DNA of 64,000 nt from Sphaerolaimus hirsutus (Eukaryota > Nematoda > Chromadorea > Monhysterida > Sphaerolaimidae), in assembly GCA_964036195.1 (NCBI GenBank), contig OZ038454.1:21190315-21254314 (forward strand), written 5' to 3'. Numbering within the stretch: the first letter of the stretch is position 1; every line of letters begins with the position of its first letter. Shown in pieces: positions 1 to 64,000 of this stretch. The notes beneath the pieces were generated by a model. The model was not told where the DNA came from and did no database searches. It worked only from the letters and a program-made list of their open reading frames with translations. The position numbers and the translations under genes are program-made.

Positions 1-367
1 GAAATGATTTTGTTTCAAGAGCAAACTGACACTTTACAGAGTTGACACTTTACACAAAAGCAAAGTAGACAGAAATCAAGTAAACTAAGTGACACTTTAC
101 ACCCAAAAACGAGTAAAGAAAAGGAAGTGTGGAAGTTGAAGTTGATGTTGTTTTTTGCAAACAAACTTGAAATGACATTTGAGAAATTGAGCTAAAGTTG
201 TGGTGAACAGAGTTGACAAGGTGGATATTGGTCATAAATTTGTCATCCTATTAGCATTGAAAAGCTGGCTATGTGTTGATTCAAGGGACATATATCATGC
301 ACCATGGATTTGTTAATGTAACTCGTCGCAGTCTATCATTTATTTTCTCGTTTAGTACCAGTCTCAG

Positions 368-3300
368 GCAGCTGAGGAGGATGTACAGAAACCAGTGGCT
401 CCAGGTGTGTGGGTGGATTTTGGGACAGCTTGTTTTTTTTTGCAGTTTGGTTGCATTGCCCAGATTTTCTATACTCTCAGTGTGTTTTGCAAGTGAACTA
501 CCAAAAACATTCTAAAACTTTAAAAACTGTTCAGTTGCATTTCCACTCGGAGGTTATCAACATTTTTCCATCCCTTTTTCATGTGTATTCTAGTGGTGTT
601 ACTCCATTTGCTGAGCAGTAGGTCCCCAAGTCCCCACAGTGTGAGCTGCAGTAGTGTGTTGTGTTGTAAAGCCTGGCACCAGGGTCCAGGACTAGTTTCG
701 TATGTGACAGAGACAAATCCTAGGTAGCTGTGTGACTCAAATCCTAGGTAGATGGTTGAAAAGCTAGGTAGCTGTGTGAATTCAAACCCTAGTTAGCAGT
801 GTGAGAGTTTCAGTTGTGTGAAGAGGTGTGCAGGTCGCCCCAGGTGTACTGTGAATTTGAGTACACCTGCAAGTTGAAAGAAAAGGTACAATAAAAAGTA
901 CAAAAAATAAACCCTGAGCGCATTTTTGATGATTTTCATAGCCCGCGTTTTTATTAGGTATTTATTGCGCTGTCACGTTTTCGTCTGAGACGCATTTTTA
1001 TGCTGCTTATTAGTTCGCCCATTCAGGTACATTGTGTTATTCCAGTTTCGATTTGGTTTGGTGGAATTTGAGTCAGAAAATTTGAAAATTTTTTCGCCGT
1101 CGAAAATTGATGAAAAAAACGGGGTGCCGGTTCTTTTCTTGAGTTTCTCCGGGCCCCTCGAATGGAAAGTGTCATGATTTTGTGATAGGAAGATAAATAC
1201 CTGATATTTCATGAAAAGGTTGCACATGGCATACGGGAGAAGCGTGTTTCCGAGTTAAGTAAATACTTTATATTTTGTATTTATATCGCATTACTTCAAT
1301 AATTTACCGCACTGCGTCTCGCGATTTTTCATACTTTTGCCGGTGGACACATTTGGATCCACCATGTGCGGCGCGTGTGAGAGACGAAATTGATTTAGGG
1401 CGCCATTTACATTTCCAAGGTGGTAAGATAATTTCCACATCATTTGTGCATTTATTTAGTCTTTCTTTCCTCTAGGGTGATCGCAGTGGGTAGGGATTGG
1501 CCCCCTGAACGGGAGGGGTGACCCAGTAGGCTTGATTTTTCAGGCCCATGCGCTTCACCAGGGTATGGTCAGGCACCTCTTCGCATTAGCCATGGGTCCG
1601 CCCAGCGGCTTGCGATTATAGGGGGTTGCTCTTGGCGCAGTCACCCACCCTCAACCTGACGCTCCACAGGGTGAGGCGTCAATAGCAATATTAATAAACA
1701 GTGATAGACAAATAGATAGCTGGCCGATTTGTGTGGCTACACCCTCCACCCATTGATGACCCCATTTTGTTTACCATGTGAACATGCTGTTCATTTGTGT
1801 GGCGCTTTTTACTACATTTGACTGATAAGCGGTTTGTGTGGTACAGAGATATTTACATGGTATCAATCACAGTCCCTGTAAAATTCCATGTGAAGTGCAA
1901 ACAGTAAAGTAAATTGTCATCAAAAATCCCAGATGCCAAATTAAAAAATTAAATTTGAAATTTTACACAACTGTTTACATTTTTCAGCACACCTTACAGC
2001 GGCTTCGAGTGCACCCTGGACATGCACAAAGAAATTTTTAATGCGAAAACCACTGTTTTTGCATTGAAACGCTGCATTTGGGTAAAAAACCTGCATTTTA
2101 TCGAGTTTTTACCAAAAACACAAAAATAAAAACAAAGTGACTAAAGTTTTTTATTACAAAAAAAATTAAAACACAGGTGTTCAATTTTGAAAAACTCAAA
2201 ACACAGAAAGTGTTTTTTGAAGAAAATTTACCCATCGTTGGCCACACTGCAGGCTCTAGTTGCACCGGGTCCGAGTTCCAATGTCCCAATGGAGGTCCAT
2301 ACGGTGATTGCATAGCAGCTGATTGGAAGTGTGACGGCTGGGATGATTGCAATGGAGCTGATGATGAGAAGAATTGTTGAAGGATGCTTGAATTGAATTG
2401 GATCAACTTTTGGATGACTTCTGATAGTTTTTGCAAAAAAAATATGCTGTTTTTTGGTTGTCTAGTCAGTAAAAATGTTTTATTTTGTTGCTATGGTTGC
2501 TTTGCACTACATTGAGTTCAATGTGAAACTGTGCCCTGCACAGCATCCTTAATTTGAGATAATTAATTATATACAATTTTGTTTTGAAAGCTATGCATAC
2601 ACAACATCAGTTGTTTAGAACGCTTTAGAATACTGATCCACCCGCCTGCACCCTACACAACAAATTATTAATCATTTTTATTTAACATATTTTCTCAGCC
2701 CAACAGGTTGTTAACTTCGGGCCATGCTTTACCCACATCTAAACCCATCGCACATCTAGACTGACCGCACATCTAACTCTACTCATAACCAACGATGGAA
2801 AAAACACAGAAATTGAACACAGAAACTCATTGAGTTTCTGTGTTTTTGTTTTACACAGAAACACGGAAACTCATAAATTTTGAAAAACTCAAAACTCAAA
2901 TGAGTTTTTTTTGGAGAACACAGAAACACAGAAACACGGAAACACAGAAAAGTTTTTTTGAGTTTTTGTGTTTTTTTTCAGCGAAGTGGTTGAATGCACA
3001 TTAATTCAGTTAAACTAAACAATATAAGATAAGCATCTATAGTATGTAAATATGTACATAATGTATTCATATTTTATAATGGTACAACAAAGAAATTAAA
3101 GATGGCATGCACATCTCATGGTGGATTTGACAATTTAAGTTTTGACATTGAAGTATACCTTATTACCTTGAATAAACCCCCCCCTTGAATATACTCCCCT
3201 CAAAATGGACTGGTGAAATAATAAGCCCTGCCCCCCTCGAAATATCCCCCTCCTGGATAATGTACATCATGTATCCAATGTACATGATGTATTTATTACT

Positions 3301-5348
3301 GCTAATTTGCATCGCAGCTACACATAGACTGTACTAGGTTGTGTAGCTGACTACTGATGTTTATTTCAAATATATCCTGTTTGTACGCATTTATAACCTG
3401 TTTTGGGTACGTAAATGCCTACTATTTTCTATGATCCTTACAAAACTTTCTGACAAAATAAGAATGCCCATGGGGGTATTTCAAGGTAATATGATGGTTG
3501 TAGTTCAAATCAATTCCGTAGTCTTCCATACAGTGCACATCCATTGAAGAATTTTGGAGTACTGCATAAATTGTCATTTCTGGGCATTTTGTTGCTGGTG
3601 TTGTGTTGTTGATGTCCTCATTGTGGACATTTTTAAGGACTTTTTTGACACTTGAATGAATACACAAATGTTATGTGGGGTTAAACATGTGCAAAACCGA
3701 TATTTTATAAGAAAACACCCTGTTTCCAGATCGAAATGCTGTAAATCAAAAATCTTTTGGGGGAAACTCAAATTTTTTGGAAAAAACTTGAGTTTTTTTA
3801 GAAAAAACTCAAAAAACTCGAGTTTTTACAAAAAACACAGAAATAAAAACAGAGTTACTCAAGTTTTTTTCAAGAAAAAAACTCAAAACACAGGTATTCA
3901 TTTTTGAAAAACTCAAAACACAGAAAGTGTTTTTTTTTGGAGAACTTACCCATCGTTGCTCATAACACATCGGGGCCCATCGCACATCTCCACCCCCCCA
4001 TAGATGTGGGATGGGCTTAGATGTGTGATGGGGTTAGATGTGTGATGGGCACGTGTTGGCAAACACAAAGTACATAAATAGCTCCCCCGCACTTTGCGTC
4101 ATGTGGCTTTCAGCTGCGTGCCTGCATGCTGCATGGAGGTATGTACTTTGTGTTTGCCGACATGTGCCCATCACACATCTAACCCCATCACACATCTAAA
4201 CCCATCCCACATCTATGGGGGGTTGGATGTGCAATGGGCCTCGATGTTTGATGGGTAGAATTAGGTGTGTGGTCAGTCTACCGTATTTGCTTGAATAATC
4301 CCCCTGGGGGATTATTATTTCGTCAGACTATTTTGAGGAGGGAACTAATCGAGGGGAGGAATTATTCGAGGGGGGGAATTATTATTTCGTCAACATTTTC
4401 AACCATGTTTCTATCAACTCATTTGATGAAATCTGCTTTATTCACACAAAAACGTGCCATTTTTGTTTAAATTGGGCACAATAAATTGAGCAAATTCTTT
4501 AAGGGGGGATTATTCGAGGGGGGAATTATTATTTCCTCACTCGTCTTACAGGGGGGATTATTCGAGGGGTGGAATTATTCAAGGGGGGGGTACTATTCAA
4601 GCAAATACGGTAGATGTGTGATGGGTTTTACATGTGGGCTGGCACGGGCACGTTAACTTCATGCACACAAACCAAATGAATGTTCAGCACATTAAAAGAA
4701 CATGATTAAAAAGAGTGTTGTATTGGCCCCACACACACTAGTTTTCAGCGTGACTGTTGTAAAAACTGAAATGGCAAAATAGCAGCATCCAACCTACTCT
4801 TATTGTATGCTATATGTGTTTTAGTTTTCAAATTGTAACTTTCATTAATTTCAATTCAATTAAATCATTCCACCGTGATGATTAATTTGCATTTGAAAAA
4901 ATTTCAGTTTTAACTGAAGTTACGGTGAAAACTAGTGTGTGTAGGCAGATTATAGTAACTTCTGTGACATTTCCCAAAAGCTGAAGCCGGCAAGTTCAAC
5001 ATAGTGTTTCATGAAATAATGTTTGCATCGCATACATTATTATGCTGTTTTACATCACACCTTTGAAAATGTTGCTGTCAACAAAGTGTATAGTTAGTGC
5101 AACCTCATGACCACCTTTTCCCACTGCTCCACAAAAGAACACCTAAACGCATTGCAAAACGCAACCCCCCAGACAGCTGCCCAGGCTTCGGATGCGCAGA
5201 TGGCACGTGCATAGAAGATGCCAGCTGGAAGTGTGACGGCTTCACTGACTGCGGTGACGGCAGTGACGAGCTGCACTGCGCTGGTGATACTGGTGAAAAC
5301 ACTACTGGTGATTATGGTGACGGAAATTATAATGATGGGTGGTATTGA
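368..5348 (+). CDS. LDLa-domain protein, 3' part, with two alternative last exons (5' end outside window)
   Basis: I see a short internal exon at 368-404 with acceptor TCTCAG and donor CAG|GTGTGT. It encodes [12 protein letters not shown] and ends in phase 1. Two downstream exons, 2253-2380 and 5173-5348, both start in the matching phase after AG. Each encodes one LDL-receptor class A module followed by a stop. LDLa modules are roughly 40-residue calcium-binding folds with six cysteines, found in receptors and secreted proteins. As both candidate exons end in a stop, they should be alternative last exons rather than consecutive ones. The 5' exons and any signal peptide must lie left of the window. 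The role is unknown; a secreted or cell-surface protein is the reasonable inference. The link from the small exon to the LDLa exons rests on phase agreement only. Confidence 0.6.
1484..1680. other. GC-rich unexplained block
   Basis: About 200 bases of high-complexity, GC-rich sequence lie in a strongly AT-rich background. I see no convincing open frame, inverted ends or simple repeat. A compact structural RNA, part of an exon or an old gene fragment are all possible. I compared it by eye with U1, U2, U4, U5, U6 and 5S RNA and found no convincing match. Confidence 0.25.
2100..2240. mobile_element. CAACGATGG-family relic (right half)
   Basis: A run of AAAACTCAAAACACAG-type words ends in ACCCATCGTTG, the same right end as the complete copy at 2790-3958. 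No matching left end is visible nearby. Confidence 0.5.
2253..2380 (+). CDS. LDLa terminal exon 1 (short form)
   Basis: This follows acceptor CACTGCAG and encodes 41 residues, then TGA. The LDLa pattern is clear: six cysteines, with FQCPNGG, a CI turn, WKCDGWDDC and the calcium-binding acidic cluster GADDEKNC. The stop comes directly after the sixth cysteine, so this form has no tail. A relic of a CAACGATGG-family transposon ends at about 2240, only about 12 bases upstream, so part of the splice-acceptor context may come from transposon sequence. Confidence 0.75.
2790..3958. mobile_element. Non-autonomous hAT-like element, CAACGATGG family
   Basis: The left end CAACGATGG and right end CCATCGTTG are inverted. 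They are flanked by a perfect 8-bp duplication, CTCATAAC, at 2782-2789 and 3959-3966. Both subterminal regions consist of AACACAGAAAC / GAAAAACTC words. The centre (about 3000-3770) is unrelated AT-rich sequence with a short C-run patch. No transposase frame is visible. The 8-bp duplication is the usual hAT footprint. Confidence 0.8.
4281..4610. mobile_element. TA-flanked CCGTATTTGCTTGAATA element
   Basis: The ends CCGTATTTGCTTGAATAATC and GATTATTCAAGCAAATACGG-like are inverted and flanked by TA on both sides. The interior alternates GGGGGATTATTCGAGGGG-type words. TA duplication is typical of Tc1/mariner-type insertion. There is no coding capacity. Confidence 0.75.
4725..4947. mobile_element. 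Miniature inverted element, CTAGTGTGTGTAGG ends
   Basis: CACACACTAGTTTTC at the left is inverted relative to GAAAACTAGTGTGTGTAGG at the right. The interior is symmetrical around ACTGAAAT/ATTTCAGT. Related copies lie at 28245-28486 and about 33770-34385. Confidence 0.65.
5173..5348 (+). CDS. LDLa terminal exon 2 (long-tailed form)
   Basis: This follows acceptor CCCCCAG in the same phase as the exon at 2253. It encodes an LDLa module ([28 protein letters not shown]), then a tail rich in Gly, Asp, Asn and Tyr ([20 protein letters not shown]) and TGA. The canonical DCGDGSDE calcium site is better preserved than in the other exon. The two share WKCDG and the flanking acidic residues, consistent with an old exon duplication. 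Confidence 0.75.
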
Positions 5349-5589
5349 GTGAAGTGTGTCAGGTCTTTTTGTGAAACTATGGTGGGAGAGTGGAGTAACA
5401 TTGTGAAATGGAAATGAAACACTGACAACGGTTGACAATCACGTGCCATCACTGCCACGCTTCTGCTGCACTAGCTCAAATTTCTACTCCCTCTCCACAA
5501 TCCCGAAGTGGCTTCATTTGCCCCCAATGGAGCTTTGCATATGAATGCATTCCACCAACAAAGTTTTAATGATAATCAACCAATTTTCA

Positions 5590-6090
5590 CAACCTACTAT
5601 CAGGTCTTTAACTCCCCCCCCCTTGAATAACTCCCCCTGTTTGCGAGGTGAGAAAAAAAAACTCCCCCCCCCCCTTTTGGGGATGTGTTACCACCACCCC
5701 TCCCCTACTATACACTATTCATAATGTGAGATTAATGTGAAAAATTTCTAAAAAATTATCTTATTCTCTAGAAAATACCCACCCTAATAGACGGATGACA
5801 AAAAATTCACTTTTTGGCCCTTTTTGATTAGACAGTTTAACAGCTGGTTTACGATACTTTAAAGGGAAGGGTTTGATGTTGATTAATTAATGTCACATTA
5901 CTATCACATTATTGGATAGTGTTTAGTAGGGGAGGGGTGTTGGTAACACATCCCCAAAGTTGGTTGCGCCAATATCTCCCCCAAGTTTCAGCTTCTGGCG
6001 TGCCCTAGAACTGGAGATAGGATTTCACAAGTAAAATCAAAAATAGGGTGCTGGACCTGACTGACCCGGAAGGTGTTTATTTACAGTATC
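5590..6090. repeat. Degraded relic of the 20542-22836 fold-back family
   Basis: Shared words include CCCCTACTATACACTATTCA, GATGACAAAAAATTCACTTT and CTTTAAAGGGAAGGGTTTGA. The piece ends with a GACCCGGAAGGTGTTTA-like terminus, close to the right end of the 20.5-22.8 kb element. Confidence 0.6.
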
Positions 6091-6311
6091 AAACCGAGGC
6101 ACAAATAAAAACCATATTTGCTCGAAAAATGCCCCTGGGGAATTATTATTTCGTCAGGTAATTTCGAGGGGGGTATTCGAAGGGGGATAATTCGAGTGGA
6201 TGAATCATTTTTTAGTCAAAAATTTTAAGCATGTTTCTATCAACTCATTTCATAAAACATGCTTTATTAAGACAAAGCAGACTTTGCATGGCTTTGCTTT
6301 GTCTATTTTTC

Positions 6312-6369
6312 GCCCCCTACAACCTCACCGAGGCGTACATCGGCTACAACCAGGACAAGTGCGAGTGAA
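6312..6369 (+). other. Possible orphan exon or gene fragment
   Basis: A short GC-rich stretch reads YNLTEAYIGYNQDKCE then TGA, with almost every codon ending in C or G. This contrasts with the AT-rich surroundings and looks like coding DNA. I cannot attach it to a gene: no acceptor gives the phase needed for the LDLa gene upstream. It may be a micro-exon, a gene fragment or chance. Confidence 0.25.
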
Positions 6370-7100
6370 CTTTTTTATCGCGCTGCGTTTGTCATTGACA
6401 TCATTTGTCACAATTTGTCAAGTAAACACCGTTGTTGCACAAAAATACAAATAATACACAAAAATGTTGCTCTTAACAAATAGCGATTGGGATTCATTTC
6501 AAACATTTTTACAGAAAAAAACAATTTCCGAATTTTTTTTTGTTGAATTCGATCACGTTTGAACCGATAAAAGTTAAGTTCATAGCGGTCATTTTGAGGG
6601 GGGGGGGTTCCGAGGATAATCAAGTCAAAACAGAAATTCAATCAAGTCCGGCATTCAATCAGTCAGACAACAGAAGTCCGACCAAGGATTTTCAAATTTC
6701 GATTACCATTTATCTCTCAATACAAAAGAAGAACTTCATTGGCAGTTCGCAGCTACGACAAATTCACAAGATCTTATTTATCAATCAATTACACCTGGAA
6801 AACTTCACTAAATTAGATAAATGCCCTAGAATACCTGCAAACCTCTAAACTTTACTTAAAAAATGGGAATGAAGCTCATAATAAAATTGCGGAGAACAGT
6901 TTTTTTCATTTCAAAAGATTTTTTAAGCATAAACTACAGATTATCACTAGAAAACAACATCTCTGACAACAATGATGTGGGTTACCAACCGAAATAAATG
7001 TCTAAATATATTCTTAAAAATATGCAGAAATGCGAGAATTATCAGCGCCTTGAGAGAAAATAAATAATTGGATTTGAAAATTCTGGAAGTCCTAACACTG

Positions 7101-7292
7101 TGCCTACACAAACTAGTTTTCTGCCGAAATTTTGAAAACTCATAAATCAGACTTGAATGCGTATGAGTTCACCAGAATGAGTTATTTTCAATTCGAATCA
7201 ACAGTAGTTGACAGACACATCATTCTGGTAAACTCAAACGTGTCATAAAATGCTGAGTTTTCGAAATTCCAGTTGAAAACTAGTATCTAGAC
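7101..7292. mobile_element. Miniature inverted element, CTAGTTTTC ends
   Basis: TGCCTACACAAACTAGTTTT at the left faces GAAAACTAGTATCTAGACAC at the right. An inner inverted pair (ACTCAT...ACCAGAAT versus ATTCTGGTAAACTCA) makes the whole element fold back. Confidence 0.55.
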
Positions 7293-7606
7293 ACAAAGTG
7301 CGAACGTATGGTCAATGGGTAAATTTTATACACGAAGTATTTGCATCGAAATCTTTCAATAATTAGGTACTCATCTGATTTGACGCGGGAATTCGATCCT
7401 GCATTTCTCCCACGTCCCGGCAAATAATGATATTTAATGTCAAGTTATTTTAAAAACTTTACTCAGTGACCCAGCGCACACAGTAAGGTAAAATCTGTAA
7501 AAATAAATAGATTTAGGTAGGTAGATGGACTGAAAGTATGCTGACCCTGTTCTAAACAAGTAGACAACTCTGAAACCCTGTGAAGCACACATAAATATCT
7601 AATATA

Positions 7607-7970
7607 CCGTAGTTCCTCGAAATACCACCATTGAATTGCACCATTCGAAATACCCCCAGATCTGGGCGACCTGAGGCAGAAATACCCCCCCCCCCCAGCC
7701 TGGAATGTATGTATGCAATGTATTAATTGTTGCCAATTTGTGTCGTAGTTACACATAAACTAAACTGCAGCGATCTACGTTAACGTTGAAATACAGGTAT
7801 TTATCCTGGTTGGACACATTTATTGCCGATTTTTGGCAAGAAAAAGCTCATTCTTTACTATTTACGATCCTTCACAAAAATTTATGGCGAAATAATAGAC
7901 CCCTCCAACCACCCCCTCAAAAGTTGCTGGTGAAAAAATAAACCCCTGAGAGTATTTCGAGGAAATGCGG
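7607..7970. mobile_element. TA-flanked CCGTAGTTCCTCGAAATACC element
   Basis: Inverted ends CCGTAGTTCCTCGAAATACC and TATTTCGAGGAAATGCGG are flanked by TA. The interior has C-run words and an AT-rich core. Same superfamily as 4281-4610. Confidence 0.7.
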
Positions 7971-8013
7971 TATTTATATTTAAGTAATGTATTGAAATCT
8001 ATGATGTCAAAAC

Positions 8014-9957
8014 TAGGGTGTCAAATTTCCGTTTCCGTTTTCCGTTTCCGCCTTTCCGCAGGAAAATTTTTTACCTTTCCGTTTTCCGGCAGCCGAAAAA
8101 TTTTTACCTTTCCGTTTTCCGGCAGCTGAAAAATTTTTACCTTTCCGTTTTCCGTTTTCCGGCAGCTGAAAATTTTTTACCTTTCCGTTTCCGTTTTTCC
8201 GGCCCATTTTTCCGTTTTCCGGCTGAAAAATTTTTACCTTTCCGTTTCCGTTTTACCAGGCCATTTTTCCATTTTCTGGCTCGATTTTCAGATTTCTGGC
8301 ATTTTTCCATTGTTTTTCCAATCTGTATTTATCTTCAATTGGCTCATCCCATTGTGTTGTTTTTGTCTCTTGGAGCAGCATTGACAACTGGGATTTCAGG
8401 GTCAGTGAAACAGGTGCTGTGAACCCAATTGGGTCATATGCTGACACCAATAATTTATTCAAGTTTCGTCTGGTTGGTGTTGTGATGCTGTCAATTTGCA
8501 ATTTAGGTGTTGATATTGCCAGCATGTCCGTTTGGTGATTTTATTTCATGCCCATTACTGCGACAATTTTATTCACCTTTGGACTCCTGTCGTTTTCTGC
8601 TATTTCATTCATGACTGATCTGGAGTTTGACAGCCATTCCCTCATGTTCATAGAACATTGGTTAAATAAAGCTTTGACTTTGTAATATAGTTCTAAAGCT
8701 TCAACTTCATTCGTGACACTCATGATGAAGTTATCGACGCAAATGTTGTTTATTATCATCGCCAACTGGTATTGTTCCCCTTCATTTTCTTCATATTCAT
8801 TCATGTTGTTTATTGTCACATTTAAATGGTATTTTATGACTGCTCCCAAAATTGCTGGGCTGCAGACAAGTCCAAACAGTATGCGTTTAAAACGAAGTAC
8901 TATTAAGTTATTTTCAGTTACTGGTTTTGAGGCTCTTTCAGCCAGAAAAATCATGTGTAGTCTCTAGCTTGGTCATGCAATCCTATTTGCAAAAATGCCT
9001 TTTCAATATCGGCAATTAATGCTAGATTGCCTGCCCTGAACCTCAGGAGTAGGCCCAGTGCTAATGGTGTTGTAATTGGTCCTCTAAAAAGGCACTCGTT
9101 GAAACTGGGCTTACCTGCCGACCCATTGTACACAATTCTGCATGATGTCAATTTGCCCGGCGTGATTACTGGCTGGTGTGGCAGGTAATGAATCCCTTTG
9201 TTGTCTGTTTTGTCATCACAGATCTCAATTATTCCCTTTTCTAGTTGGTCATCCAAAACTTTCTGGTATTGTTCGAATAAGTTTGGATCTTTGTTGAATC
9301 TTCTTATCAGTGATTTAAACCGCACCAAGGGATCTGCTTTTCCTGTGGGCAGGTCATTGATACTCTCTTTATACAGCCAGTCAATATAGTATTGTTTGTT
9401 GTTGTCGTTGAATTTTATGCTATTTAATATCATCTCCTCTGCAATGTTGTCATCAATTGCATAGGGGTCATCAGTGATTCCCACTGCTTCTAGACTGTGA
9501 AATTGTCATAGTGTTTCCTTTCCTATGGCCACTATGGCTACTTTTTGATGATTTTTTGTTGGTTCAGTTAAGCTTGAACTACAAGTGAAGTTACAGGCAT
9601 GATCCATAGTTGCAGAATGTACAGCTACCACAATCAAAGCCAAACATGCAAACCTGCACACAGGTTTTCCTTCTGCAAATTTGTCTATTACCGTGCTAAT
9701 TTCACTTTATTTTTTTCCGTTTCCGTGAAAATTTTGCTTTCCGTTTTCCGTTTTCCGGCATTTCATTTTTCCGTTTTCCGTTTTCCGGCCGACAATTTTT
9801 TTTTACCTTTCCGTTTTCCGTTTTCCGCTGAGTGAAATTTTTTTACCTTTCCGTTTTCCGGCAGAAATTTTTTTTTTACCTTTCCGTTTTCCGTAAAGTG
9901 AAAAATTTTTACCTTTCCGTTTTCCGTTTTCCGTAAAAAAATTTTTTTGACACCCTA
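8014..9957. mobile_element. hAT-like element of the TTTTCCG family carrying a BEL/Pao fragment
   Basis: The ends TAGGGTGTCAAA and TTTGACACCCTA are inverted, with an exact 8-bp duplication GTCAAAAC at 8006-8013 and 9958-9965. The two flanks (8018-8290 and 9710-9950) are arrays of TTTTCCG and TTTACCTTTCCG words. They enclose about 1.2 kb of degenerate retrotransposon polymerase on the minus strand. A second, 588-bp copy without the retrotransposon lies at 61144-61731. Confidence 0.85.
8280..9490 (-). pseudogene. Degenerate BEL/Pao-type reverse transcriptase fragment
   Basis: The translated pieces read in order like the N-terminal half of a Pao-family reverse transcriptase: YYIDWLYKESINDLPTGKAD, a FEQYQKVLDDQLEKGIIE block, ITPGKLTSCRIVYNGSAG, then IADIEKAFLQIGLHDQARD. 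After an in-frame TGA (about 8951) it continues as FKRILFGLVCSPAILGAVIK, the VDNFIMSV region (where the conserved YVDD would be) and VSAYDPIGFTAPVSL. Stops and frame changes break it, and no LTRs, gag, protease or integrase are visible. It is a dead fragment enclosed by TTTTCCG arrays and the ends of a hAT-like element. Confidence 0.85.
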
Positions 9958-10822
9958 GTCAAAACCCTGATTTTGAACACAATCAATTTTTTTCAACATT
10001 CTCCAACCCATTTAACGAAAAGTCTTTGACACAAGGTGCTCTACGTCCAACTTTGACATCATTGATTCAAATAGACCCTACAAAAAGATAGGGGAAAGTG
10101 CAATAAATGACTACTGATTATGCACAAAAACCAACGAAACAGATGACAAAACACATGACAAACACAAAACAACATGACAGAAAACGACACGAAACGTAAC
10201 AAAGGCTTTTTCGTAAATTGGAAAACATCGACATACAGATATCATCTAAAGACAACAATCCTAAAAATACAGCCAATTAATAATAAATAAAATACTCAGA
10301 AATCAGTAGAATTCCATACCTTGTGACCAATATTCAGCATTACATCAATTTTCTGGGGACAAACTGACACAACACTATCACAGGAAAATGCATTTACTGT
10401 TTTCTAATAATCCCCCAGTGTTTACATACTGATGTCGAATACATGGGAAGTGAGCATTCTGGAATGCTGCCTGAGAGACAAAAATAAAAATATACTGAGT
10501 TGTTATTTATCTTGTAGAAGGCTTTTACCATCATTTTACATGTGGATGTGGATTGCGCTTATTGACTGTTACAAACAAACTGAGATTCAACAAGATTTTC
10601 AGTCGAGAAAAATCATTTCTCAGGATTATTCAAAAAGATATAGAATAAACTTTCTAATCAGTAAAAGAACCCAGTGGACATCATTACCCCCTGGACATAA
10701 TAACTGGTTATTTGGACATCTTAATCTCCTCCGCATCCTGTTGCGACTGCAATTCATAAGAGTAATAATGTCACTGCAACATCATTTGCATAAAAATACT
10801 TAATTATTACAACACTCCTTAG

Positions 10823-11729
10823 TAGTGATGTAAAGGCACCGGGGCACCGGTGCCCCGGTGCTGGGCACCGAAGGGCACCAGCACCGGTGCTGGTGCGGTG
10901 CCATTGCAATCTTCAGGGGTGCCATGCCGGTGCCGGTGCCATTTTTTTCAGAATAGCACCGGTGCCGGTGCGGTGCGGTGCCACTTTTTTGCCGGTGCCA
11001 AAGGTGCTAGCACCAGGGCCAAAGTAAAAGGCACCGGGAAAGGCACCGGCCAAGGCTTCATGTGCTGTGCAATTTTGTCCATAGTATGTGCTTATTCATA
11101 TTTCAAAAAAGCGATATATTTACCCAACCGTTTTTGCCTATTTTGTAAACCTCCCATCAAATAAATATACCTACTGTGAAATCCATTATACCTTATGTGT
11201 GATCTGATGAACGAATCCAAAATTTTGTTGAATTTTATATTTTATATTTATCTTACTTGTTTGTTCAAAATTTGTTGTCAGTTTATGACAGAGATAGTTC
11301 CATTCTCTGTACAGCAACGACTCCGATCAGTAGACAATAGTGGCTATACATTGTAGTTAATTAAATATTTTATCTTTCAATTGTAATCATTGTAATTGCT
11401 TCATAAAAGTGATTGCCACATCATTCTGATCATTTTAAGTGCTCAACCATCAAAATCGGTTGAAAATTCATGGAAATATGCACTTCCAAAGGTGATACCA
11501 CTGAGAAACTGCCCGATATTTACTTCAGAAATTCCAGCCCGGTGCGGTGCCTTTCGGTGCTAGCACCGGCAACCCGCCGGTGCCATTTTTTTCCAAAAGG
11601 CACCGGTGCCGGTGCGGTGCGGTGCCATTTTCTGGCCGGTGCCCCAGGGTGCTATGTGCCCTTTTCATGCTTTGGCAAAGGTGCCGGTGCGGTGCGGTGC
11701 CATTTTTCCCGGTGCCTTTAACATCACTA
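10823..11729. mobile_element. hAT-like element, GGTGCC family
   Basis: The ends TAGTGATGTAAAGGCACCGG and CCGGTGCCTTTAACATCACTA are inverted, with exact 8-bp duplication CTCCTTAG (10815-10822 and 11730-11737). The subterminal 200 bases on each side are dense GGTGCCGGTGC words. The 500-base core (about 11040-11540) is ordinary AT-rich sequence without a frame. Confidence 0.85.
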
Positions 11730-11831
11730 CTCCTTAGCAGGTTCGATGTCTAGTAGGTTATGATGTCCAAAGGTGTTGGGCCGTTTAATCGGGACTGGAC
11801 AAAAGTGGAAAGACGGAATTGGTAAATGTAC

Positions 11832-14800
11832 CTAGAAAAGGGGCACTTCGACCATCCAGTCGGGCTTTGCGACTCGGCCGTACTGCGTCACGAAGAAAAT
11901 ACTTTTATATAGAATTTATTAAAAAAAGAATCGGTTTGAATCGACTGTTCCGTGGTGTTCACGAACTTTCATATTTTTTATTCATGTTTTATGATTTTTT
12001 TGCAGTATGCGTGTGTATTTTGTATTTATTTAGTATTATTTTTTAGAGTAAATGAGACAAGATATACCAAGTAGAATCAGAAAGCAGAATATTTCGATTT
12101 TTTGGGATAAATATATGGCAAAAACACAGCTAGGCTTCAGAGGTTCACCCCTGCTGAAATAACACAAGCTCACCGAAGGCACTGAGCAAATAATTGATAA
12201 AAAAACACTAAAACGCCACCTGAATGCCGGTAATGGCATCATACATTCGTTTCATCAATCCATCCTTCTGTTCCATGGTGGGTATATGCAACAGTCGTTC
12301 CGTACCATCTTTTCTACGATGCAAAATTCTGTCCACAGGACAAACGATGCACGCGGTGCCCGAGCCGAACATTTCCAACATCTGTGATTTTTTTTGTCCG
12401 ATTTGTACTGGTCGGTCTGAACGCTACATAAAGAATATTAACGTATTTTGGTTAATTGACGTGAAAAAGTGTGCGTAAATTCACGGATATTGACAATTGA
12501 GAGCGATGTGAGTGATGAGAAACTAGGGTTCAAACGGGGCAAGTCTTAAGTTAAACAACAAGTGACACGTTCAATTATAAGGGATCATTTTTTTCGGTAT
12601 TTACGTCACTTAAAAGTGTACTTGTTCGTGGAGGTTTTTTCAACGTTTTACTTAAATAGAAACTGGGTCAGTACAAAAGTTTTTACCACCCCCTGTTCTT
12701 GTCACTTCATTTTCCATTTATATTACCATTTATCACTTTGCCGCCACTTGTACACTCGCGGAATGAGCACCTGGGCTTACGCGCACCCTGTAAAGTGTCA
12801 AACGTCATGTAAAATGTCTTTTGACGTCTGATTAAAATAGAACTTCTGATTAAAATAGAGAACTTTTGACATTATTAATAACATTTGACAATTTTTTGTG
12901 GCATTTTACATGACAATTCACACTTAACTTTACACTTTACACTTTACAGGGTGCGGGACTGCCACCTGGCCAGTGCATCACAAAGACAACACCAAAACCG
13001 ACCCTGCCTTCATCGACGGCCTTCTCTAATTCAGCCATAGTCAAATAGCGTTGGGAAACTTTGAACCCGGTCCATTTATCTGTCAACTCTAGTAGCGAGT
13101 CCCTAGTGACGCCGGGAAGAATTATGCCATCGTCCAGCGGCGGGGTGACTAATTCGCGATCTGCGCATTCATTGAAGTTGGGGAAGTGATTAAACTTGAT
13201 GAATTGAGTGCTCTGCCGCGATTGGAGAAGTAAAAAAACCATTTAGAAGTGAGAAGTAAAAAGTTAAGAGAAAAGTAAACTTTGATCTATTCACTTATAA
13301 ATTCACATTGTTTTTACTTTTTACTTCTCACTTAAAATTTGTTTAACTTCGCCACTATCGGACTTGATCTCTTTTTGCAATTTAATTTGGAAATTGTCAT
13401 TTTACGGTTTTCTTCATGACACATATTTGGGAAATTTTGTATGTGACACCTTACCTGGGCCCATTTTCCAGCACTTTTTCTTCTCGAAATTTTGAAATTA
13501 AATTATTTTAGATATCGAAAAGTTACAAACCCAGGGCCAGTCCCAAACCCTCTAAAATGTCAAATCACCTATAAACATTAGCGAAAATATCACTGAGTCT
13601 TTGACATGACATTTCACACAGTACAGAACCGCCAAAAAACAAAAACAAAACAAACCACCATCTTCATTGATCAGAAAATTGAAAATATTCATCGTGCCAA
13701 CTTCTGTCAACTTTTCATCCTCCCCATACAGCCACAAAACTTGCTGACAATCTCTTTTGGCCGCTTCCTTAGCTATCAATATGGTCGGCGCGTAGTTGCT
13801 GCGTTTGTGATTTCAATTTTTGATAGATTTTTGGATTAGTTATTGTGCGAATGGGTAATTATGCGGTTGGGAAATGGGTTTAAATGGGATTCCGATAGGT
13901 GTGCGACGATATGTAAGGAATTTACAGGTTTTCGTGAACGAGAAGAATTGAAAATGAGGGAGTCCAATCCGGATCGAGACAAATGTCCAGCCAGTCCCAA
14001 TCCCGGTGCCACTTCCAGATGCTGTAAAATGTGAAATGTCACAAAAATTTAAATTCAAATCTCAATTTACATGTAAAATGTTATCTGTGATACGTGGTAA
14101 ATTATTTATAGCTGTTCCGCCATTTGCCATTTTACAGGTTCGGGGTTGGCTTTTGATCCCAAAAGTCCAACCACTTTCAACTCTATTCGCAACTAGGGTT
14201 CTAGCTCTGTCCTTCAGTAATCTGGTGCTACACAGAGACCCTGTAAAATGCCCTGTGACCTGACATATGCCATGCAAAGTGTCAAAAGTCTTGTAAAATG
14301 TAATGAAAAATGTCAAACGTCCGGTAAACCAAGTAAAATTTCACAAGACTTTTGACACTTTGCATGACAGTTGTCTAGTTACAGGGCATTTTACAGGGTC
14401 AGGGTGTAGCACCAGATTCCCGAAAACCAAGCCGAGCTAGAACCCTAGTTGCGAAAAGAGTTGAAAAGTGGTTCGACTTAGCCCCGAACCAGTAATATGT
14501 CAAATGCTGTGGGAAAAAACTATTTTTACCACGAATAAAAGGGAACATTTTAATTGAGATTTATCAAATTTGTGTGACATTTCTCATTTCACAGGGTTCG
14601 AGACTGCCGCCAGGCTTAGAAAATAACCGACATTCTAATGGACTAAATATCGGAATTCCATTTGAAATCCAAATTCTTAAGCGATTGTGCATAGCTTGTG
14701 CTTGTGAATAGGCAAGCGGTTGCTTGAAAAGTGTTAAAGGGCTGTTAATGCAGAAATTTCTTTTTGTTGGATGAGGCTTTTCAGGCACTTTCGCAGCGAA

Positions 14801-17800
14801 TATAAATAATCACTTTTCAACCTGCGATATCAATTTCGCGTATTAATTATGTACAAGTGCGGAAATTTATCTCATCTGAGAAGCTCGACCTGTAAACACA
14901 TCTAAAAATTAAAAATAGAACTTTTGTAGAGATAAATAACCGCACTACACTTTTTTGAACACAGCCTATTGGCGCTTGGCGACGACAAGTCGATTAAAAC
15001 CGAGGTATAGCTCTTTTACATCTCTATATAGAAGTTTTCACAAAGGCAAAAGCAGTTGTCACACTAGCTGACAGGCGAAAATTCAGTTACCGTATATCCT
15101 TGAATAAGTCCCCCACGAATAACTCCCCTCTGTTGGCCAGGTGAGGAAAAAATAACTCTCCCCTCTGGTTATTTGATATATTTATGTATAGGGTTCAAAC
15201 GGGATCCCGATCCCGGATCCCGTGAAATTCCGGGATTTAGCAGTCCCGATCCCGATCCCGAAACCCCAATCCCGATCCCGATCCCGAAATCCAAAAATAC
15301 CAATCCCGATCCCGATCCCGAAAACTTTCAAATCCCGATCCCGATCCCGAGAATCTCCCAAGTCCGGGATCCCGATCCCGGAAAAAATAGTGGAAATTAT
15401 ACAAAGTGAAAAAATGACATTTTTGCATGCAAAAATGTGAACGCAAACCCCCAGCGTCCATTTTATGTCACTTTTCTGGCATCCAACAGTGTTTTGAGAC
15501 CTTTATGAACAACTGTGAAGGCCAGAACAGTGACAAAAATCTCTATCCCTAGACCCCAATCCCGATCCCGAAAAAATGCCAATCCCGATCCCGTGACCCC
15601 AATCCCGGCCAATCCCGATCCTGATCCCGAAATCTCAAAATACCAATCCCGATCCCAATCCCGATCCCCCAATCCCGATCCCGATCCCGAAATCTCAAAA
15701 GTGAATCCCGATCCCGATCCCGAAAAGTCAATCCCGTTTGAACCCTTTTTATGTATCCACCATGTGAATTTGAATGTTTTGGATGCTGATGAACATGAAT
15801 TTTAGCACGAAGATCTTGTTTTTGTTGTTGTTTAACTGCAAAATACCTGGGTTACAGAAGTTGATGGAATACATTTATGCAATGAATAAAGTCTTAGTAG
15901 GTACTGAGGAAAAAGCAACTCCCCCTTCAAAACTTCTGACGAAATAATAACTCCCCTGGGGTCTTATTCGAGGATATACGGTAACTCAAATGTGTCCAAA
16001 ACAGATTTAAAACCTAGAACAATTATTCAACTTTAAAAATTTCAGTTGTCAACTAGTGTGCGTAGCACCTAGATAAATACTGTTTATACTCAGACTTGAA
16101 ATTTGTACAACAACAAATGCTGAAGGGATCATTCATATTTACATTTCTTCATGCTCGCTCAACATGCACAATCAATATTGTAAATAGTCATACAGTTGAC
16201 AAGTTCTTTTTAGAAATCCAAAAGCAACATTTTTTTGTAAATAACATCTACTTTTTGCACCGTTGCACAGTTCGAGAAAAAGTCTTTAGGCACACGGTTT
16301 TTTTTGTGAGAACAAATTTTTTCTCGACTTCTTCGACTTGTGCGACGCCTCGATCTTGATCAGCATTATTTTACAATTTTGCGTAATAATAAACACTGTT
16401 TTAGTCAATTTTGATGTCAAAGTGACCATTTTGACATACTGGTACATTAACACACTCATTACAGGCACCTAACACATTCACACAAACACACTCACGATTT
16501 CGTACACTCCCCCTAAACTCCACCTACCATGCCATTTTATACCCTCCAGTGCCTCCTGGAAAGGCTCTGATAAATTGGTGATCTGCCAACAATTGAATCG
16601 GTTTGAACCCGGTGGGGAAGTAGGCGCCCACGGGGCCGATCGTCACGTATAACATGGCCGATCGCGAGTAGTTGATACCCAACGTCGGCTGTGTTGTGGG
16701 TACTTTTTGGGTATCTGTACGGGTATCTGTATCTGCGTTGGGTACTTTCGCGGGTACCAAGTGAAGAATTTGAAAATTTAGTAGAAGATTATGTAATTGC
16801 GCATGTATTTATTTACGACATGGGGGGGTAGATAGGGTGCAAGCAAGCGGCATATACTGCGAGTAGAAGAATACCGGAGGTGCATAGAAGGATGCGAGAG
16901 TTTACAACGGTGCACAATAGCTAGCTGGAGTTGGACCGATAGGCCGTATCGGATGTCGATATCTCAAACTTTCGATAAATATCGATATCTAGATATAATA
17001 AAATCGATAGACTATCGACCATCGATATGGCGAAACCACCGCGTTCAAACTTCAATCGCAAGCACAGAAATAGACGAGACATCAAAAGACAGATCAAGAG
17101 ATAAAGCACAGGTGGGACCAAGAGAAAAAGATACAAAAAAGTCACAAAAGCCGACGAGAATCGAACCAAAAACGTGCGCGCAAGCGAGCCAAAGCGCAAA
17201 TTTACCAGGCCATCTTGAACTGGCCGACCCCTCCAACGGGCGCCCTAACATAATGCCCATCTGCAAACAGCTGCACCGGTTTCAATCCGGTGGGGAAGTA
17301 GGGGCCGGCCGGACCGCAACACACGAATAGCAGGCCCGATTTCGAGTATGACACGCCCAGTGTCGGCTGGTATTTGATGGGTACTTTTGGGTATTCTGGG
17401 TATTGAGTATAAGCGACTACTTTTTTTTGGGGGGGGGGAGTAGCATTTTTTGTAGGTTGGATTCGTTACGTGACGAGTTTTTTCCATCGAAACGAAACGG
17501 TTTTATACCAAGAGACGTGAATATAAACAATTTTTTTCAGCTGCTTTTTTTAACTTGTGTCTTTTCGACATTTTCGCGGGTTTTTTCTCGTGAACTGTAT
17601 TTTGTAAAATTGGAACTGGGCCATTTCACATGTTTAATAGAGGGCGGCCTACATTTTCCCTGGGTAGTGTCCAAAAATGACAAAATAAAGTGAAAATACG
17701 AAAAAGCTGGAAAGATTTACCCGAAAAGTCCTGCGAACACACACTAAAAAGTATAACACAAAAAATGGCTGATGCAAGAACAAGAACATAATTATTGTCT

Positions 17801-20800
17801 TTATAGTCTAAAAATGTAAATAACAACCGATTGAGACTAAACATTTTCCCGGCAAAACATTTGGACAGCTTAAAAAAAGCTTTGAGAGACTGCTGCACTA
17901 AATACTACGAGTATGAATGTTTTGACTGGTTTTTGTAAATTTTTCGCACTCGTTGTTTTTGTTGATTTTCGCATCGGTTTTCAACTAAAAATAAAGTGAT
18001 TGTGGGGAGTCGACGGAATTTTTTGAACTGAATTTTTCATATTTGAAACGTTTTTGAAGTTTTTCATATTTGAAACGAATTGGTAAAAACGTGGTTCAAA
18101 ATTGACAAAAAACTTAACCCCCTTCAAAGTTTAAAAGAAAAATAATTTCCCAAAGGATAATTTCATACTAAAATATTTTGAGTGCCAAAGTTAAGAAAAT
18201 GTAAATATGATGTATATATCGTAAAAAGTCTTTAATCAGCCACACACCAAAAAAATTCAACTACCACCACGTGTATACGGAAACGAATAAAAGTGTGAAA
18301 ATATGAAAAAATTTTCTACGGTGCCACACAGCACGATCTACAGTTCGGTGTTTACAGTAACGAGCAAAAAGTTTTGCTTCTATGCGGCCAAATTACGAAA
18401 AGTTTATGACTTAAGCGCGGGATTGGGGCGATATTGAAAAGTATGGATCCAGGTAAATACCGATAAATATCTAGCATTTTTGATATAGAATATCGATATC
18501 GACAATTTTAAACCAAAGCCGAATGTATTTCGACTCTTCTCAAAGTAAAATATCAGTGTCGAAGACTATCGAGATTGTTAAGTTTATATCGTTTCCTAGC
18601 GAATCACGCACCCAGCGCCCTGTCAAGTAAGAAATATCCAAAAAAATACTTTCTTTCATTTTCGAAAAAACAATGGCAAACTTTCAAATCGTTCTTTATG
18701 GACGGGGCATGCGGAGATGGTGACTGCAGTTACCCTGTCTAGCAAGAACCATGTGCAAAATTCACCAAACTTACTCAACTTTTTCTCAACTTGACAGGAC
18801 ACTCTACTTAGCGTTTCCACATTACAAAATTTAAAAAAGTAACCCCACACTCACATCCGTTCCTATATAAGTCGGCCTGATATACAAACTAGCGTCCGTG
18901 CTCTGCGGGACCCAATCCGCATCGACGCGGACCAATTCCACGATGCATTTTTGCAATTCCGCAGTGTCGAACGCGGGCAGGGCGGACCGCTTGGCCGTGG
19001 CCAACATGCGGGACATGTTTTTGTCAGGACGAAATAGACGGATGGTCCCGTCGACGCCTCTGGGGTGGGTGGGTGGGTGGATTTTGGGCGGAATTTTGTT
19101 TGGATTCACTTTTCAACATTTTTACATGATTATTTCAATACTTTGATTCAAAATAGACATGCATTTAAATTTGTGATTAGAAGTCGTTTGTCACTGGTCA
19201 CTGTTATCACCACTGTTAATTGACAGTGTAAAAGTTGCAGAATGGACCACAGTTTTAAGGGTCAAGCCACACTGGCTCTAAACATACAAGTTGACAAAAG
19301 AAATTTACAAAGCTACTTGATTTTTTTCTACACTTTTTGAGTTTACCGGAAGGGGGAACTATTAACCTTGTCTGATGCAGATCGAAAATAAATGATTCTG
19401 GTAAACTCAACAGTGTTCAAAACAGATTTTTCACTTTTTGCGGAAGCTCTGGTTGCCAACTAGGCAGATTGGCATGAAATTTACAACACCCCCCAAAAAC
19501 AACCCACCTATAGGCCTTCATGCCCTCGAACAGCGCGGTGGCGTAGTGCAGCACCTTGGCGCCGGGGTGCAACTTGAGCATGTGCAGCGGCACGATCTTC
19601 GGCCTGCCCCAACCCTCGTCCTCGTGCCATTCCACTTCGAGCATGTGATCGGAAAAGTTGGCGCCGAAAATGAGCTGCGATTTAGAGTCGGGTCGCTTTT
19701 GGCGCTCGTCCAAGGAGGCCAGGCGGATCGATAGGTCGCGGTGCTGCGGGTCATTGCATCATTTTTCGATTTTTTTTCAAAACTATCTATGTTAAATAAT
19801 GAATTTCCGTATTTCAGGCAATCTACTCAATTTACTAGAATTTACTCAATGCAGTACATACTATACTCAATTTACTCATTGCAGTTTTTATTTTACCGTG
19901 ATTTCAAGTTGATAATTTATTACATTTGAATAAGGCGGTAGTACGGCGGGACTGACCAAAATATCGGGGGGGTTGGCGTGGTTTCTTTTCTTTACCTCGC
20001 CTGATTTTTCTTTTTTGGTTGGAGGTGAATATTTAAAGAAGTGGGTGAACGGGGGAGTTGTTGCGGCATATCGACGACGCCATTGGTCGCTGAGAACCAT
20101 GACGTCATCGATTTTAAATTATTACCATAATCAGGGACGCATGTGCATGCACTCAGCCACGTGATTATCACGTGATTAGCACTGCGTGCATGGACTTTTT
20201 TTAGTAATTATCGTGTGCACCGCACCCGTGCACATGGCGTGCCGCGCGACTTATAAATGGGCCGCGCACAGGTGCCTCCATTCAGTTGTTTTTACTCGCT
20301 CAGCGTTGACCAAACCGTAGTCGGTCAATGCTGAGTGGGTTTGTGTGCCAGAACAATATTTGGCTGACTGCGACAGCGCATGGCGTGCGTCATGCGTTAT
20401 CGCAGTCAGCCAAATATTTTTCTGGCACGAGCATAAAACGCCTCGCAGACTGGGGGTCCAATTGCCTTTGAATAAAATGGACAGCCGAACAAAATCGTCA
20501 TAAAATAATTTAAGTAGTTCATTTTGGTCATTCAGTTCATCTAAACACCTTCCCGGTCACGTCTGGCAGCCATTTTTTGATTTTACTTCTTATATCCTAT
20601 CCCCAGTTCTAGGACGCCCCCATGGCTGAAACTTGGGGGAGATATTGGTGCAACCCCCCTCTACTTCGCATGAATTGGGGGGGGGGTCGCAGCGACCACT
20701 CTCAGTCTGGGTCGCCCTAAGTGCAAATTTTTTGTGGCTTTTTTGGTGTCCCACAGCAGGTCCGGAACCCGCTGATTTCTGAGCTGTGGGAGGGGTATAA

Positions 20801-23000
20801 ATCTAAAATTTTGGGGATGTTTTACCAACACCACTCCCCTACTATACACTATTCAATAATGTGAGATTAACATGAAAAATTTCTCAAAAATTTGCTTATT
20901 CTCTAAAAAACACCACTCTCCAATAGATGGATGACAAAAAATTCACTTTTTGGAACTTTTTTATTAGACACTTGAAGAGCTGGTTTAAAATACTTTAAAG
21001 GGAATGGTTTGATGTTTAAAGTTACGTAAAGAACCATACCTCTAAAATGCCTGCATTGCAAAATTTACTTGGGGGGAATTTCAAAGTGTAAATTTTGTAA
21101 ATTTTTGTTCCTGCGATGATGTCATTATGATGTCATAAAATTCACCCTAAGTAAATTTTGCAATCCAGGCATTTTAGAGGTATGGTTCTTTACATAACTT
21201 TAAACATTAAACCCTTCCCTTTAAAGTATCGTAAACCAGCTCTTCAAGTGTCTAATAAAAAAGTTCCAAAAAGTGAATTTTTTGTCATACATCTATTGGG
21301 GAGTGGTGTTTTCTAGAGAATAAGCGAATTTTTGATAAATTTTTCACAAAAATCTCACATTATTGAATAGTGTATAGTAGGGGAGTGGTGTTGGTAACAC
21401 ATCCCCAAAATTTTAGACTCATACCCCTACCACAGCTCAGAAATCAGCGGGTGCCGGACCTGCTGTGGGACACCAAAAAAGCCACAAAAAAATTTGCACT
21501 TAGGGCGACGCACCCTGAGAGGGGTCGCCGCGACCCCCCCAATTCATGCGAAGTAGAGGGGGGTTGCGCCAATATATCCCCCAAGTTTCAGCCTCGGGGG
21601 CGCCCTAGAACTGGGGATAGGATCAGGGACGTATCCAGGATTTTTGAGCGGGTGGGGCTGCTTGTTTACGGGGGCCGGCGAACGGGGGGGCTCAGCCCCC
21701 CCCCCTAAAATTTTTCCCTATATAGGGACGGAGAGGCGTTTTGGCGCTAGCGCCATACAAAGGCACCATTCCATGGCGCTATTGGCGTTGGCGCCAGCGC
21801 CAGGAACCGCTTTATATGTATGTAAAATGCATACATATACAGCGAAAATCGCAAAAATGGGTTTTATTTCCGAGTATATTGGTTTACAGGGGCCGATCCG
21901 CTGAAAATACAATGCATGGGGACGAAATTGCGCGCTTGCGCGCAAAAGTTTTAAGAAACATCGGAAAATAAATAGGAAAAGTTGCATTTTGCGGGACTAT
22001 TGGGTCTCACCCCGGGAAGGGGGGGGCTGCAGCCCCCCCGCCCCCCCCCCCTGGATACGTCCTTGGATAGGATATAAGAAGTAAAATCAAAAAATGGCTG
22101 CCGGACGTAGGGTTGGAAAAAAAACGTTTTTTTTTAACTCGATGTTTTTTTAAAAAAAAAAACGTTTTTTTAAAAAAAAAAACGTTTTTTTTTAATAAAA
22201 AACGTTTTTTTTTAAAAGCTCCCAGATATAACCTTGTGTCAACATATATAGGTATATCAGACAGTGGCAATACTCTGTGATGTTATATATGACCATATAA
22301 TGTCTGTGGAGCCATGGGATAGCATTATAAGTGGTGATTTGTGTCAAAAATATCCATTTTTCGTCGACATATCGTTTGTATATCGCCTTATAGTCGAATG
22401 TTCGTGACTTCAGGTAAAGTTTGGCACGGAATAGTGATCAAACAAGGTTATAAAACGAGGTTGTTACTTTGGGAGTGAAGTTACACACTGTGGAGGTACA
22501 TGGAAGCACATTACCTCAATATTATATACTACAGCAACATATGACGGCTTATTAACCCATGGTAGCATATATAAATGGATACTTTGATACTAAAAATGCC
22601 ACAAAACCAATGAAAACAACCACCAATGTCAATTTGTGTGTGAAATTGCGCGCTTGCGCGCAAAAATTTTGCAAAATACCTAGTGCTTAGTACTAAAAAT
22701 TTCGGTCGATGTTTTTTTTAAAAAAAAAACATTTCGGACGTCATGTTTTTTTTTTAAAAAACGTTTTTTTTTAATAAAAAACGTTTAAAAAAAAACATCG
22801 GCCAACCCTAGCCGGACGTGACCGGGAAGGTGTTTAAATACCACAACTCGCCAACCCTGCAACTCAAGACCCACCAAAAACGTGTCGCCTTTACTAGCTA
22901 CGGCTGCGAGGCACCGCCTTCGGCCCGCGCAGTGTGAATTCTGTTGGCGGAGTAGTAGACGGCACACATGGCGCGCACAGGACACGCCCACTGTAGACAT
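11832..23000 (-). CDS. BCAT: Branched-chain amino acid aminotransferase, mitochondrial type (complete; one mutually exclusive exon pair)
   Basis: This fold-type IV PLP enzyme transfers the amino group between Leu/Ile/Val and 2-oxoglutarate. Exons, 5' to 3' on the minus strand: 23000-22902, 19743-19508, 19059-18855, then either 17366-17206 or 16688-16528, then 13798-13656, 13160-13003, 12381-12220 and 11882-11832. All phases agree and either choice totals 1215 nt (404 aa plus stop; human BCATm is 392). Family landmarks in order: [42 protein letters not shown], the KMACNYAPT PLP-lysine region, [47 protein letters not shown], and a short last exon [16 protein letters not shown]. Exon 1 encodes an Arg-rich leader with no acidic residue ([17 protein letters not shown]), consistent with mitochondrial import. 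Its donor, GTAGCT, is weak, so exon 1 is the least certain part. Introns hold several transposons. Confidence 0.9.
12787..12966. repeat. Inverted element of the GGGTGCGGGACTGCC / CATTTTACA family
   Basis: GCGCACCCTGTAAAGTGTCA at the left faces CACTTTACAGGGTGCGGGAC at the right. Related ends occur near 30190, 38250-38370, 49365 and 53700. The interior is made of AAATGTCAAA and TTTTACATG words. Confidence 0.55.
14136..14492. mobile_element. Fold-back element, about 350 bp, almost fully palindromic
   Basis: The left arm starts TTACAGGTTCGGGGTTGGC and the right arm ends AGCCCCGAACCAG. Inner inverted pairs include CTCTATTCGCAACTAGGGTT / AACCCTAGTTGCGAAAAGAG and CCTGTAAAATGCCCTG / CAGGGCATTTTACAGG. 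It sits in a BCAT intron. Confidence 0.65.
15090..15981. mobile_element. TA-flanked CCGTATATCCTTGAATAAG element with nested insertion
   Basis: Inverted ends CCGTATATCCTTGAATAAGT and TTATTCGAGGATATACGG are flanked by TA. The element is interrupted at 15189-15747 by an ATCCCG-family element, which dates the ATCCCG insertion as younger. Confidence 0.7.
15189..15747. mobile_element. hAT-like element, ATCCCG family
   Basis: The ends TAGGGTTCAAACGGGAT and ATCCCGTTTGAACCCT are inverted, with 8-bp duplication TTTATGTA (15181-15188 and 15748-15755). The outer 200 bases on each side are ATCCCGATCCCG arrays; the core holds a conserved unique segment (ATGCAAAAATGTGAACGCAA, GCATCCAACAGTGTTTTGAG) shared with the copies at 27631 and 38375. 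Confidence 0.85.
16528..16688 (-). CDS. BCAT: BCAT alternative exon A (PLP-lysine exon, proximal copy)
   Basis: 161 nt after acceptor CAACACAG with donor TG|GTAGGT. It encodes [46 protein letters not shown] and two bases of the next Cys codon. The K of YKMA-CNY aligns with the lysine that binds PLP in this family. It has the same length, start phase (0) and end phase (2) as exon B at 17206. Including both would add 322 nt instead of 161 and break the frame, so only one can be used per mRNA. Confidence 0.85.
17206..17366 (-). CDS. BCAT: BCAT alternative exon B (PLP-lysine exon, distal copy)
   Basis: 161 nt after acceptor AATACCAG with donor TG|GTAAAT. It encodes [46 protein letters not shown] and two bases. 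The frame is fully open and the PLP lysine is kept. Differences from exon A cluster in the interdomain-loop and active-site region ([10 protein letters not shown] versus [19 protein letters not shown] versus APVGGVGQF). Both copies are preceded by a similar intronic stretch containing ATACCCAAAAGTACCCA. Confidence 0.85.
20252..20490 (+). promoter_or_regulatory. TATA-Inr promoter module followed by two tandem hairpins
   Basis: TATAAA at 20252-20257 is followed, with A+1 at 20284, by TCAGTT at 20282-20287. That is the arthropod-type initiator at the canonical spacing of about 32 bases. Two GTGATTATCACGTGATT-like E-box words lie about 80 bases upstream. Directly downstream are two stem-loops: 20297-20337 (CGCTCAGCGTTGACC / GGTCAATGCTGAGTG) and 20345-20428 (about 38-bp near-perfect stem, GTGCCAGAACAATATTTGGC / CAAATATTTTTCTGGCAC). 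AATAAA follows at about 20472. No coding frame is present. It could be a short non-coding transcript, a transposon end with a promoter, or a viral-type terminal hairpin relic. Confidence 0.4.
21624..22065. mobile_element. hAT-like element, CAGGGACGTATCCAGG family
   Basis: Inverted ends CAGGGACGTATCCAGG and CCTGGATACGTCCTTG, flanked by an exact 8-bp duplication GATAGGAT (21616-21623 and 22066-22073). The element has G-run and C-run blocks just inside the ends and a core with TGGCGCTAGCGCCA-like palindromes. It is nested in the fold-back element. Confidence 0.8.
22108..22810. mobile_element. hAT-like element, TAGGGTTGG / AAACGTTTT family
   Basis: Ends TAGGGTTGG and CCAACCCTA, exact 8-bp duplication GCCGGACG (22100-22107 and 22811-22818). 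Subterminal AAAAAACGTTTTTT arrays enclose a conserved core of about 500 bases (GCTCCCAGATATGACC-like start, GCGCGCTTGCGCGC palindrome near the end). Partial or rearranged copies lie at 25456, 26684, 48183, 48755 and 63723. Confidence 0.85.
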
Positions 23001-24610
23001 TGGGATTGGAACGGTGCCAAATGCTCGGGCAGTGATGGTCTTTTAAACAAATTTGTAGATTTCTAGTTAGATTTGAATGAACTGAAAAGGGTAGATGAGT
23101 TGATGTTAGTTAATAAGTTTTTAGATAACGTTGAAAAAACTTGCAGCTTGGAAAGCGCTAAAACATCACCCACGTGTATACAGTAAAGTGTCAAAAAAAT
23201 TACTGCAATCAAGTTCATTCAACTTCTATGCAGGAAATGAGCCCAGAGGTGGGAATTTTCACGGAAGAAAAGACGGAAAAAATCTCAACACGCAAAAAAT
23301 ATGTATACAAATCCAAATATAGGTAGCAAAAACAGGTGAAAATAGGCACTTGAACTAGTCATTATGGTAAACTTAAATGTGTGCAAAACTTATTTATCAT
23401 AGATGAAAATTTCTGTTGTCAACTAAATATCCTAGTCTGCATGGGCAGATTTGAGATAACTAGCTTACATGACAGCTACCATAACCAAGCGCTGTTGACA
23501 ATTCCCATGATTCAGTGCGGCGATTGATGATTAAGCTAATTTGAGCGCAATAAAACCAATTTGATTTAGCTTTAGCACGCATCACTTTTATCCGGGGCTG
23601 GGTTTCTGAACCAACTTGATGCGGATCCCAATTCCGGCGCAATTCCGGGTATTTTCCTTGGATTATTGCGACGATATAAAGATATCTTTAAACATCTCGG
23701 ATCAGAAATAGTCGATATCAGATATTTCCTACTTCAGAGACGCATAGACGTGGACACCAAGAACATAATAACGAAAAATTGACCTAATTCTGATTTGTTT
23801 TTCCCCGTGAAAAAAACGTTTTTTTCCATCCCTAGTTGGGAAACAATTCCAGTTTTGAAACAACTTCGTGATATTTACGATGTGTAGATGTGTAGAACAC
23901 GGAAAAAAAATTTTACAGAGCCTACACTAGTTTGACAGCGGCGGAATCTCAGGCGGAAAATAATTATTTTTACAAAGGAGAAACATTTGTATCCAATTTA
24001 TGGCAGAATACTAAAAATGGGTTATATTGCAGTAATGTTATGAAACATGATAGATTGCTTTTGATCTAAAAAAAACACTCTCCTTCCTAGAGTTGGCAAG
24101 CGATTTTTTAAAAGACTTTTTGAAAAAATAGTAGCACTGGTACCCTTAAAAATCGCTAACAAAATTTTTTGGTACTCATGCACTAGGTAAAATGCAAAAA
24201 AAATTTTGGGCGCAGGCGCGCAGTTTCATTGAACCAATCCATCAGTTGTTTTTTTCCTGGCTTTTACAACCATTTCTGACAGTTCCGATCCCGGCAAATA
24301 CTAATGTCAGTCACGATTCCGAATTCAAACTCCCACCTAAAAGTATTCAACTCAATTTGATGAAGGCAATAAAACAAAATTGCTTCAATCACCCACTGCT
24401 GTGAATGGCACTAACACATGGCTTAAGAGTTTCCCCATGCAATCTAAAGGGTGACCCATGTACATGTTCAAAGAGTCAGACATTTTTATTTAAAAAATCA
24501 AAAAGCATAATTTCTGGTGGATATGCATGGATTATTTTGCAATTGACACAAGTTCACATACACTTTACCATTGGCAGTGGTCTCATTGGTTTTGAAGCAT
24601 TTTTAGTGTA

Positions 24611-26091
24611 TTAGGTTGTAAACAAAAATAACATTAATTTTTTTGTGATTTCACATACACATACATTCATGCATCCCATTCTGTTGTACATTGGCTGATC
24701 TTGATGCTGTTCAAATATGTTGGGGTTTAGGTCTGGGCTATGACAGATTGTTTTGGTTTGCTTGAATAATCCCCCAGTCCCTAGATAATCAGGGTCTATA
24801 AAACAGTGGTTGATCTGCACATTGACTTTGAAGCTTAATAGCTGGGCCATTTCTGGGCCAATTTGGATCATTATGATCATTTTAAGAATCCATAGGTGAA
24901 ATTCAGACGAGAAATCGCCTAGTTGTAGAGTTTTGAATTTGCATGTTTTGTTCTTCATTCGGTAATTTATATTTTTGGTTTGATGGTGGAAGTTTGAACT
25001 GCTGTAACTTTTGACTGGAAAGAGATATTGAAATCATTTTTGAGCCAGATTTATTCTTTTTATCTAAAGTATATGATAGCATGTTCAAAAAAATAGTTCT
25101 GAAAAATGATTATTACGATTATTTTGAATGTTCAAAAACTGGGTCAAATCGGCATACGGAATTTGGATATCACTTATCTGACCACAAAAATTGAATCTGC
25201 AGTTTGTCCTGATCATTTTAAGTGTTGAACGATCCAAATCTGCCCAGAAATCACCCAGTTATTATGCTTCAAATTCAATGTGCAGGTCATTCATGCAAAA
25301 TGACCACTGTATTATAGACCCCCTTATCTTGGGGAATTATTCGAGCAAACCAAAACAATCCATCATAGCCCAGACCCTGAACCCCAACATACTCGAATGG
25401 CATCAAAATTGGCCAATGTACAACAGAATGGGATGCATGAATGTATGTGTATGTGTAGGGTTGGCCGATGTTTTTTTAACAATGTTTTTAAAAAACAACA
25501 TGATGTCCGAATTATTTTTTAAACATTGGCTGAAATTTTCAGTACCAAGCACAAGGTATTTTGCCAAAATTTTGCGCCCAAGCACGCAAATTTAAATTGG
25601 TGGTTGTTTTCATTGGTTTTGTGGCATTTTCAGTATCAAATAAGCGGTCATATGTTGCTGTAGTATATAATATTGAGGTGATGTGCTTCCATGTACCTCC
25701 ACAGTGTGTAACTTCACTCCCAAAGTAACAACCTCTTTTTATAACCTTGTTTCATCACTATTCCGAGCCAAACTTTACCTGAAGTCTAGAACATTCAACT
25801 ATAAGGTGATGTACGAATGTGTCGATATACGAATCTGTCAACAAAAATGGATATTTTTGACACAAATCACCACTTATAATGCTATCCCATGGCTCCACAG
25901 CCATTATATGGTCATATATAACATCACAGAGTATTGCCACTGTCTGATATACCTATATATGTTGACACAAGGTCATATCTGGGAGCTTTTTAAAAAAACG
26001 TTTTTTATTTAATAACAACTTTTTTTCCAACCCTATGTATGTGAGATCGCAAAAAAATGAAACTTATTTAGTTTACAACCTAATAATTTAT
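24611..26091. mobile_element. Fold-back element interrupted by a hAT-like copy
   Basis: ATTAGGTTGTAAAC at the left matches GTTTACAACCTAAT at the right. Long inverted arms share CATGCATCCCATTCTGTTGT / ACAACAGAATGGGATGCATG and AAACCAAAACAATC pairs. The right arm is split at 25456-26035 by a TAGGGTTGG-family element with exact duplication TGTATGTG. Confidence 0.7.
25456..26035. mobile_element. hAT-like element, TAGGGTTGG / AAACGTTTT family
   Basis: Ends TAGGGTTGGCCGATG and CCAACCCTA, 8-bp duplication TGTATGTG (25448-25455 and 26036-26043). The conserved core is in the opposite orientation to the copy at 22108. Confidence 0.8.
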
Positions 26092-26127
26092 GATTCTGGG
26101 TAATAATATGCTGTGATAAGCTAGTGT

Positions 26128-27419
26128 TAGGGTTGGCACTTGATTTTTTTAACTGGATTTAAATAAAAAAATCTGATTTTTTTAAAAATCAAAGGGGGTA
26201 AACAGATTCTAATTTAAAAAAATCAAAAGGCAAAATTTCTGGTAGACTTGCACTACGTATTTTGCAATTTTTTTGCGCGCAAGTGCGCAATTTAGTGGTG
26301 TTTTCATGGGTTTTGGGGCATTTTAGTGTAAAAGCTTCCATTTATTCATGTTACCATGTAATTATAAGCCGTGCTATGCTAGTGTAGTATATAATATGCA
26401 GCCAATGTACTCCCACATACTTCTACAGTGTGAAACATCACTGTCAATGTATTATCCTTTTATTACAACATTATTTAAGCACTATTCCATGCTGAACTTA
26501 ACTTGAAGTCATAAACGTCTGACAAAAGGCGATATACGTAATAAGTCGACATAAAAATGGATATTTTTGAAAGAAATCACTGCTTATAATGCCATCCCAT
26601 GACTCCACAGTCATAATATGACCACAATAGACATAACAATACATTGTCTGACACTTAACATACACATATTTTTTATCTATACCTAGGGTTGGCCGATGTT
26701 TTTTTTTAAACGTTTTTTATTAAAAAAAACGTTTTTTTTTTAAAAAAAACATGACGTCAGAAATGTTTTTTTTTTTTAAAAAACATCGACCGAAATTTTT
26801 AGTACTAAGCACTAGGTATTTTGCAAAATTTTTGCGCGCATTTTTTCACACACAAATTGACATTGGTGGTTGTTTTCATTGGTTTTGTGGCATTTTTAGT
26901 ATCAAAGTATCCATTTCTATGTGCTACCATGGGTTAATAAGCCGTCATATGTTGCTGTAGTTATATAATATTGAGGTAATGTGCTTCCATGTACCTCCAC
27001 AGTGTGTAACATCACTCCCAAAGTAACAACCTCCTGTTTTAACCTTGTTTCATCACTATTCAGTGCAAAACTTTACCTGAAGTCACGAACATTCGACTAT
27101 AAGGCAATATACGAACGATATGTCGACGAAAAATGGATATTTTTGACACAAATCACCACTTATAATGCTATCCCATGGCTCAACAGCCATTATATGGTCA
27201 TATATAACATCACAGAGTATTGCAACTGTCTGATATACCTATATATGTTGACACAAGGTCATATCTGGGAGCTTTTAAAAAAAAACGTTTTTTTTTTAAA
27301 AAAAACATGGAGTTAAAAAAACGTTTTTTTTCCAACCCTATCTATACCCCCATTTTGGACGATTTAAAAAAAATCTGATTTGAATTTAAAAAAATCAAAA
27401 AAAAAAATTTCCAACCCTA
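26128..27419. mobile_element. hAT-like element (TAGGGTTGGCACTTGATT type) containing a nested copy
   Basis: Exact 8-bp duplication GCTAGTGT (26120-26127 and 27420-27427), ends TAGGGTTGG and CCAACCCTA. Inside it, 26684-27340 is a second element with its own duplication TCTATACC and ends of the AAACGTTTT family. A third related copy follows at about 27428-28624 and is itself split by 27631-28209. Confidence 0.8.
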
Positions 27420-27630
27420 GCTAGTGTAGTATATAATACACAGCCAATGTGCCCCAACATACTTCTACAGTGTGAAAAATCACTGTCAAATATTTGCCTG
27501 CTCATGCATTTTATTTAAGCACTATTCCATGCTGAACTTCACTTGAACTCACAAGTGTTTGACAGATAGTGATATACATAATAAGTCAACATAAAAATGT
27601 CTATTGTTGAAAGAAATTCTATCCCATGAC

Positions 27631-28209
27631 TAGGGTTCAAACGGGATCCCGATCCCGATCCCGGATCCCGTGAAATTCCGGGATTTACCAGTCCCGATCC
27701 CGATCCCGAAACCCCACTCCCGATCCCGATCCCGAAATCTCAAAAATACCAATCCCGATCCCGATCCCGAAAATTTTCAAATCCCGATCCCGATCCCGAG
27801 AAACTCTCAAGTCCGGGATCCCGATCCCGGAAAAATTAGTGGAAATTATAAGAAGTGAAATAATGACGTTTTTGCATGCAAAAAAGTGGATGCAAACCCC
27901 CAGCGTCAATTTTATGCCACTTTTCTGGCATCCAACAGTGTTTTGAGACCTTTATGAACAACTGTGAATGCCAGAAAAATGGCCAAAATCTCTATCCCTA
28001 GAACCCAATCCCGATCCCGGAAAAATGCCTATCCCAATCCCGATCCCGATGCCGTGACCCCAATCCCGGCCAATCCCGATCCCGATCCCAAAATCTCAAA
28101 AAACCAATCCCGATCCCGATCCCGAAACCCCAATCCCGATCCCGATCCCGAAATCTCAAAAAGTGAATCCCGATCCCGATCCCGAAAAGTCAATCCCGTT
28201 TGAACCCTA
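27631..28209. mobile_element. hAT-like element, ATCCCG family
   Basis: Ends TAGGGTTCAAACGGGATCC and GGGATTGACT-type inverted end ...GTTTGAACCCTA; exact 8-bp duplication CCCATGAC (27623-27630 and 28210-28217). Same core as the copies at 15189 and 38375. Confidence 0.85.
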
Positions 28210-28244
28210 CCCATGACTCAACAGTCAGAATATTACCACAATGT

Positions 28245-28486
28245 GCCTACACACACTAGTTTTCACCGTGACTTCGTGTGAAAACTGAAATTTTTACAAA
28301 TGCAAGTTAAAAATCACGATTGAATGATTTGATTTTATTTAAATTTGAGTTAAAATAAATGATAGTTAAACTTTGAAAATTTGAAAACTAAAACACATAA
28401 AGCATACAAAATGAGTAGGCTGGATGTCGCCATGTCGCCATTTCAGTTTTCACATCAGTCACGGTGAAAACTAGTGTGCGTAGCGC
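28245..28486. mobile_element. Miniature inverted element, CTAGTGTG ends
   Basis: GCCTACACACACTAGTTTTC at the left and GAAAACTAGTGTGCGTAG at the right are inverted. It contains the same CACCGTGACT / AGTCACGGTG subterminal pair as the copies at 4725 and about 33770. Confidence 0.65.
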
Positions 28487-31163
28487 CATTAGGTATAACA
28501 ATACATTGCCTAACACTTAACATGCATATATTTTTCTGCATACTCCCGTTCTGGACAATTTTGAAAAAATCTGTTTTAATAAAAAAAAGTGTTTGAAAAA
28601 AATTTATTTGTTTCCAACCCTAACAGCAGGTCAACCCTAGCAAGGAAGTGTAAACAATATTTATCAAAGACATTGCCTGCCCGATAACAAATCTTAATGT
28701 GGAACACATCCTTAAACCTGAAATTTTCATGTGAAATCTTCAATGTAAACCAATCAAAATCTTTAAAAAATTTCTGGGCCACACCCCAACTTGAAAGCCT
28801 TAGCTGAATGCAATCCACAAGTTAGTGTTTCAGAACACTCACTAATGGGACAAATGTGCGACAATGAAATTATCACACGAATGCAGAAATTCTCTCAGGG
28901 GAAATTAAGCATAGAATAGCTCAAAACTTGATAACAGAATGCATTTACTTCACTCACTTCTATTCTGTTATCATACCGAGGGCATAAATACCTATTTATT
29001 TGAACAGAAATAAATAGGCACATAACTTAACAATTATTGTGTACCCAGCAAAATCCAGTCGCAAAAACTGCCGAGAAAACAAATAGGTGACTGCAAAACT
29101 GAAGATGTCTCCCATTTTTGTCGTCGTAAAAAGAGGCACAGCGTGACAATTGTGCAAAGAATTTTTTTAAATAAGCTCGAGCAAATAAAAATGAGTAGAA
29201 AGCGATTGAATAAAAATAAAAATGTGACGCAAAAAAATAACCGAAAAAGGGGCCACCGTGTATGGGCGCGTGGCAACCACCCAAAGTGAGCCACGAGTGT
29301 GCACAGCGAACTTGTAAACAAAAGCGTTGCTAAGAAATACGCTCTATTCATTTCGAATGCTTCAAATGTCACGGAACGGCAGCATTGGAATTCATTTTGC
29401 CGACAATGGCTCTATAAAGTTAAATTACGCGTAAATTACGAATTTTTAGAAACCCCAGAACCACATCGAAATCACACCAGATAAGGTGTGGTTCCGCACG
29501 CACACTGTAAATGTCACAAATTTGTTTTGATAGTCTGTTGCTGTCATATAAATAAACTCGACGGACATTATAGAAGTCAATGGTCTAAGGAATTTTCGTA
29601 CAACTGCGTATATTCTTAGTTGGCACACGTCCAAGTTACCGTTTGCGAGAATGTTACCAAGTATGAAAGACGCAGGATTTCCGTCAGCGGCAACAAAAAT
29701 GACTGCGGAATGCGATTAAGCGACCGCAATTGGTCGCTAATGGCAGCCCACACACGAGTTGACACTTGTGTTGACTTAATTGCATTCTGCGGTCACTATC
29801 GTTGACGCGAACGGAAAGCATGCGTTTTTTACTTCGTTCGTATAAAACGCAACAGTAACTTGGACGCAGCGGTAAGTTCATACGTAATTTTTTGAATGAA
29901 TTTGTCGGGACTGCGACAATAAGATCTTACGTAAGACCAAACAATCCAACTTTCTATAACGATTTGTCTATCAAATTCACATCGTTCTCGCATAAAAAGT
30001 CGGATTGAATCAAATTTATCGTGAACCGAATGGAATCCGTCCATACAAGTTCGAATTAAAAAACATTCGTCATTGGTAACGAAGGGCCGAATCGCTGATT
30101 CGTTTCATGTCCGCCGAGTTTACAGAGAAAAATTGTTGCGGTTATTTTCCATTTTACCTAACACATCTCAACATAGAAATTTGTGTGACATTTTACAGGG
30201 TGCGGGACTAGCCTGTTATTGGAAGCCCAATATGGAAAGCCCGTTAAACGTGCGAGTACCTAACATTGAAATTCGCAACCGAATGTCATCGGGGGGAATG
30301 CCTAAAATTCACCATTTGTAGAATTTCAAGTTGACAGATGTCAAGGACTTCAAAGGTATTAAATATTTGTTCAAGGGAAAAGCAAAGACGTAGTTAGAAA
30401 AAGTGAACATAAAAAGTGTGATAGAACCTAAAAGTCGAACTGCACAACTGCTAATGGAAGCATTTTTCATAAAAAAGTGTATTCATAACAAACAATGAGA
30501 AGCCGGCGGCATCCTTTGACAAAAAAAAATTGTTAATACACGATGTAAGGCAAATGAATCAAAATTAACTATAAAAAACATATGCGCGATAACATTTGCG
30601 GAAACTAAGAAAAAATGGGTGCCAAGTAGGCCAACAGTTAAAAGTCACGTGATCTGGACATTCCAATGACACTTCAGAATTCACTGTCGTCGTCAAAAAT
30701 GCATACGTTTCAGGTGGGATGTCACACTCGTAGCCAGCCAGAAATTCCGGAATAAGAGGGAATAAAGCCGATATGTCCCATCGTTTGGCACTCTGCCAGC
30801 CTGAAATCAAACGAAAATGCGCGAAAACGAAAAGGAAATAGCGGCGGTGACGGATGCATGACAGATTTCGTAACGATGAAATATTTACATGATCGTTACG
30901 AGTGATAACTTTTGGCAAGCTGCCAAAAAACACAAGTGTGATGCGACTTGTAATTCATTACAGTTTACCCTACACGTGCGTTAAAAATTGTAAGATTCAT
31001 TCTACAAACTGTTCGTGTCTTGCAGCGAGATACAAAAGTGTGCCTGTTTTTAAGCATGAAGCGCTCTCAAACTATTTCAACGCTGAATTTCAATGACGTC
31101 ATGATATTGTGTCTCAAAAAGGGAAAAATTCAAAACAGCTCGCGATTTGGAGCGGTGCCAAAA

Positions 31164-34100
31164 ATGGATATTGCTTGGAAAGAATACAAGGGCTTGCTGC
31201 GGCGGGCGTATTTCGGTGACGCGGAACAATGTTTAGCGCCGAGAGACAGCGATCTATGTCGAGACTTTTTCACGTAAGTTGATTTGTAGCTGTTGTATGT
31301 ATGTGGAGATTGATGAAACGGTTCCCTGTAGTTATTGTCAGTACTTTTCTATTGCATACGGTGCTTGGCGTGGGTCGATGGGTGCAAGTATTTATGTCTA
31401 TTAATGTGCCTAGTTGTTGTGATTAAATACTGTTTTGTCTATAAATGTGCCTATACTTGTGATCAGTGGAATATTGGTTGGCGTTTAAGTAGGCACTTCT
31501 GCAAGCTTTTTGCACGGCGAGTAAATTTGGAACACTGTTAACTTGCATATTCGAAAAAGTTATTTACTAGTTTGTAAGAACTTTATGTGAAAAAACCCCG
31601 GGTTTTTCTGTTCACAGGTTTTTCGACAAATATCGACTTATGGCAGAGAAAAAGCACGTATACTCGGATCAAGCTGCCACATCAGCCACCCATGCTGTGG
31701 AAAGTTTGGACTCGCAAGGGTCTGGACCCCCAGCTATTGCGCCATATAACAAATTTTACAGGGTGACCCATAAAATTGATTTGGATAAAACGTCGAGATA
31801 TTCGATCAGACAGGTTTGAAGGGTTTCGTGTGCACTTTTCGGGGAGCCATCCCCGCACCGTGTAGAATGTTATGTACACTTGAGTGTAAAATGTCAATAT
31901 CTCAGTAAAAATAGAAGCTGTGTAGAAATAGAAGTGTATTTGTGTTTACATGTTTACAACTGTTTATTGCATTTTACTTTTTCAAAGACATTTTATATTT
32001 CAAAGAATTTTCAAAGTCACTAATTTTTTATTCTGGATTGTTTATAAAGATACTCCAAATAAATATTGTATACTAAACACAGGGGTCTCGAATGGGGGGG
32101 GGGTTGGGGGGGGGGGGGGGTTACCCCCCCCCCAAACCGCCCAGCTATCTATCTATCCCGGAGGCCGCTCAGCTATCTATTTATCCCGGAGGCAAAATTT
32201 TGGGCTACTACCCCCTAAACCCCCCCCCCCCAAATCGCCCAGCTATCTACCTATCTGGAGCGATTTTTCAGAAACTATACCCCAATTTTCGCTCAAAATC
32301 GCTATTTTTCATACCTATATATAGATTTTCACCTCCAAAATCACTGGTTCATGCGTCTAACTGCCTATTTTCAGCTATTTTAAGTACTATATGCTCTTGT
32401 ATACCCATTTTGAGCTATTTTACACCTACTTTTAGCGATTTTTCTCCCTTTTCTTCCTTCTATGCCACGAAAAAGCCTATATATCGAACCACCACAACCC
32501 CCCCCCCAAACCCCCCCCCCCCCCAACCCCCCCAGAAAATTTTTCAGCTATCTATCCCTCCGGAGGAGCGATTTGCTATCTATCCAACCACTCGGAGGGT
32601 CAAAATTCAAGATACCCCTGACTAAACATCTATCTATTTTATTTATATAAATATAAAAAACACACTCATAAGTCCCCCTCCTTTTCAGATTCCCCGCTAC
32701 ATAGTTGCCGAATTCGAATACATCTGGCACTGTTATTTGGAATTTTGTGAAAAGTCCAAATTGTCCAAATTGAAGTCACTACGACAAGCGCAAGCGGCTT
32801 TACCCATCGCTGCGCATAGACGGGAAATTCTCGAAGCGATTGCCAATAATGCGGTCACTATTATAGCTGGGGATACTGGCTGCGGTAAAAGTACGCAGGT
32901 GGGCGGGGCCTTTGTTTTTTGCAGTTGCGAATCACGGGAAAAATCGGTGTGTGGATGCGCGGTGAGGCGTGAAGTGTCTTCACGCCGACGCTTCACCGAG
33001 CTTTGTGTACTTATCACAATTATCGTTGCATACTATGGCACACTTTAAAAGTGGCACACTAATTTTCATGTAAACTGTCGTACTTAGTAAGTAAAGTGGA
33101 GGCACATTGGCTGGATATTATATCGTTATTATTTTAACGGCGTATTATTACACAACATGTAGAACAAATGGAAGCTTTTTCACGAAAAATGCCTCGAAAC
33201 CAATGAAAACAACCACCAACGGTAATCTGTGCATGCAATATTGCATTAGTACTTTTTTGGATATGGTTTGTTAAAAAACGGTTTCGATGTCTGCGTTTAA
33301 AAAACTGTTTAAAAAGACCTTTAAAAAGACAGCGATGCTGGTGGAAGCTTTTGGAAAAGTGCCCCTTTACGCGCATCCAGCCCGCTTCACACACTCATTT
33401 TTTTCTGATGCACTTTTGATTGTTTTGAAGGCTTTTTGGGTTGTAAATAACCCAGTAATATGCTTTTGAGAATTTGTGAGTTGCTTGGTGAAAGTTGTAA
33501 AGAAATTTTGCATTTATATTTGTATGTCATGTCTCGTGTGGAAAGAATAACTATGAGTTACAACTTTACCTGTCGCTAGACTTTACTTTGTAACCTTTAT
33601 TGCCACTTGACCAGGCGCGACACTGGTACCAGGGGGCTATTCCGCAAGTAGAATATCGAGAAAAATGTGGTGAAGTCTAGGTGGAAAGTCATTTGCCAAG
33701 AAAACTTTATGGTAACTACATAAATTTCTTCAATAAGTTGCACATAACTTTGCGCACACTTGGTATAATCACTTGTCACCGTGACTTCGTGGGAAAACTG
33801 AAGTTTTTTCAGATGCAGATTAATCAACACGTTTGACTGATAATATTTAATTTTAGTGTGTATTTAAATTAATGACAGTTGAAATTTGAAACTTTGAAAA
33901 CTAAAACACATATATTTAGCATTCAATAAGAGTAGGCTGAATGGGCAGTGAACTATGCCGCATGTAAACCCATCCCGCATGTTGACCCGGAACACATTTA
34001 ATTATACCTGGCATGTTGAAAATAGGTAATAAAACACATGACCTAGTTATTTTGAAGGTGAAAATCTATAAGAAGTATGAAAATTAGGGAATTTGGTGAA

Positions 34101-37100
34101 AATTAGGGTAAAATTGCTCAAAAGCGCTCCAGTAGCTAGGCAATTTGCGGGTGGGGTGGGGGGTGTTCAGAGGAATGTAGCCAAAAAATTTGCGCCAGGG
34201 ATAGATAGATAGCTTGGCGGTTTGGGGTGGTGTTACCCCCCCCCCTTTCTTACCCCTGCAGGCATAATGGGTCTACATGCGGAATGGGCTTTGATGCAGA
34301 ATGGGCCCTAGCCGGCTGAATGTCGCCATGTCGCCATTTCAGTTTTCACATAAGTCACGGTGAAAACTAGTGTGTGTAGGCACATTGGTCGACTTGTGAA
34401 CTTTGTACCTGTAAAACCAACTTCAGCAAATGATGTATTAATGATGGTGCTAGTTTTTTTTACCAACATAAGTTTTTAACCAACATAAGTTTTTAACCAA
34501 AGTAAGTTTTTAACCAAAATAAAAAAATAACCAGAAAGTTTTATTTCCATATTTTATTAACGTTTTATCCGGTTGATGGAAAGTTATAAGTATAAAGAAT
34601 ACCCCGCTGAAGAAAAAACAATCACTGGTTACGAAAAACATACGCGCATGTAGTTATTAAGTAGTAGTAAATCATTAGGTAGAAGCTTTCAAATGTCTTA
34701 ATATGCACCGGGGTGTGAGCGAGTGCGCAATTTCGTAATTTTGCGTGTGCAATTTGGTGTACAAAATCATTACTTCCCGATAATCTGGCCGTGAAGTATT
34801 TAACCTTTTTAACCAGGGTGGTAGGTGACTTTGTAAAAGTAAAAAAGTACATCGATTCCATCATTTTGATGATGCACAGCAAAAATTAGATGCATTTCGT
34901 ATATATTTACGGGTGTACGAGCTCGCCCAACGACTAATAAAAATTTTGTGTACCCATTTCCACAAAAAGAGAAAACATTGTGGAGTTCACACTCATTCCA
35001 CTGATACACAATTATTCAAATAGGATCACTAGAAACTGACATATCCAACAACAGAGCATTAATTAGTATACCCAAAAATTAAGGTAGGGACGATATTTTG
35101 CATCGATTATCGGGTGCATTCTGCATATCGACTATCGACATTTAAAAAAAAACTAAACTGATCATCGATATCATCCCAACCCCACGCAAAGGCGGCCCGC
35201 GCACTAGTTGACACATGTATGTCAACTGGTTTGTTGTGTCAACTCAGATTTTGGCTTCACGTGTCGCAGAGCGGACTCCAATGCACTTGCCGTAATATTT
35301 ATTTTTCAACACTAACCGCAGTTACATCTCGCCCACGTGCATTGTTGATCGCCCTGTGACATGTGAAGCCGAAATCTGAGTTGACACAGACCAGTTGACA
35401 CACATGTGTCAACTAGTGTGCGGGCTGTCAAAATCACCTCAATATGCCCGATTATATACTCAATCATTCTGGCGACTGGTGCCGGCTGGACATGATTGTC
35501 GCCGTGCGGGCGTCCGTTTTCGTAGGCGCCGCGTAGCCGGGCTCGCTCGCCTGGGTGGGGTTTTCGGTTGAGTTTACGGTACGGTTAATTGGCAATGCGA
35601 CTGCTGCGGTACCGTAGATTTCCAGGTTTATCGGTAATTACCGCTGGGGCAAACATTGCTGAAAATAGGGAAGAAGGTGCATGAACTAGTGATTTTGATG
35701 GCGAAAATGAGCAAAATGGTATGAAATTAGCCATTTGAACCAAAACCGGGGAGAAATTTATCAAAAATCGCTCCAGATAGCTAGATATTTAGCTGGGAAG
35801 ATTTGAGAAATGAACACCTTTCCTTAATTGATTGGAAAAGTGTTCATTTTACCTTAAAATAGACAACCAAACGGCGCTCATGGTAGATAGACCGCCGTAG
35901 CATTTGGAACGCTCTACTATTCATCCCCCCTACCCCCACCCCAAACCCCCCTACCCTCCCTACCGTGCTCACGGTGTCCACATCGGCCATGGGGCTGGGC
36001 GTCTGTTCCGGTACCATCCCGCCGTTGCGCATGCCCGACGGCGGGTAGCGCCCGATGCCCGACCCGGGCGAGTCTGTGCCCGAATTGGGCAGGATGTCCG
36101 ACGTGCTACCGTGCATTTGCTGCCGGTACTTGTGGTGAGGGTGCGGTGCGGTAGCGTACGCGTAGTCTTGGAGGTAGGCTTGCGGGGGGTAGGAGGAGGG
36201 CATGTCCAGCGTTTTGGATTGGGAGGCTGTGAAGGGGGGGGGGTAGGGTTTTTTCCGGTATTCGGTACCGGGGTTCGGGTTTTTATTTTATTTGCCTGGG
36301 TGTCTCTTTTAACATTGCTAGACGGAGTTGTAGTCTGCTGAATCAATCTACCATATCCTATCTGAATAATGAACCGATAAATCTATACATACGTCACTTT
36401 ATTCATTAAAATCTTGTAACAAACATTCCGTGAAAAACACGCTTACATCAATTTATCTAATTTTTCTGAATGGGCTCTGCAACATCTATATTTAATATGT
36501 ATCTACATATTTATATGGGTTAAATACATTCTAAAAAACAAGCGTACCGTATTCCGGGTACACGGGCTTTCCGGCTTCCGAAACCCGGTGCACTCTAATC
36601 GGGATGAGTCGCCATTTTCCGGTGCGCTTTTTATGATAGCAGGCGGTGTATGTGAAGCAGGCGAGTAGACCGCAAATAAGGAGTAAAATTATAGCCACAA
36701 CGATTATTACCCACAGCAGCCAGGGCCACCTGAATGTGGGTGAATATTTGTTATTTTCAAATAATTTTGATATTTAGAGTATTGAGTGGGAAAAAGTGTC
36801 TAACTGTTTAGCGTTGAAATAATATGAATTTTAAATAAATATTAATTCTCGATATATTCTATTTCATTATTTTATAATCGTTTGTATTTTCGAGTATATT
36901 TTTCCACCTTTTCACTCTTATATCCGCGTATAGGTAGCGAAATGTGTCGATATTCTTTCACAAGATTCTAAAAAACCTCTGAAAAATTCGTAACCCGCCC
37001 CCCCCCCCCCAAACTGACAACGTGGTATTTCCGCCTGTTTTGACCACGGCCGCGCTGGTGCCATTTGCACCGCCGCTTGCACTGTCGCCATCTGTGAAAT

Positions 37101-40100
37101 ATCCAGTTCTGTTGCGTGGCTGATAGCCGAGACCTGGTGATGGGTTGAATCGTGGATCTAGATACGCTTGCAGCTAAGACATTGCATAATATCTAGTGTT
37201 TAAGTACTGAACCATTTTGGCTGTGTTTTTTAAAACTGTTTTGATGCTTGCATTTTGAGAAAAAAAACGGTTTAATTTTAAAAAATTGAGAGAAAAAAAA
37301 ACTCCGGCCATCCCTATGTGGCATCGGAATCCCCACCCTTCCCCGAAAATGCTACCAGAGTCAGTCATGCTCACTACACTGAGATATTTCAATGTAAATT
37401 TTTGTGACTCGTACTACAGACATTTTCATGCCAAAAAGTGGATATGGTCTGTTCTGAAAAATATATCTTTCACAGTTTCTCATCTCAGTACGCATTTGTT
37501 AAAAATGATATGACAAAGAAATTACCCACCTGAGGAGGTCAACTTTCTTCTATAAATTCTGGCGATCGACACCACCCCGCCTGGCATGTCATTGTCAGTG
37601 ATGAACCTTTTTTGCAAATCTTCTGACCAGTAGTCTGGAACTGGCGGTATCTGAAACAGTGGATCAATGTATTATTTTCCTAGTAGTAGGTGTATTTATG
37701 ATTAGTTAAGTTTGTTTAAAAAAAAAAACTTTCTGACTATCCATGAAGTCTAGGGGTCTGCAATGGGGAGTACCCCCTATGAACCCCCCCCCCCGGAGAG
37801 TCGAAATCTGGAATACCCCAAATGTATGTATTTGTACAGAAAAATTGTGAAGGCTCGATGTCGATCTGTATAGCTACAAAAATTTCCGAAAATGTTTATT
37901 ATATTGTGCGACAGACTGGTAATCTAGATCCCTCACCAAAATCTCATCTGATCTAAAGTATATAAATACACAATTACACCCTTTTCTACCCAAAAAGAAG
38001 CCAGAAAAAGATGCCAAAAAACAAACATGATCTCCAGTCTCCACATAAATCAATTTTGGCTCCAGGGCACAAGTTATCAGGACCCAATTTTTGCACTCGC
38101 CATTATCCAAGTTGTAATTCCTGGCTGTTCTCTTTGCAAATGCTACTAAGTCACTTGCATCTGCCTGGTCACCTGGCTTGACCTGTGTTTTTTGAACTTG
38201 TTAAGCAGTGATTGAAACTACCTGGGGCTGGTCCTGCACTCAGTAAAAGTACAGTTTCTGTACTGTCAGGTAAAATGCCCAGTAAAGAGTGAAATGACAA
38301 TTTTGTAGGACATTTTACATTATTTATAACATTTAACAATTTTGTGACATTTTACAGTTTGTTGGACTGGCCAGTAGGGTTCAAACGGGATTGACTTTTC
38401 GGGATCGGGATCGTGATTGTTTTTTTGAGATATCGGGATCGGGATTGGCCGGGATTGGGGTCACGGGATCGGGATCGGGATTGGCATTTTTTCGGGATCG
38501 GGATTGGGGTCTTGGGATAGAGATTTTGGCCAATGTTTTGGCATCCACAGTTGTTCAGAAAGGTCTAAAAACACTGTTGGATGCCAGAAACGTGGCATAA
38601 AATGAACGCTGGCTTCCGTTCACATTTTTGCATGCAAAAACGTCGTTTTTTTACTTTTGATAATTTCCACTAATTTTTCCGGGATCGGGATCCCGGACTT
38701 TGGAGTTTCTCGGGATCGGGATTTGAACAGTTTCGGGATCGGGATCGGGACTGCTAAATCCCGGAATTTCACGGGATCCGGGGTCGGGATCGGGATCCCG
38801 TTTGAACCCCACTGGCCAGTAACAACAATAACAATTTTCTTGTGGAATTTTGTTACCTAGGTAAATCACAAACTTTTCTTCTGAGCCAGTTCAATACCCT
38901 TCAATAGATAAATCAAACCCAAGTATATCAAACACCCACCTTAGCTATATCAAACACAGTGACAGCCCAGAATTTGACAGGTTCCGATACATTTGCACAC
39001 CTGGCATTGCCATCTTCCGCGTAGAAGATCGTCTCCTGGCGAACCTCTGTAGGTAATATGGATATTAATTAGTCATGCACCTCATCTTTGGATGATTATT
39101 TATTTCACTAAATATATACGGTATTTATTCCCCTTGAATATTCCCCGCTGTAAGAAGTGTGAGGAGCAAATAATCCCTTCCCCTTAGGGCATATTGTCAA
39201 TTCGTTATGTCATTTTTTAACGGAAATGGCATGTTGTTGTGTTAGTAATGCATATTCTGTGGAATTAATTGATGGAAACATGCATGAAAGTTTTGACGAA
39301 ATAACACTTCCTCCCCTTAAACAATCTCCCGTAGTATAGTTCCCCGTCAAAAAACCCCGATGAAAAATAATTCCTCGAGGGGAGTTATTCAAGCAAATAC
39401 GGTAGTTTCTCGCAGTCAGCGCTTACTCTGGTGCCAATTCCGCAAGGATGAAAGTGATAGGAGAGTGGCAAGTCAAGTGACAAGTTAAATTAAATATTAA
39501 CGACACAAAGTGAAAAGTGAATATTCTTGTCACTTATCAGATCAATCGCTTTTGATTAACTTATCATTGTTTGAGACTTAGAGTTTCCTTGTGACTTGTT
39601 CACTTGCGAAATTGGCCCCTGGGTTTACGAGTGTTATAAATGCCAAAATTCGCTCAAAATGTACTTTCGCCAGGCCATCTGGGGTAATGTGTAAATAAAT
39701 TTTTTACGGAAAACGGAAAAGTAACATGTTTTACTTGACGTAGAGCGGAAACGTAAAAAAATGGAAGGTAAAGATTTTTTTAGCTGCCGGAAGGCGGAAA
39801 GGTAAAAGTTTGTATATTGAATAACGGAAACGGAAAACGGGATGATGACACCCTATTCTGAAGGCACGTGTTTTTTGTTTTCAATAAAACTCTATTCAAT
39901 GCTTGATTCTGGGAGCGTGGAAGCAACGACGTTTTACATCCAGGATAAGACTTGAAAAACGCGATCAAATTTTCAGTTGAATTGACGTTCAACTTTCAGT
40001 TGAACATGCGCAATTGACGTCAGTTGTCGATTGACGTCAGTTGTCAGTTGAATTTTGAAACGTTCATTGAAAAGTGTGTCCAAAATCCAAATCACATTTA

Positions 40101-43100
40101 AATAATTTAAAACTTAAAGTTGAACAGGCAAAGATCGAGTGGTATATGAAGAATTTGAATTTGAAATTTGAGTTCATAGATCCCAGTCCGGAAAAATTTC
40201 TCGTCCCGCTCCTGACCCCCAAAAAACTGGCCCCGTTTGAACCTTAGCTCAAATCCATTTCCATCAAACAAACAAACGAAAACATCAAAAACACACCCTC
40301 CACAATATCCTTCAATTGCACATCCATCCAATCGATAGCATCGCGCTGTGAATCGCCGCCGCCGAAATTCAGCAATTTGTCGGGATCGCAAATTCTAGTC
40401 GGTCTGTCGAATCCGCACGCTGCGAAACCGGAACTTTTTGTCGGGTTCGGCAAATCGGTTCCGTCCCAATCTTTAGCTAGGGCTCGTGCTAATGTTAAAA
40501 GTAGGGCGGCGGTGTGTAGGAGTAGGGATTTCGGCGGGATTAGTGATGGCATTTTGGGGGATTTTCGGTGCCTGTGTGGGTTTTTTTTATTGAGCACATG
40601 TTGGATTAAATGTTGGAAGATGGAATGATGTGATTGTCGGTATCAATATTCGACAGTAAAAAGTACCGGATGTCCGATATTTTGATATCGATATTAGAAA
40701 AAAAATGATATCGATGTTGGATGTGAAAAGTGGCGTTTTCTAAATCGGCTGGTTGTCATAGGGTGCAGCAACAGATTTCGGAAAAATGTGATCTCAGCAA
40801 TTTTTCTATGGTATTTGAGGAATGCGCTTTTTTATACTTAGATAATCACTATTGAATTGGCTCTTTGTTGATTCTACTGAAATATTCCAATTTTACAAGT
40901 ATGAATATTTAGGTATATATTTCTGAGCAGCCAATGCAACTTAGTAATGGTACAGGTAAATGCGAAAGTTCTCTGCCATAATGAACACATCAAAATGAAT
41001 ATAAATATCACCAATGATCAAATTAACATTTACATCTCATCACTTTTGAGCTCAAAAAGGCATCACACGTTAAACGCTGCAGCATCATTTTTATCCATAT
41101 TTACTTTCAGCAAAATTATGTACCATGTGTAATGTCACTTTTGCCTTGTATAAAACAGAGGAAACAGTTTAGGGAGTGGTTGTGATTTCCTGTGACTTTT
41201 TTACACTTCAAATACTGAATTTTGTAACTTGAAATGGGGCACACCTATTTGGAGTATGCAGCGGAACAGGGGATATAAAAACGATTACTTTCTGAAGTCA
41301 ATTTCAATTAATTTATCCGACGGAACCCGATTTGATGCATCTAGGGAACCGTTTTTTTTAGGATGCGCGTAATATGGAAGAAAAGTAGATGTGAAAGTTG
41401 ATGCATAAAACTCAAAACAATTTCATTGTTTTTCATTCTTCACTCACTAGTCATTTCATGAAATTTGTTGACTTGCCCCCATGGGTGAAGGCGGGAGAAA
41501 ATAAATACTCCCAAAATATTAGTCACCATGATATCTAGTGTATTTCTAAAAATCCTGCCGGGTGTAATTGAATTTAACCATGCACATAACTGCGTGTAAA
41601 CATAAATATGCATGTTTTACACATGAGTAAAGTATCATGAAACACATGTCAAACAACTCAAACAAAGGCCGGGTTGAGTGTCATAAAACTGACATGGTGA
41701 CAAAAATTACTGGTCAGATCAAACTGAATTATGTGAAATCTAAAATTACATAGATGGCAGAACAATTTAAAGTGGTTCAAATTTTAAATAGTGGTCATTG
41801 GCGGAAAATCTCGTGATCAAACAGTATGGACCAGTGCCAAATTTCAAACCACCCATTGTTTATTATAGGCCTCCCGATGACAATATGTGTTGGCATTTCA
41901 TCATGCATACAACCAGGTAACGCATGTGATTCATGTACATGTTACTGCGTACATAAAAGTGACCTTGTGGCGTTTCTTACCCAAAAAGATTGAAGACATG
42001 CTTTATACCATGATTCCTCTTGCAACCATGTGTAAAATCTGACTACACCTGTACATGGTGGTTCAAACTATTAGAAACCCTACATCTTTGACACAAATGA
42101 ATGTTACTACACACCTGGAAAATTTGAACCCATTTTTGGGATATTTTTACATCACCCTCTGGAGGTGTATATAATTGACTAATTTTTAACTTCTAATTTT
42201 CTATATTTTATAGGGTAGAAAGCAAAAAGTGTAAGAACTTCACGAATATTTGTAAGTTAATGGGAATATTAAAGAAAAAAGAAGGTTAAAGTAGAGAAAG
42301 GTTTTTATGTTGTTTTTTTTAATTTGGAAATCATGGTAAAATTTCTAGAAAATAGATAGCCTGGTAGATAGCTGATTTCGGGGTCTGCAACTTAGGGAGT
42401 CTGACCGAGGTATATTTTTACAATAGGTTTTTCAAAAAAATTCAAAATAATAATTTCAAAAACATAATTTTTCACATTCTTTCCGCACCAGCCAGTGTGT
42501 GCAAACATCTCACATGCCGCGCAGCGTGTGCCCCCGGGCAGGGGCACCGGGTAACCTTGACGCTCAGCGGGCGAATGGGTGCTGTGAAGTCCGCCCGGTG
42601 CCCGGTGTCGCGGCGAAATGTGATGGGGAAATTCGGGAGGTAAAATTTTGAATGCCTTAGTTTCACTGCGGTGATTCATATGTCTGTACCACAGGGGTTT
42701 TGTAGATTTGGACCCCCGCGGGGTTCATATAGATAGCAAATCGCTCCTCCGGAGGGATAGATAGCTGAAAAATTTTCTGGGGGGTTTGGGGGGGGGGTTC
42801 GCGGGGGTTCAAAATATAGGCATAGAAGGGAGGAAAAGGAGAAAAATCGCTAAAAGTAGGTGAAAAATGGCTAAAAATTGGTATATAAGGACATATAGAA
42901 CTAAAAATGGCTGAAAATAGGCAGTTAGACACATGAACTAGTGATTTTGGAGGTGGAAATCTATATAAAGGTATGAAAAAAAGCGATTTTGAGCGAAAAT
43001 TGGGGTATAGTTTCTGAAAAATCGCTCCACATAGATGGATAGCTGGCCGATTTGGGGGGGGGGGGGTTTAGGGGATAGTAGCCCAAAATTTTGCATCCGG

Positions 43101-46100
43101 GATAGATAGATAGCTGAGCGGGCCTCCGGGATAGAAAGATAGCTGGCGGATTTGGGGGGGTAACCCACCCCCCCCCCTACTAAACCCCTGCTGTGCCGTG
43201 GAGAGAATTTAGAAAAGTCGAATAGTACCATATGCCTATTCCGCGATCAGACAAGTGACAAGTAAAGTTGTAACGACTATTGTAGTGAATTGTTCAATGA
43301 AAACACATCACTTATAAGTTCCTCGTGACTTGACTGTCCACTTACTACTTATCAGAGCACTGTATGAGAAGTAAAGCAGGTTTAGTAAAAGTGGATGTGG
43401 GGTTTGAAGGTGTGAGGTTTGCAACCCCAAAATGAGTTACTACAAATCTAAAGGGGTTGTTTGGGGTGAGTGACTGGTTGATAATTGGTGTATGTCAAGA
43501 ATTCCGTTGGTATAATATGTGGTCAAGTGTAGATTACTGCGAAACCGCACCGAAGGGCTCTTGCTAGTAGCTTATAACCTTACCACTTTCTTGTCACTTG
43601 TCCAAATGCGGAATTGGCACCTATACAATGGTTTATTATCACAAATGATAAATATAAACAGCGGAATAACCAATGTTGTGACTGAGAAACGAAATTTCAT
43701 CAAAATAAATTTCCTCACAACAGCGTTCAATGGGCGTTCCTTGGTGAGAGTTAAACATCCATAGGAATGTTTTTGCGTAAATTTGTTTCGCATAAGTTCA
43801 TGGATAGCCCGGGGACAAAATTGTTGAATATAATAGCAGGATTAATTGTAAATTAAAACATTTGGAAGTTGGTCGCAGCGCCTTATTGTCAATGGCAATA
43901 TTCAAGGCAGCGTGTATAAAATAAATACCGTATTTGCTTGAATAGTCCCCCTTGAATAAGATTCCTCCTTAAGAGATTTGATAAATTTGTTGTGCCCAAT
44001 TTACCAAAAATAGCACATTATTGTGGTCATTAAGCATATTTCATTAAATGAATTGATAGAAACATGCTTGAAAATGTTGGCGAAATAATAATTTCTCCCT
44101 TTGAAAAATTCCCCCCGTCGAATAGCCCCCCCCCCCCTCAAAGAAATCTGTAGAAATCATAATTCCCCTGGGGAATTATTCAAACAAATACGGTACATGT
44201 AAATCAAACTTTCTATAGAAGTGTGAAAATCCTATTGCACGTCAAACTGGTGTTTAATACTAATTATATGTTTATGGCTTAAATATCTTTGACTTAAATT
44301 TTTTCTTACTCTGGTAAAAAATAAAAAAGGCTAACAAGACTAGTAAATACATTGGATTTTTACATTGGATTTTCTCGGAACAAAGATATCGTAAAAAGCG
44401 ATTTTAAACAGACAACGGTGCATCGCATCGAAGGTCGAATTGTAAATTTATCAATAGCCAATTTGTAAAATTGGCATCAAATTTTGTTCGGCTCGATACA
44501 AAGGTATGAAAATCGGGATTTATAAATATGACCTTTTATTCAAATTTGATCATCGCCCGAAAATGGCCGTGTAAGCGATAAAAAACGGGAAAATTCGTGA
44601 TTTTCACACTTGGTTTTTAATACCATGTCGATTCAAATAGTTTGCATAGGTGCAGAATGGTCGCAAATTTTATGCATTTTTGGCATAATGAATATTTAAA
44701 TACGAGGAGAATACTCAATGTGAAAAGTTTGTCATTTGCAACATTTTCCAAATAGAAAATAAATAGTCGTTTTTGAGTCGATCTGAAGTGTAAATACATT
44801 TCGGTTTTGAGATGAATATGAAACACTTTCACATGATGCTCAATGTTATTTTCAATTTTATTATTAGTTGCAAATTGTTACGTGGTAAGTGTAGAAATAT
44901 CCACAGAAATTCCGGAACTATAAGAAGTAGTACTTTTTCAAATGGAATATGATTGTTTGCGAGACGCACTTTACGTCAAACCTTTGAAAATACCTATGTA
45001 AAGTATTTACCTTTGTATGTTTATAGCGCAATTTTCGTGACAAGTGAAAACATGACAATATGATATAAGAAATTATTGTGGGGGGCAGTGTTACCTTATG
45101 AGATTGGCCTTATATCGCCAAAAATTTTTCAGCCAAGTAATGCAGATACTGAAAAATAAATATCAGTAAATTGTGCATAGACTTTGAACGTGTTTTCACT
45201 TTTTTGGGCGGGATATGCCACTTTCAAGTTGGAAAAAAACAAAGAACAATTGCATGGAAAATTTTATTCTGACGTTCTCAGATACCTTTTGCGTAGGTTG
45301 CCAATTCCTAGAATTATCTACCCAACTGAGAAATTATCAAGAATTGTCGCATGAATGCTTACAAAAACTTACAATGCTTATAAACAGGTAAAAATTCTCA
45401 CATTCACATTTATTATGGATATAGTACTGTTTTACATTACAAACTAATATAATATAAACGATAGCTACGTGAACATGAAGCCAAATGTATATAGCGGATT
45501 TCTGCGATTGGTTGATGTCTAAATAATTGCTTGAACATTTTTCCGTTCTGTACGATATCAACTACCTAAAAATTACAAGTGTAAACTGTGTACAACAATA
45601 CACAAGATTATAAATGATACATATGTTCGCTCATGATGACATGATGGTACTATGTTTTATAAAAGTATGTATGTTCAACCGCAGAGTTGTGAATATTATA
45701 TAACACGATAACGTTTGAAAAATCTTGCTATCCTGCTAACCATTTTGAAAATGTCCTACTGCACCACCTGATTTTTTTCATTTTATGGGTATAATATTTT
45801 CAAAATAATGTGTTGCAAATTCCGCATGTTCACAAATTGATGGGGCAAGTTTTGAGTTTAAATCCTCACTTATAACTTGACCTGCTAAAACTTTATCATC
45901 ACATATCACTGCATATCATTTGACAAGCTGTAGAATTGTCATCTGGTAAATAATGTCTGTACCTAAAGGCATTCAGTTACCGTAACTTCAAAAAATGAAA
46001 CCTCAAACCCACCATAATGTTTGATAAGGATTACGGTTGACAAATTTGTGTGTGCTCACAGAACACAATGATCGGTGCATTTTTTCTCCGCCTTTGGGTC

Positions 46101-49100
46101 CCAGGAAAAACTATAAAAATTGTAAATAGAAACCGTATGAAACTAGTGCTTTCGAAAAACCTGTACAAAATCCATTTTCAAAATTGCAAAATCAGGAGAA
46201 ACAATGATCTTTTTTCATTGTGTAAATACTTCTCAACATAAACAAGTGAACTGTAAAATTTTCAATCAAAACTAATAAGTTTCCCAACTCTACCCAATGT
46301 AAATATGTATATATACACAGTACACACTGTATCTCATGAAGTGTGTTCTGTACATAGTATCTGGTATTTACAGTCTCATGCAAAAAGTCAAATGTTAAAA
46401 CATGATCACATGCATACAGCTGATTGTGTATAAATACTACTAGCAAGGGCCAGATGATAACATTACACATTCTCTATCAGACTTTTAACTGTGAATAGCA
46501 AAGTACCTAGTGTTCAATTGAACATTTCTGCTGTTTTCTTTCATTTAAAAAATTGAAACTGAACAGCAGAAAAATTTTTAACTGAACAGCAGAATGTGTG
46601 AATACATAAATTATGACATGACCGAAAATTGGCCGGAAATGAACTGTTTCATCATTTCTCAATGACGATTGAAAAACGAGAATTGGTGTCAACGCCTTGT
46701 GCATTTTTGCGCCTCACTCACTGATTGGTTTCTTTGAACCTGGGCCAGTGACATCCCAAAATGAAATCAAGATGAATTACAATCGGCATTAAGTCCACTA
46801 TATATATATCATATTTGCACGTTGTGTATTTTATTTACTTACGCACATCAATTCTTGCATTTGTATGTGAATTTGTACATGTCGAAGTGGTACCTAAATA
46901 TTTATGACTGCATTCGGAAAATTCGATAAATTCGGGATTCAAAAGCATCAATTTTGATACTGAGGGGAAATAAAAAACTTGCTAATTTTCTCCCCCAGAA
47001 AATTTGTAAATCAAGTCTTTCAAATACGAATACTGTAAATCCTTCGAAAAACTCGCCCTCGAATAAGTCACCCTTGAATAACTACCCCCGGTAAGCTGAC
47101 CGAGGTAAAATTACCCCCCCACCCCCTTCAAAACCCCCCCTCGAAAACCCCCTCTCGAAAAACTCCCCCCTCTTTGATGGGTGGGAAAGACGCCATGTAA
47201 ATATAAAAATGTACCTATGTAGTTAAAGTAGTTTTTTTCCAAAAAGACCCTTTTTTGCAAACTTTTCCATTCCCACCATTTAATCTCATTTGGTAACCAC
47301 TGAAATAGATAAGTACACTTTGTATGTGGGGGGTGGGAAGAGGCGTGTCAAGTAAAATTTCTTGCAGTTGTCGTAAAAGTGTTTTTGAGCATTTTTTATA
47401 ACTTCACATCCCCGCTGAGTCAAAAATATGTGAAAATTTTTTAATTTGTCAATATTTTACTGCAGCGTTTACTATTATGTAAATGTTCATAAAAGGTAAA
47501 ATGTATCATTTTGCAGTTAGTGGCACTAGCATTGATTTCATTGCATGTAATAACGAATTTCTTTCCTGGCTCACACGTTGTTGCAGGTAATTTTACCCCA
47601 TTTATACACTATATCGATCAAAAAATATATGGAACAGGGGTCTCCTATGGGGGGGTGTTACCCCCCAAACCGCCCAGCTATCTATTTATCCCTGAGGCCG
47701 CTCAGCTATCTATCGATGCCGGAGGCAAAAATTTTTGCCTATACTCTGCGCACGTGATACTCTGCCCTCACACTGATTTATGTCTCGTGTTGGAAGCATG
47801 CCAATGATGATTAAATCATGCGATTTCCATAAAAAGATGAAAAAATTCATCGATGTGAATATGTTAATGAATAACATTATAACAACAATCAATTTTGTCA
47901 TCTTTTTATGAAACTCGCACGCTTTAACCATCGTTGGCACACTTCCAGCGGGAACCACACGTGCAAGGTGTAAAGTAACCGGGGTATACTATCCGCTACC
48001 CCCCCCCCCCAAAACGCCCAGCTATCTACCTTTCCGGAGCGATTTTTGAGAACTTTTGCTTAAATTGTTGCTAAAAATTGCTACAGTTCATGCGTTTTTA
48101 TTTCCATTTTGTTGCAAAACTTATGATGTGAATGGTCAATAAAGAACAAAAAAGTTATCTCACAGTTTATCTGACACTATACTAGGGTTGGCCGATGTTT
48201 TTTTTAAAACGTTTTTTATTAAAAAAAAACGTTTTTTTTAAAAAAAAAACATCGAGTTAAAAAAAAACGTTTTTTTTCCAACCCTACACTATACCACCTC
48301 ATTTACCCCCCCCCCCCCCCCAATTTTTCAGGTCCCTCAATATCTCCTCTCAGCCGGATACGAACACGTCGCGTGCACCCAGCCCCGAAGAATCGCCTGT
48401 ACATCTCTATGTCGTAGAGTTGCCCACGAAACGTTGAACGAATTTGGGTCAAAAGTGGCCTATGCCATTCGGTTTGAGCGGACCAAAACTGCCGGCACGA
48501 AATTGCTGTTTTTGACTGAGGGGTTGTTGCTGAGACAAATGGATCTTGATCCCGTGTTGAATGATTATCAGGTATTAGATTTCAACATCGTTTACCTTGA
48601 ATGAGTCCCCCCGTCAAGTATTTTTACTTGTCGTGTTTTTGTAGGTGGGTTTATTTAAGGGGGAATAATTTTTTAGTCAGAATTTTTAAGCACCAATATG
48701 CACAAAATGTCAGGGCTATTTTTTACATGTCATTATATATTTGACTCCATCAATTAGGGTTGGAATAAAAACGTTTTTTTTAACTCGATGTTTTTAAAAA
48801 AAAAAAACGTTTTTTTTTTAAATAAAAAACGTTTTTTTTTTTAAGTTCCCAGATATGACCTTGTGTCAACATATATAGGTATATCAGAGAGTGGCAATAC
48901 TCTGTGATGTTATATATGACCATATAATGGCTGTGGAGCCATGGGATAGCATTATAAGTGGTGATTTGTGTCAAAAATATCCATTTTTCGTCGACATATC
49001 GTTCGTATATCGCCTTATAGTCGAATGTTCGTGACTTCAGGTAAAGTTTGGCACGGAATAGTGATGAAACAAGGTTATAAAAGGAGGTTGTTACTTTGGG

Positions 49101-52100
49101 AGTGAAGTTACACACTGTGGAGGTACATGGAAGCACATTACCTCAATATTATATACATAGTACAGCAACATATGACGGCTTATTAACCCATGGTAGCACA
49201 TAGAAATGGATACTTTGGTACTAAAATGCTACAAAACCAATGAAAACAACCACCAATGCCAATTTGTGTGTGAAATTGCGCGCTTGCGCGCAAAAATTTT
49301 GCAAAATACCTAGTGTTAAATGTTAAATGTCATGTAAATGTCAAAAGTCTCAAAAAGTCTATTTTACAGGGTGCGGGACTGCCACCATGTCTCAGGCCCA
49401 GTTACATACCCATATTAGGCAAATGCCAATCGTTGTGTTCAATATGAACAAAAATGGCTTGTTATTTTGTTAATAATGCATTTTTTTGTGAAATGAGTAT
49501 ATGAAAAAGAGATCTGAAAATTATGCGAAATAATACTTGCCCCTTTGAATAAACCCCTTTTGAATAGCCCCCTCAAAAATCTCTGACGAAATAAAAACTC
49601 TGCAGTTGAATTATTCGAGCAAATACGGTACCCACACCCATTAACACACCCATAGGTGGTCATCCTGGACGAGGTGCACGAGCGCCACCTGCACGCCGAC
49701 CTGCTGGTGGGCTTGTTGAGAATGTTGTCGGTGCAGCGGCCCGACCTGAAGGTGGTGCTCATGTCGGCCACCATCAATTTGGAGCTCTTTTCGGAGTATT
49801 TTCCTGATGCACCAGTTATACAGGTGGGTTTAATGGTTTGGGATGGGTTTTTGTTGGTTTTGGTGTGTGGGGAAGTTTTGAAGATTGTTTCAATCAATTG
49901 TGTTGTTTATGTTTATCAGTTCGCTTGAGGTACTGTATTGTTTTGTGTAGGTTCCCTTTATTGTGCCCATAGTTGAGATTCAGACATTAGGCTTTTCCGG
50001 ATTGACAGCTACATAAGCTGCGGGTTTTAAAACGTATTTAAGCTATTTAACGCTAGTTAAAGCTAACGTATTTACATCAATGGTGTGATACACTCGCTTC
50101 CGATTTTGGGGATGGCCATTTATCCTTTGAGACTCGCTGTTTGCAGCATCTATACAATGTGCAATGTTGTGTAAAAAAGTTACAGACACACTGCTGAATC
50201 GATGGAAAATCCCCAAAGTATTTATTCCGCTAAGTGCCAGAAAATGTCGCCATAACAATATTCATGCAAATAGCACCAGCGCCATGGCGCCATGTAAACT
50301 CTATCACCTACCCGACCAAATACTTTACAGGTACCCGGAAGGTTATACCCGATCCAAGTCGAATATCGACCGATCGCAAAAATGGACTTAGGACTGGAAA
50401 GATCGAAAAAATCTACCAAAATCGACCCGGCGCCGTACAGGAGAATTTTGGCTCTTATTGACGCGAAATATCCAAAAACTGAGAGGGGAGATATGCTGGT
50501 ATTTTTGCCGGGAATAAGCGAAATGACCACAATCGCTGAAGATCTCAAAATGTATGCTGAAGAGTGTAAAAGTTGGATCATTTTGATGTTGCACAGGTAA
50601 GTTGATGTTGGTTTGAGGGTTGGTAATTTTCAGTTTTAAAAAATTAATTTTTCCGTGTTGATTGAGTTTTGGATCTGAAAAAATGTTTGCACTTTTTTAA
50701 TAACACTGTACTCGATACGTGGATAAGTGACAAGAAAAGTCAAATCATAGTGATAGGTCTAGTAACTAGTGTTAAGTGACACACTTATTGACATCGCAAA
50801 TTCGTGACAATTGAATGTCAAAATATTGTTAAGAACATCACACTTTACAGAAACAGTGAAAATTACCGTATTTCCTCGAAATACCCCCCGGGGGGTGATT
50901 CTTTCATAGTGGTCCCGAGAGGGGGGGGGGGTTAAACGAGGGGGGGGGGATATTATTTCACAAGAAAATTTTTGAAAACCAAGTACGAAATTGTCGTCTG
51001 AAACGTACGCAGACGTCGAAAAATGCAACAAAAACCGCCATTTATAAGGTTCTGTAGACTAATATTAGTATGTAGGTGGTATGTACACTGTTCTAACGTG
51101 ACACCGACATTGTTTTAACGTGTGTTCTGCAGTACACAGAACACAGTTATTGTCATGTACGTTCCCTTTACACTCAATTTGGGGGGGTATTTCGAGGGGG
51201 GGGTGATTGTTTCATAGTGGTCTCGAGAGGGGGGGGGGGTCAAACGAGGGGGGGGGGATATTTCGAGGAAATACGGTAAGTGTCACGATATAAAACATTA
51301 ACTATGCTCTATCATATAAGACGTTCAAATCACATTGAACTTCAAATCACGAATTCAAATCAAATCACCCAAATTGAGTTGAATTTAGTTGACACGTAAT
51401 TTGATGTCAACTAGTGTGCACAGCCACAATGACACCAGTTCCGACCCCAACCCCACCTACCCCCAGCACGCTATCGCTGGAAGAACAGGACAAGGTGTTC
51501 GACATGGCGCCCGACGGCGTGCGCAAGTGCGTCCTCAGCACCAACATTGCCGAGACGTCGGTCACCATCGACGGCATCCGCTTCGTCGTCGACTCGGGCA
51601 AGACGAAACAGATGAGATACGACCCTACTACGGGGATGCATCAGTTGAAGGTTGGGGGGGGGGGTGTTGTATTGTTTGGAGATGCGATATAGTGTGTTCT
51701 GCATTTTTCGAGTTTGTTTGGGTGCGCACGCTAGTTGACACGTTGTCAACTGATCATTATGTCAACAAACAGCAAGTTATCTGAGTTGGTCATAATTTGC
51801 ATTTTTGCCGTGTTACAATATTATTGCGTAATTGCGGAATATTATTGCTATTGATCAACTTTGTCAACTGATAGGTAAAAAACTGGAAACTGGGGTTGTT
51901 AATAATCACCAACACGTTTTTTTATGTGTTTATCATAATATCTGGAGAAATATCTTGGCATCATATCATAATCGTAGATGGTTACTGAAAATATCAATAT
52001 CATATGAATGATCGATATCAATATTGATCAAATCCCAAACTTTTGTAAATATTTATTTCCTCCATCCCTTGTTAGGGATGAAACTCCAATCTTGAAGTTG

Positions 52101-55100
52101 GGGTATGTATTGTTGTTGTAGCATTTAGACACATTTCGCTGCAAACTTGCTTTTGTTCCAATCTCAACATAAGCACCTGGGGCCAGATTTAATTCTCCCT
52201 ACAGATTGGTAGGGTAGGGCGTACGCCCGATAAATTTTTTTAAGTTAAGCCGCATCGACGCACATGCACCGAGAGCAAGGCGGTTTGTAAAATATACGAA
52301 ACCATCCCTTAAGGTCGCCGATATTGCAAAATGACGTATATCGTTTCGATTTTGGCCCGGAAATCACTATTTCGTCATTTCTTGGCCGTCTGCCAATTCG
52401 CTTTTTATTTTATTTTGTCGGGCGGGTTACTCGCATGAGTCGCACTTTTGTACGCTCGTGCATGCATTTCTTTCTTGTCGCTGCCCTCATGGTTTTGGTT
52501 GCAGACAGTGAACACTAAAAAAGTGACCACCTGACTACACAAAAGCGCGACTTACAGTGTGCGCAGAAATTCCTGTGCGTATTGGCACCGACCCAAGTGC
52601 CACTGTTACTCCGCGCACTCGCGCCAGCCTACATCTTAAAACTGCACGCGAATTTTAACCCGGCCGCGCGCCCCGTTTTCCCTATACAAACTTGTGATTT
52701 TTACGAACCTTTCGAGGCCCACCACGCGCTTGAAAATGGGAATTGTGGGTCGAGCGTACGCACAGAGGGCTAAAATTATGTGCGTTCTCTGTCAAATGTA
52801 AAAAATCGTAGAAATTTAACTGTCGTTATTGAGCTCACACACAAAAAAAGGCGAGCCTGACGGAACGTTTGTGATTTTTTGGGGTTAGCGCTAGTGGGCA
52901 TTTACACGAAAGTGGGCGGAGCTTACGCTGACCGCCGCATGCAAAGCAAAATATCTGCGCACACTGTATGCGAGTAACCCGCCCGACAAAATAAAATAAA
53001 AAACGAATTGGCCGACGGCCAAGAAATGACGAAATCATGATTTCCGTGCCAAAATCGAAGTGATATAAATACGTCGTTTTGCAATATCAGCGACCTTAAG
53101 AGATGGTTTTGTATATTTTACAAACCGCCTTGCTCTCGGTGCATCTGCTTCGATGCGGCTGAACATTAAAAAATCTATCGGGCGTACGCCCTACCCTACA
53201 AATCTGTAGGGAGAATTCAATCTGGCCCCTGGTAGGTCACTGATAGGGAGATCACCTGTGCCAGAGTAAATTTTTTTGTTTGTTGTTAGAGGTGGGGCTA
53301 CAGATTTAGGTTTTGTCATGACTGGAGTTTTGAAGCGTTTTTAAAATTAAAATAATTATTTTTTTAATCTTATCTTATCGATATCGTTTTTTATCTATAG
53401 ATATCATTTCTTAATTGTTGGTCTCGCAAAATATCGAATGCCAATATTGAAAAATCATATCCTTAATGGTTTCAACCCCATAGCCAACCGTAAAAAAGAA
53501 CCTCCTTGTGATAGCTACAATTCCACAGACATTAACATAAACCTGAGGCCAGTTCCACAATGGACAAGTGTCAAGAACTGTAAACTGTAAGTGGTCAGTC
53601 AAACTGACAAGTAAACTGACATTTGAGAAGTGTTATCTGAAAGAATTTTTGTAGAATTTTTTTACAGCAGAAGTCTTAAGGGTCACTTCAGAAGTCTGAA
53701 GCCAGACCCTGCAAAATGTCAAATGTCATGCAAAACGTCAAAGATTATGTAAAATGCCCTTGACACTGGGCATGATATTTTACATTTTACATTGTCTGTT
53801 AGTGGTCACTGGTTACTTTACTCTCAATTTTTTCACTTTTCTCACCACTTAGCACTTTTATTGTCACTTGTACATATGCGGAATTGGCACCTGGTTATTC
53901 ACTGAGTCGGCTAGAAATTGTATCGGCCCAAAGCAGTCTAATCTGTTGTTATAGTCTGTTATGGCTGACAAATGGATGGAAATGAATTCCATGCACGCGC
54001 ACCGGATTAAGCGAATCTGCGGGTTTTTTGGGTTCCAAAATATTACACCATTTAGAAATTTAGCTTGTTTTTATTATCTAAAAATTGTAATCACATTTTG
54101 GATTGTTTGAAGGCATGGAGCCGTGGAGGTTTTACATTTGCAAAAAGTTTTATTAGTAAAAGTAATTTTATGAGTAATTTTTTATAAATATACGAACTTC
54201 ATAAACATATCTGTGAATTTTGTGCATAATTTTTTTGACCAAAATACGTAATAATTTTTGTATTTCAGTAATTGTAATTCAGTTCGTTGAGTAAAGATTA
54301 CCGGAAAAATTACCATCGCCAGCCCCTTGCTAACCTGATCGGCCAGTCGGCTGGCAATAAAAATCAGCATACAGGGTACTACTCCATTTTGCACCAAACT
54401 GAGAACCTGCTTCCACAATATCCTGTGCCTAGTTGCGATTTCTAATGATTCCGGGTGACTATTGTGTTGTTGGCGATTTTGATACTGTGAAAGAGGGCTT
54501 GATAAATTTTGCCAAAGTTATACTCGGCGTACGTGATACTCTGCCCTCGCACTGATTTATGTCTCGTGTTGGAAGCGTGCCAATGATTATAAAATCATGC
54601 GATTTCCGTAAAAATATGAAAAAAATTGATCGATGTGAATATGTTAATGAATAACATTATAACAACAATCAATTTTGTCATCTTTTTATGAAACTCGGAC
54701 GCGTTAACCATCGTTGGCACACTTCCAGCGGGAACCACGCGTGCAGGGTGTAAAGTAACCGGAGTATACACTTGTTTTGATGAAAGGTGATATTTTTACG
54801 CGACGTTTCGATGTAAAGATTTATTTCAATAGGAATATGGAAACTATTTAGAATCATTCAACTACCATTTTTGAATTTTTCTGGCAAAAAAATTCAGTAA
54901 TGCATACTTCGAATCCCAAGTGTCGTTTAATCGTATACTCATGGTCATAAGATCATGCAAAACCCAACATAAAAAAACAAATGTACTCACAATTAAGTTA
55001 TGAATTTCCAGATTCCACTGTGGCAGCAGTGTGACAAATGTGACAAGTAGATACACGCCAAACGTGCAATTGAGTTTGTCAACTCGTCTTTCAACGTCCA

Positions 55101-58100
55101 AAAATGTTCGCAGAAAATGCGCTACCCATGCGTGCGTACCGAACTGAAATACAATATGACCTTTTTATATATCCCCAGGGATTGATTTTGGATTTTGTTT
55201 TTGATGGGCTACTTCATGTGATTTCATCATGGCATATTGCAGACAAACACACAGATTATTATTATTTGTTGCGATTATAGCCTATCAACTTTCAACTATT
55301 TTTGGCTATATATGACATATACTCATTTTTACTCATTTTTCACCCAGTTTAAGCGATTTTTCTCTCTTTTGATCCTTCTACAGCTTGAAAAAGCAATATA
55401 TTGGACTCCCGCGAACCCGCCGCCAAATCCCCCCCTCCCCAATTTTTTTAAGCTATTTATCTAGATTTATATGAACCAGTACAGGGGTCCAAATGCACTA
55501 AATCCCTGACCCCAACTATGACGTTGGTGTTATTTGAGGGCCTCAAATGATGCCGTGCTATTGGCGCCAGGCACCCTTTTTCTGGCGCTTTTCCATCACT
55601 ACCCACCAAAGGATGTGACACCCACCTGCTGCGCGCCACTTTGACTGAACTTGATTTGTCTCTTCAATTCCCTTGTAGCCGATTCAATTTGTCTAATGAG
55701 CTGTTTAGCTGCCAGACACACACATCCAGTGGCCTCGGCGAACATCACCGGGCATGCGATCATTGGCAGAAAGTAGAGCCATTCTGATGCTATGCCTGTG
55801 GGAAAGCGGTTTTTGCGCTGGAGTAGGGATGGCCGAGGTTTTTAAAATTTAAAAAAACGTTTTACAATTTTAACCGTTTTTTAAACCCTCAGCATAAATT
55901 TTTAGTACTTAAGCACTAGGTATTTTGCAATTTTTGCGCGCAAGCAAAGCGGATATTGACCATTTTCCTATCGAATATCTAAATATATCAGGGATCCATA
56001 TCCATCTTGAATATAAGCTTCAGAAAAAATATGAAATATCAGTATGAAACAGTCATATCATCTCAAAATTATATTCAAGTGAGAAGAAATGGGGCCCAAA
56101 CAGGTCTACCCAAAAAAAAAGTTAGGCCAAATTTTCTGCACCAGTCCCACCCGACCCCGAGAACATAAAGTAGAATTCATTGATAAAATTATGAAATATC
56201 ACCTGCCACCAGCAAGTAGTGATCTCTTTTAGTGATATCAAAATCACCCCCAATTATTGTATCCAGTAAATGGTAAATATCTGCAATCACCCAGGGTGTT
56301 TCCATCAAAAGTAGACTGATTGCAAGTAGCCACAAATTTCTCTGCATCTTTGCTGGCTTGTAAGTATTATAAGCTCCAATTAAACCTGATTTGGTGTTCA
56401 CAAGTTGGGTGTTTATTGATAAAAATTGTATTTGCTGAGGTAGGTGACATGAGTTTATGGACACATTTTGATTTTGTACAAAGTGTTGTTTGTTGGATTT
56501 ATCAAGTATTCATTGAAAATCCTTAGAAAGACGATAAATATTTGACTTTCTTTGACTTTCATGGAAAAGAAAAAATTAAATGCTTCCACAAGTGTCCCAC
56601 TACTTTTGAACATGTCAGAAGTCCTGCCACCCAAAAAAAGTTTTACATAAAAAAAAATGTAAATAACCTGTTCTGCTCCAAAATGCCAGTAAAATAACAC
56701 TTGCTATCAAATTCATCCTTACCACACTGATGGAGCTGGTAAAAGCGAAATTTAATTGGCCCAACACATTTTGTTTGGCTATCCCGATATATTGTAAAGT
56801 CGGCAGACGTATCGCCCTACAAACATTTGCGTCAGTCTCTCCAGTGGAGAGTGCATGTCGTCATTATTGTGACGCAATATTTTATGATTGGAATAGATCG
56901 GGTCACGTATGAAAACTTGGCTCTAATCCCAGTTTCCAGTTGTGTATTATACAGATGCGAGTGAAAAGTCAAAGTTAGCTAAAAATCGTTAAAAGTTGCT
57001 CCACTTCGTTAATTTCCACCTTTATAATCACTATTTTTGTTTGTATACATGGTTATATAGTTAGTGTTAGCCTTTTTTATTCACATTTATAGCGGATTTC
57101 GCAATTTTGGCTGGCTGCCAAGTTCTCATATCGGGACTCTTCCATTGGAACGGAGCCAACGAATGAAAAATTAACAAAAATGGTAAAAGGGTCATTTAAA
57201 CAGTCAAATTTTTTCGCTTCCAACGGACAACGTTGAAACGAAACGTTGAAACGGGCGGCGTGCACGCACGGACATGGTGAAGCGTCCATTTCTCTTTTAA
57301 TATTTTTTTCTTTTTCAATTCAGAGCGTCCGGGTGGGACCCAAGTTTTGTGTTCGCTCTATTCACGAGCGAATTCTAACTCTCCGATTTTGTAGGGTGAA
57401 ATGTCCGCCGACTTTACCTTAGATTATTTGCTCTTCGATTCAGAGTGGTTGCCAGTTAAAAAAGATTTTTCGAGATTTTAAGGGTCTAAAAACGGCAAAT
57501 TATTAATACTGTTTCACTAGGTATTTTGAACATATTTACAACATCATTTAAGGGTATTTTGCGGCTTTATAACAGATTTACATACTTACCACAGTGACGA
57601 CATTCATTGGATTATAGTTTCAGGTTATAATTTCAAATTCATATTTACAACGAATCGGGCTGCCCCTAAAACATGTCGGGTCAATGAAATCTCCCACCTG
57701 AACTGCACAAACGAATTAAACGTGAATAATCTGTTTTTATTCATAGTTAAATGCTGGCTAAAATCATCGTGGGCTTTTAGTCCTTCAGCACTTAGTGCCA
57801 CAAAAAGGAAAAATAATTGAACCACACTGTAAATTCCCAGCGGTGGGGGCGGCCTGAAGAATAGCGCCGTTAAAATTATGTGGGATATGGATTGGCTTCT
57901 CGAAACTGGTGTCGGGGTGTCTCGCCTGAATTTTGGGGTGTGTCGTTTTTGGATGAAATTTACAATGTCATTGGCAAAATAAAAGGTAAAATACGTTGTC
58001 TTGGATAGAAACTGACCTGAAACAAACTATGAATTTTCCATTATGTAAGAGTCAAATCGGTATCATCAAAATTGTAAAAACAGTAATCTGATTTTCGAAA

Positions 58101-61100
58101 AAAATAACACCATTAGGTTTTACTTATCTTCAAAATTGCCCTCTTATCTTGAAAAGTAGCTCCACAAACCTCACCAAGGGCAACCAAGGCATAACGGAGA
58201 TGGGTCTGTGCCCGTGCGCATGTAAACTCAGTGCGCATGTCGGCAGCAAGCACGCAATTTCTTGTACACATTAAATACAAGATAAATAAATAGTAAATAG
58301 TAATTACTTGTAAAATAGTAAATAGTAATCTTTTTAAAATCAAGGCGTTAAAAAAATTTCAACCCTGCATCCGCCCCTTATCCACGATTCCCGCTGGCAA
58401 CCCGCCCGGTGCCCATGTAGTGCTACAACCTGGTGCGCATGTAAAACCGGTGCGCATGTTACCCGGTGCCCATCTAGGGGGCTCTACATGTGCACCATGT
58501 CTACATGGGCACGGAGTTAGCGCTAGATGGGCACCGGGTGTACATGGGCACCGAGTTTACATGCGCACGGAGTCCTCGCCACGGAGATTTAGTGACCCCC
58601 ATAAAATGTAGTCCCTCGGTTTCACCCCCCCCCCCGCTTACCTGTAGCTAGTGCCGCTGCTTTGTATACTGTCCCCGTGAGGAGACATCGAAATTACATT
58701 GATATCAGCAGAGCGCATTTTTCCTTTGAATCTTGAATCTCTCTTAGTTTCAATGGACCTACACAGTAAATACACACAGTAGTTGACAGTCGCAATTTCC
58801 AAATTTGAAGCAGTTTTTTACGCATTTGAGTTTACCGGTATGAACTGTTAGTCAACTACTCTTGACGGGGATCCATTCGGGTAAACTCAAATATCTTCAA
58901 GGCAAATTTTTCATTTGTGAAAATTTCGGTTGTCAACTGGTGTGCGTAGGCACAACAAGCTACTATTTTTTAGACTGTAGGCAAATCAATTGTTTCAATG
59001 TGTAATTTTGATTTTGCGTTCTACAAATTCTTTGAAGCCAGCCAATATGATTGAGAAAAGATTGAAGCATTCTTGTTTGATTTTATGTCAGGTGCGCTGA
59101 CGTTTAGTCGATTCGAAAGTAGTGAGATGAGTGATTTTTTATTTGTTGGCAGAAAATGACATTTCACAGATTTCCACTACAGGCTTTTCCTGACTAAAAA
59201 GTGAACAAAAACTTGAAGATATTTTTATCATAATACATTGTTTATTAGCTTAGCTACTAAGGTCAGAAATATGTCTTAAATATATTTATAGCGCCGCGGC
59301 ATATTTCAAATACCTACTATGTTTGGTATATTTATATTTAGAAAAGAAGATGCAGCACAACATTGTGTAAAAAAATGAATGAAAAGAGCCAGCAAGTTTT
59401 TAGGTGAAATAGATATTAATTCACATCTTTAGGTATTTTTATGATTATGAGGGACATACCTAAACATGTATTTATATAGTCAATATGCTAATTTATTTGC
59501 ACAATTGCAGTGAATGCATCATAACAGTAGATTACTATCACCAATTTGGGAAATATTGTAAATTATCAAATCAACTATCTGATTCCACGCGTGGGCACCC
59601 CCCTCATTTACCCCCCCCCCCTCCAGGAAATCTGGGTGTCTCGCGCGTCAGCCGAACAACGCAAAGGTCGCGCCGGCCGCACCGGCCCGGGCGTGTGCTA
59701 TAGACTCTACGCGAAGTCAGAGTACGATTCATTGGAACCGTATGCCGCCGCCGAGGTGCATCGAGTGTCGCTGGAAAGCGTCGCCCTGCAGATTTATAAT
59801 ATGGGATTGGGGGGTGGGTTGGCGGGGTTGTTGTGTGTTATTTGGTGGGTTTTGTTACCCGTTGACAACATCTACCTGGTGTAACGATGTTGGGAACACG
59901 CCCCTGTTAACTCTACCCCCTGTGTATGGCATGTAGTGATGGAAAAGCGCCGGGCGCCAAGCCAATGGCACTGGCATTCTTTGGCGCCAGCGCTGCGGCG
60001 CCATTTCATCACTAATGGCATGTATTTATGTAGCCGTGAGATTGACAATACTCGTGTCTGAACAACCCGAGACACTTCCTTGCACCGATTTGCATAAATA
60101 TTTTTTCACGGCCAATTTTTTGCATAATTATCGAGTAACTCCGCACGACCGCAAAAACGAAAAAAAAAACTCAACTCGCAGTGAGTCCGCGCGACTTTCC
60201 ATACCTGGAACGGCCGGATGAGACCCGTTTGGATCAGGCGATCGATTCCCTTCGAGACCACGGTGCCGTGCAATTGGTGCAGGTCGATGCCCATGGACAA
60301 CAGACTGGCGCCGGGGTTGGTGCTTTCGTGTTAGCTGATGACTGTGTGTGTGTGTGATGAGGTGCAAAACGAATGTGGTTAAATTCGAGAGAAAAATTAG
60401 TCATTTACGGGAAAATTTCATTGCACCGAAAAATTGCTAAAAGCTAACAATTTAATTCAAAAATATGATCGTAATTTCATAATTCATATTCAGGTTGATA
60501 ATTCATATACAATGTTACGAAATCCACAATTCCACCTGGATGGGACAATGTCCGCGGCAACAGCTTGAAAGTTCTTCCAAAAAGCGATATGTTTTCAAAG
60601 TCATCCAGAAATAATAAACTACAGAATTTAGCAAAAATCTTACAAAACCTGGTCAAAAAATCGAAAATTCGAAAACTATAACAAAACGTGACCGAAACCC
60701 AATTCGCAGGACCCATCAGAGGATACCGTAGGTCCTTCGCCCACCAAAGAAGCCCTGACTTCCCTTGGGAGAATTTTGGTAAATTTACCCGTCGATGTGC
60801 CCATCGGCAAGATGCTCATCATGGGGTGCATGTTTAGAAAGGTTGGCGTTTTGTTGATGTTTTTCGCACTTTGTAAAGTGATGATGTAAAGTGATAAAGT
60901 TTTGTTTAACTGTCTGGTCATGATGGGTACTGACGTGCAATTAAAAATAAATTTACTTTATAAATTTAATTAAATGTAACTACAATTAAATATAAATTTA
61001 CTTTTTATATTTAATTAAATATAAATTTACTTTATAAATAAAATTAAACATAAATTTAATTTATGAATTAAATTAAATATAAATACAATTAAATACAAAT

Positions 61101-63421
61101 AAAAATACAATTAAATATAAATATATGTAAGTTAAAATTTCACTAGGGTGTCAACAAAAATATTTTATGGATAACGGAAACGGAAAAAAATTTTCAGCGG
61201 CTGGAAAACGGAACGGAAAACGGAAAAAAATTTGCACTTGACGGAAAACGGAAACGGAAAAAATTTTCCAGCGGCCGGAAAACGGAAAACAAGGCCGGAA
61301 AAACGGAAACGGAAAAATCAAATTTCGGAAATGGAAAAACTTGCTGAAATTCTGCCGGAAAACGGATAAATTTGCTGGAAGTGGAAAAAATTTGCAGTAA
61401 TTTTGCTGGAAACAGAATTTTTTTACATCATTAACAATCTGCATGAATTTTTACCAGTTTGGCTGATCAGAAAACAGAAAGTTGAGCCAGAAAAAGGTAA
61501 AATGAGGCGGAAAAATGGAAAAAAGGCGGAAAAACTGGAAATTGAGGCGGAAAATGGAAAAAAAGGCGGAAAAACTCAAAATTTAGCCGGAAAACGGAAA
61601 ATGAGCCGGAAAAACGGAAACGGAAAAAAAAGTTGCCGGAAAACGGAAAAAAAATTCAGCAGCCGGAAAACGGAACGGAAAAAGGAAAAAATTTGCCTGC
61701 GGGAAACGGAAAACGGAAATTTGACACCCTAAATTTCACACACTTATAGTGAAATAAGTTTCTAAGATATAAAATATAAACAGTTGTAGCCACATAAATA
61801 ATTTTGAAATAATCACAGCTGGAATCTATCCTGACAATATCATCTGGACTCGGCATTCAGTCAGTATTCACAAATCGCTCTTTCCGCCAGCCAGAATGCA
61901 TTTCAGCTCGACAGAATTTGGTATCTGATCATGGAGATCCCATTGCTTTGATGAATGTGTACAGGGAGTGGCTTATTGTGAATTGGATTTTTTCAATGTT
62001 TTTGTTGAGATTTTTTTTCCTCAATTTTGGTAATGCAAGTATTTAGATTTCTACAAATTCCATCCTGTTGAGTTGGAAAGATCTTTCTGCAAATGCAAAT
62101 TATTTTGCACATTGAATTTGCTCAGGGTTCTTGCGCATGGTGCCATTTTCGCTTCATTAGAGTTGTTAACTGCACACCAGGTACAGTGATAAATAAATAG
62201 TGTCACTTTCTTGAATAGCAACTACCATGACAATATACTTAGCACCTGGTGCCATTTATCCATGACACCTTTCACAACTATTTCTCATGGTGCCATATCA
62301 CACTTTATCCATTACTATTTTTCATCCACTCAAACCCAACTCTCCAAAAAGGAAAAACTCCGGTCGGGCGGTGATGCATCAAAGCGCTGGTGCCGCTCGC
62401 GCGGCATCGAAGAACAGCGACTGTATGAGTTGACAAAATTGAGAGCTCAGTTTCGTCAACTGCTCGACGATAGGGAACTGGTTGACCAGGGGCCAGTTTC
62501 AATGGCAGGTGGCAGCCAGGCGCCACAGGGCTCCGCTGAGAGGTGGTTCTACTTTTTTGAAGTCTATTTATTTAGGGTTTGGCCGAGTGTGAAATAATAT
62601 GTAACATGGTTAGATGCCATTAAGCTATTGCCTGGGAAATCTGTATTGAAAAATTGAAAGTGTTTTTGTTTTGTCTTTTGTAAGCGTGCTATGTAATTTT
62701 CATGTTTTCTAACCGGATTCAGTAGATAGAACGGTTGAAGTGTCTCGATATTTATCAATATTCGTTGCATATTGTTTATTTCAAAATATTGTTGAAAAAT
62801 TATCGATATCGATATCTCAGACGCATCCGCCTGGGCGAACAAAAGCGCCTGCGCGATCTAAAGCGCAAAGCTCGCAACGAGCAGCGCAAACGGAAACAGC
62901 TCAAGCCCGACGAGCACTACGACACGTTTGGCGCAAATGTGGACGCGAGCAACCTGTATGAATCCACTATGGAGGAAGGTAGTGCTAAGGTTTGTGGGTT
63001 GTTGACCATGGACTGGTAGGGTTGTGACGAAATGATAATTCGATATCGATATTCGATGTTTTTTTCTGAAACTCGACATTCGATATCGATAGCGTAATTA
63101 AGTAATTTTTACGGAATCCTTTTCGCACGACGAAATATACAACAAACTTCGCTTCCACATTTCCTCCACCAATAGTAGCAATCAAAAAAACGTCCCACTT
63201 TCTCCCCTAGCGTCTCAAATTATCCCCAAAACATCCCGCAGGACAGCGGCCCAGGTGACGTACACTCGGTTGAGTTCGACATGCGACACCAAAGCGGCGA
63301 TATAGCCGCTGCTGTACAGGAGCACAGATTGAGTCACAAAAGTGTTACTTTGATGAAGTTTATCGTGGCGGCCGGGCTGTACCCGCAGTACGCGCTTTTG
63401 GACCCGCATAATGTTTATAAG
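31164..63421 (+). CDS. DHX34: DHX34-type DExH-box RNA helicase (14 exons, 3' end outside window)
   Basis: Exons: 31164-31273, 31618-31813, 32689-32898, 48332-48571, 49656-49823, 50331-50596, 51467-51650, 59627-59813, 60182-60282, 60710-60841, 61819-61977, 62352-62542, 62821-62989, 63242-63421. Together they give 2493 nt (831 codons) with all phases matching. The order follows human DHX34: an N-terminal [12 protein letters not shown] region, [10 protein letters not shown], motif [10 protein letters not shown] (about residue 164), TQPRRIAC, motif II DEVHERH (about 257), [29 protein letters not shown] (motif V), [12 protein letters not shown] (motif VI), [14 protein letters not shown], and the DHX34-typical [16 protein letters not shown] plus basic linker. 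DHX34 is known as a nonsense-mediated-decay factor that works with UPF1 and SMG1. The start ATG has an AAAATGG context; an in-frame ATG at 31056 is less likely. Introns 3 (15.4 kb) and 7 (8 kb) each host a complete antisense gene. Confidence 0.93.
32080..32620. mobile_element. hAT-like element, CAGGGGTCTCG / AGCTATCTATCC family
   Basis: Ends CAGGGGTCTCG and ATACCCCTG, with exact 8-bp duplication ACTAAACA (32072-32079 and 32621-32628). The arms are C-run blocks plus CCCAGCTATCTATCCCGGAGG words, and the core has GCTATTTTCAGC-like words. Long Pro-rich frames across it are C-run artefacts. It lies in DHX34 intron 2. Confidence 0.85.
33770..34385. mobile_element. CTAGTGTG-end inverted element with an AGCTATCTATC patch inside
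   Basis: TCACCGTGACTTCGTGGGAA at the left faces AGTCACGGTGAAAACTAGTG at the right. In the middle (about 34100-34290) is a fragment with GGATAGATAGATAGCTTGGC and G-runs, resembling the 32080 family. Confidence 0.5.
35195..35425. mobile_element. Miniature inverted element, CTAGTTGACACATGT ends
   Basis: CCCGCGCACTAGTTGACACA and TGTGTCAACTAGTGTGCGGG are inverted; the match continues inward (TCAACTCAGATTTTGGCTTC / GAAGCCGAAATCTGAGTTGA), giving arms of about 75 bases. Confidence 0.75.
35464..40552 (-). CDS. MOLO1/TPM-like single-pass membrane protein (complete, nested in DHX34 intron 3)
   Basis: Exons (minus strand): 40552-40297, 39046-38940, 37650-37530, 37166-37022, 36729-36548, 36226-35973, 35550-35464. 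They total 1152 nt (383 aa plus stop) with all phases consistent. Residues 1-30 look like a signal peptide ([17 protein letters not shown]). The ectodomain begins [10 protein letters not shown] and has [16 protein letters not shown], a layout I recognise from MOLO-1 proteins (nematode modulator of levamisole receptors, TPM fold). It continues [42 protein letters not shown] and [15 protein letters not shown] transmembrane helix ([20 protein letters not shown]) fills its own exon. The cytoplasmic tail is Pro/Ser/Gly-rich ([20 protein letters not shown]) and ends HQSPE. The donor of the 37166 exon is ambiguous by 3 nt. The family call is inference from short motifs; the gene structure is firmer. 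Confidence 0.8.
38375..38811. mobile_element. hAT-like element, ATCCCG family (reverse orientation)
   Basis: Ends TAGGGTTCAAACGGGATT and GTTTGAACCCCA, exact 8-bp duplication CTGGCCAG (38367-38374 and 38812-38819). CGGGAT arrays surround the shared core. It lies in an intron of the MOLO1-like gene. Confidence 0.8.
39119..39403. mobile_element. TA-type CCGTATTTGCTTGAATAA element
   Basis: ACGGTATTTATTCCCCTTGA at the left faces GTTATTCAAGCAAATACGG at the right, with C-run and G-run words inside. The left end is altered. Confidence 0.5.
39430..39622. mobile_element. Copy of the GGTGCCAATTCCGC family (same family as the chemoreceptor intron)
   Basis: GGTGCCAATTCCGCAAGG at the left faces CACTTGCGAAATTGGCCCC at the right; internal GTGACAAGT / ACTTGTCAC words match the copies at 43232-43622 and 53546-53888. 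Confidence 0.6.
39690..39857. repeat. TTTTCCG-family fragment (right end only)
   Basis: GGAAAACGGAAAAG words lead to a TGACACCCTA terminus; no left end is visible. Confidence 0.5.
40553..42691. other. DHX34 intron 3, stretch without a gene
   Basis: AT-rich with no exon-like segment on either strand. A GC-richer patch at about 42480-42640 has no convincing frame or splice sites. Confidence 0.5.
42692..43190. mobile_element. hAT-like element, CAGGGGT / AGCTATCTATCC family
   Basis: Ends CAGGGGTTTTG and AAACCCCTG, with an imperfect 8-bp duplication CTGTACCA / CTGTGCCG. Same words as the 32080 copy, opposite orientation. Confidence 0.75.
43232..43622. mobile_element. Copy of the GGTGCCAATTCCGC family
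   Basis: TGCCTATTCCGCGATCAGAC at the left and CAAATGCGGAATTGGCACCT at the right are inverted, with GACAAGTGACAAG / CTTGTCACTTGTC just inside. Intronic relative of 53546-53888. Confidence 0.65.
43928..44193. mobile_element. TA-flanked CCGTATTTGCTTGAATA element
   Basis: Inverted ends CCGTATTTGCTTGAATAG and ATTATTCAAACAAATACGG between TA dinucleotides; C-run interior. Confidence 0.7.
44194..47630. other. DHX34 intron 3, AT-rich stretch
   Basis: No gene recognised. Near 47040-47200 there is a C-run patch resembling the TA-flanked family without clear ends. The rest is unremarkable AT-rich sequence. Confidence 0.5.
47635..48075. mobile_element. CAGGGGTCTCC-family element split by a 245-bp dispersed repeat
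   Basis: The left part has CAGGGGTCTCCTATGG and CCCAGCTATCTATTTATCCC. The right part resumes after about 47990 with CCCAGCTATCTACC. The insert (about 47746-47990) is nearly identical to 54527-54770. Confidence 0.6.
48183..48286. mobile_element. Minimal 104-bp TAGGGTTGG / AAACGTTTT element
   Basis: Ends TAGGGTTGGCCGATG and CCAACCCTA with exact 8-bp duplication CACTATAC (48175-48182 and 48287-48294). Only AAACGTTTT words lie between the ends. It sits about 45 bases upstream of the DHX34 exon 4 acceptor. Confidence 0.8.
48755..49318. mobile_element. TAGGGTTGG-family element, right end missing
   Basis: It starts TAGGGTTGGAATAAAAACG and contains the conserved core, including GCGCGCTTGCGCGC. It then stops where the terminal array should begin and runs into a CATTTTACA-type repeat. 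Confidence 0.7.
50866..51276. mobile_element. TA-flanked CCGTATTTCCTCGAAATACC element
   Basis: CCGTATTTCCTCGAAATACC and its inverse are flanked by TA. Two G-run blocks (GGGGGGGGGTTAAACGAGGG-type) lie just inside each end. DHX34 intron 6. Confidence 0.75.
52179..53231. mobile_element. Fold-back element with inverted arms of about 260 bp
   Basis: GGCCAGATTTAATTCTCCCT at the left and AGGGAGAATTCAATCTGGCC at the right begin long inverted arms (GGGCGTACGCCC, GCACCGAGAGCAAGGCGG, GAATTGGCCGACGGCCAAG pairs). CCTGG is present at both outer edges. No transposase frame; DHX34 intron 7. Confidence 0.8.
53411..58718 (-). CDS. Gustatory-receptor-like 7TM chemoreceptor (complete, nested in DHX34 intron 7)
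   Basis: Exons (minus strand): 58718-58642, 57925-57698, 56816-56723, 56356-56203, 55795-55626, 55143-54987, 54441-54335, 54016-53891, 53542-53411. They total 1245 nt (414 aa plus stop), inside the usual 350-450 aa range, and all phases agree. Hydrophobic segments include [72 protein letters not shown] and a last helix [19 protein letters not shown]. The [11 protein letters not shown] motif fits the gustatory-receptor pattern (R-LN-FG), and the C-terminal exon has the GR-like [14 protein letters not shown] arrangement, but not a canonical TYxxxxxQF. Insect members form ligand-gated cation channels with intracellular N-termini; the ligand here cannot be told. The end of exon 6 was chosen by frame (A|GTACAT) over a stronger GTGAGT four bases earlier. 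Another small exon between 56723 and 56356 is not excluded. Confidence 0.82.
53541..53893 (-). mobile_element. Introner-like element forming the last intron of the chemoreceptor gene
   Basis: The intron 53890-53543 begins GTGCCAATTCCGCATATG and ends TGTGGAACTGGCCTCAG on the minus strand. These termini are inverted (GCCAATTCC / GGAACTGGC) and continue inward (ACAAGTGACAA / GACACTTGTCC). CAGGT is present at both junctions (53889-53893 and 53541-53545), so one copy gives the CAG|GT donor and the other the CAG|GT acceptor. Relatives at 39430 and 43232 are ordinary intronic insertions. Splicing here would remove the element exactly and restore the coding sequence. Confidence 0.7.
54527..54770. repeat. 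Dispersed repeat, 245 bp, second copy of 47746-47990
   Basis: Starts TATACTCGGCGTACGTGATA and ends GTAAAGTAACCGGAGTATA, so the tips TATACTC / GAGTATA are inverted. It contains CTCTGCCCTC, ATGTTAATGAATAACATTAT and CCATCGTTGGCACACTTCC. It shares all of these with the copy at 47746. It lies in a chemoreceptor intron. Confidence 0.7.
55540..55607. repeat. GGCGCC-family fragment (right end)
   Basis: TTGGCGCCAGGCACC and TCTGGCGCTTTTCCATCACTA resemble the right half of the 59934-60014 element. Confidence 0.4.
58350..58590. repeat. GGTGC(G/C)CATGTA-word palindromic cluster
   Basis: Repeated words CCCGGTGCCCATGTAG, GGTGCGCATGTAAA, ACATGGGCACCG and TACATGCGCACGGAG occur in both orientations. This is another short-word array, without clear ends or duplication. 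It lies in chemoreceptor intron 1. Confidence 0.4.
58770..58955. mobile_element. Miniature inverted element, TAGTTGACA ends
   Basis: CACACAGTAGTTGACAGTCG at the left faces GGTTGTCAACTGGTGTGCGT at the right. The inner pair TTTGAGTTTACCGGTATGAA / CATTCGGGTAAACTCAAAT gives extended fold-back. Located upstream of the chemoreceptor start. Confidence 0.55.
59934..60014. mobile_element. Minimal 81-bp hAT-like element, GGCGCC family
   Basis: Ends TAGTGATGGAAAAGCGCC and GGCGCCATTTCATCACTA are inverted, with exact 8-bp duplication ATGGCATG (59926-59933 and 60015-60022). Only GGCGCC words are inside. The outer TAGTGATG end is shared with the GGTGCC element at 10823. DHX34 intron 8. Confidence 0.85.
60939..61140. 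repeat. AT-only minisatellite
   Basis: Imperfect tandem units of AAATTAAATATAAATTTACTTTAT over about 200 bases, ending just before the TTTTCCG-family element. Confidence 0.75.
61144..61731. mobile_element. hAT-like element, TTTTCCG family
   Basis: Ends TAGGGTGTCAAC and TTTGACACCCTA, exact 8-bp duplication AATTTCAC (61136-61143 and 61732-61739). The interior is CGGAAAACGGAAAA arrays on both arms. It has no retrotransposon insert, unlike 8014-9957. DHX34 intron 10. Confidence 0.85.
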
Positions 63422-63512
63422 GTGGGTGTGGGGGTGTAAAAAGTGCTGGGACTTAAAGCGCCATACCGGTACTTTTCACATTCACTTTTTCGGCGCCGGT
63501 ACTTTTCACTAC

Positions 63513-63640
63513 CGTATTTCCTCGAAATACACCATCTTTGAAATACCCCCCCCCCTCGAAATACCGTTCCCCTCAAAATGGACACTATGAACTTATAAAC
63601 CCCCCTCGAAATACCCCCCAAATATAGTGTATAGAGGACT
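63513..63640. repeat. CCGTATTTCCTCGAAATACA-type fragment
   Basis: The left end CCGTATTTCCTCGAAATAC is followed by CCCCCCCCTCGAAATACC words; no matching right end before 63723. Confidence 0.5.
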
Positions 63641-63722
63641 TAAAATTTAAATGACAAAAGCTACGGTTAGTCCGGGTAACGCAGAATACACGTTAAAAAC
63701 AATGACTGTGTTATGTTAGAAC

Positions 63723-64000
63723 TAGGGTTGGAAAAAAAACGTTTTTTTTTAACTCGATGTTTTTTTTTATAAAAAAAACGTTTTTTTTTTAAAAAAACGT
63801 TTTTTTTAAAAAGCTCCCAGATATGACCTTGTGTCAACATATATAGGTATATCAGACAGTGGCAATACTCTGTGATGTTATATATGACCATATAATGTCT
63901 GTGGAGCCATGGGATAGCATTATAAGTGGTGATTTGTGTCAAAAATATCCATTTTTCGTCAACATATCGTTCGTATATCGCCTTATAGTCAAATGTTCGT
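63723..64000. mobile_element. TAGGGTTGG / AAACGTTTT-family element running off the window
   Basis: It starts TAGGGTTGGAAAAAAAACG, followed by the conserved core in the same orientation as 22108. The right end is beyond the window. Confidence 0.75.

Follow-up and report, generated by a model that had tools for sequence, protein, structure and literature searches.

Branched-chain aminotransferase (BCAT) catalyses the first step in the breakdown of branched-chain amino acids. Vertebrates have separate BCAT1 and BCAT2 (PMC12913542), and in C. elegans impairing bcat-1 lengthens life (PMC4686672). Alternative splicing of a BCAT gene is described for human BCAT2, in which the skipping of exon 2 is regulated by SRSF10 (PMC13237086). 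Tandem-duplicated mutually exclusive exons are described for other enzymes, namely KHK, PKM, PFKP and ACOX1 (PMC9741552). For human events with tandem duplicated exons, 80.6% of the predicted ligand residues are kept, versus 53.1% of the others, and in the case of ACOX1 the swap covers 55 residues, of which 28 are conserved, and all five predicted FAD contacts are kept (PMC9741552). The terms BCAT, aminotransferase and transaminase have no occurrence in the main text of that paper. The preliminary description of the present locus held that no switching of active-site exons is described for BCAT, and this agrees with a limited search of the open-access literature, in which no described case of a BCAT with mutually exclusive exons was found. 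In another group of systems, the choice between mutually exclusive exons is controlled by RNA structure, using docking and selector sites (PMC6071210).

The gene described here is a BCAT gene on the minus strand of a 64-kb window (the whole stretch of DNA analysed). According to tblastn and translation, it carries two tandem alternative exons, B and then A. It resembles the animal BCATs (BCAT1/BCAT2, class IV aminotransferase, PF01063) in the PLP lysine, Tyr173, the interdomain loop and the CXXC motif, and differs from them in that the exon for residues 151–204 (human BCATm count) is present in two versions within one gene. The likeness to human BCAT2 lies in the alternative splicing of a BCAT gene, whereas the human event concerns a single cassette exon (a 75-bp range is given) with no swap of homologous active-site exons. 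The likeness to KHK, PKM, PFKP and ACOX1 is closer, with ACOX1 the nearest: the exons are homologous, about half of the residues are conserved, and the ligand residues are mostly kept. In contrast to these enzymes, the BCAT exon holds the catalytic Schiff-base lysine, and the use of the BCAT pair in RNA is predicted. The locus looks like a known kind of event, a tandem exon swap in an enzyme, at a new and functionally pointed site. We consider it likely that B and A are functional mutually exclusive exons, and that one BCAT gene probably makes two enzyme forms.

All exons given here lie on the minus strand, and a slash marks the exon boundary. The constant exon E2 (19508–19743), which was identified by tblastn and translation (whole-genome match 1.2e-47), runs from HRDLSIRL to EGMKAY and ends in phase 2. 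The constant exon E3 (18855–19059) ends with IGTD at a codon boundary, and its donor is GAT/GTGAGT. Exon B (17206–17366, 161 nt; PTLGVSYSKSG..GGVGQFKMA followed by TG) and exon A (16528–16688, 161 nt; PTLGINYSRSA..GGTGGYKMA followed by TG) are the alternative exons. The constant exon E5 (13656–13798) completes the split codon as TG/C (KMA-C-NYAPT), and both E5 and the constant exon E6 (13003–13160) have a PF01063 match in the genome search. The constant exon E7 (12220–12381) carries the CXXC motif (CIVC), and the last coding exon E8 (11832–11882, acceptor GACGCAG/TAC) encodes YGRVAKPDWMVEVPLF and then a stop. No 5' coding exon beyond 19743 was found by a simple motif scan; at least one 5' exon is missing from the model. 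The introns E3–B, B–A and A–E5 are 1488, 517 and 2729 nt long. The GC contents of exon B (0.61) and exon A (0.53) are exon-like, versus 0.35–0.43 in the three introns around both. Most acceptors of the gene are without a clear pyrimidine tract.

Each alternative exon consists of 53 codons plus two bases, in the same phase and with a catalytic lysine. Both begin at the codon boundary after IGTD and finish with TG, to which E5 supplies the C. The acceptors are ..ATACCAG/CCG for B and ..AACACAG/CCG for A, and the donors are CTG/GTAAAT and ATG/GTAGGT, respectively. The two exons are adjacent and homologous, agree in length and phase, and have intact splice sites, as is characteristic of tandem-duplicated exons. 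When E3–B–E5 or E3–A–E5 are joined, one open BCAT core of 355 aa results in each case (the last short exon excluded), and both isoforms match Pfam Aminotran_4 with 93.1 and 95.8 bits against a cut-off of 28.5. When B and A are joined together, or both are left out, the frame shifts into early stops. The preliminary description had reported tandem 161-nt exons with intact acceptors, donors and catalytic lysine, and its coordinates proved correct to the base, as did the flanking junctions at 18855 and 13798; that inclusion of both exons breaks the frame was confirmed by joining the exons in silico. Because inclusion of both or neither shifts the frame, the frame rule alone suffices for exclusive protein products. 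The B–A intron should be long enough that crowding alone would not forbid the joining of B to A.

The proposed mechanism is as follows. One exon would have been duplicated in tandem, in the lineage of the animal, within what is apparently its only BCAT gene. Each mature mRNA would carry either B or A. Double inclusion or double skipping would cause a frameshift with early stops, and these RNAs would be either lost or without function. Each choice would produce a complete fold-type IV transaminase, and the two forms would differ in the interdomain loop and at pocket position 155. Both exons are presumably spliced in vivo, and the choice between them may depend on tissue or stage.

To place the segment in the enzyme, it was aligned, by way of a snake mitochondrial BCAT (P0083), to the mitochondrial BCAT chains of the PDB, which we take to be the human enzyme. 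The numbering is fixed by Lys202, Leu153, Val155 and Tyr173 of human BCATm, which are named in PMC6957111. According to this alignment, the alternative segment corresponds to human BCATm residues 151–204, and contains the end of the small domain, with the pocket residues Leu153 and Val155, the interdomain loop 171–181 and the strand up to Lys202. The interdomain loop thus lies in the segment as had been claimed at first, whereas the accompanying claim that the segment covers the residues before the PLP lysine fell short, as the PLP lysine itself is also inside. The PLP lysine (Lys202), Tyr173, Leu153 and CXXC are kept in both isoforms, as is the glycine-rich GGxGxxK stretch; the CXXC motif (CIVC) lies in the constant exon E7 and is common to both. 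Pocket position 155 is Ile in A and Val in B, as in 6 and 115, respectively, of 121 homologues (120 listed from the first protein search and one from the segment search). The loop reads GAYFPTGFKP in A and GPYFPTGLKP in B, and is one residue shorter than the human loop. In BCATm, the interdomain loop modulates access and so affects substrate binding, and Tyr173 is in contact with Cys315, which belongs to the redox CXXC centre (PMC6957111). Since the loop, Tyr173 and pocket position 155 all lie in the swapped segment, an exchange at this site could adjust access, selectivity or redox coupling while the chemistry is retained. We infer that the exon swap may tune substrate entry or access, selectivity, kinetics or redox coupling; the chemistry would not be removed, nor the activity abolished.

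Exons A and B are identical at 104/161 bases and 31/53 residues, and thus differ at 57 bases and 22 residues. The base differences are distributed over the three codon positions as 17/14/26, and Ks is 1.23 and Ka is 0.34 (NG86). In a neutral simulation, 57 changes were introduced in 5000 runs starting from each copy. On average, 20.1 of the 53 residues stayed identical in the runs from A and 20.7 in those from B, with maxima of 28 and 29, and 17% and 20% of the runs, respectively, were without stops. The observed 31 identities were attained in 0/5000 runs from A and 0/5000 from B. Fifteen columns of the segment are conserved in at least 119/121 homologues, and A and B each keep 14 of them. At the 15th, residue 53, both copies have Ala in place of Gly, and Ala is present there in 1/121 homologues. 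The preliminary suggestion that both copies are under selection is borne out by the neutral runs and by the conserved columns. Gln32 is present in both A and B and in 0/121 homologues, so the exon was probably duplicated within the lineage. A tree built from the segment alone joins A and B as sisters with an SH-aLRT of 81, which is moderate support and comes from just 53 columns. We read these results as an exon duplication in the lineage, after which both copies would have been under purifying selection for a long time, with B the freer one.

A freer evolution of B would bear on the question of whether only one copy, probably A, is used today. The other copy would then have been functional for a long time and would now be spliced in rarely or never. 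By BLOSUM score, B is below A for 117/120 homologues (means 171.7 for A and 153.5 for B), and 10 residues of B, such as Pro43 (0/121) and Gly11 (1/121), are seen in at most 3/121 homologues, against 7 residues of A. A mildly relaxed exon B is possible, and a recently silenced copy would show the same signs in its sequence. B has, however, an open frame, both splice sites and exon-like GC, and of the 15 most conserved columns it has lost a single one, which A has lost too. On average, A is identical to the 121 homologues at 30.6 of 53 residues and B at 30.3, which is equal for practical purposes; homologue by homologue, A is closer in 53 cases and B in 44, with 24 ties. The end branches of the segment tree are similar, 0.35 for A and 0.47 for B. 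Even when all 57 differences are placed on B, the 31 identities are still reached in 0/5000 neutral runs. A dying copy is an unlikely explanation.

The frameshift itself permits another reading, in which the duplicate would serve to tune the level of BCAT, the RNA with both B and A would be a poison RNA for nonsense-mediated decay, and the enzymes would be little different. Both B plus A and double skipping do lead to early stops. A poison copy, however, needs no protein-level conservation of its own, yet both copies are conserved as protein. We regard a switch of this type as very improbable compared with functional mutually exclusive exons.

The genome assembly searched comprises 348 Mb in 762 contigs, and the window lies on a contig of 30 Mb (C6). 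Searching the whole genome with the A isoform yielded seven matches at E <= 1, all within the BCAT gene and with exon B included. The Pfam PF01063 search at E <= 0.001 gave two matches, both within the same gene. When exon B was searched against the genome as DNA, together with the 74 bases upstream of it, the only matches were to itself and to exon A (73% over 134 bases, E 3.5e-12). Exon-by-exon protein searches and Pfam PF01063 searches of the 348-Mb assembly revealed no second BCAT gene, and BCAT looks like a single gene in this animal. An assembly error, collapsed haplotypes or exons from two genes can hardly account for the pair, as the copies differ at 57/161 bases and lie 517 nt apart on a 30-Mb contig, the other exons were found once each in the window, and the assembly yielded no other BCAT gene. 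The splice sites, the phase, the frame, the protein-level constraint and the lack of another BCAT copy in these searches support the reading of B and A as mutually exclusive exons, which the preliminary description had put forward.

In the first protein search, 7994 candidates were scored and 7313 relatives were found; the best 120 of these 7313 were listed. Among the matches listed, the top seven include nematodes, with 59–62% identity, and the eighth is the brachiopod Lingula with 59%; the named nematode BCATs among the 120 matches listed show 54–62% identity. No close relative was found, the best identity among the matches listed being 62%. In the protein search with the segment only, B gave four matches among five candidates (a tardigrade, Argonauta and two grouping with Argonauta), and A gave one match, Panagrolaimus superbus; the identities were 64–69%. 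For the constant part, a careful tree was computed from 41 rows (the window gene and a selection by the authors of 40 among the 121 homologues). In it, the BCAT gene is located on the nematode side of a split supported by 100/98, where the other 19 rows form its sister group. An earlier quick tree of all 121 homologues placed the gene between nematodes and other animals with a support of 49. These positions would suit a nematode that branched off early or, more speculatively, a nematomorph.

Short similar elements are present in the introns preceding both alternative exons, and in this respect the gene resembles the clusters controlled by RNA structure. The element of exon B, CAGAATACCCAAAAGTACCCATCAAAT (17372–17398, minus strand), and that of exon A, CAGATACCCAAAAAGTACCCACAAC (16693–16717, minus strand), are both acceptor-proximal and align over 26 columns with three single-base gaps and no mismatch. 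Its end lies 7 bases upstream of the start of exon B and 5 bases upstream of that of exon A. The score of the alignment was reached by 1/300 shuffles of the 100 bases before each exon, and by 4/300 shuffles of the whole introns. No similarity was found downstream of both donors, where 267/300 shuffles were as good. Among 9138 stretches of the minus strand of the window, each element matches at that score only itself and the other one, and clusters of at least three TACCC per 80 bases occur on this strand of the window solely upstream of A and B. No Rfam match was found in the window at gathering thresholds.

In the whole genome, the core of the element (a 17–18-mer, motif ATACCC(A)AAAAGTACCCA) has 11 occurrences, versus 0 for the reversed control; besides the two BCAT sites (L016 and L017), it is present at nine places. 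The flanking sequence was examined at 10 of the 11 occurrences. At the locus L012 (1501–1545), the core is located 26 bases upstream of an acceptor, which is followed by an exon of Argonaute (Pfam ArgoMid, E 3.3e-12; PDB argonaute-2, E 5e-28). According to a reading of the translations, the cores at L018 and L019 are possibly upstream of exons. L010, L014 and L015 are flanked by a common sequence, and L011 is similar to L013. A splicing element specific to BCAT is rejected, as the core recurs genome-wide and once before the Argonaute exon. Like the lower BLOSUM scores of B, this weakens the case for mutually exclusive exons. The element would be, at least partly, a general acceptor-proximal motif of the genome, and the ATACCC(A)AAAAGTACCCA motif may be a 3'-intron signal.

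A docking search was also performed with the two elements. Both share their best partner near the E2 donor (19508–19469), with −22.0 kcal/mol for B and −22.8 kcal/mol for A. Shuffled elements paired better in 2/20 cases for B (best −25.2) and in 6/20 cases for A (best −28.4), although the scan with the shuffled elements moved in coarser steps (10 bases) than that with the real ones (5 bases). A docking and selector RNA model for the choice between A and B is unsupported, since shuffled elements find partners as good. The BCAT elements differ from those of the clusters controlled by RNA structure in having no partner that clearly beats shuffles, and in recurring in the genome. A perfect 9-bp complement between GATACCCAA in the element and TTGGGTATC at the start of exon A spans the acceptor of exon A (16669–16728, minus strand). 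The possible hairpin is not significant (fold z −1.74, 13/200 shuffles as good); a stretch reaching further into exon A has a different best fold, and the hairpin is absent in two exon B stretches. The reading frame is the only enforcement of A/B exclusivity that was found.

If B and A are mutually exclusive exons, splicing would stand in for gene duplication in core metabolism, and branched-chain amino acid flux could be retuned by splicing. We suggest, tentatively, that in an animal with a single BCAT the exon switch provides two enzymes, differing in the loop and at position 155, which would do the job of vertebrate BCAT1/BCAT2, with splicing retuning the flux. A BCAT pair differing at just 22 residues near the active site would also be a clean natural experiment, relating the loop and residue 155 to substrate choice and redox control.

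Several other features are present in the window. On the minus strand, ORFs at 8541–9505 are, judging from their sequence style, presumably of a Pao/BEL-type retroelement polyprotein, with no Pfam hit at 0.01. On the plus strand, two ORF pieces at 32626–33048 and 48242–48604 carry GDTGCGKSTQV and TQPRRIA, motifs that suggest DEAH-box helicase exons; they have no Pfam hit at 0.01. An ORF at 51389–51784 (plus strand) weakly matches a DDX23-like domain (E 0.0068, below the cut-off). The start of a probably secreted protein is located at 40244–40642 (minus strand); it weakly matches MOLO1, a modulator of the levamisole receptor, with an E of 0.0083, which is below the cut-off. Related CGGGATCGGGAT-rich repeats, evidently one dispersed repeat, are located at about 15219–15740 in a BCAT intron and at 27660–28210 upstream of the gene.
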